Shown one piece after another: positions 1 to 64,000 of a DNA stretch of 64,000 nt (its first letter is position 1; each line of letters starts with the position of its first letter). Both the position numbers and the translations under genes were made by a program. Source of the DNA: Diphasiastrum complanatum (lineage: Eukaryota; Streptophyta; Lycopodiopsida; Lycopodiales; Lycopodiaceae). The notes beneath the pieces are model-generated. The model saw only the letters and a program-made list of their open reading frames with translations. It was not told the DNA's origin and ran no database searches. The stretch lies in NCBI GenBank assembly GCA_029204225.1, contig CM055111.1:25734761-25798760 (forward strand), given 5' to 3'.

Positions 1-247
1 TCTCCTATAGATCCCAATTCTTTGTACAAAGATTTTATCCTTAGGACATATTCTTGTCCATTTTTTCCACTTTCTCTCATGCTTTGCAAGATCAAGTTTC
101 TTAGCATAAGCACTCTTGAAGTGTTATTGTATTCATAAATGTTCTTTAGTGAATCCCAAGCCTCTTTTGATGAGGCACAAGAAGCCACCTCCTTCAAGAG
201 GTCATTGCTTACATTCAACTTCAAGCAATGTAAGGCTAATCTTGTTG
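1..247 (-). pseudogene. Ty1/copia gag fragment
   Basis: The minus strand matches, base for base over most of its length, the middle of the gag gene of the copia element at 34058-37099 (its 35221-35470 part). That segment encodes the helical region around an EAWDSLKSIYESNNTSRIL-type motif. The window edge cuts it on one side, and similarity stops near 247, just before the LTR starting at 271. No start codon, zinc knuckle or enzyme domain is present, so this is a dead scrap. It is probably the insertion target of the plus-strand copia to its right. Confidence 0.75.
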
Positions 248-270
248 AAATATTGGAAAAATCTATCTAA

Positions 271-852
271 TGTTGTAAGTAGGGGTCCTAAAAATGCCAA
301 ACATGAATTGAGCTCTTTTGGCTTAGTAAAGGCTCATCTTAGAATAAAATATTCAAGGTAGGTAGAAGTAGAAACTCGAGCTACCATAGGAATTACCATT
401 TATACTCTGCATGCCACATTTAATGCATGAAAATACTAGGTGGCACAATTAGACATATTGAGGTGGCTTGAATAAGTCTAGATAGCTTGAGAGGTGGATT
501 CATAACTCCAATTCAACTCAAAGTAGGAGGAGAGTCCATGGATCTATATATATGTGATGTACTTTCATTGAGAAGATGGTGATTTTTGTGTGTAATGCAA
601 ATTTGGAGACTAAGCTCTTTGTGCCATCTCTCTCTAGTCAAGTTTGTACATTCACTTTCTCTCTCTAGCCGAGTGGCATTTATTGTACTTAGTTTCATGT
701 TTTGTTGACAGATCTTGCTTGTAACACAATAATATTTCTTGTATGATCAGCTTTCATATTGTCAATCAATGCTAGTCTGATCTTTATGGTATTATTGGGC
801 TTAGGAGATCAAAAGTACATGTGTAGGGCGTCCCACACGTGTGAATTCAACA
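271..852 (+). repeat. 5' LTR of plus-strand copia element K
   Basis: The segment starts TGTTG and ends CAACA, and is followed directly by a copia primer-binding site. A TATA-like ctatatatat lies near 543-552. The palindrome CACACGTGTG, with a G-box core, lies near 834-843, close to the 3' end. The right end is secure because of the primer-binding site. The left end is inferred from the terminal inverted repeat and the point where gag similarity stops. No matching 3' LTR is in the window. Confidence 0.65.
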
Positions 853-864
853 TGGTATCAGAGC
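853..864 (+). other. Primer-binding site of element K
   Basis: TGGTATCAGAGC lies immediately downstream of the LTR. It is the standard plant copia primer-binding site, complementary to the 3' end of initiator methionine tRNA. Confidence 0.9.
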
Positions 865-1147
865 CTACCTAAGAATTACAAGCAAATCTAATCAAAAAGT
901 TTGCAAATTTGATTAGATTTCAAACTAGAAATTGTCTAGATTCTACTTTCTAGCTAGTTTGTAGTTTTCTGGTGATTTAGAGTTTCAAACCACTTTGAAT
1001 GGTCTAGATTAGGTATTGTACGGAATTTCAGGTGTAGGCACATGTGAAATCCACCCATTTTCAGTTTGGTGGTTCTCTCTCACCTCAGATCCAAATTTCA
1101 TGCAATTTGGCCCACTAGAAAGCTAGAAGTGTTTAGAATTTGATGCA

Positions 1148-3188
1148 CAGCAAATGATCATGAGTGTGCTATTGAAGGCATAGGGACCATTCTCTTAAAG
1201 CTTTCATCATCAAAAGTTCTTTCTCTGTCTAAAGTACTTTTTGTTCCTAAGTTAACAAAATGTATTATTAGTGTTGGGCAATTGCTTGATAGTGGACTAG
1301 ATGTGAATTTCTCTGTTGATACATGTACAATCAAGAAGCATGATGAGATCCTTGCATTTGGGTCTAGATATGGTGGAATCTACAAGCTTGATCCCAAAGC
1401 GTATGCTAACTCTTGTGATGGTGCTTTTGCTTCTCATATTTCTTTGGAGGAACTATGGCATAGAAGGTTGGGACATCCTAATTATAGTTCTATGGTGTCC
1501 ATGGTCAAGAAAGCCAAAGCTATTGGCTTGCCTAATCTTATCTCCAAGAATTTCAAGCCATGTGAGGCTTGTGCCATATCTAAGTCTCATAAAAAGCCTT
1601 TTTCAAAGTCATCTATTAAGACTACACATCCATTGGAGCTCATACACTCGGATGTGCACTTCTCATCTTCCAAAATCAAGAGTAGTGTTACTTGCTTTGT
1701 AGCTTTCATTGATAATTTCACAAGATTTACTTGGTTATATCTTCTAGCTTTAAAGTCTATGGTGTTTGACTATTTCCTAAAGTTCAAAGCTTTAGTTGAA
1801 AAGCAATTATCATACAAAATCAAGATTTTGATGGAGGTGGTGAGTACACTTCCAATAAATTTCATGATTATTGTGAACTTGAAGGCATTAAAAGAGAGTT
1901 TTCTTGTGCATATACACCATCTCAAAATGGGATGGCTGAAAGAAAGAATAGAACCTTGTGTAGATGTGCCAAAACCATTAGAATTGAGGCATCCTTGCCA
2001 AAAGACTTTTGGGGTGAGGCCATCAATTGTTCAAACTATCTTTGCAATCGACTCCCTCATGTTGCACTTGGAGGAAAGTCACCATATGAAGCACTTTATT
2101 TGAAGAAACCTGAGGTTGATCACCTTAGAGTATTTGGATGCATATGCTTTGTCCATATTCTCTTGGAAACGAGAAAGAAGGATGATCCTTGTGCAAGCAA
2201 AGGAGTAATGGTTGGATATTCATCCAACAAGAAAGCCTATCGAATCTACATGCTCTCTACTTCTAAAGTAATTGAAAGTAGAGATGTAGTTTTTCATGAA
2301 GAAGAAAAGTACAATCTTAGAGGGGCCGAGATCAAGCAACCTCAAAATCTATCACCTTTTGTTATTGAAGACAATCAACATATGGAGGAGTCGAGATTCG
2401 AAGATGAAAGTCCTCGGATTTTTCTAGAAGATCCATGAGGGAGAGATCCTAGCCTAAGAGGCTCACTTATGATGACAAAGGAAAACAAGTGGATCTTGAT
2501 TCCACTTATGCTTATTTTGTTTCTCATGAGGAGCCCAAAGATGTCCAAGAAGCCCTCAATACCAAGGAGTGGTATGAGACCATGAACATTGAATATGATG
2601 CCTTGATCACCAACCACACATGGGAGCTAGTGGATCCACCACCTAACATGCACATCATTGGATGCAAGTGGGTGTTCAAGATCAAGTACAATCATGATGG
2701 CTCCATCAACAAGTACAAGGCAAGATTATGTGCTAAAAGCTTTGCACAAATATATGGCCTTGACTATGAAGAAACCTTTGCTCCTGTAGCAAAGATGGTG
2801 ACAATAAGAATCATAATCTCCCTTGCCTTATTTTTTAAGTGGAAATTGTATCAACTTGATGTCTCCAACACTTTTTTGAATGGCTATCTTGAGGAGGAGA
2901 TATACATGGAACAACCTCAAGGATTCATCAAGGATGAATCTAAGGTGTGTTTGCTATTTAGAAGTCTTTATGGCTTGAAGCAAGCACCTAGATCATGGTA
3001 TTCAAGACTCAACAACTTTGTACTTTTATTAGGATTTGTGCTTAGTGACTATGATCCTTCTATGTACTTAAAGTTTGATGGTAGTAATATTGTCATTCTT
3101 CTAATCTATGTAGATGACATTATTCTTAATGGAAGTTGTTTGATTCTAGTTCAAGAAACTAAGGATGCATTAGGAGGAGAATTTAAAT
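1148..3188 (+). pseudogene. Copia pol remnant (protease end, integrase, reverse transcriptase) of element K
   Basis: About 285 bp after the primer-binding site the sequence jumps from leader straight into the C-terminal part of the aspartic protease (IEGIG...VGQLLDSGLDVNF). Gag and the DSGA protease core have been deleted. Next come the GAG-pre-integrase motif (LWHRRLGHPN, near 1455) and the integrase CEAC...SHKKPF finger region. The integrase core is frame-shifted and continues in another frame at 1932-2438. Reverse transcriptase starts near 2489, with KYKARLCAKSFAQ, FLNGYLEEEIYMEQP, LYGLKQAPRSWY and LIYVDDIIL, so the YVDD catalytic motif is intact. Similarity to other copia copies here ends after EFK near 3188, where the 5' end of a minus-strand element begins. 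RNase H and the 3' LTR are absent. Confidence 0.85.
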
Positions 3189-3722
3189 TTGTATGGTTTC
3201 ACATGTGTGCACAGTACATCAGCAGCCCACAAATCGTTCTTGACCAAAAATATTAATGGTACCTCTCTCCTTTAACTCGCCCTCTCAAGTAGAGCTAAAA
3301 AACAACACCTTGTCAATGATATCATTAGATCACTCTTAGACTTGGCTCTGATCCATGTCAATTTTTAGACAAAAAAGACAATTATGATTGTACTAATCAA
3401 TCATGAAGAGTTATTGATTGCCTAATCCAATGATCTATCAAGTTCTAGGTGTTAGATCTTGATCTAGATGCAATACAATATGATTTAAGCAAGAGCAATG
3501 ATTAAAATCTTAGAGGAGCAGCCTCACACGTGTGGAGGATAGTACTTGTACGGCCTGTAAACAGAGAGTTAAGTACTCATTATGATTCAAATGATTAAAA
3601 TCTTAGAGGATCAGCCTCACACGTGTGGAGGATAGTACTTGTACGGCCTGTAAACAGAGAGTTAAGTACTCATTATCTAAAGATCTACAAAGTACATCAA
3701 GTTGGAAGTGATATTTTTAACA
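3189..3722 (-). mobile_element. 5' end (LTR, primer-binding site, leader) of a C-family copia, minus strand
   Basis: 3356-3722 is a shortened LTR related to the 36238-37099 LTR. It starts TGTTAAAAAT on the minus strand and ends next to a decayed primer-binding site at 3344-3355 (TGGATCAGAGCC, one base short of the usual motif). 3189-3343 is leader sequence; it aligns with the leader of element C (shared actcgccctc and the near-palindrome around 3191-3215). The leader is cut after about 165 nt where element K begins. The right LTR end abuts the integrase of the fragment at 3723-4798, which it appears to interrupt. Confidence 0.7.
3498..3676. repeat. 86-bp tandem duplication inside an LTR
   Basis: Two 86-bp copies (3498-3583 and 3591-3676) are separated by 7 bp and differ at only one or two positions. 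Each contains CACACGTGTGG, then about 20 bp later GTACGGCC. Related LTR 36238-37099 has this block once, so the duplication is local to this copy. Confidence 0.9.
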
Positions 3723-4798
3723 AGTAAAATATTTGAATGCACAATTTCAAGTACCTTAGTATCTTTATAAACATCCTTACTGAAAGGTGTTCTCGTCATC
3801 TTTCCTTTAAGACAGGATTCGCAGGTAGTTCGAATATCTCTTCTTTTGATTTCAACTCCTTGAATTCTTTGACTTTTGTTGGCTTGGTACAAGGCTTCCA
3901 TATTCATGTGACATAGCCTCTTGTGCCACAACATATCTGTTTGATTGACTTGTTCGATCCTGGTTCGAATGTTCAGGTGATATAGATTTCCTTCTCTGTT
4001 GTCTTTAGCAACCATGTTATCAAAATCTTCCTCGAACAATTTACAAGAGTCCTTTGTGAAGTTTATTGACATGCTTGTATCGACTATCTTAGCTACAGAT
4101 ATAAGATCTTTGTCAAGAGTAGGGACATAGAGAACTTCCTCCAGTTTCTTGTCTCCTTGATTCATGTCTAGCCATAGTACAATAGTTCCATCAACCATGT
4201 GCTTAGAACCGTCTCCAAGTATAATGAATCTTGAATAGTTCGTCTTCTTGTACTCAGACAAAATTTGTTTCGAGGAAACAAAATGTGAGGTGGCTCCCGA
4301 ATCAAGTACTACTTCTCGATTTAAATTAGATGGACAACATAGATCAGTACTAACATAAGCTGCTGAATTCTTTGTTGCCTTGTCTTCTGCTGCTCTGGAG
4401 CATTCTACTTTGCCTTCGACAAAGTTTGAATTTGAAGGTTCGCTTCGATTCTGCTCCTTTTTGTTTCTGAAATTCTGATAACAGTCTACTGCTGCATGAC
4501 CCCATTTATGACAATGAATGCATTCAATCTTTGGATTTAACCAATACTTTTCTTCTATGTGAACTGACCTTCTGCATCTGTTGCAGATATTCTTATCACA
4601 AGAATTTTTCTGTTGTTTTCCAAATTGTTGTTCATTTGTCTTAGACTCATTTCTTTTAGATGACTCCCTCTTAAACTTAGACTTCTTAGAAGATTTATTC
4701 TTCTGAGTAAATAGAGCATTTTTGGAATCACCATTATCGTAATAGCGTTCACGAGCTTCTATTTCCTCTTGTGTTATTCGAAGGAAGTTAGATTTCAT
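3723..4798 (-). pseudogene. Copia gag-protease-integrase fragment (element L)
   Basis: An open frame of about 360 residues in a different copia lineage from K, A, C and D. In order it has a basic Lys/Ser-rich gag tail, a degenerate knuckle (CNRC...), a good zinc knuckle CIHCHKWGHAAVDC, the retroviral-type aspartic protease site VLDSGATSH, the protease flap region (LGDGSKHMV), LYVPTLDKDLISV, the GAG-pre-integrase LWHKRLCHMN, and CESCLKGKMTRTPF. The frame ends in the integrase N-terminus (EIVHSN), where the LTR of another element cuts in at 3722. The gag N-terminus is missing: at about 4799 the sequence flips into plus-strand RNase H. Confidence 0.85.
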
Positions 4799-5239
4799 AT
4801 CGAATCTTACAGTGACGCAAGCTGGGCATCCATGAAGGATGATAACAAAAGTATTTTAGGAGGTTGTACTCTAACATCTAGCATAGCCATACTCTGGATA
4901 AGCAAGAAGCAAACAACAGTAGCTCAATCTTCCTATGAAGTGAAATATGTTATAGCAGCCAAGATGGCAAACGAACTGATCTGGATCAAACAGATGTTAG
5001 AAGGATTTGATGAATCTATTTCTGAACCTTATGTCTTGTTAATGGATAACACTTCAGCAATCTATCTCACGAAAGATCTTGTATTTCACTCAAAAACGAA
5101 GCACATAGCTATCAAGTATCATGTTATTCGGGACTTAGTCAAGAAGAAGATAATGAAGACAATCTTCATACCCACAGAGGAAATGACAGTTGATATTTGG
5201 CCTTTTATTTATAGGTCTTTTGGCCTTTCAATTCTATAA
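4799..5239 (+). pseudogene. Copia RNase H fragment (element L)
   Basis: The plus-strand frame begins at YSDASWASM, the first catalytic Asp region of copia RNase H. It continues through GCTLTSSIAILWISKKQT, a QSSYEVKYV block (E retained, usual SSAEAEY altered), MDNTSAIYL (DN motif) and FHSKTKHIAIKYHVIRDLV, then ends with a stop at 5237-5239. The usual ADILTK end is degraded to TVDIWPF. It is the 3' end of pol from a relative of the 3723-4798 fragment but on the opposite strand, which makes a head-to-head junction at about 4799. Confidence 0.85.
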
Positions 5240-5990
5240 CAATAGATCTAACCGTTTACGATGGTTGACATTCAAATAGATACTCTGTTTCTAGGGTCGA
5301 ATGATTTTTGTTTGCAAATATTTTGCGACAGTCTGTCTCTTCGTTACAGCTTCATGTTTCGCGAATTATTCGCGACGATTGTCTTTTCATGACATTTTTG
5401 TGTTTCGTGAATTGTTCGCGATAGATGACAGTGAGCTTGAAGTAGAATCCAGAACATTTCGTGAATTGTTTGCGACAATCTAGGGTTTGAACAGAAAACA
5501 AGATATTTTGTGACAAGAATATTTCGAAAATCTTTCACGAATTCTTTGAGTTCATTTCAAGATAGACAAGACAGATTTCGTGAACCTTTCAAGATGGTCA
5601 CGAATAGAAATGTTTCGAGTTCGCGTTTGTTTCTTTCTCATCCTTTGTCAAGTAAACTACAAAATTTTGCTAGTAGAATCAAGATCTGTCTAATCATTTG
5701 TTCTACAGCTCCCTCTCAAAGTGGGCAGTTGGATTAACCCCAATCTTCTTCGTTGCTTCTCAAACAAAGCTTTACTTACCTGTCTTGTAGCAATATAAAT
5801 ACATGTGCCCTACTCGTTGTAACTAACTCATTCAATTAGAGACACAACAAGGAGATAAGACAGCAAGAGATGTATATTGATACAGATTCAAAATTATAAA
5901 TTCGTTTTTTGATCAATAGATTCTAATTGTCTTAAGTTGTCTCTTATTCCACATATTATTTTTGCACGCATATTCAATCAAAGTAAATAT
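5240..5990 (+). repeat. Probable 3' LTR / 3' end of element L with dyad repeats
   Basis: Directly downstream of RNase H this stretch has no coding signal. It contains three related dyads of the form TTTCGYGAATTRTTYGCGA at 5357-5375, 5403-5421 and 5457-5475; the first is a near-perfect inverted repeat TCGCGAAT/ATTCGCGA. A TATA-like aatataaata lies near 5792. The position and dyad content fit an LTR, but I could not fix its ends. Confidence 0.45.
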
Positions 5991-6025
5991 TGTTCTATTA
6001 GTACAAAGATCAGATACAGACCCGA

Positions 6026-6590
6026 TTGAAGACATTGATATTATTTTTTATTTATTCAAACTTTTATCGTTTTCTTTGTGGAAGAATAATTACTATTTTT
6101 CCTATAGGAGATATTGAGGAAGAGGAGATGGGGACAGAGGCAGAGGGGGATCACCTAGCTGACCTGTTGGTGGACCTTGATGCAGAGACAGAGGAGGAGC
6201 CAACCATTCCTGCACGTAGGGCTTTACGGCCACGTAGAGGTTCAGGGAGGGTGGAGGGGGTTGGGTTCAACTTTTGCAGATAGGAGTGGAGCATCAGAGG
6301 CAGCCATCGGCTAGGCATCATCACAATGGGTAGGGCCATCCCAGCATGTAGGATCACAGCCACCTAACAACAAACATGCGGGCATAGACAAGAGGAGAGC
6401 CATAGGAGGAGAGAGAGGCAGAGGTAGGGGCAGGGGAGAATGAGCATGGGCAGTAGAGCTAGAACATGCAGCAGCAAAGCCAGGGTCTCACCACAGCGTA
6501 TGGTTCTCTATGATTCATCTCCAGACCCCTGGGATCAGCAGACAGGCACAGACTCGGATGATTTTGATTACCATGACTCCGATGAGTCTT
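6026..6590 (+). pseudogene. Remnant of an acidic/RG-rich protein C-terminus
   Basis: The plus-strand frame from about 6110 reads EEEMGTEAEGDHLADLLVDL, then Arg/Gly-rich RALRPRRGSGR. After frame changes comes GGERGRGRGRGE (near 6395-6430), and near 6499-6590 RMVLYDSSPDPWDQQ followed by an Asp/Ser-rich end and a TAG. The composition resembles the low-complexity tails of plant transposase-like or plant-mobile-domain proteins, but no catalytic motif is visible. The family assignment is a guess. Confidence 0.3.
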
Positions 6591-6740
6591 AGTGGTATAG
6601 TTTTTATTATATTCATCGAATATCATTGTACTCCATTTTGGATCTATGTGGCCCGATATTATGTCTTATGACTATCTTTTTCACAATATTGCCATGATTC
6701 AGTGTGGTTCCTTATGGTTTCAGTTCGTTTTATGGTCTGT

Positions 6741-6745
<5 letters not shown>

Positions 6746-6832
<87 letters not shown>

Positions 6833-6954
6833 TGTCTTTTCTCTTCATCATAGTTTCGGCCATGAATTGGTCAGCACGGTTCAATATGGTCAGTATGATT
6901 TTGCAACGTGTCAGTATGGTTTCTTATGATTTCATTTTGTTTGGTTATGATCTC

Positions 6955-7036
<82 letters not shown>

Positions 7037-7135
7037 TGAGTCTTTTCTCTTTAATATGTTTGAAAAATTATTCAATACGATCCAGTAATATGGTTCAGTA
7101 GGGTTATCTATGGTTTGAGTTCGGTTTGTTGCAAT

Positions 7136-7198
<63 letters not shown>
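6746..7198. repeat. Compound (GA)n/(TA)n microsatellite in a higher-order repeat
   Basis: (GA)n runs at 6746-6829, 6996-7033 and 7138-7198, and (TA)n at 6957-6994 abuts the second run. Each GA tract is preceded by a similar ATGGTTYAGT...GGTTTATGGTT-type sequence and the first two are followed by TGTCTTTTCTCTT or GAGTCTTTTCTCTT. The tracts therefore sit in a degenerate unit repeated three times. The long open frames across here are artefacts of the dinucleotide repeats. Confidence 0.95.
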
Positions 7199-7201
<3 letters not shown>

Positions 7202-7383
7202 AGAGGATCTTGTTGTGAACACGACAAGCCATTCTAATTTTTTATATTAAAACCGTAAATCTAGGAGTTAATGCACCTGAACTGGACCATCATGTACCCG
7301 AAACAATCAGCAACCCACACGAATGCATTGCCCTTAATTAGAGCTTTAAGCTGATATCCATATTGCCCACAAAAACTCAACAC

Positions 7384-7406
7384 AAAAAAAAAAAAAAAAA
7401 AAAAAA
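7384..7406 (+). repeat. Poly(A) tract
   Basis: A run of 23 adenines. It could be the tail of a non-LTR retroposon or simple slippage; nothing recognisable lies upstream. Confidence 0.9.
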
Positions 7407-8725
7407 CGTTTATGAGAAACATTGGTAAAATCTAGAAACGTGTTTCTGAACGCATTTCTAGAAACACAATGCTATATATATGTCTACATTAAAAGCATAA
7501 GAAAGAAAACAAAAATAACATTTTATCCATAAAACTGAAAAAATGATTATTTTTTAACTAAATCTATATATTTTCATATTCTGTATTTCCCTTTATAATT
7601 TGCAATTTTCATGGCCGGGTTTGCCATTCTAGTTTTTTTGTACGTTTTGTTTGAAGCCATTTGTAATGTGATATGAAGTAAACATGTTTGAAATCTCAAG
7701 ATTAAGAGATCGGAGTAAATGATTTCTAGAAAAGAACACTCTGTGATCAAATAGGCATACATGCTCAACCTACTTTATCTAGAAATCTAGAAACATAAAT
7801 GTTGACAAGGTCTTTATTCTTTCAAAAGTAACAATGATGGTGAGAACATTATTAGGCGTTTGTGAATGCCATCTCACAAATGTTTTAGCTGTCAATGATT
7901 GCCATGAGGACTATGATAATCTTAGAAAATGTTATAATGTAACTGACAGTGAATATATTTGAGATTAAACTATACTTGAGCTGAATAGAAACAGTCATAC
8001 AAAATATACAGTTTCGGATATAGTGGAAGAAATCGATGAAAGACGAAAATTGGTGCAAATTCATAAAGGAAATAGAGTAAAATGTATATACATTTGTGAT
8101 CACGAAGTTAAAGGAATCAACGATCTACATATTGTTTTTACATTAGAAACATCAACCTGCAGTTACACTAAACGTTGTTCATGTTCTATGCATCTGCACA
8201 AAGTTGTGCTCGTTATTTATAGTACAACGTTGGTCAAAATTTATGACTACAATATCTATTTTAAGATGCTTAAACTTGCAATCAAGCTGTACAATAATCT
8301 GATACAATTACTGTAATTACATATCATAACTTGTGAAATTGTCACTAAACTCTTATTGCCACTTTTCTCGCTTGGAACTATAAGAGCACTTCATATTTGA
8401 TTTCAGCATTGGAACGTAAGAGGAGGCCAATCATCATTGTATACATAGGGCAAACAAGGTGGCTTTGTAATGCTTGCAAAAGCAAAGCCTGACGCCACGA
8501 ACTCTTTTGCAATTTGTCAGCTTTATGGATGCGATCACGAGTTTTCTGAAACTTGCTCCATTACACGTAGGATAACATTTTTTAAGCAAAGCATTAAGGA
8601 AATATTTTGACTGCATATCAATTTTATAGGATTTATGAAGGAGTTGGACACATCAGGAACGCGAGCTATACGTAGCATTTCGAGCTCGCACCAACAAGCA
8701 AGCTCTATTAAGAGTTAGTGCATTG
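7407..8725. other. AT-rich sequence without supported genes
   Basis: Short frames occur on both strands, but none has a recognisable domain and none is conserved elsewhere in the window. The last few hundred bases (8380-8725) would be 3' UTR or downstream flank of the kinase gene on the minus strand. Confidence 0.5.
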
Positions 8726-10814
8726 TTATCTGCCTTCCGCCAATGGACCGACAATGCCGAGCGTCGATGTGGTTGCAGGCTTACCAGAAGAGCTTTGAGG
8801 ACCAGAATAATATGTTTTATATTTTAATTCGTCAAAAACTCGCCAGGAATTTGTATCAGAAACGGTTCTTGGGCTTTTGTTATTTTCAAAAGCTATAGCT
8901 TCTTTTAGGGCCATCACAATATCGCTCATGCTTGGACGATCTATCCCTGGCAGCTCTACACATGATATTGCTATTTCTGCGACCTTCCACATGGCTTCTA
9001 TGCTGTAAGCCGTTAAGCGGGGATCTGCAATCTCGTCAATTCTACCTTCATTAAAGAGGTGATAGGCCTGGCAAAACAAAATCGCCAAGGAATTAAGAGC
9101 TTGCAAACATGCGATCTTAGACGAAGTTAAGACATTATCCGTGCTTGATGATCTTAACTAGAAGCTAAAGGTCAAGATAAACGGCCAGTCTTTCACACAT
9201 AATTGTAACTTATGCTGTGCAGCACCAAAACCAACTCGCTTGGTCAGACATTTTGAAGGACTCCACAAAGGGAAAGAGCAGACAAGATACACGCGCTCAC
9301 TGCATTGTTTGTAGAAAAAAGATAATACAAAAATGCTTCATACCCATTCGCGAATGTTTATCTGATGTGGAGGAAGCCTAGCATCTATTGGTGGGCGCCC
9401 CGATATGATTTCCAAAAGCAAAACCCCAAAACTATAGACATCACTCTTTTCTGTTAGCCGATGCGAGTTAAAATACCTGTTGTGATCAATATCATTTGTA
9501 GGCAATTAGCAGCTGTATATGAATCTAGAAATTGATTGCTGTTATAACACGAGACCTAGCATTAGATTGATGTCAGACCTTTTATCGAAAATTTTGCATC
9601 AAACGCAAAAGTAAAGAGGTTACTCTGGATCAAGGTATCCAAATGTGCCCTTAACGGACATGGAGGCGGTCATGGTTCCTTCAGGTGAGAGTTTTGAAAT
9701 TCCAAAATCAGCAACTTTCGCAACGTATGACTGGTTTAAAAGAATGTTACTGCTTTTCACATCGCGATGGATAATCGGTGGCTGACAAGCTTTATGCAAG
9801 TACTCCAGCCCTGACGAAGTTGTATGCAACTATTATGTTGACTTAGACAATCTTTTTCTCCTCTCTCGTAAGTAACAATTTCCGTTTCACTTTACAAAAT
9901 ATATATTTCCTTATTTTGTTCTGGGAGGAAATAAGTCGTTAATACACGAAGGAAATCTCTACCTTGTGCGGCATTGAGAGCGATATTGAGCCGCGTGTTC
10001 CAGTCCAAAGCTTCACTTGACTTCTCTCCTGAACAAAATTTTATTGTTTATGTTAATTCATTTCAAACGATATCAAGCCTCCCCTTGGAAACCAAGCAGC
10101 ATTTCAAACGATCAACGACCCCTGGAAAACGTCTAGCAATCTCGTCAGGGCTTGAGCGGAGTGACGAGACTATTTTTCCATTTATAAAGACCTAGAAAGT
10201 ATCTTCAGTTTTAACTGTGTGAAAAGCACATGTGAGTTCCACAGCCAAACTGAAAAGAAAGGCTTGCAAGCTTAATATCAAGTTCAATTGCACGTAGAGA
10301 AAGCAACGATTTTGTATTACAGAAATGCCTGTGTACCATAAAGATTCTCGCCCAAGTCGCCTTTAGACATGTAATCAGTCAACAAGATGCAATCTCCTGA
10401 CTCTTCACAGAAGCCAACGAAGGATACCAGGTGCTTATGATATATTTTTGAAAGCAGTGCAACCTGGACACAATCTCCAAAATACCTGTATGACTGCACA
10501 ATAGTTTCTAACAAATCTAACTTTATTGAACACTGGTATTATGCGTCAATCTGGGACTAGACCTGATTTTGCAATGATGCTTTTGACCTTTTTATGTTCT
10601 TACGATTTCTTGGTTTTTACATACGTGAGATGGTGTCGAGTAAATTGTTTGAGTATAGCAAACATTTAATTGCACAAACCTCATTATGAAACTCTTCACT
10701 TCCCTGGTGGGAAAGCTTTGAGAGTCTCTTAATTGCTACCTCCTGGCCAGTTGCTGGAAATTTTCCATAATAAACCAATCCAAACCCACCCTTTCCAATC
10801 GATCTATGAAAATT
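8726..10814 (-). pseudogene. Receptor-like kinase catalytic domain, six exons, truncated and frame-shifted
   Basis: Spliced minus-strand exons: 10680-10814, 10337-10463, 9963-10028, 9624-9810, 9344-9475 and 8726-9067. All five introns have GT...AG ends; the third exon was found by splicing alone. The joined product has the protein-kinase landmarks in order: P-loop GKGGFGLVYYG, catalytic-pair lysine VAIKRL, helix-C Glu (EEFHNE), [14 protein letters not shown] in [26 protein letters not shown], and the late Arg in DRPSMSDIV. This pattern is closest to plant LRR/malectin-type receptor kinases (LRR-I like), membrane proteins that phosphorylate Ser/Thr. No signal peptide, LRR, malectin or transmembrane part is present; sequence upstream of 10815 changes to transposon. 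The exons sum to 989 nt, one short of a multiple of three. In exon 9344-9475 one T is missing after SDVYSFGV (near 9420-9425), shifting the frame. A gene fragment, or a pseudogene unless that base is a sequencing error. Confidence 0.85.
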
Positions 10815-10899
10815 CTTATGGATGTACAACTACTAGTTCGTCATCCAAGAAAGACCACATTAGTTGGTTTTGCACATTAGTTCATTCTAAGCATAGGTG

Positions 10900-11316
10900 T
10901 GTTATCAAAAGTTAAATTAAAATGGGCCCTTTGAGGGCATTTTGGCCATGAAGGTACTTGGGGCATTAAGCTTTCAAGACACAAGTTTTGCTATTAGCAT
11001 TGTTGCACCAAATCTATACAACTTTCTTGTCACTTCATGATGAATCACACTAGTGTAAGAGAAGCTTTAAAACTTAGCCTTGGGATCAAATTGTGAATCA
11101 TTGTTTATGCAAATGTTGCATACATGATATAAGCTAGTGTTCTTGTGGTCCACTTTGATGCGAGGGAATAAGAAAAAAACATTGTTAAAAAAGACATCTC
11201 ATTTGCACCCTAGAGGCCAATCTAGATTCAATTTATGTGCTAAACACAAAGCTTAACAAGATCATTCACACTTGAGGATCATTTCTCACACGTGTGAGCT
11301 TGCTGGAATTTTATCA
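10900..11316 (+). repeat. 5' LTR of plus-strand copia element D
   Basis: The right end is fixed by the primer-binding site at 11317. The sequence before it (CACACGTGTGAG ... ttttatca) resembles the end of element A's LTR, and the leader after it (aattaagctttgcatgct) is shared with A. The left end at TGTTATC (10900) is tentative. The LTR is about half the length of A's 784-795 bp LTRs, so it may be truncated. Confidence 0.5.
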
Positions 11317-11328
11317 TGGTATTAGAGC
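11317..11328 (+). other. Primer-binding site of element D
   Basis: TGGTATTAGAGC has one mismatch to the usual initiator-tRNA primer-binding site. Leader sequence runs from here to the gag start at 12072. Confidence 0.8.
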
Positions 11329-12071
11329 CAAATTAAGCTTTGCATGCTATTATCACTGTTTGTGCAAGAATTTGTGAGCCCAAATCAAGAAAAAAAAATT
11401 GTTTATCAGTTTTCTTTACCTTTTCTTGAAAAGTGTTTGGATCAAAGAGGATAGAATCAAGATTTTCAGATCAAAATTGACATTGTACGGAATTCTGGAA
11501 TTCCGGACGTGTGAAAATCAAAGTTTTTCAGACCTCTTTATTTCCTTCATCATTGGTCCAAAGATATTGATGTTATAGCTTGATGGAAAGCTTATAAGGA
11601 GTACTTTCCATTGCAATTGATCTCAAACCAATCTGATGTGTCTATCAAGAGTTATAAGCTCTTAAAGAGGGAGGGGTCCAAAATCCGAGTGACCACTTCT
11701 TTTTATTTGATTCACAATCCATTGTTTTGAGTAATCAACACAAGAAACTTGAGATCAAGACATAGTTTGGAGCTATTGAACACTTTGAGCCTTCTTTGAA
11801 TCAATATTGTTTTCTTTTGAAGCATCTAACACGTGCCAAAAGTAGAACCAAAACTTGTCTATACTTCTCAATTCAGTTTTTTGAGAAATTGATCTTGTTT
11901 ATCTTGTTTTGTGGAATATTCGAGACCTATCTCAAAATACAGTTGCAAGTTTTCACATAGAATTGGTAGCACACTCTTGAAAATTTTTATAGTGAAAGAG
12001 AGTAGCAACATTTAGTTTGTGTGGAATAAGCTCAAACATATAATTGTCCAATAACAAGAAGTCTTCACAAT

Positions 12072-12907
12072 ATGGCACCTGTAGGAGGATACCTCTTAGA
12101 ACCAAGTGAAAGACTAAGTATCTCCAATTACTCAATATGGAAGGTTAGGATGGAATCTGTTCTTATATACTCCAGGATGTTATGGACATAGTACTTGGTA
12201 TTGAGGAGTAGCCTCAAACACAACTTGAAATACCAAAGTATAGGAAGAGAGCTAGGATGGCTCTACACTTCTTTAAAATGAATGTCTCTAATGAGATTCT
12301 AAGAGAAACAGGATCTTGCACCACTTCTAAAGAAGCTTGGAATGCACTTAAGTCTATCTATGAAGCTAAGAACACTTCTAGAATACTCACTCTTAGAAAT
12401 CAGATTTTTCAAAGTTTTCAAAGAAGTGAGGAGAGTGCATCAAATTATGTTCTAAGAGTAAAAGATCTTCATAGAGATCTTGTTTGTGTTGGTGTCACAA
12501 TCAATCAAGATGAGCTAGTACAAGTCATTCTTAATGGCTTAAAAGAAGACTATGATAATCTTGTTTAATCTTTTGCCATAAAGGAGAAGTTGCCCAATTT
12601 GGAGACTCTTCAAGAAATTCTCATCTTTGAAGAAGCAAGGCAAAGTTACAAACTTTCAAGGATGAACAAACTCGAGCATATTGGAAGTGACAAAGTTCTC
12701 TTTGTCAAGGACAAGCATAAAGGAAGGAGCAAGAACCAGTTTTCTCAAGCTTTCAACAAAGACAAAGCCAAAGACAAAGACAAAGATGGAGAAGAGGATG
12801 ACTCAACTCATCCTTCTACTTCCAAGACCAAGAAGAAAAAAGTCAAGTGTTTCTTTTGTGGCAAGAAGGGGCACTATGCCTCTAATTGCTTCAAAAAGAA
12901 AAATTAA
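12072..12907 (+). pseudogene. Copia gag of element D
   Basis: ATG at 12072 gives MAPVGGYLLEPSERLS then SNYSIWKVRMES, the conserved gag N-terminus also seen in A, C, F and G. A frameshift follows within about 35 codons. The central gag helices continue at 12257-12568, where a stop lies after DEYDNLV-type sequence (here EDYDNLV). The C-terminal part at 12590-12907 ends in a Lys-rich stretch and the zinc knuckle CFFCGKKGHYASNC near 12849-12890. Gag would form the virus-like particle and bind RNA; this copy cannot be translated intact. Confidence 0.85.
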
Positions 12908-13018
12908 CACAAACAAGCAAATCTCTCTAATGAGAAAGAAGAAGACTTTATTGCAAGTGATGGAGCAGGATCCTTCATGGTGTCAAGCTTTTCTTCAACA
13001 CCCTTCAAGAAGGATGGA

Positions 13019-14864
13019 GCATGGTACATTGATAGTGGTGCCTCATCACATATGTGTTGTTCAAAGGAGTCTTTTGACTCTATTGTACCTTATAAAGGAC
13101 TTAAAGATTTATTTATATAGCAAATGACCATGAATGCTCTATTGAAGGAATTGGCAATATTCCATTAAAACTTGCTTCTTCTAAAGTTCTATCACTTTCC
13201 AATGTTCTTTTTGTTCCTAAGCTTACAAAAAACTTAATAAGCGTTGGAGAGTGGTTTGATTGTAGTTGTGATGTGAAATTCAATGCCAGTTCTTGCTTTA
13301 TTAAGAAAGGTGATGAGATCCTAGCTAATGGATCTAGATATGGTGGCATCTTCAAGTTAAATTCTTATGAGAATGCAAACTTTTATGAAATTGCCTTTAT
13401 ATCTAAGGTAAGATCACTTTCCAAAGATATCAAGCCATGTGAGGCTTGTGAGATTGCAAAATCACATAGAAAGCCATATCAAAAGTCTTCTGTTAAGACT
13501 TCTCATCCTTTGCAATTAATTCACTCAGATGTTCATTTTTCTTCCTCAAAAAGTATTGGTGGTGCAACTTGTTTTATTACCTTCATTGATGATTTCACAA
13601 GATATACTTGGTTGTACCTTCTTTCTTCAAAATCTATGGTGTTTGAACACTTCCTAGTTTTCAAAGCTTATGTTGAGAAACAGTTTTCTTTCAAAGTTAA
13701 AGCTTTGAGATGTGATGGAGGAGGTGAATACATCTCCATCAAGTTCTATGATTATTGTGAGGTTGAAGAGATTAAAGAGAGTTTTCTTTTGCTTATTCCT
13801 CATCTCAAATTGGGGTTGCTGAAAGAAAAAATTGATTTCTATGTGAATGTGCTAAAGCAATCCGAGTTGAAGCTTCTTTGCCTATTGAATATTGGGGAGA
13901 AGCAATTAATTGTGCAAATTATTTGTGCAATAGATTACCTCACAGTACACTTGCAGGAAGATCACCATATGAAGTCTTGTTTAAGAGGAGACCTAAGGTT
14001 GATTACCTTAGAGTTTTTGGATGTGCTTGCTTTGTTCATGTACCCTTGGAAACAAGAGATGATCCAAATTCAATCAAAGGGATCATGGTTGCATACTCAT
14101 CCAACAAGAAGGCATACAGAATTACAATTGAGAGTAGAGATGTTATTTTTCATGAGAATAAAAAATACATGTTTGATGAGGCCGAGACCAAAGATTCTCA
14201 AAAGGATTCTCCTATCATCACCCTTGAAGATTATCATGGGGAGATGGGACCGAGAATTGAGGAGGAGTCACCTCAAGTTTTCTCACCAAGGAGATCACAA
14301 AGAGAAAGATCCGAGCCTAAGAGGCTCACATATGGAGATAAAGGCAAACAAGTGGAACTCAACTCCACTAATTATGCATATTTTGTTTCACATGAAGAGC
14401 CAAAGGATGTACATGAAGCAATCAACTCAAGAGAATGGTTTCTAGCCATGAAGGAGGAGTATGATGCATTAATTACCAACAAGACATGGGAGCTTGTGGA
14501 TCTTTTATCCAACAAGCATATTATTGGTTGCAAATTGATTTTTCGAGTCAAATATAATCAAGATGGCACAATCAACAAGTACAAGGCAAGACTTTGTGCA
14601 AAGGGCTTTGCTCAAGTTTATGCACTTGATTATGAAGAGACTTTTGCTCTTGTTGCAAAGATGGTATCAATAAGAGTCATCATTTCTATTGCTTGTTTTT
14701 TCAAATGGCAAGTTTTTCAACTAGATGTCTCAAATGCTTTCTTAAATGGATATCTAGAAGAAGAGATTTATATGGAACAACCTCTTGGATTTATCCAAGA
14801 TAGGACCAAAGTTTGCTTGCTCTTCAGAAGTCTCTATGGACTAAAGCAAGCACCAAGATCATAG
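13019..14864 (+). pseudogene. Copia protease-integrase-reverse transcriptase remnant of element D
   Basis: The protease active site WYIDSGASSHM is present at about 13021. A frame change follows near 13090, then VGEWFDCSCDVKFN and the integrase finger CEACEIAKSH. The LWHKRLGHPN block expected before it is deleted. The integrase core (FITFIDDFTRYTWLYLL; CDGGGEYIS) is shifted near 13780 into the frame 13878-14864, which carries IEYWGEAINCANYLCNRLPH and then reverse transcriptase up to LYGLKQAPRS. There similarity stops at a local inversion (14862-14922), before YVDD, so no complete polymerase remains. Confidence 0.85.
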
Positions 14865-14922
14865 TTTCTAAGATTGAATCCTAGTGAGATAAGGAAAGTG
14901 TTAAGTTGAGAATACCTTTGTG
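14862..14922 (-). other. 60-bp microinversion of reverse transcriptase sequence
   Basis: After LYGLKQAPRS the plus strand should continue WYSRLNTFL.... Instead 14862-14922 is the reverse complement of that continuation, matching the plus strand of element A at about 38967-39022. The inverted piece begins with GATCAT, the same hexamer that precedes the expected continuation. Confidence 0.8.
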
Positions 14923-17126
14923 GGGTAAAGGACCTCTTTTTCAGGTTATTTTTGACGAAAAATCATCGTCACTCGCTACTATGCCAATGCGGAACCGCTT
15001 AAAACTGACGCATAAATGGCCCATTATGGCCGGTTGCACTTTTATTGAAACTCCGTCTATTTATTGATTTAAGCTGGACTTACATTTATTTAAGAGGCTT
15101 ATACCCCTAGTTCCCGGGTTTGTCGGGACTAGGAGGTGCCAGTTCATCTTAAAAAACCAGTTAAATGACAACTTTATTCACCGTAGGCCACTTTGGTGAT
15201 TTAAAACCAAATTTGGGGCTCAGCCCTTAAGTCTGGGCCCAACTGCTAAAAGCACCTATTGGTGCCCATTCATGAAGAAGTGCACCTCTTTGGGCCCCAG
15301 TCTTCCATAGCATTAGAGAGGGCCAGCCTCTATGTAACATTCATCCATTATTCATTGTTCACTTTGAGAGAGAGAAAAAAAAGCTTGTAGAGAAGCTTGT
15401 GTGCAGAGAGCTCTTGGAGAGAAGGTGAAGAGAGAAGGAAGGATAAGAAGCTGTTATGCTTGGTGCCTCCACTCTCAGTCTCTTCCACCTTGCTGTCTAT
15501 TCCATTTCACTGCTATTGAGTCACTGATTTGATCATTAGCATTGTGTTTTCACCATTTCATTTTTGAAATCAGATTTGGTATTGTTTGCTTTTGCAGTCT
15601 TTCTAATCTTGTGATTGCAGACCCTGCTATTGTGGGACTTCATTTTGTATCTCTTTGTTGTCTCTGACATTTGTTTGTAGATTGTGGGGATTAGGATGTG
15701 AATATTTTATTATTTGTGATTATACAAGAAAGCAGTCTTTGTCTTGTTTATTGCTGATCACTAAGGCTTTCAAAGCTTTGTCATTAGGTTATTGGATCTA
15801 AATCCATTCCGTAGCCTGGTTAATCACTGGTCTGTGTTTCTTTAACCAACCAACTCTGTGAATCTATACATAGTGAGCCATAGGCCCTTTTAAATCTGCC
15901 TAAGGAATGCTTGAAAGTGTGAACCTTGAGCCTTCCATCTTTATGAGAGGAAATCTGATGTAAGTCGTTGAACTAAGAGACAGGAAAAACTTCTGCCCAG
16001 AAACCGGTCGCTTTACAAGTAATGAGCCCTGGGATCTAAACATTTAGATTACCTAGCTGTACATTGATTAGTATCTGTCATTATTGGCAATTTGAAAATG
16101 ATTGTTCATGCAAAATATTGTCAAATCGATTTCATTGAAGAATTGTGTGAACAAGGTGTCATTATCTGAAGCAACATTACATTATTGAATCCATTGAAAG
16201 CTGCTGATTGGCGCTCCATCTCTGCCTGCGAGTTTCCATCTCTGGATTTACCTATTGTAGTCTGAGTGGCGGCCTTGGATCTCTGCCAGCGTCCTTGTAA
16301 TCTGCCTGTTTGAGGCCTCTGCTACCCATCGTTGATTAGACAGCCAATTTGCACCCTGTTGATTGCTGAAGAGCGAAGCCTATTTTACTTTCAGAAGTCT
16401 ATAGAGAATAGTGATTTGAGGAAGACCATCATTATCTGCTGAGAGGATAAAGAGTGCACTGTCAGGCCTCTGTGAGATCCATTTGCAATGTGGAGTCCCT
16501 GCTCTATGTTCAGGTTTTGGTATTAGATTGCTATCAAACAAAGAAGTTAACCATACTTTCTATCCAAAAAGGAGCGATGCAATCCGCCTAACCCTATGCA
16601 TCGCAAGTCAAGAAACAGATCCGCCTAATCCACAGGTTGCCCTACAACTTGTTGAGGGCCGTGTAATCTGCCCACAATCCCTACCTATCTATGTTCAATC
16701 CCTATTCCCTGAGGTTTTCCTTACCTACCTATCCCTGCCTGCGACTTGTAGAGGGCCGTGCCCTCTACCAACGGCCCATCCCATCCTCTACTTGCCTGCG
16801 CCTATCTCACAGGCTATTCCAGCTACCTCACACTATGGTTTGAAACATTTCTTTGAATCCATATGTCTGTTTGGAATCTGCCTTGAAGAAATGTTGAAGT
16901 GAAACCGTTGCCCTACTGTTAGCCCGTTGGCCCTTGCCTGCAGCTCGTTGCTGCTCATCTGCTCATTTGCCTTGCATGCAATTTGCCTGTTTGTACATCT
17001 CGCATGTTCATACATTACCTTAACCTGTTTGGAAATTGGATTGATTCTTTGCTGCACTCATAAGAAGACTTCGGACTTATAATATCATTGTGCCAATAAT
17101 AACATAACTATTTTTGCCCTAGCAGT
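14923..17126. other. Non-coding stretch upstream of a gypsy pol; probable LTR/leader
   Basis: No supported gene. It is richer in C/T tracts and less AT-rich than its neighbours. 15360-15450 is purine-rich (GAGAGAGA blocks), and 16200-16930 contains repeated CTGCCTGCGA/CTCTGCC-type words. Position suggests the 5' LTR and leader of the gypsy copy at 17127, but I found no clear primer-binding site or LTR ends. Confidence 0.35.
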
Positions 17127-18635
17127 TCATCGAATCCCATTGAAACCTGATGTAAAACCTGTCAGGGAATGACAAAGGAGGTTAGCTCAACATCTCATGG
17201 CACCTATAGCTAAGGAAATCCGAAAAATAAGGGATGCTGGCCTTATATTCTCTGTCACCAATGCTGAATGGTGCTCTACAATTGTACCCAAAGTTAAGAA
17301 GAATGGTTTGTGTGGACTTTAAACCCCTTAACAGGAGTACTATAAAGGACTACTACCCTTTACCCTTCATCAACCAAATGTTTGATCAATTAGATGGAAA
17401 GCAGATGTATATTTTTATGGACTGTTTCATAGGCTATAACCAAATAGACATAGCTCTTGAAGATAAGCTTAAGACGACTTTTACGACTCCATTTGTCACA
17501 TATGCTTATCATGTCATGTCATTTGGACTTTGTAATGCCCCGGGCACGTACCAGATGTTTATGAATGAATCCTTTCGAAACTGGTGTCTGAGCACATTAA
17601 GGTGTTTATGGATGACATTTGTATAGCAACCAACAATATTGAAGATCACATCAAAGTACTCAAGGAATGTTTTGAAGTGTGCTACAAGAGTCTGTAGCAC
17701 TAAATCCTAGGAAATGCCTTTTTGTAGTTCCATACGATATTCTCCTTGGACATGTTATAAGCAAGGACGACATAACTACTGTTCTAGCTAAAGTCCAGGG
17801 TGTTAGAGAGATGTTTGCCCCCATTAATGTAAAAGGTGTCAGATCCTTTTTAGGGAGTGTAGGATATTATAGGAGATTTTTAAAAGATTATAGCAAGATC
17901 ACTTTGCCTTTAGTAGAGCTCCTTGCAAAAGATAAACACTTCTTGTGGACTGAGGAGTGTCAGTATGTGTTTGACCATCTGAAAGATGCCTTGACGAAAG
18001 CACCAATTCTCAGACTACCCAAATGGGACAAAGAATTCCATCTTATTGTTGCTGCTGGACCTTTGGCCCTAAATTGTCCCTTGTTCCAGATTGAGAAACC
18101 AAAAATGTTACACCCCATAGCCTTTGCTGGTGTCAAGTTGAAGAGTGCCGAACCTAGATACAGTTATGGGAAAAGAGTGTGCCTACTAGTACGTTTTGTT
18201 GTGTCTAAGTTCAGACACTATCTTATCCATCAGAAAGTAGTCATTTATGCTCCTACCACTTCTATTAAACTCATGTTGAACAAACTTCACCCGCCAAATA
18301 GACTTGTCAAGTGGCTTGTTGTTCTAGAAGAATTCGATTATGAGTTGAGAAACAAACCGCCCAAAGCCAAAAATTTGGTGGATTGTTTATGTGATTATAG
18401 CCTGGTAGAGGAAGATGACCTTGAGATAGAAAGTCAAGAGAAGAAAGTAGATGACTTGAGGAATTCCCAACCTCACATTGATGTATTTGTTGAAGAACAG
18501 GGGTCATTGCAAGAAGTACCATTTGACTCAATGGACGAAGGGAATCATGAAATGTTTAAATTGGATGTCGAGGCAGTACCACAATGGTATCAAGCGTTAG
18601 CCCATTACCTGAAAAACTTGAATCTTCAGATTTAG
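17127..18635 (+). pseudogene. Ty3/gypsy reverse transcriptase-RNase H remnant (element M)
   Basis: The frame starts near HRIPLKPDVKPV and RRLAQHLMAPIAKEI, the entry to gypsy reverse transcriptase. It continues with VCVDFKPLNRSTIKDYYPLP, FMDCFIGYNQI (usual D-G-F-S-GYNQI altered), FTTPFVTYAYHVMSFGLCNAPGT, and FMDDI (near 17607). Two frame breaks lie at about 17600 and 17690. The connection region follows (NPRKCLF..LLGHVIS, LRSFLG-type VRSFLGSVGYYRRFLKDYS) and a degenerate RNase H. The usual ..VDAS.. catalytic Asp block reads VAAGPLALNC, so RNase H would be inactive. The tail after VDCLCDY is Glu/Asp-rich and ends at a stop at 18635. No integrase follows; a minus-strand copia begins at about 18637. 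Confidence 0.85.
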
Positions 18636-18636
18636 C

Positions 18637-20085
18637 ATGTCGTTAAATCTGATGTGGTGATCCTTGGACAATGCCTTAGTGAAGTAATTTGTTGCCATTA
18701 ACTCTGTCCTATAGCAAAACAATAACACTTCCTTGCTTTGTACTTTTTTCTCTATACTTGATTTCATTGTGTTTGCTTTGAGAGTGAAATCTCGAGAAAA
18801 AGAGTGCTATTGTGCTTTGATTATCACAATAAATTGTAGTTGGATGTTCTTGAGCAAGGTCAATATCTGCAAGTAGGTTCCTTAGCCAAATTGCCTCCTT
18901 GGTAGCATTCGTGACAGCTATGTATTTTGATTCAGTTGATGATAATGCTACAAAGATCTACTTTCGGTTGTTCCAAGAGATTGGGCCTTGATTGTATAAA
19001 AATACAAATCCAAAAGTCGATCTTCTGGTGTCGATATCTCCTGCCCACTCTGCATCTGTGTATCCTTCAATAATATTGGCAGATTGGTTGCCTCCATAAC
19101 AAATGTTGAGATGTTTGGTTTCTTGGACATACTTTTCATGACCTTCATGAGAGCTTTCCAATGAGTTGGCCCTAGATTTGATAGGAATTGATTGAGAGAT
19201 CTAATGGAGAATGCCAAGTCAGGTTGAGTGCAGAGCATAGCATACATGAGTGACCCGATGATGGAGTGAAATGGATAATGCTTTATTTTCTCCTTCTCTA
19301 CCTCGGATTGTGGACATTACTCCTTTGATAGCTTCAGATCAAGGTCGAGTGGGAAGTAGTTCAATTTGCAATTGGTCATTCCGTATTTGTTTAGCATATT
19401 GACTGATAAAAATCTATCTATTGGGTCGATCTCGATAGATCTGGATTTCGAGACACTAATGACCCATATTCATCTTGTATTCATGTTCTAGCATGCATTT
19501 CGTATCCTTCAATAAATTCAAATTGTTACTAAATAATAATGTATCATTGACATAAAGAGTGATGATAATGAAAGAAATAGAAACAGACTTAAAGTAAACA
19601 TTCGAGTCTACCGAGTTTGGAATTAAACCATTCTCGATTAGAAATGCATTGATATTCTGAAACCAAGCTCTTGGTGACTATTTTAAACCATAGAGAGTCT
19701 TGTGAATTTTGCACACTAGGTGCTTTTTACCATTCAGTTCGTATCCCGTTGGCTATGACATATAGATTTCCTCTTTGATGTCCCATTGAGAAAGGTAGTT
19801 TGTGATGGCTTCAATCATGTTCACACCTCATGAGGTGTTTTGCCATTCAGGGCCTTAGTGATGGATCCATTTTTTGGTAGGCAGCCATAGTAACAACTTC
19901 TGCCCAAAATTTCTTTGGAAGAGAGGCATGGGCCAGCATGCTCTTGGCACTTTTGATGAGTGTCTGATTCTTCCTCTCAGCTACACCATTGGACTGAGGC
20001 GAGACTTTGTTGTGTATTGTTGATGTATATCATTGGCCTTGCAGAAATCCTTGAATTCTGTGGAGATGAATTATGTGAAAGATTC
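18637..20085 (-). pseudogene. Copia integrase end-RT-RNase H remnant (element N)
   Basis: Read on the minus strand from the right: integrase C-terminal part (SNGVAERKNQTLIKSAKSML, near 19930-20000), reverse transcriptase (degraded; NYLSQWDIKEEIYMSQPTGY near 19750-19810), the catalytic motif changed to LYVND (near 19546-19560, second Asp of YVDD lost), HWKALMKVMK near 19160, RNase H GYTDAEWAGDIDTRRSTFGF in another frame (near 19015-19075), and finally FTKALSKDHHIR at 18640-18680. Many frame breaks. It belongs to the same general copia type as fragment B (43420-43939) rather than to A, C, D or F. Confidence 0.75.
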
Positions 20086-20461
20086 AACTAGTTTCCTCAC
20101 ATTTTGCAATATTTCCATATTTGGCATATTGAGGCCAAAACTTGTTTTAGACTTAGAGGTTGACTTTTCAAAGTTCGTTAGTCTAAATTTCATTTGAATA
20201 AACATTTTCTGAAAGTGTGGGAAAGTTAGAATGCAAGTTTGAGTAGATTCAATTTAAATAGTTGGGTACATTAAATCTAGACCCAAAATTAGTAGGGTTA
20301 AGAGACAAACAAACTCAAAGCAAATAGGAGAACAATAATAGTTCATCCTATGTTGAGGAGCCAGAGAGCTCGAAGATGGGCGAAGAAAGATCGAATCACG
20401 AAAATTTGACCGCTTACATCTATGCAGACATGTGTGCAGTATCAACACCCGACACACAGGA

Positions 20462-20687
20462 GGTAATCCTTAATTTAGGAGCTATCTCACACTTCATTAC
20501 ATCATGATGGATCATGTCTGATTTACAAACTGTAGATCCATCAAGATTTATCATTGGAGATGGATCAAAGCATCAAGTGAATGGTATTGGTTCACTATGG
20601 CTCAACACAAATGGTAGAGACAAACGACTCAAAGATATTCTATTCGTGCCTACATTGCAGCAGGACTTGCTATCAGTGGCATAAATA
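20462..20687 (+). pseudogene. Copia protease fragment
   Basis: The plus-strand frame reads EVILNLGAISHF, then IIGDGSKHQVNGIGSLWL and ILFVPTLQQDLLSVA before a TAA. This lines up along its length with the protease of the 3723-4798 fragment (VVLDSGATSHF, ILGDGSKHMV, LYVPTLDKDLISVA). The active-site DSGA is NLGA here and an internal stop is present. Flanks on both sides (20086-20461 and 20688-21228) have no other recognisable coding. Confidence 0.75.
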
Positions 20688-20843
20688 GATAGTGCAGAGA
20701 TGCATGTAAATAGATAGACGAAAAATATAGAATACATGTCCACCTGTGTGCGAGACAATTTTGCAGGAGGATCAACAGATCCAAGAAGTTTGCTAGTAAG
20801 CGAGACACTATTCGTGAGAGAACATTATTTTTCTCACGCCAAT

Positions 20844-20870
20844 GCACTGTGTGAATCTGTCACACAGTGC
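20844..20870. repeat. Perfect 11-bp hairpin
   Basis: GCACTGTGTGA (20844-20854) and its exact reverse complement TCACACAGTGC (20860-20870) are separated by five bases. Confidence 0.9.
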
Positions 20871-21228
20871 AAAAATCAAGAGGATCAATAGATGATATTG
20901 TAGCTATTATGCACATATTATTCTGAATTTTGTCTGATCTCAAATGAATTGTTGGCTGCTATTATTCGTGTATCTCATTTACTTGTTTAATCAATTCCGC
21001 ACACTGGTTCAATCTTGTTGAATGTTGTATTAATCTATAATGATATAGTAGATGGTGACCAGCAATCATATCTGAACTTCATCTGAATTGATTTCATTCG
21101 CAATATTAATTTCAGAGCTCATTCAAGTTTCGCTTTGCTTTGTTTCGTTTTGTCTAGTTTCGTTTTGTTTCATTATAGAGCCTAATTGGCTTTGCACAAT
21201 TATTTTTCAATTCAAATTTTTATTCTCA

Positions 21229-21860
21229 TCATCCATGCCTCTTACCGAGTGCAAGGATCTTATTACTCCTATCAATAATCTTGCATTGATCAGATTCAAA
21301 TTCTACCTTATGACCTAAATCTGTAATTCTACTTACTGATAACAGATTTGTAAAATGTTTAGGAACATACAAAACTTTTGATAGTAGTTTGAACTGATCA
21401 TGTTGAAATCGCAATCTTACAATACTTTTACCTTTAATAGTGTGAGTACTATTGTCACTAAGATGAATAAATTTCTTCGTGTTATAAGGTGTGTAGGAGT
21501 TGAAAATCTCACATCGATTGGTCATATATTGAGTTGCTCTAGAATCCAGAAACCATAAATCATCCAAAATTGCATTTTGGTCTTTGACCATAAATGCGCC
21601 TTCATCCACTTTGACCTAGAGAGATGATGAAACTGTGTTTGCTTGTTGATCAGGTTGCTTGGCTGCATTCTTTGCTTGGAGAATTCAACAATCCTTAATC
21701 TCATGGTTATTGCGCTTGAAATACCTCCAAAACATCTTCTTCATCGACTGTGGATTTGATGATTGTCCTTGATTTTGAGTCTGCTTCTGATTTGTTGCAG
21801 CCTTCTTGGAGCTTTTCTGTTTCTGTCTCTTAGAGCCTTTGTTGACATATAGCAAGAGAG
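21229..21860 (-). pseudogene. Copia gag end and protease fragment
   Basis: The 21229-21609 frame reads LWFLDSRATQYMT (protease DSGAT changed to DSRAT, losing the conserved Gly), then IHLSDNSTHTIKGKSIVRL, VLYVPKHFTNLLSVSRI and GHKVEFESDQCKI. All of these are standard copia protease and linker blocks. Upstream on the minus strand, 21610-21850 encodes a Lys/Gln-rich gag tail and a degenerate knuckle (FWRYFKRNNHEIKDC, with the first cysteines lost). No integrase follows. 21860-22640 to its right may be its 5' leader and LTR but is unassigned. Confidence 0.8.
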
Positions 21861-22121
21861 TTCAAGCTTGAAAGCTTGATAGAGAGCTAACTACAATACT
21901 TTCTGATTGTGAATGATCTGCTTGATGAGAGCACAAGAAGCATCGTGTAATAACACTCAACTCCTTCACAATTCACAATAACATTTCAGACGATAAAAAA
22001 GATGTATGAACAGCAGATTTACACTAAGTAATTAGGTCTTCAAATGCGATTGCCAGTTGGCCACAGTCTGCTGGCATTCATTCAGTTCTTCTCATGGTGA
22101 AAATTAGTCGTAAACAGTCTG

Positions 22122-22202
22122 TCTGCATAAATGAACTAAAATTGTCACTCTGCATAAATGAACTAAAATTGACACTCTACAGAAATGAACTAAAATTGTC
22201 AC
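22122..22202. repeat. 27-bp tandem repeat, three copies
   Basis: Copies at 22122-22148, 22149-22175 and 22176-22202, consensus TCTGCATAAATGAACTAAAA then TTGTCAC. The period is a multiple of three, so a false repetitive frame is visible on the plus strand. Confidence 0.95.
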
Positions 22203-22322
22203 AGATGACAGTGTCGCAAAAGGCAACAATGTTGACTTTTGCAAAAAATGTGACAGTCCTAAAATCTCATTTTTTTTATTTTTTGAGGTAGCCCCACACT
22301 TTGCCAGAGTCATTTCCTTAAC

Positions 22323-22530
22323 ATTTGAGACACTTTGAAAAATGCGAAAAATGCGACTTTGCATATTTACTCGTAATTCTTGACAGGTGAAAAATGCAAA
22401 AAAGACGACACTACATTTTTACATGGGATTTCTGACAAGCGACAGTGTCGCAAGAATGCAAAAAATGCGACACTATAATTTTAATCATAATTTCTGACAT
22501 GCGACACTGTCAGGGTTGTAGAGAGAGAAA
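22323..22530. repeat. Degenerate repeats rich in GCGACA(C/G)TGTCGC words
   Basis: Three to four units of about 50-60 bp carry AAAAATGC-AAAAAATGCGACACT and end in AATTTCTGACA. The dyad GCGACAGTGTCGC lies near 22438-22450. The style resembles the dyads at 5357-5475, so this may be LTR sequence of the same copia lineage. Confidence 0.65.
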
Positions 22531-22649
22531 ATGTGACACTGTTGTCAAACTCCGTGTATTTCTGTAGATTATATAAAACACGAAAAAATTTGCAAAACTG
22601 GATAAACAATGGATGAGGATTAAAACTAATTAGTCAATTAGTAAGAAGG

Positions 22650-23620
22650 AGAATAATCCAACACCTTTAGATTCACGCAGATCCACATTTTGCCATTCTT
22701 CTTAGGTACTATCACTATAGGTGACACCAATTTTGTATGCTCAATTTCATAAATGAAATCGGTGTCAAGCAGTTTCTACAACTCTTATTTGATCAACTTT
22801 GTGTAGTTCAAGTTGCAACAATTATATATGTTGACCTTGGGGACTGCTCCGTCCACTTAGGGTATGGTGTGTTGGATCTACGGTTGGTAATAACCCTTCA
22901 GATCTTTGTACGTCCATGCGAAGCAATCCTTATATTCCACCAAGAGTGTTCGTAACCTTGTGCATTCAGTGGGTGTCAATTGTTTTTCTTCTTCATCTGG
23001 ATCAGCTAAGTTCATGGATTTTGTTCGCATAGGTCCTTTGAAGACTTGTTCTGTTGGTTCCTGATTTTGATCAGGTTCCCTCTGTGCTTGTGGCATCATG
23101 ATTACTACATCATCTAAGGTATAATTCTTGAAGGTCTCTGGCATTTCGTAAACTAGTGTTCACCGGGATTCCTCCTTCAGCATGTTGATCTTAGTGTGAC
23201 TGGTAATCTTCGAGTTTTCAGTCATCTATGAGGATGATGATGTTGCATCTCGTTCCATTCGGATTGACTTCAAGGAGGTCATAACTTTTTTTTTTTTATC
23301 AACATAGTTGTATTCCTCCTTGTTATCTTTCCTTGGAATTGGCCTAATATTCGCCTCATGATTACGGATATCGATATCCACCGTAGCTATTGCTTCTTCG
23401 GGTAGATCACTCCATTGGATCACCTAGCTGTAGCATTGCTTCAGCTGATGCTTCTTGTTAACATGTGGCTTTTACACAGAATTGATCTGCTAGCTTGATG
23501 GTGAATCTTGCTGGCTTCAACCCTTGCAAACCCCATTTTTTATACAAAATAGTGGAAACCAAGTTGATGTCTGATCCTCCATCTACCACCGCAAGTTCGT
23601 CCTTGTATCTTTTGTGTTTG
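22650..23620 (-). pseudogene. Ty3/gypsy protease-reverse transcriptase N-terminus (minus)
   Basis: Read from the right: a protease with the active site DELAVVDGGSDINLV (near 23570-23600) followed by KWGLQGLKPARFTIKLADQF. Next is a linker (IQWSDLPEEAIATVDIDI at 23370-23425), then TLDDVVIMMP and LLVEYKDCFAWTYKDLKG (22885-22950), the entry to gypsy pol. Last is LLDTDFIYEIEHTKLVSPIV with IVPKKNGKM (22680-22760). Several stops. Reverse transcriptase palm motifs are missing. Orientation is opposite to the adjacent gypsy at 23800. Confidence 0.8.
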
Positions 23621-23799
23621 ATTGGCAATGTGATGTTATGTTAATTACTTTCCCATGCTGCTCCTACTTGGAGGACATTTTTGGCTCCTTCATAGCCCGT
23701 GCAATATAAGGGCTCTTCTGTTGCTGATTCTGGTTCCATTTTGTCCCATTCAGCTAGGATGCTCTTGGCTTGAGGTGCAATAACTCCCCGAGGGATAAG

Positions 23800-25210
23800 T
23801 TCACACGGCTAGATAGCAAACTTGTGACACTCCTCTATGTGGAACCTTGGGCTCTCCCATGTGGAAAGGTGGTTATGATGGGCAAGATTAGAGCTTGCCA
23901 AGATTTTAGGAAACTAAATGCTGCTACAACAAAGGATTATCATCCTCTACCTTATACAGATACTATTCTTGACCAGGTAGCTGGTCATGAGTGTTATAGA
24001 TTTTTAGACGGATTCTCAGGTTATAATCAAGTTTTTATTAAAGAGGAAGATAGATCCAAGACCACTTTTACCACTGATTGGGGGACGTACGCATATACGC
24101 GAATTCCCTTTGGTCTTTGTAATGCACCTGCCACATTCCAATGTATGATGACGAACATTTTTGAAAGTTTTTAGAAATTTTCATGGATGACTTATGTGTC
24201 TATTCATCAACTAAAGACCACTTAGACACATTAGAGAAGACATTGAGAAGATGTCAAGAGACATCTCTTAAATTGCATTTGGCCAAGTGTTACTTCGGGA
24301 TGAGAGAAGGCATCCTATTAGGACATAGAATTTTGAAGGACGATATTCAAGCCGACATCAAAAAAGTAAAAAAGATTTTAGAGTTGTTAGAACCAACCAA
24401 TCTACAAGAGCTTAGAGGATTTCTAGGACATGTAGGATATTATCGTAGGATAATTAAGGATTATGCCATAGTAGTAACTCCTTCAACAAGTTTATTAAAA
24501 AATTTTGTTGAGTATCATTGGTGACAAGACCATCAAGAAGCTTTTGATAATTTAAAATAGTCATTAGCAGAAACAACTAGAGTTAGACCTCCAGATTGGG
24601 CTAAAAAGTTTCATGTATATGTAGACACATCATCATTTTGAATAGGTGTAGTGCTTAGTCAGAGAGATGACCAAAATATAGATTACCCAATTTATTATGT
24701 GGGTAGACAACTTGCAGCATCAAAAAAGAACTATTCTGCTACAGAGCGTGAAGCACTAGGAATGATTTATTCAATAAAGAAATTTAGACATTATCTTTTA
24801 GGATACCCTTTTGTTTTTCATGTTGATCACTATGCATTGAAACATTTAGTGAATAAACCTGATCTGTTGGGTAGGGTAGCTAGATGGGTATTGTTATTAG
24901 ATGAGTTTAATTATGAAGTAGAATCAAGAAGAGACAAGGATCATCAAAATACTGAATATATATCCCGCCTCCAACAAAAAAATCAGTTTGATCCCATTTC
25001 TGATGAATTTTTGGATGAACATATAATGCGTATTCAATTGGAAACATCAATTTATATGGACAATATTAACTTTTTACAGGACCAGATTTATCCTGATTAT
25101 TTTAATAAACAGCAAAAAACTATTTTCCTTTCAAAAGTAGGACCATATACGATTATAAATAACATATTGTATAAATTAGGAGCCGATGATAGCCTTCGCC
25201 GATGTTTAGT
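23800..25210 (+). pseudogene. Ty3/gypsy reverse transcriptase-RNase H remnant (plus)
   Basis: Reverse transcriptase: ACQDFRKLNAATTKDYHPLP, FLDGFSGYNQVFI, KTTFTTDWGTYAYTRIPFGL, CNAPATFQ, then after a frame break at about 24175 FMDDLCVYSS. The connection follows (LGHRILKDDI, LRGFLGHVGYYRRIIKDY). RNase H region: VYVDTSSF, three stops at about 24522, 24558 and 24640, then YYVGRQLAASKKNYSATERE, HYLLGYPFVFHVDHYALKHL and EYISRL. Similarity continues to YKLGADDSLRRCL, where the integrase zinc finger should begin, and then breaks at about 25200. The integrase is deleted. The same family is better preserved on the minus strand at 53047-55619. Confidence 0.9.
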
Positions 25211-25402
25211 TTTGTACCTTCAAAAGGAAGGACACGCTTTCATTAAATATTTGTCTAATCTGCCGATATATCATCAATATACCAAAAATCTCAAACACTT
25301 ATATTTTTTTTTGCCACCTCTTTTCCATCACTCTTGCTTTCTGATTTTGTGAATTTTTATGATCAAGCTCTCTATCGTCACTAGTTTACCATTACTATTG
25401 TC

Positions 25403-26316
25403 ATGGCGATTGTGTCCAAAACACACCCAAAACTAGTTTTATCGGTTTTACAACCATTAGCCATACGAGCACGGATTGAAGGACTCCTTCAATTCGATCC
25501 ATCAGTAATTTTTACAGACGTATGCCATGAGCTAATCCAAAATCTGAACAAGACAGAGGAGGGACATATTTCCACCATTGTCCGAAATCAAGAGATCATT
25601 ATTACAAAAGGATTTTATTGTCGTGCCTTAGGTTTGCCTATGGATGGTAGTATGTCTGTCACTAAGCCCAACTTCATCACTGAGAGCGAAACTTTTCAGG
25701 AGGAAGTTTATGTAGAGAAAAGGGGATGTAAGCTTTTTTATAAAAGAGATCCCAATCTCAAGAGCTTTGTGCGGTTCGCTCTTGCTTCTATATTCTTACT
25801 GGAGCAAGAGTACACCATTTCTAATACGAATATGGGATACCTGTTGAAAGCCTTGAATGGAGAACTCATTGCCTTCGGACAGATTGCTTTTAAGCAATTT
25901 TGTAAATTAGTAAAGAGTAATCAGTTTTCCAGGCTTGAATTGCAGTTTGGTACTCTATATATGCATGCCGGTGTTTTCTCTGTGCAGGAAGATATCCGAA
26001 TTGCACCGGTGCTACCAGAATTAGCCCCTTCAATTGAGGATGATTCACAAATGAGAGCATCAAAGGCAACCACCACAGAGATTGCATCAACATCAAGCCA
26101 ATAGGTGAGGATGTCTTCTCCATCATCACAATATAAGCCGCTTTCCAGTGCAGAAAGGAGTTGAGAAACTGAAGAAGAAGAAGAAACAGAAATTGTTGCT
26201 GAGCAAGGGCAGATTCAAGAAGATATCCAGCAAGAGCTAGCAAAAGAAGATGAACAAATTTTTGATATTCAGCAGGAAAGTGAAAGTGATGCCAAGGCAC
26301 CAATATTTGATGAAGA
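25403..26316 (+). pseudogene. Extra 3' gene of gypsy element, N-terminal part
   Basis: ATG at 25403 opens a 233-codon frame ending in TAG (26102-26104). The same frame continues past it, with a second stop TGA near 26159, through an acidic Glu-rich stretch into the coiled-coil region at 26318. The N-terminus is globular and not a known retroviral enzyme. Blocks such as IRNQEI-like VRNQEIIITKGFYCRALGL and VRFALASIFLLEQEY recall the conserved domain of plant Athila-type elements annotated as putative plant transposon protein; that resemblance is from memory and unverified. It follows pol in the same orientation, where Athila-like elements carry an additional gene. Confidence 0.5.
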
Positions 26317-27364
26317 ATTGTATTTGAAGACCTTTGGTACGTTGATGTCAGACACACAAGCAACCATTCAACATTTTGTCAGCCTAAAGAAAGTATCGAG
26401 GAAGTTCACATCAAAATATGATTCCATTCGAACAGACCTAATCCAGAAGAATGAAGAGCTAGAAGAGATCAAGACTGAGCTGACACACAAAAATGAAAAA
26501 CTTGAAGCAGCTCAAGTGGAGCTGTCAGAGAAGAATACAGCCCTAGAAGAAGCCCAAGGCAGGTTCGATGCTATCCTGGAAGCACTTGAAGTAATGCAGG
26601 AGCAATCCAACAATTTTGAAAATGAAATGCATTACTCAGACAGCAAATCTAGACCCTGCAAGCTTCCCTACCTGAAGAAAGACATGCTCGGAATACTCTG
26701 AAAAGTGCAAACAAGGAGCTGAGGGACAAACTCATTGATGCAATTGCTGAGAAAGAGAGTGTCGAAGCAAGCCAAAAACAGTTGCAGGACTCTATTTCTC
26801 AATTGTAGAGTTCTGAAGACATGTTAAGTCAAGGCAATAAAATTTATAAGAGACAGGCTGAGGAGGCAGTTTTATGGCAAATAAGTAACACTCGGAGCCT
26901 GCGTATCTCATGGCAGATACAAGATTGATCCCGTAGCTTGGAAAGGTATTCAAGAGAGAATTATTCAGACCTTCCAGCTAAAGTACCTTCAACCACAAAT
27001 GGCTGCTTACAAAAAACTAAAGAAAGAACTGGAAGAGGTAAAATTCAATTCAAGCCAAATCCAGGTTTCTGACAAAGACTCGGTTCAACAACAAGATCAA
27101 GCAATTCAGACTAATGTGCCAGTTGCATCTACAGCAGAAAAAGTCATCCAAACAGATCAAGTCTTCAGGCAGCTGCTGAGAGATCAATTCGTTTTGACTG
27201 AAGCTGAGGAGACAAAGCTAGCAGTTGCCAAAGCTGTACTGGTTGTGCCACAAGCTTCAGCAGTCAAGCCACCACAAAGCAATATTACACCTGAGGGGAC
27301 TGAGAAGCGAAAGAACAAGATAGTGTATTCACTACTAAGGATAGAATTTCAGACATTCCAATAG
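26317..27364 (+). pseudogene. Extra 3' gene of gypsy element, coiled-coil part
   Basis: 26318-26640 encodes heptad-rich sequence (IQKNEELEEIKTELTHKNEK, LEAAQVELSEKNTALEEAQG), a clear coiled coil. A frameshift near 26635 moves the coil to another frame, where it continues (NKELRDKLIDAIAEKESVEA) to about 26810. After further breaks, 26960-27364 holds FQLKYLQPQMAAYKKLKKEL, a Gln/Val-rich linker and a stop. The words TFQLKYLQP match NFQVEFLQP in the minus-strand copy at about 51110-51140, which supports a shared protein. Function unknown. Confidence 0.55.
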
Positions 27365-27689
27365 GAACTAACTTCTTTTCTTTCACCTTTCTATAGTCCA
27401 GAACTTTAGTGGAGAATTGATTACCTTCTTTTACCAAAACTTTTTGGTTATACTAAAGAACAATGGGAAAGCCCTTGAACTTTCTCTAATCTAAACACTT
27501 TTTGGGCCAAGCTCACTATGCACCAAAAAGGTATCCTTGCTCTTGCCATTGTTCAGAATAAGTTCAATCTGCAAACTAACTATATTCATGTTGTTACAAG
27601 ATCTTTGTATATATATATCCTAGAGTATCTAAAAACATTTTAAAACGATATTTTTTTTGCTCTGGATGAGTAATAAAATAAGCTAGACT

Positions 27690-28230
27690 CAATTAACATT
27701 TTTGATGTTAAAGAGCTTGTTCCTAGTCCTAATCCAATTCCTCCCAGATTTTCCAATCGAATATCATTTCCTGATCTATGGATAATCTACACGGATTGGG
27801 AAGCTAATTTTTCTTGTTATTTGGAGGAAGTTAAAACAAATAATATAATTCGCTCTACTAATCCAATATCCAGACCATACCATACTTACAATTATGTAAA
27901 TATCGGTTTTCTCATTTCTTATGCACTTCTATCCATTCAACAACCGTACATTAAAGAGAAATTTTAAGAGTATACATATACAGCTCTCTCACGAACTGTC
28001 CCTTCTGCTGAGATGTCTGAAATCTTGTAGTCGCGGAAGGGAGGTTATCCAAATTTATCTTTTCAGGAAGATTACAACCAGAAGAACAACTACTTCCTTG
28101 CTACAAAAGGGATGACCCTAAAACAAGTTAATGAAGAAAATGAAGCCCGAGCAAAAGCCATTTTTCATAGAAAGCCAGCCAGCAGGAAGCAACAAAGGAA
28201 AATGTAAGAATTTGTTTGCGAGCCGTTGCA
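27690..28230 (+). pseudogene. Possible C-terminal part of the extra gypsy gene
   Basis: The plus-strand frame near 27707-27970 reads VKELVPSPNPIPPRFSNRIS, then FPDLWIIYTDWEANFSCYLE. The latter resembles YPKLFSLYVDWERNLAEYFA in the minus-strand copy (about 50230-50330). After a stop the frame resumes to a basic end (RAKAIFHRKPASRKQQRK) near 28204. The match is short; assignment to the same gene rests on position and this one block. Confidence 0.35.
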
Positions 28231-28654
28231 CAGCTCAGAAAGGGGATATGTGGAGCCTCATGATCCCACATTATCCAAAGTTACTGTTTTATATTGCAAA
28301 AAATTTCAATTTTTATACACGTGAATGTGCTATAGTGCCTAAATTCATGTAAAGGCCTATTTGCACTTTGTAAATTCACATTTAGGTTAGAAATCGAGAC
28401 GTTTTGTGTGACGTTCTATAGAGACGCATTAGCAGATCTCAACCGACATCTTAATGGTTGGTAAACGACATTGAGGCCGGTGATCGTTCCTATAAGGCTG
28501 ACACTTCGTGCCATTGTACACATGCACAAATTTGAGTATCAATAGAGAAAGAAGAGAGCCGGTTTCTATAACCTTGAGCATTCTTTCCCTCTGCCATCTC
28601 TTACAGAGCATTAGCTTAACAATCCTTAGAACCATATGGCAGAGCTGCTAGAGC

Positions 28655-28821
28655 AAATTTTTTTTGCCTGGCAGCATTACTCGTCGACGAGCAATGCTAG
28701 CAGGCAAAAAACTTTGCCTGACAATCCTCCATGGTGATGAGTGAGGCATCATTGCCAGGCAAAAAATTTCTACCTGGCAGCATTGCTCGCCGGTAAGCAA
28801 TCCATGCAAAAAAAATTTGGT
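28655..28821. repeat. Cluster of three imperfect hairpins (TTTTTTGCCTGGCA type)
   Basis: 28655-28714 is an imperfect palindrome of about 30 bp per arm, centred on CTCGTCGACGAG (TTTGCCTG-GCAGCATT ... CAATGCT-AGCAGGCAAA). 28711-28770 is a second, looser inverted repeat (TTTGCCTGACAAT ... CATTGCCAGGCAAA). 28765-28821 is a third, centred on GCCGGT with AAATTT at both outer ends. Confidence 0.8.
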
Positions 28822-29570
28822 TTGGCAGATCAGCCTCATCGTCATGGAGAGTTGCCAATCCTATCTTCTACCCTGCTTCACCAATCCTTCTAGCACACGG
28901 CTCATGATTTATCAAGGATGGGGTTAATGCATGATTATGGACAGTAGTAGCTCTTATATATAATCCTTCACAGTTTTTACTCATTTCCATAATCAAGCTT
29001 CATGTAACTGATTGTCAACTACTCTTAACCTACAGGGCATCCTGTACTAAGCTGAGTACAGAACAAGAAAATGTACATCAACGCATCGGTACAAATCTCC
29101 TATACATTCAATAGAAAAGTTAAAATTTGATCAAATTTCTATGACTGCACAAGAGTTGATTTAAAACCACAAAGCCTTGATGTGGTCAAGCTCTCAATTA
29201 CGAAGTTCCATATGTTAAAGAACTGATTAACAATGTTCAGTTAAATCTCATATCTACCCTCTATGTGAGATGCTTGCTCGCTAATTGAAGTGAGGTTTCT
29301 TTCGTTGTCAGGCACAAAATTTTTGCCTAGCAAGCAATGCTGTCAGGCAAAAAAAATTTCCCTGGCAGTTCTCCATGGCCATGAGGCAGAGCACATCAAT
29401 AGGTATGAGGCTTCTACCGCAACATGGAAACTTGGACTCTTGAAATGCATGACCAACTAGAGTGAATCAGTCGCCCACTTGCAGTTTGGAGGGGTGTTTA
29501 GTTAAGCATTCATTAATTGTATGTTGTTGGGTTAGTGGCGGACTATTTAACATTTTGTTGTAGGCATTAC
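28822..29570. other. Non-coding stretch with one more hairpin repeat
   Basis: No gene is supported. 29309-29376 repeats the cluster motif (GTCAGGCACAAAATTTTTGCC ... TGTCAGGCAAAAAAAATTT). The stretch ends where the LTR of F1 starts (29571). Confidence 0.5.
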
Positions 29571-30298
29571 TGTGAAGATTATTAAAATATTATCTTCCTA
29601 TCTCGAGTTTGGGTTCATGTCCATGATAATTTCTACTAGATTTCATGTTGTACATATAAGGAGTGTGAATTGAGCACATATCCTTCAGTGTAGCTCGGAT
29701 TTGAGTTATATAGGTTCAATTGTAATGACATGAAGATGTTTTGATAGCATGCAAAGTCTTACTGTATGCATGCAAGCCACATGCAATCAGTGCATGCAAC
29801 ATGCAAAGTAGTTTTTGTGATCTACACATGTCTAGGCAAGTTTATGACTTGACATGCAGTACATGCACCATACATGCATGCAATTACACATGTGGATATC
29901 TGGTACGTGAATTAGTTTAGTTAAGTGGACTTTCCATGCAACTCCACTGTAGGAATTCGAGTCTCTCTCATATAGGGAAAGCTGGGCATGTTTTGCCATA
30001 TTGTGAATATTGAGATTTTGGTGTTTTGGACTCATTCTCTCTCTACCCAAGTTTTCTATGTATGATTTTCTCTCTCTACCCGAGAGAAGCCTTTTTTTCC
30101 CATACTGAACACTTAGAATTATTTCTAACATTCTTTTCTCATAGTGAAGAGTTAGAGTTTTTCATCAGATGTATGCCATTGTGCTCTTGCCTTAGATTTT
30201 TCAAGCATACTGTTCTTTATCAATCTTGTGCAATGAAAACACCTCAGTAAGATCCTGTAGGGTGTGTGGTGAAGTTCACACGTGCTAAAAACTTCACA
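29571..30298 (+). repeat. 5' LTR of copia element F1
   Basis: TGTGAAGATTA ... ACTTCACA, followed at once by the primer-binding site TGGTATCAGAGC (30299-30310). It is nearly the same length and sequence as the LTR at 46066-46788. The region 29740-29900 is rich in GCATGCA words. Confidence 0.9.
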
Positions 30299-31062
30299 TG
30301 GTATCAGAGCTTCATGCTTTGAAGAGGTGAGGTGTATACATCAGATCATCAGTGTTTTTGCTTGCAGGAACTCGAATTTTGGAGAAGTATTCAAACTCGC
30401 TGAGAAACAATCAATCTGTGAATCATAAGTGGATCAAATCAAGGCTAATCTGATCCAGCGGAGCTCTGTACGGACAGAGAGCTCATAGGTGTGAAATCAA
30501 CCCTCATTAATGAGTGCTACTTCTCAAGAAATGATCCAAATTTGATGCTCTATAGCTTGTTGGATAGGTATTGGAGAGTAGAATGTGTTGCTCTTGTTTC
30601 TAAATCAATTTGATTTGTTTTTAGAAGAGTTTTAGGCAATCAGAGTTTGAGAGGGTACTCAACTCGTGGGATATGCCAAAGTGAGCACACATCTGTCTTT
30701 TTCACCAATTTCATCAATTTTCATTGTAGGATTGGATAGAAATGAGTGTTCTGAGGTCTTAGACTTTTCATTTCACACATATTACTATGTTTGAGTTGAA
30801 AGTAAGTTCCTAGAGATTTTTTTAGTACATTGAAGCTCATGGGAGAGATAGACTTCTTGCTTGCATGTGCTTCTTCTTTTGTGACTAAAGCAAAATCCAA
30901 ATTCAAGATAGATTGATTTTCTGTATTGAGAGTTTGTTCTCACATTTGTTGCTAGATTTCATAGGGTAGATCAACATCTGTGTTAGATCCTAGATTGAGA
31001 TAGCAAGCAACATCCTTTCAACTCCATTTTTTTTATCATTACTAGAATTTCTCACCAAGAAG

Positions 31063-32007
31063 ATGTCTTCATCTGGTTCACATTTCTTAGAGCACAGTGA
31101 GAGATTAACATCTTCCAATTATGCAATGTGGAAGATCAGAATGGAATCATTGTTAATTCTACAGGATGTAATGGATATTGTGAGTGGAGCGGAAGAAGAA
31201 CCTGCTGCACCTAATGAAGGTGCAGTATTCCACAAAAGAACCAGAATTGTCCTTCATTTTATAAAAATGAATGTTACCAATGAAGTGTTAAGAGAGGTCA
31301 GTACATGCACCACTGCCAAGGAAGCTTGGATACTCTAAAAACAATCTATGAAATCAAAAATACTTCGACTACTTACACTTAGAAACCAAATATTTCTAAG
31401 TTATCAGAGAGTAGATGAGAGTGCTTCATCATATGTCATGAGAGTTAAGGATCTTCATCAAGAGTTAGCTGGTATTAGTGATGCTCTTAAGAACACTGAA
31501 CTTGTTCAAGTAGTCCTAAATGGACTTAGAGATGAGTATGACAATATTGTGCAGACTTATGCTATCAGAGAGGATCTTCCATTCTTGGAGACACTGCAAG
31601 GTGTTCTCATTGCTGAAGGAAGCAGGCAAGAGAACAAGATGCTGAGGATCAACAAAATTTCATTGAAAGATGGTGGAGATGACAAAGCACTCTTCATCAG
31701 ACACAAGTCAAGAGGCAAGGGCAAAGGACAACAACACTTCAAGAAGGACAAAGCCAAAGAAGGTGGTGAGGATCAGTCCTCACAAGGTGCAACATCCAGT
31801 GGCAAGAAGAAGTTGTCAAAGATCAAGTGTTTTTTCTGTGGAAAGAACGGACATTATGCATCCAATTGTTTCAAGAAGAAGAACCAATCTAAGCAAGCTA
31901 ACCTTACTAATGAGGATGAGTGTGAGGGTGTAGAGAGTGAAAGAGAGGATTCAATAATGATGTCTACTTTTTCATCTTTTCCTTTTAAGAATGAAGAAGT
32001 CTGGTAA
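31063..32007 (+). pseudogene. Copia gag of element F1
   Basis: After a leader of about 750 nt, ATG at 31063 gives MSSSGSHFLEHSERLTSSNY, a typical gag N-terminus. One base is lost after TAKEAW (near 31327); the remaining gag is open from 31348 to 32007, with the dimer/helix region, a Lys-rich tail and the zinc knuckle CFFCGKNGHYASNC (near 31830-31871). A TAA at 32005 replaces the first residue after the Trp of the WYIDSGA-type protease site. Gag forms the particle; with its single frameshift this copy is close to coding. Confidence 0.9.
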
Positions 32008-32612
32008 ATAGATAGTGGGGCTAGTTCCCACATGTCTAGTTCAAGGAACTCTTTCACTAATCTCATGTCATATTTAGGTGCAAAAAGGTCAATCTATACT
32101 GCTAATGATGTAGAGTGTAGAATTGAAGGAATAGGTAGTATTCCATTACATGCATGACCATCAAAAAAAATTTGCTTACATGATATACTGTATGTACCTA
32201 AATTGACTAAGAATCTCATTAGTGTAGGACAGTTGTTTGATAGTGGATTGGATGTCAAGTTTCAAGTTGACAAGTGTATAATCTCAAGAGAAAATGAAGT
32301 TATTGCTAGAGGATCTAGAACTGGTAAGTTGTACAAACTAGATTCTAGGGAGAGTGCTAACATTTTAGATATTGCTTATGAGACCAAGGTTCTACAGGAG
32401 GATCTGTGGCATAAAAGATTGGGTCATCCCAATCAAAAGTTTGTCTTTTGTTCAGAAGTCTGTATGGAGTGAAACAGGCACCAAGGTCTTGGTATGCAAG
32501 GCTCAATTGTTATCTCATATCACTCAGATTCAGTCGAAGTGAATATGACCCTTCTCTGTATTATAAGTTTGTAGATAACTTTGTAATTATTCTTCTCATC
32601 TATGTAGATCTT
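32008..32612 (+). pseudogene. Copia protease joined to reverse transcriptase by deletion (F1)
   Basis: The frame continues IDSGASSHM (protease active site), LYVPKLTKNLISVGQL and the GAG-pre-integrase DLWHKRLGHPN at 32400-32434. It then jumps, near 32437, directly into reverse transcriptase: VCLLFRSLYGVKQAPRSWYA, in a shifted frame, ending at LLIYVD near 32610. Integrase and the first half of reverse transcriptase are deleted. RNase H and the 3' LTR are absent; a gag of a different element follows. Confidence 0.85.
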
Positions 32613-33180
32613 TAGAAATCCCATTTGGAGTTGCTTGATAAGCAACATCAACTACAGATGGAGAAACTCACCAATGAGTTTCAAACTTCCCTACAATCTA
32701 TCCAAAGTAGTATGCCTGGTCAACCCATCCCTACACAGGTACCTTATAAATGAAAACCAATATGGTGCCCACACTATCAAGCTACACATCCTACTGATGC
32801 TTATTGTTCATATCAGCATATCCAAGCACATGCCATCCAACGATATCAAGAACAAGCATCACAATCTGGACATTCCTCGCATTATCATGAATACCCACTA
32901 GAAAGTCCAGAACCACTAGCCATACAAAATGGCTATGTCATTACGCAAGGGCCATTAAACAACAAATGTTTCATCTATGGTAAAACTGGCCACTTCATAT
33001 GTGATTGTCCAGTCAAGACCAAGTACCATGCCGAGTGTCCCAACTGTGTCAGAAAACACAGATTCAAAGACTGTCCGAAACAACCAAGTAAGATCCTACC
33101 TGCCCGCCACGTTAGTTATGAATCACAATAGGATCCTTACAACAACACCACACGAGCACCATACCACAACCAACAATTAA
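32613..33180 (+). pseudogene. Gag-like fragment with two zinc knuckles
   Basis: A different element from F1. The frame reads LLDKQHQLQMEKLTNEFQTS, then a Gln/His/Tyr-rich stretch and a degenerate knuckle CFIYGKTGHFICDC (near 32966, second Cys replaced by Tyr). A second partial knuckle CPNCVRKHRFKDC lies near 33035-33073. Two closely spaced knuckles suggest a Ty3/gypsy-type or other retroelement nucleocapsid. At least two stops interrupt it. No protease or pol can be followed. Confidence 0.5.
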
Positions 33181-34057
33181 ACCTGCTGCTCAATCGAGAA
33201 GTTTCTTGCAAACTTCTACATTACCATGCAATCCACCAGTTCCATAATGCAAAAAGACATCAATCTGAATTGAGTCCTTGTAGGAAGAAAGTGAAACTGA
33301 TATTCTGTCATCTGCTACAATGTCCAACCAAGAGCAACCTCCACAAGGAATTGACAGTTATTCTCCCCTTCTGCAACCTCGAATCTATTTGTCTTTCCAC
33401 ATGTTGATAAGATTTTCAATGTGCCAATACACAATAAATCTAGGAATCAAAAATCCAGTTAGAAATTTGGTTCAAAATCTCTTACTCAGAGAGGTACTCA
33501 GGACATAGTACCTCCACCATACTTGCATCTCAAGCTATATCTTACAACATCTGCTATCAACGATGGTAGATTTAGTGTCACCATTCCTGCCTTGTTTTTG
33601 ACAAAGGCTTATCCGAGTTCTTTCATTACTCTAAAAAGATCAATAGAAAAATGAAACTGACAACGTAGCTTATCAATGTTGATGAATAAAAGTTTTGTTC
33701 GTTGACACATGCCATACAGTTATCAACTCTCTGTACCGTTATTATCTTTATATGTTCCTCTTTATAATTTCTTGTGAAATTGATTTTTTCATGAGAAGTA
33801 GCTATTGTACAAGAGTCATCATTGAAGAGTATCCTCAGAACGAAAAAAATTTCATCTATTCATATTTACATCACCTTGTCAAGAGTTTAGGATTTTTGAG
33901 CATATTTTAAATTTGCAAAATTCATGTCAAGTCAGAGTTGATTCCTACATCTCATTGCCATATTAATTTTCTAGTCAACTATAGCAAGATCGAAACAAAT
34001 TTAGATAAAATTTGTTCAATCTTTAGTCCAGTCGCATGTTCAGCATGTTTCAACTGC
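33181..34057. other. No supported gene
   Basis: Short frames only. It may be decayed sequence of the gag-bearing element to the left. It ends at the truncation point of element C. Confidence 0.4.
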
Positions 34058-35642
34058 GTGTACAATCATCTATAAAAGTTACATACATCAAGGCACCTCC
34101 ATTACTTGCATGTGAAAAACTATGTACATCAGAATGTATGAGATCCAAGGGAGAGAGAGATCTTGATGAAGATTTCTTGTAAGAAGATTTGTGTGACTTT
34201 GCAAGGCCACATGCCTCACACATTTTTCCACACTTCTTGAAAGTTCTTGGTAGGCCGAGAGCTAGTTCCTTGCTTGCCATTGACTCCATAGATTGAAGAT
34301 TAGGATGGCCTAATCTCTTATGCCAAAGCTCCACTTGAGTTAGCTCCTCCCTAGCCAAGTTCACACTTTCACTTGCAACATTAGCATCCAACTTGAAAAG
34401 TCTACCTTGCTTAATGCCACTAGCTATGCACTTATCATTTTTCAAGATGGAACAAACTCCATTCTTGAAATGTACATCTAGTCCATTGTCCATTAATTGT
34501 CCTACACTAAGCAAGTTTCTTGAAATGGTAGGAACATACAAAACATTATCTAGATCTATCCTTTTAGATGTGCCTAAACAAAGAGGTATAGATCCTATGT
34601 CATCTATCTTGCATGCTTGATCACTAGCAGTGTATATTGACTTCTTAGAGTCATTACAAGATAGAAGAGTAGAAAAATAATGCTTGTTAAAGGACATGTG
34701 GGAACTAGCCCCACTATCTATCCACCATGTGTCTTGACTTGAAGTTGGTGTAGATGCAACCATTAAGGATGTGTTGAATCCATCCTCATATTCTTCCTCT
34801 TGAGCAATGTTCCCTTGATCTCCTTTGGCTTGTTGATTCTTCTTCAAGTAGCATTCTGAGGCAAAGTGTCCTTTCTTTCCACAAAAGAAACATTTTAGTT
34901 TTGCCTTGTTCTTCACTTTGCCTTTGGAGGTAGATCCTCCATTCTTCATCTCAGCCTCCTTTCCTTGATTTTTCTTGAATGGATTTTGCTTTTTCTTGCC
35001 TTTAGATGTAAAGTTAGCTTTCTCCTCTCCTCCATTAAGTGACATGCTATCCATTCTTGTCTTGAGGTGTAGAAGCCTACTCTCCTCGGCCACAAGAACA
35101 TTGTGCAACTTCTCAATGGATGGAAGAGAGTCTTGAATGGCAAATGATTGGACTAAGTTGGTAAACTCATCACTTAGACCATTCAAAATGATTTGTACTA
35201 GTTCTTGATCTTGGATCTTCTCTCCTATTGCACTTAACTCCTTGTTAAGAGATTTGATCCTAAGAACATACTCTTGTCCACTCTCTCCACTTCCTTTCAT
35301 GCTTTGGAAAACTTGATTTCTTAGCATGAGGATTCTTGAAGTATTGTTGGATTCATAAATGCTCTTTAATGAATCCCAAGCCTCTTTGGATGAGGTACAA
35401 GAAGACACCTCTTTCAAGAGGTCATTGCATACATTTAACTTTATGCAATGTAGAGCTAATCTTGCTCTCTTCTTGTATTTGGCTTGTTCTTGGGGAGTTT
35501 GAGGCTCTTCCTCTACTCCTTGAACTATGTCATATAGATCATGGATCACTAGGAGTGATTCCATTCTCACTTTCCAAATGGAATAATTTGTGGAAGTGAG
35601 TCTCTCACTTGATTCCATCAAATATCCACCCATGGATGACAT
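34058..35642 (-). CDS. Copia gag-protease-integrase N-terminus, open frame, 3'-truncated (element C)
   Basis: An uninterrupted frame of about 528 codons on the minus strand from ATG at 35642 (MSSMGGYLMESSERLTSTNY). Domains in order: gag helices (residues 1-200), a Lys-rich tail, zinc knuckle CFFCGKKGHFASEC (about 255-268), aspartic protease site WWIDSGASSHM (about 308-318), LYVPTISRNLLSVGQL, GAG-pre-integrase LWHKRLGHPN, the integrase finger CEACGLAKSH, and the start of the integrase core (YVTFIDDCTR). At about 34057 the element is cut off; reverse transcriptase, RNase H and the 3' LTR are missing. Lack of stops suggests a fairly recent insertion. It cannot transpose by itself. Confidence 0.9.
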
Positions 35643-36225
35643 TTTAGAATGAATGCTCTTTTAAAAATCACAAAGATTTTTGAATTTTAAAAGATCTATG
35701 AAAAGGCCTAAAACTTACTAGAATGCCTATAGGCTTGTCTCTATCAAACTAGCACACAAGCTTGAATGATACTCAAAGATCTTACCAAAAATTTCTAGCT
35801 TTCACTCTCACAAAAAAATTGCTTTACACTTTTCTTGGAGATTTCACTTCAACTAAGGATCTCAACAAATCAGCCTCTTAAGATCTGATCTTAGACTCTA
35901 AAAAGAAATGCTTCAATGATCCAAAACACTATTTGGTCATAGGCATTAGTTAGAATGAATCTAGATCAATACTATGCTTCAAAAAGCACAAAAAATGAAC
36001 TAGTATTGTGATTTTGGGACCAACAAACACAAATTAACTTGATTTGAAAGTTGTTGTATGGTTTCACACGTGTGAAAAGTACATACACATCCTCCAAGTC
36101 GTTTTTATCCAAATGATTACAAGCTATCACTCTAGAAGAACTCGCCCTCACTAGTATTGGCCAAAAAACAAATTTTGCCAATGATCTTTACAAGATTTAT
36201 GATTAAATGATCACTCTCTTACTTA
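35643..36225 (-). other. Leader of element C
   Basis: Untranslated sequence between the primer-binding site and gag. It contains the perfect 16-bp palindrome TTTCACACGTGTGAAA at 36062-36077, about 160 nt from the primer-binding site. Confidence 0.8.
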
Positions 36226-36237
36226 GCTCTGATACCA
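36226..36237 (-). other. Primer-binding site of element C
   Basis: On the minus strand this reads TGGTATCAGAGC, directly after the LTR end ...TTATCA. Confidence 0.92.
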
Positions 36238-37099
36238 TGATAAATTTTACAGTTTTTAGGACAATAATGATTGTACTTTACAATCATAGAGAGTTATTGG
36301 TTGCCTAATCAATGAATCTATCAAGTTCTACACATTAGATCTTGATCTAGATTCACTACACTTGGATTTAAGCAAGAGCAATGGATCAACACATCATTTT
36401 TTAGTGAGAGCGGCTTCACACGTGTGGAATATTGTCCACTATACGGCCTGCACTTGAAACAACAAGTACAATGATACTAGATAGCAATCATGCATAAAAA
36501 TCACAAGACAAATGACTAGAAATCTCACAAAAGTGTAGAGTGCAAAAGTCTCATCAATTTTCTTAGCAAAATGATGATCCTTTTATGGATCAAGTCCATC
36601 CATGAGTCTGTTTTAGTCTAGCAGGTCTTCACACGTGTGAAGAGTGCCACATCACTCAGATCTATCCATTTTATCCATCCTTGATCCTTATCCAATAGTT
36701 GACCTTCTAGAATATGACTAAAATCCAAAAAGCTAGTCTCCTAGAATATAGGAATATTCTCTACAAAATAGGATCTAAGAAAAATGGTCAACTCTTATCT
36801 TCTAGTACTCTATACACATGTGTGAACATCCACTTGCCATGTGGGAGCATTTACTCATGCACATGCAAGGAAAAGCTAATTTGTAGGTGACTAGTCAACT
36901 TGACTAAAAACTAGCCATTTCATGTTCACACTAACTAGAATGATACAAAATCAATTTGGATATATACAAACATGAAAAGTACATCCTTTCACACATGGGA
37001 ACAGGCTCCACACGTGTGAAATCATATCATCAACATATTCTAATGTTTGATCAATATTTACATGAACCAATGTCAAGTGAGAAGTGACAATTTTCAACA
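36238..37099 (-). repeat. 5' LTR of element C
   Basis: On the minus strand it starts TGTTGAAAATTGTC and ends AAAATTTATCA next to the primer-binding site. It contains three CACACGTGTG palindromes (near 36418, 36630, 37010). The right end is placed where reverse transcriptase sequence of element B resumes at 37100, so C inserted into B. Confidence 0.8.
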
Positions 37100-37153
37100 A
37101 GATACATCAGCGCACCTATCAGCTTCCTATAAGGTGTGAGCTGCATTTGTTCT
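37100..37153 (-). pseudogene. Copia reverse transcriptase fragment (element B, distal piece)
   Basis: The minus strand reads QMQLTPYRKLIGALMYL, the block that follows the palm domain of copia reverse transcriptase. It is the direct continuation of the frame at 43420-43939 (ends ...RTEEERE) once element A and one copy of GTTCT are removed. It is cut on the other side by element C. Confidence 0.85.
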
Positions 37154-37937
37154 TGACAAAATTTCCAGAATTCACACGTGTGGGGAATGTCCACAAGTAT
37201 GATTGATCTTGATTAAGCTTTGTGATTAGCACAGTAACCTGATTCTAGATTGTTTAGCAAGATCTAGTTCAGAAGAAATGGCTTAAACACAATCTAGCAT
37301 GCTAAGCATCAGATTATGATAGCAACGAATCAAAGAATGAGCAAAAGTACAAGATTTCAGTGTATTATCATTAGCTTCAACACGAGTTAGAGAGAGAAAG
37401 CTAGAGAGATAACAAGCAAAATAGTTTAGATCCAAAATGACATGAGGTAGCTACAAAACTTTGGTGATTGAGAGCAGAGCTACACATATTTATGGAGTTT
37501 GAGGTTTCTCGAGGTAGAACCACATCTATCCATTCCAAAATGACAACTAAAGTGACATCTAGAGTCTATATGACATTTGTCACTTGCCATGCATGAAATT
37601 CTACCAACTTTTTACAAGTGTACTAGTTCTAACTAACAAAGTACACATCATCATGCATATGTCCATTATACTTTGTGCATGCCTTGCATGTCACTATGGA
37701 TCACTTACAGTTAATGCATGTGAATTGCCACGAGTTTCTACAAGCATGAATTTGCCAATTCTATGTCTACAAACTATATGCAAGTTGTATTCTTCAAACT
37801 AGACATTACATAACCATCTAGCTCAAGTTCTATGTAGGCCAGACTTGGCATTTTGCATTTATGAGCCACATACTTGCATGGTACAACATTTTTAGCAAGC
37901 CAAGAAATCAATATGATTTGTTTTTCCAATTTTAACA
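37154..37937 (-). repeat. 3' LTR of element A
   Basis: On the minus strand TGTTAAAATTGG ... TTTTGTCA, 784 bp, preceded by the polypurine tract AAGAGGAG (37938-37945). A TATA-like CCATAAATATG lies at about 37485-37495. Confidence 0.95.
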
Positions 37938-37954
37938 CTCCTCTTAAATATAAT

Positions 37955-39436
37955 CTATATTGATTTGAACATGGATCTTGGTATAACTCCAAGATTAGCT
38001 CTATGCTTAATGAAGGAACTTTTGCTCAAAGGTTTGGTGAGCATATCAGCAATGCAAGATGATGTGTCAATGTGCTCCAAATTGATTTCCCCTCCAATGA
38101 GCTTCTCTCTCACGAAGTGATGTGCAACTTCGATATGCTTGCTCCTTGCATGGAATATCGGGTTGTTGGCAAGGGCTTGGGCTGAAATGTTGTCACACAT
38201 GATCATAGGTAGATCCTCTTCCAAGATTATCTTTAGCTCCACTAGTAACCTCTTGATCCAAAGCACTTCCTTTGTTGTTGTAGTGAGTGCCTTGTACTCA
38301 GCTTCACATGATGAGAGTGAGACAGTATCTTGCTTTTTGGAAAGCCAAGATATCAAGTTTCCTCCAAGATATATGACATAAGCACTTGTAGATTTTTGAT
38401 CTGCTCTATCACTTGCAAAATCCGAGTCAGAATAACCAACAACAGAAAGATCTTCACTTAAACCAAAATCAAAAGTTGAAGATATATATCTAAGCACTCT
38501 CTTGGCCATTTTCCAATGATAGATAGTAGGATTTTGCATAGCCTGGCTCAACTTATGAACACTAAAGCTTATGTCAGGTCTAGTTATTGTGAGCAAAATT
38601 AAGGAGCCTATAAGACTTCTAAAAAGTGTGATGTCCACGAAGGATCTTTCATCACCTTTGTTAGAATACTTTACATTTTGCTCCATAGGTGTTTCTATAC
38701 TCTTACAATTCAACATATTGAATTTCTTTAACATTGACAGAGCATACTTGAATTGACATACAAAAGCTTTATCTTTAAGAAAGTCAATCTCTAATCCTAG
38801 AATATAGTGAATTTTTTCAAGATCTTGCATCTTGAACTCTTTTCCAAGTGCAATCTTGCTTTCCTCAACTAACTTGATACTACCTCCTGTCAGAATTATA
38901 TCATCAACATAAATAAGAAGAATGACAATATCTTTATCAAAAAACTTGATATATAAGGAAGGATCATAGTTACTAAGATTAAATCCTAGTGACTCAAGAA
39001 AGGTGTTAAGTCGAGAATACCATGACCTTGGAGCTTGCTTCAATCCATATAAACTTTTGAAGAGCAAGCAAACATTTTCTTTATCATGGATGAACCCAAT
39101 AGGCTGATCCATATAAATCCCTTCTTCTAGATACTCCTTTAGAAATGCATTAGAGACATCTAGTTGAAGAACTTGCCAATTGAAAAAACAAGCAAGAGAA
39201 ATTATGATTCTAATTGACACCATCTTTGCAACTGGGGCAAAGGTCTCCTCATAATCAAGTCCATAAACTTGAGCAAAACCTTTAGCACAAAGCCTAGTCT
39301 TGTACTTGTTGATTGTGCCATCTTGATTATACTTGACTCGAAAAACCCACTTGCAACCAATGATGTGCTTGTTGGATGGAAGATCCACAAGCTCCCATGT
39401 CTTATTGGCCATCAAAGATTCATATTCCTCCTTCAT
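37955..39436 (-). pseudogene. Copia reverse transcriptase-RNase H of element A
   Basis: An open frame of 493 codons covers reverse transcriptase and RNase H. It contains ELVDLPSNKHIIGCKWVFRV, YKTRLCAKGFAQVYGLDYEE, FAPVAKMVSIR, LYGLKQAPRSWYSRL, the catalytic ILLIYVDDIILTGGS, YRSLIGSL-type FRSLIGSL, GYSDSDFASDRADQKSTSAY (RNase H first Asp), SLSSCEAEYKA, MCDNISAQALANNPIFHARS and ADMLTKPL. All reverse transcriptase and RNase H catalytic residues I can place are present. The frame is nevertheless separated from integrase by a stop, so the polyprotein is broken. The end lies just before the polypurine tract, as expected. Confidence 0.9.
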
Positions 39437-39445
39437 GGCAAGATA

Positions 39446-40660
39446 TCATTCCTTCGAGTTGAGTGCATCATATACATCCTTCAAATCCTCATGAGAAATA
39501 AAATAGGCATAATTAGTGGAGTTGATTTCCACTTGCTTGCCTCTATCTTCATAGGTAAGCCTTCTTGGCTCGAATCTTTCTCTTTGAGATCTCCTTGGTG
39601 AAAAGATTCGAGGTGACTCCTCATCAATTCTCAGCCCCATCTCTCCATGATAATCTTCAAGGGTGATGATTGGAGTATCTTTGTGAGAATCTTTGAACTC
39701 GGCCTCCTCAAGAATGTATTTTTGATCTTCATGGAATATAACATCTCTACTCTCAATTGTAGTTGAGGTAGAGGGAACATATATTATGTAAGCTTTCTTG
39801 TTGGATGCATATCCAACCATGATCCCTTTAATAGAATTAGGATCATCTCTTTTCCTTGTTTCCAAGGGCACATTAACAAAGCAAGACAACCAAAAACTCT
39901 AAGGTGATCTACCTTAGGTTTCTTCTTAAACAAGACTTCAAAAGGTGATTTTCCAGCAAGTGCATTGTGAGGTAATCTATTGCACAAATAGTTTGCACAA
40001 TTTATAGCTTTACCCCAATAATCAATAGGCAAAGAAGCTGCTACTCGAATTGCTTTAGCACATTACTCCATTTTGAGATGGAGAATAAGCACAAGAAAAC
40101 TCTCTCTTTATTCCTTCACCTTCACAGTACTCATGAAACTTGTTGGAGATGTATTCACCTCCTCCATCACATCTTAAAGCTTTAACTATAAAAGAAAACT
40201 GTCAACATAAGCTTTGAAGATTAGGAAGTGATCAAAAACCATTGCCTTTGAAGAAAGTAGATGCAACCAAGTATATCTAGTAAAGTCATCAATAAAGGTG
40301 ACAAAACATGTTGCACCACCAATACTTTTAGAAGAGGAAAAATGTACATCTGAGTGTATAAGATCCAAAGGATGAGTAGTCTTTATAAAAGACTTCTGAT
40401 ATGGCTTTATGTGTGACTTTGCAATGGCACAAGCCTCACAAGGCTTGAAATCTTTAGAAAGAGATTTTGGAAGACCAATAGCCTTCACCTTCTTAACCAT
40501 AGAAGACATAGATTTAAAGTTAGGATGACCCAACCTTCTATGTCACAGCTCCTCGTTAGATAATAATTTGCATTCTCATAAGAATTCAACTTAAAAATTC
40601 CACCTCATCTAGTTCCATCAGCAAGGATCTCATCTTTTCTCTTGATAAAACAAGTTTTGG
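39446..40660 (-). pseudogene. Copia integrase of element A
   Basis: Pieces in three frames. 40186-40533 has GHPNFKSMSSMVKKVKAIGL, the finger CEACAIAKSHIKPY and the core start CFVTFIDDFTRYTWLHLLSS. A gap with shifts follows around 40040-40190 (catalytic DGGGEY region). 39784-40032 has IDYWGKAINCANYLCNRLPH and FEVLFKKKPKVDHLRVFGC. 39446-39889 has the C-terminal Ser/Arg-rich linker to reverse transcriptase. LWHKR before GHPN is altered to a stop-containing sequence near 40545. Confidence 0.85.
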
Positions 40661-41858
40661 AGTTGAACAAACATCACAACCATTATCAAGCAACTTTCCT
40701 ACACTAATTAAGTTCTTTGTGAGTTTTGGAATGAAATAACATTAGAAAGTGCAAAACTTTTGAAGAAGCAAGTTTCAATGGAATGTTGCCAATTCCTTCT
40801 ATTGGGCACTCATGATCATTATTTGTGTAAATAGATCTTTTGAGTTCTTTGAAAGGTAAGATTGAGTCGAATGACTCCTTTGAACAGCACATATGTGAAG
40901 AGGCTCCATTGTCTATGTACCAAGCTCCATCTTTTTTGAAAGGTGATGAAGAAAAACTAGACACCATAAGTGATCCTTCTCCATCACTTGCAACAGAATC
41001 TTCTTCAATCTCTTTGGAGAGATTAGCTTGCTTGAGTTGGTTTTTCTTCTTGAAGCAATTAGAGGCATAGTGCCCCTTCTTGCCACAGAAGAAACACTTC
41101 ACTTTCTTCTTCTTGGACTTTGAGTTAGAGGGATGAGATGTATCATCCTCTTCACCATCTTTGGCTTTGTCTTTGTTGGATGCTTGAGAGAACTGGTTCT
41201 TACTCCTTTCTTTCTGCTTGCCTTTGACAAAGAGGGCTTTGTCACTTCCACCATGCTCGAGTTTGTTCATCCTGGAGAGTTTATAGCTTTGTCTAGATTC
41301 TTCAGAAATAAGAATTCCTTGGAGAGTTTCTAGATTAGAAAACTTCTCTTTAATAGCAAAAGACTGAACAAGATTATCATAGTCATCTCTCAAGCCATTC
41401 GATATGACTTGAACTAGCTCATCTTGGTTAATAGTAACACCAACACAGGAAAGCTCTCTATGTAAATCTTTAACTCTTAGAACATAGTTAGATGCACTCT
41501 CTTCAGTTTTTTAGAAACTTTGGAAAATGTGATTCCTAAGAGTGAGTATTCTAGAAGTATTCTTTGCTTCATAGATGGTCTTTAGTGCATCCCAAGCTTC
41601 TTTGGCTATAGTGCAAGATCCTATCTCTCTCAAAATTTCACTAGATACATTCATCTTAATAAAATGTAGAGCCATTCTAACTCTTTTCTTGTACTTAAGA
41701 ATTTCAGCCTGTGCTTGAGGCTCCTCCTCAACACCAAGCACAATATCCATAACATCCTAGAGTATCAAGATAGACTCCATTCTGAACTTCCAAACTGAGT
41801 AATTAGAAGTGTTTAATCTTTCACTGGCTTCTAGAAGATATCCTCCCTCAGATGCCAT
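40661..41858 (-). pseudogene. Copia gag-protease of element A
   Basis: ATG at 41858 gives MASEGGYLLEASERLNTSNY. An in-frame stop lies after MESILIL (near 41757) and another after HIFQSF (41511). Gag continues at 40704-41393 with LETLQGILISEESRQSYKLS, a Lys-rich tail, zinc knuckle CFFCGKKGHYASNC and the protease site WYIDNGASSHM, in which the DSGA Ser is replaced by Asn. Protease C-terminal blocks continue in another frame to about 40680. Confidence 0.9.
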
Positions 41859-42612
41859 TTTAATGAAGACTTCTTAGTTATTGGACTGAGATATGTTTGA
41901 GCTTGTTCCAATTAGACTTAAAGTTGCTGCTCTCTTTCACTATAGGTATTTTCAAGGATGTACTACCTTCCTATGTGAAACACTTGCAATTGTATATGAG
42001 ATAACTCTCAAATATTCCACAAAACAAGTTATCTAGATCAGACACACAAAGTGGATTGAGACACTTTGGCTAGTTTGAATCCTACTTTTGGCACGTGTGA
42101 AATGCTTCAAAAGAAAACCCAATTGACTCTCAGAAGGCACAAAAGGTGTTCATTATCTCAAACTCAGTCTTGATCTTCAGTTTCTTGTGTAGGATACTCA
42201 AAACAATGGATTCAGAACAAAGCAAGATTGAATCAAATCAAAATGCTGTCACTCGGACCTATCCCTATCCTCTTTAAGAGCTTATAAATCTTGCTAGACA
42301 CATCAGATTGATTTGGTTTCAATTTCTATGGAAAGTACATATCATAAGCTTTTTATTAAGCTATAACAATGCTATATTTGGATCTATAAGCAAGGAGAAC
42401 AAAGGGACTGAAAATATCTGATTTTCACAAGTGCGGAATTCCAGAATTCCATACTACCACTTTTCAGGTCTGAAAATTCAGTTCCAATCCAATTTGATCC
42501 AAATACACTTCAGAGAAAGGTGAGAAAAAAAAAATGCAAAACTACTTTTTTGCTTGATTTAGCTCTCAGTTTCTTGTACAATCATAGATGTTAGCATGCA
42601 AAGCTTAATTTG

Positions 42613-42624
42613 GCTCTGATACCA
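42613..42624 (-). other. Primer-binding site of element A
   Basis: On the minus strand it reads TGGTATCAGAGC, abutting the 5' LTR. The leader runs from 42612 down to the gag start at 41858. Confidence 0.95.
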
Positions 42625-43419
42625 TGACAAAATCTCCAAAATTCACAAGTGTGGGGAATGTCCACAAGTATGATTGATCTTGATTAAGCTTTGTGATTAG
42701 CATAGTAACCTGATTCTAGATTGTTTAGCAAGATCTAGTTCAGAAGAAATGTCTTAACCACAATCTAGCATGCTAAGCTTCAGATTATGATAGCAATGAA
42801 TCAAAGAATGAACAAAAGTACAAGATTTCAGTGTATTAGCATTAGCTTCAACACGAGTTAGAGAGAGAAAGCTAGAGAGATAACAAGCAAAATAGCTTAG
42901 ATCCAAAATGGCATGAGGTAGCTACAAAACTTTGGTTCTTCATCATTGATTGAGAGGAGAGCTACACATATTTATGGAGTTTGAGGTTGCTCAAGGTAGA
43001 ACCACATCTATCCATTCCAAAATGACAAGTAAAGTGACATCTAGAGTCTATGTGACATTTGTCACTTGCCATGCATGAAATTTTACCAACTTTTTACAAG
43101 TGTACTAGTTCTAACTAACAAAGTACAAATCATCATGCATGTGTCCATTATACTTTGTGCATGCCTTGCATGTCACTATGGATCACTTACAATTAATGCA
43201 TGTGAATTGCCATGAGTTTCTACAAGCATGAATTTGCCAATTCTATGTCTACAAACTATATGCAAGTTGTATTCTTCAAATTAGACATTACATAACCATG
43301 TAGCTCGAGTTCTATGTAGGCCAAACTTGGCATTTTGCATTTATGAGCTACATACTTGCATGGTACAACATTTGTAGCAAGCCAAGAAATCAATATGATT
43401 TGTTTTTCCAATTTTAACA
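42625..43419 (-). repeat. 5' LTR of element A
   Basis: 795 bp, same ends as the 3' LTR. It is followed on its outer side by GTTCT, the target-site duplication. Confidence 0.95.
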
Positions 43420-43935
43420 GTTCTCTCTCTTCCTCAGTCCTCGGACAATCATCGTTTGTCAAAACCATTCCTGCGAGCATTGGAGTATTCGCTCCTTTGC
43501 AGTTTAGCATCCCAAAGTCCTCTAGGATTTTATGGGTGTATCTGGACTGGTGAAGGTATAGCTTACCTCCCTCATAGTCTCTTTCAATTTGCAAGCCAAG
43601 GTAGCACCTGGCTTCTCCCAGATTCACAATCTCAAAATGTTTGGAGATGTCTTCCTTTACTTTAGCAATCAGCTTCTCACTCTTGCAGAGTATCAGAGTG
43701 TCACCCACATACACAACCACAATAATGATATGCCCATCTGTAACTCTGACATACACATTGGAATCAGCCATTAGTGGCTTGAATCCTAATGATTTCAAGG
43801 CTTGATCCTTCTTTTTGTACCATTGTCGAGCTGATTGTTTCAGACCACAAATACTTCTATGCATTCTGCATGCATAATCAGGAAGTGAATTCAAGACATA
43901 TCCTGGGGGTTGATCCATGTAGACCTCCTCTAATG
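43420..43935 (-). pseudogene. Copia reverse transcriptase fragment (element B, proximal piece)
   Basis: The minus strand reads LEEVYMDQPPGYVL, SICGLKQSARQWYKK, FKPLMADSNVYVRV, IIVVVYVGDTLILC (catalytic YVDD changed to YVGD), VNLGEARCYLGLQIERDYEG and CKGANTPM, then RTEEERE, where element A interrupts it. It is a different copia lineage from A and is related to fragment N at 18637. Upstream reverse transcriptase and integrase are missing: at about 43938 a plus-strand copia begins. Confidence 0.9.
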
Positions 43936-43989
43936 ACAAGGGGGAGCAAAGGGAAGATTCTCAACTACTCAACTCTTATACTTTCTTGA

Positions 43990-45483
43990 CTACTATGCTT
44001 GAAGGACCAACTAGCTTTGAGGAAGCAAATAAGTCTCAAAATTGGAAATGCAAGTAGAGTTTGATGCCTTGTTAGAAAATCAACTTGGAAGCTTGGTGAT
44101 CTACTTATGGAAAGAAGCCTCTTACTTGCAAATGGATATATAGATTGAAATATAATCAAGATGGTTCCATTCATAAGTATAAGGCTATACTTGTAGCAAA
44201 ACATTTTTTGCAAGTCAAAGGCATAGATTATGACGAAACATTTGCACCTGTTGCAAAGCTTGTAACCATTAGATTAATCATGTGTCTTGCTACTTCTTTC
44301 AAATGGGAGCTCTTCCAACTTGATGTGACAAATGCTTTCTTGAATGGATTCTTGGAAGAGGAAATCTGCATGTGCCAACTCGAGGGCTTCATCAAAGATG
44401 GAGAAGAAGACAATGCGTGTTTCTTGAAGAAGAGTCTTTATGGACTCAAGCAAGCACCAAGAGCATGGTACTCTAGGTTGCATTCTTATCTTATTTCCAT
44501 TGGATTTGTTGTAAGTTCTTATGAACCATCATTCTACTACAAATGTAATGATGGAAAGATCATTATCTTAGTTCTATATGTTGATGACATTATACTCACA
44601 GGAAACGATCTAGATGGCATCAAATATATAAAAATTTTCTTGTCTAGTGAGTTTAAAATGGTAGATCTAGGACTTCTAGAAATTGTACTTGAAATAGAAG
44701 TCACTAGAATTAATGATTTTACTTTCATCTATCAATCTAAGTATGCTAGATCAATATTAGCAAAGTTTGGCATGAATGATTGTAAAGGAGTTGAAACTCC
44801 CATGGAACTAAGTGTAAAAGTTTATAAGGAAATTGATGAAGCATCCTTTGAGAACATCACTACCTATAGAATGCTTATTGGTTCTTTGATATACTTAATC
44901 ATCACTAGACCTGATCTTAGTTTTTGTGTTGGCAAATTGAGTCAATATATGCAAAGTCCACTAATATGTCATTGGAAAAGTGCAAAAAGGGTGTTAAGGT
45001 ACATCTCAACTACAAAAGACTTTGGCATAGTTTATGAAAGGACTAACATATGTTTGAGAGCATACCCAGACTCAAGTTTTGCAGGTGACAAGATGGATAG
45101 AAGATCCATATGTGCATTTGCTACATTCTTATGTGGAGGGGCTATATCTTGGCTTTCCAAAAAGCAAGATACCATTTGTCTTTCATCAACAGAATCCGAG
45201 TATAAAGCTACGACAACAACAACAAAGGAAGTTCTTTGGCCTAAAAGGCTTTTGGAGGAGCTACAGGGTGATCAACAAAGAAGACATTCCATGCATATAT
45301 TGTGGCAATCAGGCAACTCAACAACTTGCAAACAATCCAATCTTCCATGCTCGAACCAAGCACATTGAGATTTCACATCATTTCATGAGGAAAAAAGTGC
45401 AAGCAAAGGAGATCAAGCTTATTCATGTTTCATCATCAGATTGCATTGATGATATTCTCACCAAGGCATTTCTCAAATATCCA
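43990..45483 (+). pseudogene. Copia reverse transcriptase-RNase H of element E
   Basis: The first part (43990-44145) has stops. From 44145 the frame is open for over 370 codons: LKYNQDGSIHKYKAILVAKH, YDETFAPVAKLVTIRLIM, FQLDVTNAFLNGFLEEEI, SLYGLKQAPRAWYSRLHSYL, LVLYVDDIILTGND (YVDD intact), CKGVETPM, YRMLIGSLIYL, RNase H with AYPDSSFAGDKMDRRS and CLSSTESEYKA. A frameshift at about 45265 puts the last RNase H blocks (NNPIFHARTKHIEISHHFMR, DDILTKAF) in another frame. It ends shortly before a polypurine tract and LTR. Gag, protease and integrase are missing. Confidence 0.9.
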
Positions 45484-45550
45484 TTTTTTTAAAATTAAGA
45501 TTGGCTCTTGGAGTTGTAGATAGATGTATGCTAGATTTACCAAGCTAGAT

Positions 45551-45738
45551 TTTTGAGGAGTGTGAAAATGTCAAAAATATGCTTGGTCAAGGCCAAATCT
45601 ATGTATATAGAATGATTACAAATGTGTGGAGCATGTTCCCACGTGTGAAATATATGTACTTTTCATGTACCATAATCATATAGATTGTACATATGATTTA
45701 AATCAAGTTCTAGTGGCTAAAAAGGCCAAAATCTAGTT
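45551..45738 (+). repeat. Polypurine tract and truncated 3' LTR of element E
   Basis: TTTTGAGGAG (45551-45560) precedes TGTGAAAATGTC (LTR start, 45561). The first 178 bp match the start of the solo LTR at 51739-52570, read on its minus strand. Similarity stops after AAGGCCAAAATCTAG near 45738. 45739-46065 is AT-rich sequence with no supported feature. Confidence 0.8.
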
Positions 45739-46065
45739 ATAAAAATTTCCAAGTTAAGTAAATGTTATAAAGTTATACTTCCTCTCAACTGTATGAAATT
45801 TATATATGATGAATGCCTCTTGATTGTAATTGGAAATTGGCCAATGAAAGTTTTCCACTAAATCTATAATTATACTAGCGTTTTTCTTAAATAGCAATAA
45901 TAATAAATATAGGAGTTTAAGGCACATGAATAGTTGTGGTACTTTTTATATTATACATGTTTTAAGCTTGACCCATTCAATCAAGCTTATGCTTAATATC
46001 TCACATATTTTATGACATATTTCCAAAATAGCTAGAATCATACTAATGTGTTGTTATGCCTTAAA

Positions 46066-46788
46066 TGTGAAGATTAGTAAAATATTATCTTCCTATCTCG
46101 AGTTTGGGGTCATGTCCATGATAATTTCCACTAGATTTCATGTTGTACATATAAGGAGTGTGAATTGAGCACATATCCTTCTAGTGTAGCTCGGATTTGA
46201 GTTATATAGGTTCAATTGTAATGACATGCAGATGTTTTGATAGCATGCAAAGTCTTACTGTATGCATGCAAGCCACATGCAATCAGTGCATGCAACATGC
46301 AAAGTAGTTTCTGTGATCTACACATGTCTAGGCAATTTTTTGAGTTGACATGCAGTACATGCACCATACATGCATGCAGTTACACATGCGGATCTCTGGT
46401 AGGTGAATTAGTTCAGTTAAGTGGACTTTCCATGCAACTCCACTATAGGAATTCGAGTCTCTCTTATGTAGGGAAAGCTGGGCATGTTTTGCCATATTGT
46501 GAATATTGAGATTTTGGTGTTTTGGACTCATTCTGTATCTACCCGAGTTTTCTATGTATCATTTTCTCTCTCTACCCGAGAGCAGCCTTTTTTTCCCATA
46601 CTGAACACTTAGAATTATTTCTAACATTCTTTTCTCATAGTGAAGAGTTAGATTTTTTCATCAGATGTATGCCATTGTGCTCTTGCCTTAGATTTTTCAA
46701 GCATACTATTCTTTGATCAATCTTGACAACACCTCAGTAAGATCCTATAAGGTGTGTGGTGAAGTTCACACGTGCTAAAAACTTCACA
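46066..46788 (+). repeat. 5' LTR of copia element F2
   Basis: TGTGAAGATTAG ... ACTTCACA followed by TGGTATCAGAGC at 46789-46800. Very similar to the F1 LTR. The sequences flanking the two LTRs differ, so these are separate insertions and not the two ends of one element. Confidence 0.92.
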
Positions 46789-47563
46789 TGGTATCAGAGC
46801 TTCATGCTTTGAAGAGGTGAGGGTGTATACATCAGATCATCGGTGTTTTATCTTGTAGGAACTCGGATTTGGAGAAGTATTCAAACTCGTTGAGAAACAG
46901 GCAATATGTGGATCATAAGTGGATCAAATCAAGGCTGATCTGATCCAACAGAGCTCCGTATGGATAGAGAGCTCACACACGTGAAATCAGCCCTCATTAA
47001 TGAGTGCTACTTCTCAAGGAATGATCCAAATTTGATGTTCTATAGCTTGTTGGATAGGTATTGGAGAGTAGAATGTGTTGCTCTTGTTTCTATATCAATT
47101 TGATTTGTTTTTGGAAGATTTTTAGGCAATCAGAGAGATTGAGAGGGTACTCAACTCGTGGGATATGCCAAAGTGAGCACACATCTATCTTTTTCACCAA
47201 TTTCATCAATTTTCATTGTCAATCAAGTAGGATTGCATAGAAGTGAGTGTTATGAGGTCTTAGACTTTCATTTCACACATATTACTGTGTTTGAGCTGAA
47301 AGTAAGTTCCTAGAGAGTTTTTCAGTACACTGAAACTCATGGGAGAGATAGACTTCTTGCTTGCATGTGCTTCTTCTTTTGTGACTGAAGCAAGATCCAA
47401 ATTCAAGATAGATTGATTTTCTGTATTGAGAATTTGTTCTCACATCTGTTGCTAGATTTCATAGGGTGGATCAACATTTGTGTTAGACCTAGATTGAGAT
47501 AGCAAGCAACATCCTTTCAACTCCATTTTTTTTTTATCATTACTAGAATGTCTCGCCAAGAAG

Positions 47564-48229
47564 ATGTCTTCATCTGGTTCACATTTCTTAGAGCACAGTG
47601 AGAGATTAACATCTTCCAATTATGCAATGTGGAAGATCGGAATGGAATCATTGTTGATTCTACAAGATGTAATGGATATTGTGAGTAGAACTGAAGAAGG
47701 ACCTGCTGCACCTAATGAAGCTGCAACATTCCACAAAAGAACCAGAATTGCCCTTCATTTTATAAAAATGAATGTTACCAATGAAGTGTTAAGAGAGATC
47801 AGTACATGCACCACTACCAAGGAAGCTTGGGATACTCTAAAAACAATCTATGAATCAAAAATACTTTTAGATTGCTTACACTTAGAAACCAAATATTTCT
47901 AAGTTATCAGAGAGTAGATGAGAGTGCTTCATCATATGTCATGAGAGTTAAGGATCTTCATCAAGAGTTAGCTGGTATTAGTGATGCTCTTAAGAACACT
48001 GAACTTATTTAAGTAGTCCTAAATGGACCTAGAGATGAGTATGACAATATTGTGCAAACTTATGCTGTCAGAGAGGATCTTCCATCCTTGGAGACACTGC
48101 AAGGTGTTTTCATTGTTGAAGAAAGCAGGCAAGAGGACAAGATGCTGAGGATCAACTGACTTTCATTGAAAGATGGTGGAGATGATAAAGCACTCTTCAT
48201 CAGAGACAAGTCAAGAGGCAAGGGCAAAG
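47564..48229 (+). pseudogene. Copia gag of element F2, truncated
   Basis: ATG at 47564 gives MSSSGSHFLEHSERLTSSNY, almost identical to F1 gag. The frame is broken near 47868 and has stops near 48008 and 48159. It still reads DKALFIRDKSRGKGK before ending abruptly at 48229, where a different LTR-like sequence starts (TGTGAGAAATTG, 48230-48327). The zinc knuckle and all pol domains are missing. Confidence 0.9.
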
Positions 48230-48327
48230 TGTGAGAAATTGACAAAAATCTAGCTTGGTATTTTTTTATGATAGAAGTTTGTAAGTGAATCTCACATGTG
48301 TGGAGGATGTTCCCACGTGTGGAGAAT
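48230..48327 (+). repeat. Fragment of a copia LTR start
   Basis: TGTGAGAAATTGAC ... ACATGTGTGGAGGATGTTCC, similar to the start of the element E LTR. It is cut after about 98 bp by a gypsy LTR. Confidence 0.55.
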
Positions 48328-49561
48328 TGTAAAGTAAATAAAAATGCTCAAACCCTAATAGAACTTGACAAAATCATATATTTTGGTACAATTATGGCAA
48401 GTGGTTTTGAGTGTTATTCTGGTTGTCGACAGACATTAAAAAGTAACCAATATTACTTATATTTGGGATGGGTAGTGTTAATAAATTTAGAACAACAATC
48501 TGGCCTCTATCGAATTGGATGAAGCGCGTTCTACAAATGAGATGTTATCAGAGTAGTACAGCGGTACTATACTCTGGCTGATTAAGGTGTCAACAGAGAA
48601 TCGAAAATTGTTCGATGTATTCACGACTGTGCAGACAATTAATTAATCTCGTTCACGAACTATTTGTTTCTAGACAGAAGTCCTCAACAACTAAAGTCCA
48701 ACTTAATGGTTAAAGAACACAAAGAGTTTTAGAATACGTTAGAAACTTATGTCAATGCCAATCAGGAAGACAGATCAGAGACTTAATTCTTCAGACAGGG
48801 ACTATCATCTCATATGTATACATACAGCTTTATTCAATGATCGTGCTAGACTGTACCAAAGATAGTCGTTATTCAAGTGCCGCAAAGAAAGTATTTGCGA
48901 CAGACGAATAAGATAGTTTAAAGACAGTATTTTAGGGCATGCTTTACGGAAACTCAGCAAACGACTGTAATGCACTAGAGCGTTTGTCTGATCAGAGAGA
49001 AATTCATGAAATGTGTTAGAGATTGTTAGTAGACTCCAAAGCACTCACACTTAGCAGTGCGGAGAACAGAGATAAGAGAGAATAACTCATAGAACTCTAT
49101 TCACTTCTTCAATCTCTTACATAAGCATAAACTCTTCTCTCTCGATGATCGAGACTGAAGTGTGAGATCAATATATGTTCTACGGGGGGAACAAACACAT
49201 CTCTTAAAACAATAGGTGCATCACTCCTGCGAAAGGATCTAGTTAACGATTAGACTGAAAATACGTTCACCTATACCATAGGAGGTATACTTAATTATGA
49301 GTTAAAGTTACTCTAGTTTATCATGTCTTTTCCTATCTAGTCGTTTCGTATGGACAACCTAGTAAAGGTTGCCCAAGACAATGTCTTTTCCTTTAAAAGG
49401 TCTTGCCCTTAATTACAAGGCAAGTGCTTAGGAGATATATTCCCAAAAAATGACTTAGGCCTCTTCATGATTTATACTTATCCAGCTCATATCTTCATTT
49501 TCGAGTATATCATGCCATATTTATGTTGATATTTAATATTTAACATTTTCATGGCATCACA
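48328..49561 (-). repeat. 3' LTR of minus-strand gypsy element H
   Basis: On the minus strand it starts TGTGATGCCATGAAAATG right after the purine tract GAGGAAGGGGATA (49562-49575) and ends at about ...TTTACTTTACA. It aligns in inverted orientation with 57112-58107 plus 63681-63870. The plus-orientation copy carries a gypsy primer-binding site at its end, which confirms that this is an LTR. Confidence 0.8.
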
Positions 49562-49664
49562 TATCCCCTTCCTCAAATGTGAAACGTCCTCATGAACATA
49601 TCATCTTTATTTCGAGGAGTATTCGAGAAACATTCTTGTTCGTCAGATTTTTGTTGAGGCGAAA

Positions 49665-49736
49665 AGATATTTCTTCGTGTTTTTTGTCCTTTAGATATTT
49701 CTTCGTGTATTTTGTCTTTTAGATATTTCTTCGTCT
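49665..49736. repeat. 28-bp tandem repeat, three copies
   Basis: AGATATTTCTTCGTGTATTT-type units start at 49665, 49693 and 49721, between the end of the extra gene and the polypurine tract of H. Confidence 0.85.
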
Positions 49737-50184
49737 TAGAGAATATATGTCTTGTTGTTTCTTTTAATTGAATGGATTGTTTTGAGTTGATCTTTGAATT
49801 GTTGATGAAAATTGGAATCACACTTCAAAATATCTTTAAACTTCAAATAGTCAGCATCCCATAGAAACATCACCACGACAAAGACACGAATGAATTTTCA
49901 TGAATGATTCAGTTCTTCATATAACTTCTGAACAAGCTCCAAGTTCTGTTGAGCTTCGATCAAGAGCAAGTCTTCTTTCGATTTGGTATAACGACCAACT
50001 AGTAAGTTGCCGAATTCTTCTAGCTTAACCAGGAGTAATGTTCCATCAAACAGCTCCTGGATTAACTTGGTATCTTCATCTGAATCACTTCGTAGAGTAA
50101 TTTCTTTACAGGAACGAGCTGAAAATTGCTTTTAACATAAAGGTTCTGAACAAAAAATAATGTCTTCGCCGCAAAGGTACCAAA

Positions 50185-51490
50185 CTACCAAAATGTATAT
50201 GTACAAAATTGCTTATAACGAAATGACTTCCTTATATCTTGCAAATTATGACAAATCTCCGCAAAATATTCTGCAAGATTTCGCTCCCAATCCACATATA
50301 GACTGAATAATTTCGGATAAGCCATATTGATATTTATTAACAGACCTGCATCGTCGAATACAACTAAATCTGTAACTGCTTGTGGTTTGTACAGTTGAAA
50401 CTGTGACTTTTGCTTCCAAAAATGTCGTTTATTATCTTCGTTTCGCAAAAATTGAAGTTTTTTTATACGAATATATTCGAGAGCATACATAGCCGAAGAG
50501 ACTATGTATAACTTTGCCGATACGAAAGGTACGACTTGGAATTTACCCTGGATTATGCCCCAGCAGAGACATCATTTTTGCTCGATAGTGAGTTGGGCCC
50601 ATAACCAGAGAAAGTCGTCCTTCTCCCACGGTCGCTTCCAGTCGTCGAAGGCGATGCCTACTGCGCTTGGTAGCATCATGTAATCCAAACGCCATTGCAA
50701 CTCAATATTAAAAGCATGTGGACACCATTTCCAGAAGCGATCAGCAAATGCATGAAATCTGTCAACACATACCTTCGACTGATTTCGACGTATTCGCTTT
50801 GGCTAAGTAGATGTAGTTGCAAAATCCTGAGTTTGCAACTCAACAACCAGCTTCTGATCTTCCATTTGTTGCTTTTGGGTTGACAGCTCTGGTCAATCTT
50901 CACGACAGCCTCTAGGAATTTTGGATGGTCTGAGGCTCCAGTGTAGGCAGGCACAGTTTGGAGTTGTTGTGTAAGTTCATCAATTCACAGCAGAGCCTGC
51001 AGATAATCATCGTGCGCATCGGGCCCACTGCAAGATGGGGTGGCATCACAGGAGAGATCCTTCAGCTCCGCCAACTCTTCCTCCACGAGAGCCTCGCATC
51101 CTCGAACGGTTGTAAGAACTCGACTTGAAAATTGTCGAGCATCTGGCCTTGGAGCTGGTTCAGCTTCGTGAGATTGACAGTGATTAACCCTGCGGTGGTG
51201 CTCAGGGACAAAGCAGCTTTTGCCTTTAATCTTGTCATTCGCTCCTCCTGTAGATATTTTTGGAGTTCGACATTATGTTGATTTGCAGCCAAAAGTTGCT
51301 GCTTCAAAGAATCGTTTTGAGTCTGAAAATTGTCACACTTGGCCTGAATCACCTTATTGGTCTGCTTCAAAGAATCAGCTTCCTTTATTAACGTCTGAAG
51401 CTGTGTTTTGAGGGAACGATGTTGTTCGATCAGCTTCGTGTTGTCTGGTTCGAGCGAATCAATCTTCTCGAAGGACTCCTTCAAAGAGTC
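50185..51490 (-). pseudogene. Extra 3' gene of gypsy element H: coiled coil and C-terminal domain
   Basis: 51062-51484 encodes a long coiled coil (IEQHRSLKTQLQTLIKEADS, NDSLKQQLLAANQHNVELQK) followed by NFQVEFLQPFEDARLSW. The frame continues with stops and shifts through LTQQLQTVPAYTGASDHPKF and the Trp-rich block DDWKRPWEKDDFLWLWAQLT (about 50575-50640). Then comes the open piece 50185-50490 with YPKLFSLYVDWERNLAEYFA. The coiled coil, FQ-x3-LQP and Y-x-DWE-x-N words match the plus-strand copy at 26317-27970. Not a known retroviral enzyme; position after integrase is that of an additional ORF in Athila/Tat-like elements. Confidence 0.55.
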
Positions 51491-51738
51491 GAGTGATTTC
51501 CATTAGAGGAGTTCTAAATCCAAAAAATACCCTTTGTAAAGATTCTTTTTATATTTTTTCTTACACATGGACCAATCAAAACACTCAAATTTGAAATCTA
51601 CATAACGTAACTTTTTGAGTTTACATTTTGATTCCACACTAAAAATGGCATAACTTTTTAGTGGTAAGTCCGAATTTAGCGAAGTTTGGTGCATTGGAAA
51701 GCGCTCAACAAGCGCTTTCAATGATATGTTACATGACA

Positions 51739-52570
51739 TGTGCAAAAAGTACAAAAAGGATCAAGAGTGGATCCTAATCTGATCCTCAAGAGGGATTGAT
51801 TGTCAGATTACTTGATCGATCAATCTACTTCAGATTAAGATCAATCTAGATCAATTCTAGACACAAAATCCTAACAAGAACAATCATTAATTGAAGGTAA
51901 GTGTACTTTATGGTTTCACATGTGTGAAACACTGTCTGAGTACGGACTCCAACCTGAAAATCAAGTACACATTGATAGAACCTCAAAACAATCAAAACAA
52001 ATGTAGACAAATGGAGAGAATCACTCAAAATTGCTTCGAAAACCAAGATTGGTGTCTCACAATAATTATGGCCAAATGTGGCTCTATATATACAATAAGT
52101 GGGAGCTCGTGGTACTGATCATCCCTCTGATCCCACATGTGTGAAGGTGCTTTGTCATATGATGATTCATCATGCAAAACTGACACGTGGACAAAACCTT
52201 CTATTTTGAGCACTTTTGGTCCATTTTCCTTCTATATGGAGATCTACTTGGAAATCTTCTAGAATTCAAAATTCGCCTACTTTAGCTTATTCCACACGTG
52301 TGAGCTGTCCTCTACACATGGGATATGACACCTAACCAAAATATTTGGCTCATGCAATCAATAGATTGATGCCATGTGTCATATATCTAGAAAACTAGTT
52401 TTTGGCCTTTTTAGCCACTAGAACTTGAATTAAATCATATGTACAACCTATATGATTATGGTACATGACAAATACACTATTTTCACATGTGGAAACAGGC
52501 TCCACACATGTGTGTTTATCTATATACAAGATTTTTGGCCTCTACCAAGCTTATTTTTGCATTTTTCACA
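51739..52570 (-). mobile_element. Solo copia LTR with target-site duplication TGACA
   Basis: 832 bp, starting TGTGAAAAATGC on the minus strand and ending TTTTTGCACA, flanked by perfect 5-bp repeats TGACA at 51734-51738 and 52571-52575. The first 180 bp match the element E LTR. TATA-like TATATATAG lies near 52082-52090 and several CACAYGTGTG words are present. No primer-binding site or polypurine tract is adjacent, so it is a solo LTR left by recombination. Confidence 0.9.
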
Positions 52571-52666
52571 TGACATACTTCTGATCTACGATTAAAAAGT
52601 TATGGCAAGTCAGAAGTATTAGTCTTATAATATTTCAATAATATAAACTATATCTTGCACGAATTC

Positions 52667-53046
52667 TTAAAGGGTCTTTTTGGAGCTCAAATATCCCCTA
52701 ATGCTCTCTGAGGTGATAAGCTGCATTGTGAGTTGACGATGGTACTTGTCGAACTCATATACTTCAGCCACAAGGTTCTTGGCTTTCTCAGTCATGGAGC
52801 AAAACCACTGGGGCTGGTCGTCTGGTTCTTCGTCATCTGCCACATGTGCCCCAGTGTCGCCTTCAGCAGCTATGCATCCCTTGTCTGATGTATCGGACTG
52901 GGTTGCGTCATCCTCGAAGGTGGATGGGCTCGGCTGCTTCTGAGATGTGGAAGCAAATGTTGGCTTTGAAGAATCCACAGTAGCAGCAGTTCCATCGGTG
53001 TCCATTGCCGCAGCTTCACTCTTCATAGCAGTGGTTGGTGCATATG
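52667..53046 (-). pseudogene. Extra 3' gene of H: acidic N-terminal piece
   Basis: The minus strand reads APTTAMKSEAAAMDTDGTAA, a Ser/Thr/Asp-rich stretch, QPQWFCSMTEKAKNLVAEVY and LTMQLITSESIRGYL before a stop near 52667. It begins where integrase similarity breaks off (about 53046). It is separated from the coiled-coil part by about 1.2 kb of inserted sequence, including the solo LTR. I do not recognise the domain. Confidence 0.45.
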
Positions 53047-53710
53047 GAGTTTTCTAGGGAACTTTTGATGGTGACTGTCATATATCAGCGCATAATCATC
53101 AGCTTTAAGATCACAATTTTTTATATGATTGTCATATTTCTTCTTTCTTTGTTTCTGGATTTCCTCCATTAGTTTTTGTGAAGTCTCTCGAGCTTCAGCT
53201 AGTTCTTCAATATTAGTCAACCTTTCATTTATTAATCCTGCATCTGTTCGTTGAGCTTGAATACAAAAGGTTTCCACCTCAAATTCAATTGGCAAGATAG
53301 GATGCATACCATATGTAAGAAAATATGGTGTCTGTTTTGTCATGATTTTCTCTATATTGCGATAAACCCAGAGAACTGATGGTAGTTTCTAATCCCAATC
53401 CGTTGCATGTGCAATAGTAATTTTAGTCAGATCTTACATAAGATTCCATTAGCTCTTTCTGTCAACCCATTTGCTTTTGGATTATATGGTGTAGTTTTTC
53501 TGTGTTTGATAAGAAAATAGGTTGTCAACAACCGTATTGTATCATTTAGAAAATGTGTTCCTCGGTCACTTACTAGTTCGAGTGGACAACCATATCTTGT
53601 GATTATACTTTTGAATAAGAACGTCGCGACAGTTTTCGCATCGTTTCGTTTTGTCGCCTCTGCTTCAACGTTCTTGGTAGCATAATCCATGGCAACTAGA
53701 ATATAATGAC
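53047..53710 (-). pseudogene. Ty3/gypsy integrase of element H
   Basis: The minus strand reads MDYATKNVEAEATKRNDAKT, FLFKSIITRYGCPLELVSDR, GTHFLNDTIRLL (second catalytic Asp region) and TPYNPKANGLTERANG (catalytic Glu replaced within the usual NGQAER block), then after a frame break YFLTYGMHPILPIEFEV and the C-terminal KKKYDNHIKNCDLKADDYAL. It ends FPRKL at about 53050, before the usual WMGPY end. The zinc finger upstream (about 53870-53960) is degraded. Confidence 0.85.
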
Positions 53711-53806
53711 ATTTTGTATGTTAGGTAACAGGTTTGATTGGACCGACAAAGTCAATCCCCCACTTCTCGAATGGTGCAAGAGGCAAGATTGGTGTCAATA
53801 GCCAAT

Positions 53807-55619
53807 TCATTGCTTTTGTAGGCTTACCAGATCTCTGGCATGGATCACGTGAGCGAATAAAATTTGATACATCCTTGAACATTGTTGGCCACCAATCTTA
53901 TTAACTATATTCTTCAAAGCAAAATGTCCACCAGCATCTTCTGAGTGTAAGGCTTTAACAACCTTTTTAATGTCTTCAGTTTCGAGACATCTTTGTAGTT
54001 GATGGTCAGCACCAAGCTTGTACAAAACACTGTTAATAATTGTATAGGGTGCTACCTTATATTGAAAAACTGTCTTTTGCTCCAAATTGTAACCATTTGG
54101 ATATATCTGATTCTTAAGATAAATAATAATATCAGAATATAACGAATTTGTAGATGAAATCTCGAATAAATGTTCATTTGGAAAATCATCATTGATAGGG
54201 TCTTCAATTTTTTCGGTGCTGAGTCGAGATAGATAATCAGCATTTGTATGATATTTTCCTTGATGAAGCTCTACTTGATAAATAAATTCTTGCAAAAGTA
54301 GAACTCATCGAACAATTCGTCCTAATAGATCTGGTTTATTTACAAGATACTTAAGAGCATAATGATCCACATGAAAAATAAATGCATATCCCAGCAAGTA
54401 ATGCCGAAATTTTTTAACAGTGAAAATCATGCCAAGTGCTTCCCTTTCTGTAGCCAAATAATTCTTCTCTGATGCACTGAGCTGTCGACTCGCATAGTAG
54501 ACGTGATGATCCTTCCTCTGGTCATCCTTCTGGCTTAGACAGATGCCAATAACAAATGCCAAAACATCCACATAACTGTGAAATAAAATAGCCTAGTTGG
54601 GTGGTCTTAGAATAGGAGCATTAATCAGCCTTTGCTTAAGATCTTCGAATGCTTTCTACTGTTCATTCATCCACAAGTATTCTACTTGTTTCTTCAGTAG
54701 ATGTGTAAGAGAGGCAGCAATAGAAGCATGATTTTGAATAAATCTTCTATAATAGACAACATGTCCTAAGAAAGTTCTTAGTTCACATAAATTGGTTGGT
54801 ATTTGGAGATTCTTTATAAGCTCGACTTTATCTTTGTCGACTTCTATTCATCTGTTAGATATTCTGTGTCCGAGCAATATTCCTTCTTTCATACCAAAAA
54901 AACATTTCTCTAGATGAAGAGATAAACAAGTATCTCGACACCGTTGCAATGTTAATTTCAGCTTCTGCAGGTGTGTCTTTATATCACTATATACATAGAA
55001 ATCATCAATAAATATTTGGAGAAAAGTTCTCAGGAAGTCAACAAAGATTAACATCATAATTTGCTAAAAAGTCGCTGGAGCGTTACAAAGACCAAAGGGC
55101 ATTTTGTTGTAGGCATAAGTGCCCCGATCCGTAGTGAATGTGGTCTTTGAACGATCCTCCTTTTGCACTTATATCCAGAAAATCCATCACAGAAACTGTA
55201 CCGCCCTTGACCAACAACCTGGTCTAGAATGGAATCAGTGAAAGGAAGATGATGATGGTCCTTCCTTGTGGCAGCATTGGTTTGCAGAAATCCTGGCATA
55301 TTCATATTTTGCCAGCCTTCTTCTTTGGAACAACAACAATGGGTGAAACTCATTCACTACTTAAGATGGGATAGATTATACATGTCTTAAGGTGCTTGTT
55401 AAGTTCATCCTTAACCATGAGAGAGTACTTAGGATTGAGACAATACTGTCTTTGTTGAATAGGTATAGCATCTTTCTTAAAATCAATTCGGTGCTCTCCG
55501 AATTCTACAGGTATACCCTTCAAATCGTTGAGCGACCAGAAAAAAACGTCTTCATACTCCTTCAATAGTTCAGTGAATTCCACTAACTCTGATTCTCCAA
55601 GTGACTCCGAAACATGCAC
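53807..55619 (-). pseudogene. Ty3/gypsy reverse transcriptase-RNase H of element H
   Basis: From the right: LLKEYEDVFFWSLNDLKGIP, HRIDFKKDAIPIQQRQYCLN, the reverse transcriptase palm in several frames (DHHHLPFTDSILDQ, CDGFSGYK, FIDDFYVYSD with the catalytic Asp pair FIDD, LHLEKCFFGMKEGILLGHRI). RNase H follows with YYASRQLSASEKNYLATERE, HYLLGYAFIFHVDHYALKYL and DYLSRL. Then the spacer to integrase with YKLGADHQLQRCLETEDIKK and a degraded HHCC-like finger. Close relative of the plus-strand fragment at 23800-25210. Gag and protease are not recognisable upstream. Confidence 0.88.
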
Positions 55620-55764
55620 AAATCTGCCAGGTGCAAGTTCAATCAGTTCAGTAGAATCTGGTAAAATAATACCTTCTGTCGAGGGTTCAAAGTCAATTTT
55701 TGTGCTTGATCTTCACCAGATCTTCATACTAACTCTCGCAGGCTTCATCACTAATGTAATTTGA

Positions 55765-56560
55765 CATTCTAAATCGATTGAGAGGGCTTGCGAGAATTCT
55801 TACTGGAAGGATTTGCTGGATCTTCACTTTTTAGTGATTTTTTAACACTTAAATCCAATTTTTTGCTCACTGGAATCAAACTAACTCTCGCAAGCTCTTC
55901 AGTATCCTGGTCTCACTGAGATGGAACTTCAAAATCCTCTGCGATAGTTCTTGACCACTGGAACTGAAAATTTCACTATCTGAGAGGGTTCACCGGTACT
56001 TTCCCGTCTTTTTTTCACTGAGAACTCTCGCACAGTCACTTAGACATCAGAACAACTCTTGCAAGCCTCTATGTGTCTTGGTCTCACTGAGATGGAACTT
56101 CAGAGGGCTCTGCGAGAGTTCTTATGAAGATTTGAATTTTTTTGGATTTTTTCAAGGGTTTTTTGAATTTTTTATGATTTTTTTCTGATTTTTACAATCT
56201 GCTTGGAACTAACTCTCGCAAGCTTCTATGCAGGTCTGAAACAATACCCTGAAGCAGCTTCCAGTCATGCAAGAGTTAATTCACACTGGTTCTGGAGATA
56301 TAGAAATCTGATGAGATTTTAGACTCTCTTTTTCTCCAAAATTGCATATTGGTGTGTTTTTTGGGTTTTTTGGCTGATTGGTTTGGGTTTCAGGCCCTTA
56401 GAGGCTGTTCAGGGCCTCCTCTACCCTCTCACACTCTTCCGCTAGCTGTGGACGGTCCAAACACAAAAAAATACAAAAAACTAAGTCTAAACACCCAAAA
56501 ATCTACCTAAAACTACTCTAAAAAACAAGAAAATAACTAAAATGCAGCTAAAAATCTATC
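55765..56560 (-). other. Gypsy leader with 171-bp repeats
   Basis: Non-coding between a primer-binding site (56561-56576, minus) and pol. Two copies of TCTCACTGAGATGGAACTTC lie at 55911 and 56082 (171 bp apart), within a longer repeat. The word AACTCTCGCAAGC and its complement GCGAGAGTT recur at least six times. No gag is seen where gag would be expected. Confidence 0.6.
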
Positions 56561-56576
56561 CCTGGCAACGGTGCCA
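56561..56576 (-). other. Gypsy primer-binding site (minus strand)
   Basis: On the minus strand TGGCACCGTTGCCAGGGATA, the primer-binding motif typical of Athila/Tat-like gypsy elements, lies just after a possible LTR end ...GACCCTACA. Confidence 0.75.
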
Positions 56577-56577
56577 C

Positions 56578-57111
56578 TGTAGGGTCGAAGATCTTGCGTA
56601 GTATAGCCCTCCCGCCTATCAACAAGGGTTAGATCACTGGATAGGTACCTAACTATGCATAGATCCTAATTTTAGTTAGTTTCCTACTTCCTCCCTAACT
56701 CTATTCACCACTAACACTACTCTCCTTAACATTCATCATGATTTGGGTGAAGAAAAGGGATAGAAAAGGAGAGGAAGAGAGAAGAGAAGAGAGAAAGAGA
56801 GAGCGATGAGATGGAGATTAGCTCAAATGCTCAATGTCATTGCTTATGGAAAAAGCTTAACTAGTATAACCAAAAAGCATGGGAAATGAAAATAACAAGC
56901 AATCGCAACAATAGCATAAGCAAGATTAATTAGCAAATGAGAATGCTTGAGCTCTCAAAATGGTAGAGTCTCCTCCTCTCTATTAAGCATGAAAATAGTG
57001 TACAAATGGTGCCTTTTTATAAAATGGGAAAGGCCCTTGCCCCTCAATCCTATTGGCTAATATTCACATTGATCCTATCCATTCATCTTGGACCCAACTT
57101 GATCCAAGGGT
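56578..57111 (-). repeat. Partial 5' LTR of a minus-strand gypsy element
   Basis: It ends ...CGACCCTACA next to the primer-binding site. A TATA-like TTTTATAAAAAGG (near 57015-57028) and a purine-rich stretch (56750-56805) lie inside. The outer end is cut by the plus-strand LTR at 57112. It is not similar to the LTR at 48328-49561. Confidence 0.55.
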
Positions 57112-58107
57112 TGTGATGCCATGGAAATGTTAAATATTAAATATCAACATAAATATGGCATGATATACTCAAAAATAAAGATATGAGCTGGATAAGTATA
57201 AATCATGAAGAGGCCTAAGTCATTTTTCGGGAATATATCTCCTAAGTACTTGCCTTGTAATTAAGGACAAGACCTTTTAAAGAAAAAGACATTGTCTTGG
57301 ACAACCTTTACTAGGTTGTCCATACGAAACAACTAGATAGGAAAAGACATGATAAACTAAAGTAACTTTAACTCATAGTTAAGTATACCTCCTATGGTAT
57401 AGGTGAACGTATTTTCAGTCTAATCGTTAACTAGACCCTTTCGCGGGAGCGACGCACCTGTTGTTTTAAGAGGTGTATTTGTTCCCCTCGTAGAACATAT
57501 ATTGATCTCACACATCAGTCTCGATCATTGAGAGAGAAGATTTTATGCTTATGTAAGAGATTGAAGAAGTGAATGAGTTCTATGAGTTATTCTCTCTTAT
57601 CTCTGTTCTCCGCACTGTTGAGTGTGAGTGATCTGGAGTCTGCTAACAATCTCTAATGCATTACATGAATTTCTCTCTGATCAGACAGACGCTCTAGTGC
57701 ATTACAGTCGTTTGTTGAGTTTCCGTAAAGCATGCTCTAAAGAACTGTCTTTAAACTATCTTATTCGTCTGTCGCGAATACTTTCTTTTCGGCACTCGAA
57801 TAACAACTATCTTTGGTACAGTCTAGCACGATCATTGAATAAAGCTATATGTATACATACGAGATGATAGTCCCTGTATGAAGAATTAAGTCTCTGATCT
57901 GTCTTCCTGATTGGAATTGACATAAGTTTCTAACGTATTCTAAAACTCTTCGTGTTCTTTAACCATTAAATTGGACTTTAGTTGTTGAGGACTTCTGTCT
58001 AGAAACAAATAGTTCGCGAATGCGAATAATTAATTGTCTGCACAATCATGAATACATCGAACAATTCTCGATTCTCTGTTAACATCTTAATCAGCCAGAG
58101 TGTAGTA
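57112..58107 (+). repeat. 5' LTR of plus-strand gypsy element I, first part
   Basis: It starts TGTGATGCCATGG and aligns inverted with 48328-49561. It is interrupted at TAGTA by element G and resumes at 63686. Confidence 0.85.
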
Positions 58108-58754
58108 TGTGAAAAATACAGATCCTAAGTGGATCTAAACTCCAAGATCATTGGCTTGAATGCTTGCACTCCAAACTACATAAGCTAGGAATTGGCAACA
58201 CATTCTATGCTACCTAGAATGCAAAGAACTTGATCAAAAAGCATTTATCACAAATGGAAACTTCCATAAACATCAAGTGCGGCCCAAAATAGCATTATAC
58301 AGTCCATAATACATCAGCCTACCACTTTTGGAAAGCACCTAAGATCATACACACAAAGCTTGAACTCAGTCACTACACAATGCCAACAATGGAAGGAGAA
58401 CCCAATAGAAAAATCTCTCATTAAGCAAATGAATACAATGGATCTGCTCCAACCTGTTTCTCCACGGCCTACCTGCTATATATAGCTGAGAGAGATGACT
58501 CTCTCTCCTCTCTCTAGACCCTCCTTACCTAAAATATGCCCTATATAGGTAAAATTGGCATATATGTCCAAAATACATGAAAATGGACTCATTTCGAAGG
58601 TCTTGAAGTTTGACACTTCTTCATACTGAAAAAATACACTTACTAAAAATATCTAGACCTGTTTCACACGTGTGAAAAGTCAGATCCTAAACTATGTGCC
58701 ATTTTTAGCAATTTTGGCCTAAAACTAGACAAGGAAATGTTGACAATTTTCACA
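58108..58754 (-). repeat. 3' LTR of element G
   Basis: TGTGAAAATTGTC ... TTTTTCACA on the minus strand. TATA box TATATATA lies near 58477-58485, and the palindrome TTTCACACGTGTGAAA near 58662-58677. Confidence 0.95.
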
Positions 58755-58767
58755 CTCCCTCTTCAAC
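58755..58767 (-). other. Polypurine tract of element G
   Basis: GTTGAAGAGGGAG on the minus strand, between the final stop codon of the long frame and the 3' LTR. Confidence 0.9.
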
Positions 58768-59307
58768 TTAACTTGCTAGTTTTACAACACTACTTTGTTC
58801 CAACTTAAGAATGATCTCCATCATCAGAATAGATCTCTTCTCAAGGATCCTAATATGTACAAAATAGGACACAACATAATTGATATAGATAATAGTGTCC
58901 ATATAGGATGCTTCACTATTTCTTACATCAATTTTACATAGAATCATAAAAATGGTACATGTAAAAGAACATAGAATCTCAATTAATGAATTCCTCCATG
59001 TATCCATCTCTGGTTTCTCTGTAAAATAGCAGCAAACAAGTTGTAAATGAAAGTGATCAACAAGTGTTTGCATGCCTCCTCCACATTTCACTATACATAT
59101 AGTGAATGCAACATGTATCTCCATGAATGAACTTCCATCACCACCTTGCCTTTGTAGATCTTCAATCCATGAAAGCCTTTGAGTGAATGAATGCCAAAAA
59201 GATGTGTTCCCTACTCCATTTGAATGACCAAAACCTGAACTTGAAATACTTGAAGTACCTCCACAAGATTTGCACACAACGCTTGATCCTACAATGTCAA
59301 CAAGTTG
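58768..59307 (-). CDS. Downstream part of the element G frame after in-frame UGA
   Basis: 179 codons in the same frame as the upstream 850-codon ORF, separated from it by a single TGA at 59308-59310. It opens QLVDIVGSSVVCKSCGGTSS and is Ser/Gly/Cys-rich at first (CGGTSSISSSGFGHSNGVGN), then hydrophobic and Ile/Tyr-rich (about 58800-58960), ending VVKLAS and TAA immediately before the polypurine tract. I recognise no family; it does not resemble the end of copia RNase H. It may be expressed by readthrough or may be the intact end of a once continuous protein. Confidence 0.5.
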   Translation of the reverse strand, partial: QLVDIVGSSVVCKSCGGTSSISSSGFGHSNGVGNTSFWHSFTQRLSWIEDLQRQGGDGSSFMEIHVAFTICIVKCGGGMQTLVDHFHLQLVCCYFTEKPEMDTWRNSLIEILCSFTCTIFMILCKIDVRNSEASYMDTIIYINYVVSYFVHIRILEKRSILMMEIILKLEQSSVVKLAS

Positions 59308-61860
59308 TCAATTTGCCAACACTAGAATACTAGATCTTGAACTTTGTTCAAAAGAAAACATATTGACCACTTCAATACCTTTCAAGATCTGAATGAATTC
59401 ATGTACTTGATCATACAAACCAGCAATGATAACTATTCCATCTCCAAGATCCAAAGGATGCAAAACTATGGAACTAGTTTTATTGAAATTTGACAATTTC
59501 AACACATTGACATAACAATGTTCATACATGAGATTAGGCAAGTGAGGTAGAGTAAGAAGACACTTCCTTGCAGCTCCAAAGACCTTACTTGAACCTTCAA
59601 GAACCTGTAAAAACAGATCCAAAATGCCTTGACCATTTGTCTCTTCTTTGATGCTTGTCACTAGCTTCGAATTGCCACTTGTCTCTTGGTGTTGATGAAG
59701 CAATCCAAGATCAACCTCTTGATCTTCCAATAAGACATCAAAGATCTTGCATATGTGAACATCTTCAGATCTGAAACTCTGAAGATACTCCCTCTCAAAC
59801 ACATGATTAAGATCCCACAAGATCTCATCAATGCTCAAATTTGACCCTTCACTATAGTTAGTGAAAACAATGCCACCATCATAAACCAAAAGATAGATTC
59901 CAACATTTCCATTTAACATGAAGTAGAGTAGGTGAAGATGAGTATCAAACCTAATCAAAACAGCCCTCTTGAGTTCATAACAAACCTCAATAAGCTCACC
60001 AATGATATCTCCCTTGCCTTGAAGAAGTTGCCACTTGAGTTGCTCCATGTAGTCTTCTTCAACCAACCTTTTGCCATCTTGACCATGAATGAACAATCCA
60101 CCACAATCATAGAATGCTTTGAGTTGATGAAGAGATGTTAGATCCATGCTTTGGATCTTCCCAAGAACCACTCTTCCATTGCCCTTTCCTTCACAAGACT
60201 CCCTCTTAATGCTAGCACCACAAAAGTTAGAAACCTCCCTCTTGATAGTTGCACCATAAGAAGTAGAAGACTCTTGAATATTAGAAGCCAAGAAAAGAAT
60301 CCTTAGTACCTTCAACATAAGAGTGATTGAAGTACTCTCTCTTTTCAAACATGAACTTCTACTCAATGATTTAGGTAATGAGTCATATGATAATGATTCT
60401 TCCTCACTATCGTTCATAAAAACATCATTCAAAGTACATCCTACTTTGAACACTTCACATACTTCTCTTCCTTTTGACTTGTGATCTCCCTCACCAAGTC
60501 TCATGATAGAAACCTTTGATCTACTCTTTTTATGAAGAAATGTGACACCACTTGTTGCACAAATGATTTTATCACAAAAAGATGTAAAAGAACCATTTCC
60601 TTCAAGCATGCTCAAAGCACCATCATCTTTTCCCACATGATTACATACATCAATATGAAAAGAATTAGAAGAACAACCATCTTCTTGCAAAGAATGACAC
60701 TTAGCATCTCCATCTTTTTCCATATGAACAAACAAGTCATTAGCAACAATCACTTCCAAAGAAGAATCTTCATCAACTCCATTGATGAAGTTAGCTCCTT
60801 CCTTACCTTTTCCATTTTTGCACTTGCCATCTAGCACCATTGAAGAACCACCAAGCCTTGGAAGTCCATGAGTAGAAGAGTACAAACATGATGCTAATTT
60901 AGCTCCACATGACTCCATATGACTAGTAGGTAACACTAGTGCATCTTCAAGATCCAATGGATCCAAAAAATTGACCATAGATTCACCAAAGCTTGCCAAG
61001 TTAGCACAACAATTATCATCTCCAAGAAGTACATTAGATCTCAACCTAGATCTAGCATTTTGTTTCTTATGGCATTCATTTGCAAAATGTCCTTTTATCC
61101 CACAATAAAAGCACTTGAACTTTGACTTATTGTTCTTAGTAGAAGAGGAAGAGGAAGAGTGATCATCATGATCAAAGTTACCACCTTTGGACCATTTCCC
61201 TTTGCCTTTACCTTTGCCCTTGAATTTGCCTTTTGTGAAGAAAGCCTCTTCACCTCCACCTTGCAAGGATGCACCATCAAGCTTTGATTGCAACCTATGT
61301 TCTTCAGCCAATAAGATTTCTTGCAAGTCAACCACACTTGGCAAGACTCTTTGAATGGCAAAACTTTGCACAAGGTTAGCATGTTCATTTAGCAAACCAT
61401 TCAACATAACTTGGACTATTTCACCATCTTTTATGTTCTCATCAATGCATGCTAAATCATCACTTAGGGACTTAACTCTCAAGATAAATGCATGAGCACT
61501 TTCACCCTCTCTTTGCCTACTAGAAAATATTTGTCTCCTTAGGGTCAATACCCTAGATGTGGACTTTGATTCAAAGAGCTTCTTTAAGGCATTCCATGCC
61601 TCACTTGCACTTTGACACTTTCCAACTTCCTTGAGAAGTTCATTTGTAACATTCATTTTAATGATATGAAGAGCCCTTTTGGCCTTCTTATCAAACCTTT
61701 GTTGCTCTTGAAGTGTGAGAGGTCTCTCTTCAATTTCTGCAACTATGTCCATGAGTTCATTCAACTCAAGTAAGGACTCCATCCTCACTTTCCAAGTAGA
61801 GTAGTTTGATGAACTCAACCTTTCACTAGACTCTAGCATGATCCCACCATTGGAAGCCAT
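59308..61860 (-). CDS. Gag fused to an unidentified 580-residue region (element G)
   Basis: ATG at 61860, 850 codons, no interruption. Residues 1-200 are copia gag (SNYSTWKVRMESLLELNELM, SEAWNALKKLFESKSTSRVL, LRVKSLSDDLACIDENIKDG). Then comes a Gly/Lys-rich basic stretch (about 210-226), a Ser run, and the zinc knuckle CFYCGIKGHFANEC at 250-263. From about 271 to 850 I recognise nothing: no DSGA protease site, no LWHKRLGH, no integrase DDE, no YVDD. This part is Ser-, Cys- and Asp-rich to about residue 500, then more globular (LHQLKAFYDCGGLFIHGQDG, LIRFDTHLHLLYFMLNGNVG, LHPLDLGDGIVIIAGLYDQV). Gag would let the RNA be packaged by related copia particles. The rest could be captured host sequence or a novel element protein. 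Confidence 0.85.
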   Translation of the reverse strand: MASNGGIMLESSERLSSSNYSTWKVRMESLLELNELMDIVAEIEERPLTLQEQQRFDKKAKRALHIIKMNVTNELLKEVGKCQSASEAWNALKKLFESKSTSRVLTLRRQIFSSRQREGESAHAFILRVKSLSDDLACIDENIKDGEIVQVMLNGLLNEHANLVQSFAIQRVLPSVVDLQEILLAEEHRLQSKLDGASLQGGGEEAFFTKGKFKGKGKGKGKWSKGGNFDHDDHSSSSSSTKNNKSKFKCFYCGIKGHFANECHKKQNARSRLRSNVLLGDDNCCANLASFGESMVNFLDPLDLEDALVLPTSHMESCGAKLASCLYSSTHGLPRLGGSSMVLDGKCKNGKGKEGANFINGVDEDSSLEVIVANDLFVHMEKDGDAKCHSLQEDGCSSNSFHIDVCNHVGKDDGALSMLEGNGSFTSFCDKIICATSGVTFLHKKSRSKVSIMRLGEGDHKSKGREVCEVFKVGCTLNDVFMNDSEEESLSYDSLPKSLSRSSCLKRESTSITLMLKVLRILFLASNIQESSTSYGATIKREVSNFCGASIKRESCEGKGNGRVVLGKIQSMDLTSLHQLKAFYDCGGLFIHGQDGKRLVEEDYMEQLKWQLLQGKGDIIGELIEVCYELKRAVLIRFDTHLHLLYFMLNGNVGIYLLVYDGGIVFTNYSEGSNLSIDEILWDLNHVFEREYLQSFRSEDVHICKIFDVLLEDQEVDLGLLHQHQETSGNSKLVTSIKEETNGQGILDLFLQVLEGSSKVFGAARKCLLTLPHLPNLMYEHCYVNVLKLSNFNKTSSIVLHPLDLGDGIVIIAGLYDQVHEFIQILKGIEVVNMFSFEQSSRSSILVLAN

Positions 61861-63021
61861 GATTCTAATGTTTCTTCAACTTTTAGGTTCTGTCCTAAAG
61901 CACTTAGCACTCACTTTTCTCTCAACAAATGATAGATAAAGATATCTATGAAGATTTAGGACCCTAAAACACTTCTATCTTGAACCTAGATGGTTTCCAA
62001 GCATAGAAAGGAAGATTGAAACACATGCAACACTTTGCACACACTAAGAATGGATTACAAAATCAAACCAACCTGAACACACTCTTTCTTAAGCTCTCAA
62101 ACTTTCCAGCAAGTGACCAAATCAAGTTATGGTGTGAAGAGTTACTTGCATTCTTAGAAAATACCCAAAACTAGGATGCCAAGATTACCTAGTAATGAAC
62201 AAACTTGATCAACATATGATCAACACACTAAGATATTGATTCAACCTGTAAAACCACATGTAAACCACACTTCTAAAAGTTTATAAACTCCAGCAAGTGA
62301 TAAATACAAGATTTAGAGGTGAATGAATGAGCACACTTAGTGAATCACAAGACTAGCTTCACTATCTTGTCAAATCTTGGTGTTTAGATGTAGATCTAAG
62401 ATCACTTCACATGAGAATGTTCCTCAACCTGTTAAGAACCTGAAAACACACTTGCATAATGGTTAACACCTTCCAGCAAATGCTCCAATCAAATTACATA
62501 AGGAGAATTACTTACATGCTCAACAAAGTACACCAAAATTTATGCCAAAATTGATGACAATCTTTACAATATGCTCTTCACAATGGAGCTTACAATATGT
62601 TCACCCAAAAAAAGGGGATCTTTCATCCAAATGGGAGCTTTGCTCAGCCTTTAGGAGAATTACAACTCACTCAAAAGAGCATTTGTCATCCACTTAAGGA
62701 GAAGTTTCATCCACTTAAGGAGAGTGTTCATCCAAGAATGGAGATTGTCAACAATAGGATTGAAAAGAACATTGTTAGTATTGAATATGCACAAGCCTCA
62801 CAATCACAAATGATTAGGTGTTATGATCTAATCCAAAATAGTTTCTTTTCAGCCTCTGATCTTCAATAGACCTGAAATATGCTTTTGATCCACAAGTTCA
62901 ACTCACAAAACAAAGGTTAGTAAGATTTGATCAACAAAGCAATGCAAAATCATGCTAGAACTTGATCAAACATCCAAATATCACCAAAAATGGAATACTT
63001 ACTGTAAATAGAAGCCAACCA
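61861..63021 (-). other. Long leader of element G with tandem repeats
   Basis: 1161 nt between the primer-binding site and gag. Three degenerate units of about 184 bp share the words AACCTG ... CCAGCAAGTG ... GTTACTTGCAT; the CCAGC words start at 62106, 62290 and 62473. A second array with period 21 bp (CATCCACTTAAGGAGA at 62687 and 62708, CATCCAAGAATGGAGA at 62729) lies nearer the primer-binding site. Confidence 0.75.
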
Positions 63022-63033
63022 GCTCTGATACCA
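63022..63033 (-). other. Primer-binding site of element G
   Basis: On the minus strand TGGTATCAGAGC abuts the 5' LTR. Confidence 0.95.
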
Positions 63034-63680
63034 TGTGAAAAATATAGATCCTAAGTGGATCTAAACTCCAAGATCATTGGCTTGAATGCTTGCACTCCAA
63101 ACTACATAAGCTAGGAATTGGCAACACATTCTATGCTACCTAGAATGCAAAGAACTTGATCAAAAAGCATTTATCACAAATGGAAACTTCCATAAACATC
63201 AAGTGCGGCCCAAAATAGCATTATACAGTCCATAATACATCAGCCTACCACTTTTGGAAAGCACCTAAGATCATACACACAAAGCTTGAACTCAATCACT
63301 ACACAATGCCAACAATGGAAGGAGAACCCAATAGAAAAATCTCTCATTAAGCAAATGAATACAATGGATCTGCTCCAACCTGTTTCTCCACGGCCTACCT
63401 GCTATATATAGCTGAGAGAGATGACTCTCTCTCCTCTCTCTAGACCCTCCTTACCTAAAATATGCCCTATATAGGTAAAATTGGCATATATGTCCAAAAT
63501 ACATGAAAATGGACTCATTTCGAAGGTCTTGAAGTTTGACACTTCTTCATACTGAAAAAATACACTTACTAAAAATATCTAGACCTGTTTCACACGTGTG
63601 AAAAGTCAGATCCTAAACTATGTGCCATTTTTAGCAATTTTGGCCTAAAACTAGACAAGGAAATGTTGACAATTTTCACA
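63034..63680 (-). repeat. 5' LTR of element G
   Basis: 647 bp. It matches the 3' LTR except about two substitutions (near its start and near 63295). TAGTA follows. Confidence 0.95.
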
Positions 63681-63685
63681 TAGTA

Positions 63686-63959
63686 CCGCTGTACTACTCT
63701 GATAACATCTCATCTGTAGAATGCGCTTCATCCAATTCGATAGAGGCCAGATTGTTGTTTTGAATTTATTAACACTACTCATCCCAAATATGAATAATAC
63801 TGGTTACTTTTTAATGTCTGTCAACGACCAGAATAACACTCAAAACCACTTGCCATAATTGTACCAAAAACATAACTTTCTAAAGTTGTCCTCTGCGGGA
63901 ACGACATTATTTACTATGAAATCTATATTAACCCTATTGGTATAGTATAACATATACCA
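63686..63959 (+). repeat. 5' LTR of gypsy element I, second part
   Basis: It continues the LTR after the insertion of G and ends ...CATATACCA. The LTR totals about 1.27 kb without G. Confidence 0.75.
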
Positions 63960-63964
63960 ATTTT

Positions 63965-63985
63965 TGGCGCTGTTGCCGGGGATAG
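63965..63985 (+). other. Primer-binding site of gypsy element I
   Basis: TGGCGCTGTTGCCGGGGATA closely matches the conserved primer-binding site of Athila/Tat-like gypsy elements (usually TGGCGCCGTTGCCGGGGA). The internal region of this element continues past the window. Confidence 0.85.
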
Positions 63986-64000
63986 TTTAGGAAAGTTATA

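What the first reader, a model, noticed from the sequence alone, without database searches (positions are those of the whole stretch)
58108..63680. Recently mobile copia-like element carrying gag plus an unidentified protein and no enzymes
Seen: intact LTRs (about 2 differences in 647 bp), TSD TAGTA, primer-binding site, polypurine tract, and a frame running from 61860 almost to the polypurine tract. Only gag with a zinc knuckle is recognisable; about 580 following residues plus 179 after a stop match no copia domain I know. Known: non-autonomous LTR elements can move in trans if they keep packaging and priming signals. Inference: this is a parasitic family that has replaced pol with another sequence, perhaps captured host coding DNA, and has kept it open. 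Retention of such a long frame in a young copy suggests coding function.
Basis: partly seen in the sequence, partly recalled or inferred. Interest (0 to 1): 0.88.

Follow-up and report, generated by a model that had tools for sequence, protein, structure and literature searches.

The report
Enzyme-less jumping gene, recently multiplied
A plant jumping gene that has no copying enzymes of its own, but carries a coat-protein gene fused to a long protein of unknown kind, has recently spread to many places in its genome with that unknown part kept readable, much as a known wheat element does.

Summary
On the minus strand lies a 5573-bp copia-type LTR element: LTRs with 2 differences in 647 bp, 5-bp target duplication, primer site, polypurine tract, and an empty copy of the target site in the window. 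It encodes Gag fused in frame to X, which matches no copia pol in any frame tested and no Pfam, NCBIfam or database protein found. The stop at codon 851 is private to this copy; in intact copies the frame runs 1030 codons. The family is a young burst: 75 of 75 scored X copies (the best-scoring) are 99-100% identical; 18 of 20 full copies have duplications; LTR pairs differ by 0-3 bases. In a sample chosen on gag alone, 105 of 147 keep the whole frame. Two gag alleles (dN/dS 0.12) sit on one X backbone. Five copies at four sites lack exactly one 126-bp GT-AG intron, so spliced RNA was probably reverse-transcribed. Best reading: a semi-autonomous copia element that makes Gag-X and borrows enzymes, a counterpart of wheat RLG_Quinta (Gag + DUF1). 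Host-gene capture is unsupported. X's function, selection on X, and the partner stay open: whole-genome searches mostly did not complete.

The parts
58103..58107 (.). target-site duplication TAGTA, left copy
58108..58754 (-). 3' LTR (647 bp, TGTGAAAA...TTTTCACA)
58755..58764 (-). polypurine tract GAAGAGGGAG
58768..58770 (-). TAA that ends the Gag-X frame in intact copies (codon 1031)
58771..59307 (-). X, C-terminal 179 codons (852-1030), downstream of this copy's private TGA; hydrophobic stretch at residues 959-977
59019..59144 (-). 126-bp in-frame GT-AG intron inside X, precisely absent from five other copies (window coordinates by arithmetic)
59308..59310 (-). copy-specific TGA (codon 851; TGG in the other copies examined)
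59311..61065 (-). X, residues 266-850: unidentified coding region in the place of pol
61066..61860 (-). gag (variant A): Retrotran_gag_2, zinc knuckle, residues 1-265
61861..63021 (-). 5' leader (about 1.16 kb), with two diverged copies (72%) of a 119-bp segment
63022..63033 (-). primer-binding site TGGTATCAGAGC
63034..63680 (-). 5' LTR
63681..63685 (.). target-site duplication TAGTA, right copy
48362..48871 (-). paralogous empty target site (94%), uninterrupted, single TAGTA

Best explanation
A semi-autonomous Ty1/copia-type retrotransposon. It makes its own Gag, encoded as one Gag-X frame with no stop or frameshift between the parts, and has no recognisable pol enzymes. Its RNA keeps a tRNA-Met-type primer site, polypurine tract and LTR ends and is reverse-transcribed and integrated by enzymes of another copia element, inside particles built at least partly from its own Gag or Gag-X. 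Template switching between co-packaged RNAs swaps gag alleles onto the same X backbone. X most probably acts as a C-terminal extension of Gag inside the particle (recruiting a partner's Pol, RNA or target; about 0.3 for this role); an optional in-frame intron would give a second isoform. SHOWN: anatomy, recent amplification, no detectable pol, mosaic gag, copies lacking precisely one intron-like segment, purifying selection between the two gag alleles. INFERRED: supply of enzymes in trans, co-packaging, splicing, any role of X.
For: Complete cis signals and empty site. No pol match of X in six frames (best E 2.4) while the same probes hit other copias of the window at E down to 1e-138. 75 of 75 scored X copies 99-100% identical, 61 of 75 with a frame of exactly 1035 or 1053 codons. 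20 of 20 fetched copies have two LTRs, 18 of 20 a 5-bp TSD, 18 LTR mismatches in all, 8 pairs identical. 105 of 147 scored gag-B copies keep gag+X whole. gag A/B: dS 1.05, dN 0.13, ratio 0.12. gag cassette differs (blocks of 73-86%) with nearly all else 98-100% identical, plus within-gag mosaics L012, L048, L049. Precise 126-bp GT-AG removal in 5 copies at 4 flanks and on both gag backgrounds. Precedents with the same logic: RLG_Quinta, RLG_Sabrina_SA, a TR-GAG seen to transpose.
Against: No autonomous partner was identified: none of the 147 scored gag-B copies shows a frame of usual gag-pol size (about 1300-1450 codons, recalled), though one unexplained 4330-codon frame exists. No diverged X was found, so selection on X is untested; among the recent copies the C-terminal part varies as if neutral (14 nonsynonymous, 3 synonymous, plus the stop at 851). 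No transcript or protein data. The only structure model of X is useless (pLDDT 36.6). The homology searches scored capped or word-sharing candidate lists (7992 and 5773).
Confidence: 0.68

Rival explanations
1. Deletion derivative with an accessory ORF: the ancestor was gag-pol plus an env-like or other additional ORF before the 3' LTR; loss of pol fused gag to that ORF. (This and the next two concern the origin or role of X and may hold together with the best explanation.)
For: The frame's TAA lies three bases before the polypurine tract, the usual place of sense additional ORFs; one hydrophobic stretch at 959-977, Kyte-Doolittle 2.07.
Against: No pol remnant detected; the one strongly hydrophobic segment lies in the part of X with weak periodicity; no such ancestor seen.
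Confidence: 0.3
2. Captured host coding DNA, as in maize Bs1: X is a chimera of transduced gene fragments.
For: Triplet periodicity and an intron-like segment within X are compatible with a former gene; Bs1 is a precedent.
Against: No homologue in a database of about 5.8 billion proteins at E <= 1 (residues 266-850) or E <= 10 (560-1030), none in Pfam or NCBIfam. The database covers this plant poorly: gag itself found only two relatives, at 27% identity.
Confidence: 0.18
3. X is passenger sequence: only the cis signals and gag matter, and X is open merely because all copies stem from recent sources.
For: Only young copies seen; neutral-looking variation in 852-1030; the private TGA, a 15-bp deletion (L034) and a replaced segment (L047) occur in inserted copies.
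Against: No stop in 585 codons where about 31-35 are expected, and gag-like base periodicity across X: X was coding until very recently.
Confidence: 0.2
4. Diverged or frame-shifted copia pol.
For: Position after gag.
Against: Six-frame comparison of X gave no match to two gag-pol proteins (best E 2.4) while the same probes detected pol of the window's other copias; no Pfam pol domain in X at E <= 10.
Confidence: 0.02

Closest known systems
RLG_Quinta of einkorn wheat (PMC11302176; abstract and section 5 read)
   Same: One ORF with Gag plus a domain of unknown function (DUF1), no RT or integrase; conserved PBS and LTR ends; proposed to give Gag and to be mobilised by RLG_Cereba.
   Different: Quinta is gypsy and centromeric with an identified partner; this is copia-type, with copies on all of the contigs C1-C24 and several small ones, X is 765 codons (relation to DUF1 not tested), partner unknown, and two gag alleles share one backbone.
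RLG_Sabrina_SA / RLG_WHAM, semi-autonomous wheat elements (PMC9744471; passages read)
   Same: Very abundant elements with Gag but no RT/INT; Sabrina variants carry unknown coding segments; cooperative complex with an autonomous family.
   Different: Gypsy; Sabrina_SA has Gag-protease rather than Gag-X.
TR-GAG elements, e.g. Arabidopsis AT5TE33540 (PMC8704663; passages read)
   Same: LTR element with a single GAG ORF and no pol; the named copia member transposed in ddm1.
   Different: TR-GAGs are defined by GAG alone; here 765 further codons follow a gag of 265 residues.
Bs1 of maize (PMC7264820 parts 1-2 of 3 and PMC13317346 passages read)
   Same: Non-autonomous LTR element with non-pol coding sequence.
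   Different: Bs1's segments match named host genes; X matches none found, and this family is in high copy.
EVD/ATCOPIA93 spliced shGAG RNA (PMC8892269; passages read)
   Same: A copia RNA with an optional intron.
   Different: EVD's splicing yields a short GAG-only RNA; here the intron lies near the end of X, its removal keeps the frame, and intron-less forms are found as genomic copies.

Membership tests
LTR retrotransposon, copia-type | LTR pair with TG..CA ends, TSD, PBS, PPT | tested here: met
LTR retrotransposon, copia-type | copia-type gag | tested here: met
   Retrotran_gag_2 E 8e-23; mostly 41-54% identical over gag to other copias of the window
LTR retrotransposon, copia-type | protease-integrase-RT-RNase H in copia order | tested here: not met
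   no pol found in any frame: not an autonomous copia element
Semi-autonomous Gag-bearing element (Quinta/Sabrina type) | intact gag, RT and INT absent, recently multiplied | tested here: met
Semi-autonomous Gag-bearing element (Quinta/Sabrina type) | autonomous partner with the same PBS, LTR termini and activity period | tested here: inconclusive
   PBS is shared with other copias of the window, whose sequence before the PBS differs; genome search for a partner mostly unanswered (one search shows none)
Semi-autonomous Gag-bearing element (Quinta/Sabrina type) | belongs to the gypsy families that define those names | tested here: not met
   copia-type gag
TR-GAG | GAG as the sole coding content | tested here: not met
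   765 further codons in frame
LARD / TRIM | no coding capacity | tested here: not met
   1030-codon frame with gag domains; definition recalled
Bs1-like gene transduction | internal segment homologous to host genes | tested here: inconclusive
   none found, but the host proteome was not available as such
Env-like additional ORF | ORF between pol and 3' LTR coding a transmembrane protein | tested here: inconclusive
   one hydrophobic segment 959-977; no pol upstream

The most novel reading that the evidence does not exclude
A copia 'satellite' retrotransposon whose Gag has acquired a large new C-terminal protein, X, made in two spliced isoforms, that lets it take over the particles and enzymes of another copia family; it swaps gag alleles by template switching, so that X and the cis signals are the stable core and gag the exchangeable part.
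Probability: 0.25. Interest if true: 0.75.

Novelty: new variant of a known kind. Interest (0 to 1): 0.5.

Why it matters
Gag-plus-unknown elements without enzymes have been described in wheat gypsy families, but what the unknown part does is open. Here the same plan turns up in copia, in many near-identical copies, with a kept frame, an exchangeable gag and genomic copies that look like reverse-transcribed spliced RNA. That gives natural variants from which one can ask which parts such an element needs, and whether the added protein helps it exploit its partner.

Tried and rejected
Copia pol in another frame or highly diverged: rejected. TGA as a readthrough signal: considered because TGA-C is a leaky context (recalled); rejected because the other copies examined have TGG there. 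Host-gene homologue by protein search and families: nothing; PDB by sequence: nothing; viral contigs: nothing. Single-sequence fold of residues 561-850: unusable, so no fold search was made. Selection on X: not testable, since only near-identical copies were reached. In residues 266-850 the copies show 20 synonymous and 3 nonsynonymous single changes, but they were picked for identical X protein, so this is not evidence of selection; the C-terminal part, outside that query, looks neutral. A gag-C fossil beside copy L006 (68-69% identical to gag A and B over residues 1-88, 65-68% over 88-169) breaks off after residue 169; no X was found in the 7.5 kb beyond, and a distant gag, 23% identical, and pol pieces lie there. 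A first frame check misread minus-strand loci; redone. Rows dropped: L018 (duplicate of L017), L002 (same copy as L032), and L017, L034, L046, L047 (indels): 44 used of 48. TARE1 of tomato (PMC3701649, abstract and outline) was looked at and not used.

Full report
WHAT IS THERE. The element lies on the minus strand at 58108-63680. Its LTRs are 647 bp each with 2 differences. The insertion carries the 5-bp duplication TAGTA, and a paralogous stretch of the same window (48871-48362, minus) shows the empty site: the flanks, joined with one TAGTA, align at 477 of 510 positions without a break at the insertion point. The primer site TGGTATCAGAGC follows the 5' LTR; the window holds seven such sites (up to 1 mismatch) against 0.30 expected. 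The polypurine tract GAAGAGGGAG abuts the 3' LTR.

THE FRAME. An 850-codon ORF starts at 61860. Residues 1-265 are gag: Retrotran_gag_2 (E 8e-23), DUF4219 and a zinc knuckle, the latter two slightly under their curated cut-offs. Residues 266-850, here called X, have no stop in 585 codons, where second-order Markov simulations give 31 on average with X's own composition (smallest 13 of 2000) or 35 with that of the whole interior (smallest 18 of 2000). Base periodicity favours gag's frame in every 100-codon window tested from 266 on, by very little around 866-965. After a TGA the same frame continues for 179 codons to a TAA three bases from the polypurine tract.

X IS NOT RECOGNISABLE AS POL AND MATCHES NOTHING FOUND. 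Compared by tblastn, which reads all six frames of X, two gag-pol proteins (P0002 from Hibiscus trionum, P0003 unnamed) gave nothing better than E 2.4, while against the window they matched other copias down to 1e-138. Pfam at E <= 10 gave one chance-level hit (0.43), NCBIfam none, PDB sequences none. Two searches of a database of about 5.8 billion proteins gave nothing for residues 266-850 (E <= 1; 7992 candidates scored) or 560-1030 of another copy (E <= 10; 5773 candidates). The control, gag 1-265, found only the two gag-pol proteins at 27% identity, so the database is thin for this plant and the absence of relatives is weak evidence. IMG/VR gave nothing.

THE FAMILY. The window's assembly has 1.745 Gb in 5176 contigs. 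It is unnamed; its size and two dozen large contigs recall the clubmoss Diphasiastrum complanatum, which is recollection only and was not tested. A protein search with X gave 14896 first-look candidates, of which only the best 75 were scored: all 75 are 99-100% identical without a stop in residues 266-850, and 61 of 75 have a frame of exactly 1035 or 1053 codons. The window copy, 855, is the shortest; its TGA is TGG in the other copies examined and is therefore private. Of 20 copies fetched in full (window copy included), 20 have two LTRs, 18 a 5-bp TSD (not L043 and L046), LTR pairs differ by 0-3 bases (L046 by 1 and 2 gap positions), 18 mismatches in all, and 8 pairs are identical. Among 50 flanks 48 strings are distinct: L002 and L032 are the same copy, L026 and L038 share a flank, and L017 and L018, counted as distinct, differ by one base in the stretch compared, which leaves 47 different flanks. 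At a rate of 1.3e-8 per site and year (recalled; the passage seen shows only the end of that number), 0.14% means roughly 50,000 years; the rate is not calibrated for this plant, and these copies were picked for identical X, so the figure is biased young.

A SAMPLE NOT CHOSEN ON X. A search with gag B scored 147 copies (of 120655 candidates; again the best-scoring); 105 of 147 have the complete 1053-codon Gag-X frame, 42 do not (counted by eye from the table). None has a frame of usual gag-pol size; one of 4330 codons is unexplained. The copies stem from recent sources, so this shows that the sources were intact, not that X is under selection now. In 44 of 48 copies, variation at codons 852-1030 is 14 nonsynonymous (one of them private to the reference copy L003) and 3 synonymous, with one stop at 851, close to the neutral expectation of 72:24:4.

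EXCHANGEABLE GAG. Two gag variants, 208 of 259 residues identical, sit on the same backbone: LTR, leader and X are 98-100% identical between the 20 copies in 200-column blocks, apart from a variant LTR segment (L046) and a replaced segment of X (L047), while most gag blocks fall to 73-86% (11 of 20 copies carry B, two of them, L048 and L049, reverting to A at the 3' end of gag). L012 is B at the start and A at the end of gag. Between A and B dS is 1.05 and dN 0.13, ratio 0.12: both are products of long purifying selection and were brought together by recombination, most simply template switching in co-packaged RNAs.

COPIES THAT LACK AN INTRON. L017, L018, L046 and two further loci (L057, L058) lack the same 126 bp of X. 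The alignment permits cutting at CAAG|GTGGTG...TTTGCTGCTATTTTACAG|AGAAACC, a GT-AG intron with a pyrimidine-rich 3' end; only 10 of 2172 windows of that length in X begin with GT and end with AG. The length is a multiple of three, so the frame is kept (1053 to 1011, 1035 to 993). All four gag-B rows of 1011 codons are of this kind. L017 and L018 have nearly the same flank (a duplication), so there are four insertion sites, on both gag backgrounds; L046 has no TSD. An inherited deletion in one source, spread further by recombination, is possible, but its exact splice-site ends favour reverse transcription of a spliced RNA. Spliced copia RNA is known from EVD, with a different outcome (PMC8892269, passages).

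HOW IT MOST LIKELY WORKS. Transcription from the LTR gives an RNA that codes Gag-X. Gag, or Gag-X, builds particles; reverse transcriptase and integrase come from another copia family that uses the same primer tRNA. This follows RLG_Quinta, which encodes Gag and a DUF1 and is thought to be moved by RLG_Cereba (PMC11302176, abstract and section 5), and the semi-autonomous wheat families (PMC9744471, passages). That a copia element with Gag alone can move was reported in Arabidopsis (PMC8704663, passages). The trans supply, the packaging and every function of X are inference here.

MEMBERSHIP. It is a copia-type LTR element by gag and cis signals, not an autonomous one. It works like Quinta but is not a member of that gypsy family. 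It is not a TR-GAG in the strict sense, nor a LARD. Bs1-like capture and an env-like origin are inconclusive. I saw no description of a copia element with Gag fused to a long unknown protein in the listings of nine searches of the paper library, which holds open-licence papers only.

LIMITS. 

Noticed in passing
L033, 3' flank; G000:C13:25401529 and C13:25406438: The 3' LTR of one copy is followed directly by another leader (99.5%), and two gag rows lie 4909 bp apart: a tandem array sharing an LTR.
   Followed up: partly
G000:C7:33112121-33112897 (minus): A gag-B copy lies in an open frame of 4330 codons, far longer than any other of the 147; unexplained.
   Followed up: no
L006 3' flank and L056:286-531: The copy in L006 is inserted into a third gag lineage (about 65-69% identical to A and B) that breaks off after residue 169.
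   Followed up: partly
L046: A copy whose two LTRs share a foreign segment around positions 300-400 (LTR about 93% to the usual one) and which lacks the intron: recombination in the LTR as well as in gag.
   Followed up: partly
L047, 4810-4912: 143 bp of X are replaced by 103 bp of other sequence.
   Followed up: no
window 29556-31726 and 46049-48229: Two copies, 94% identical, of another copia element (primer site and gag included); the sequence before its primer site differs from the finding's.
   Followed up: no
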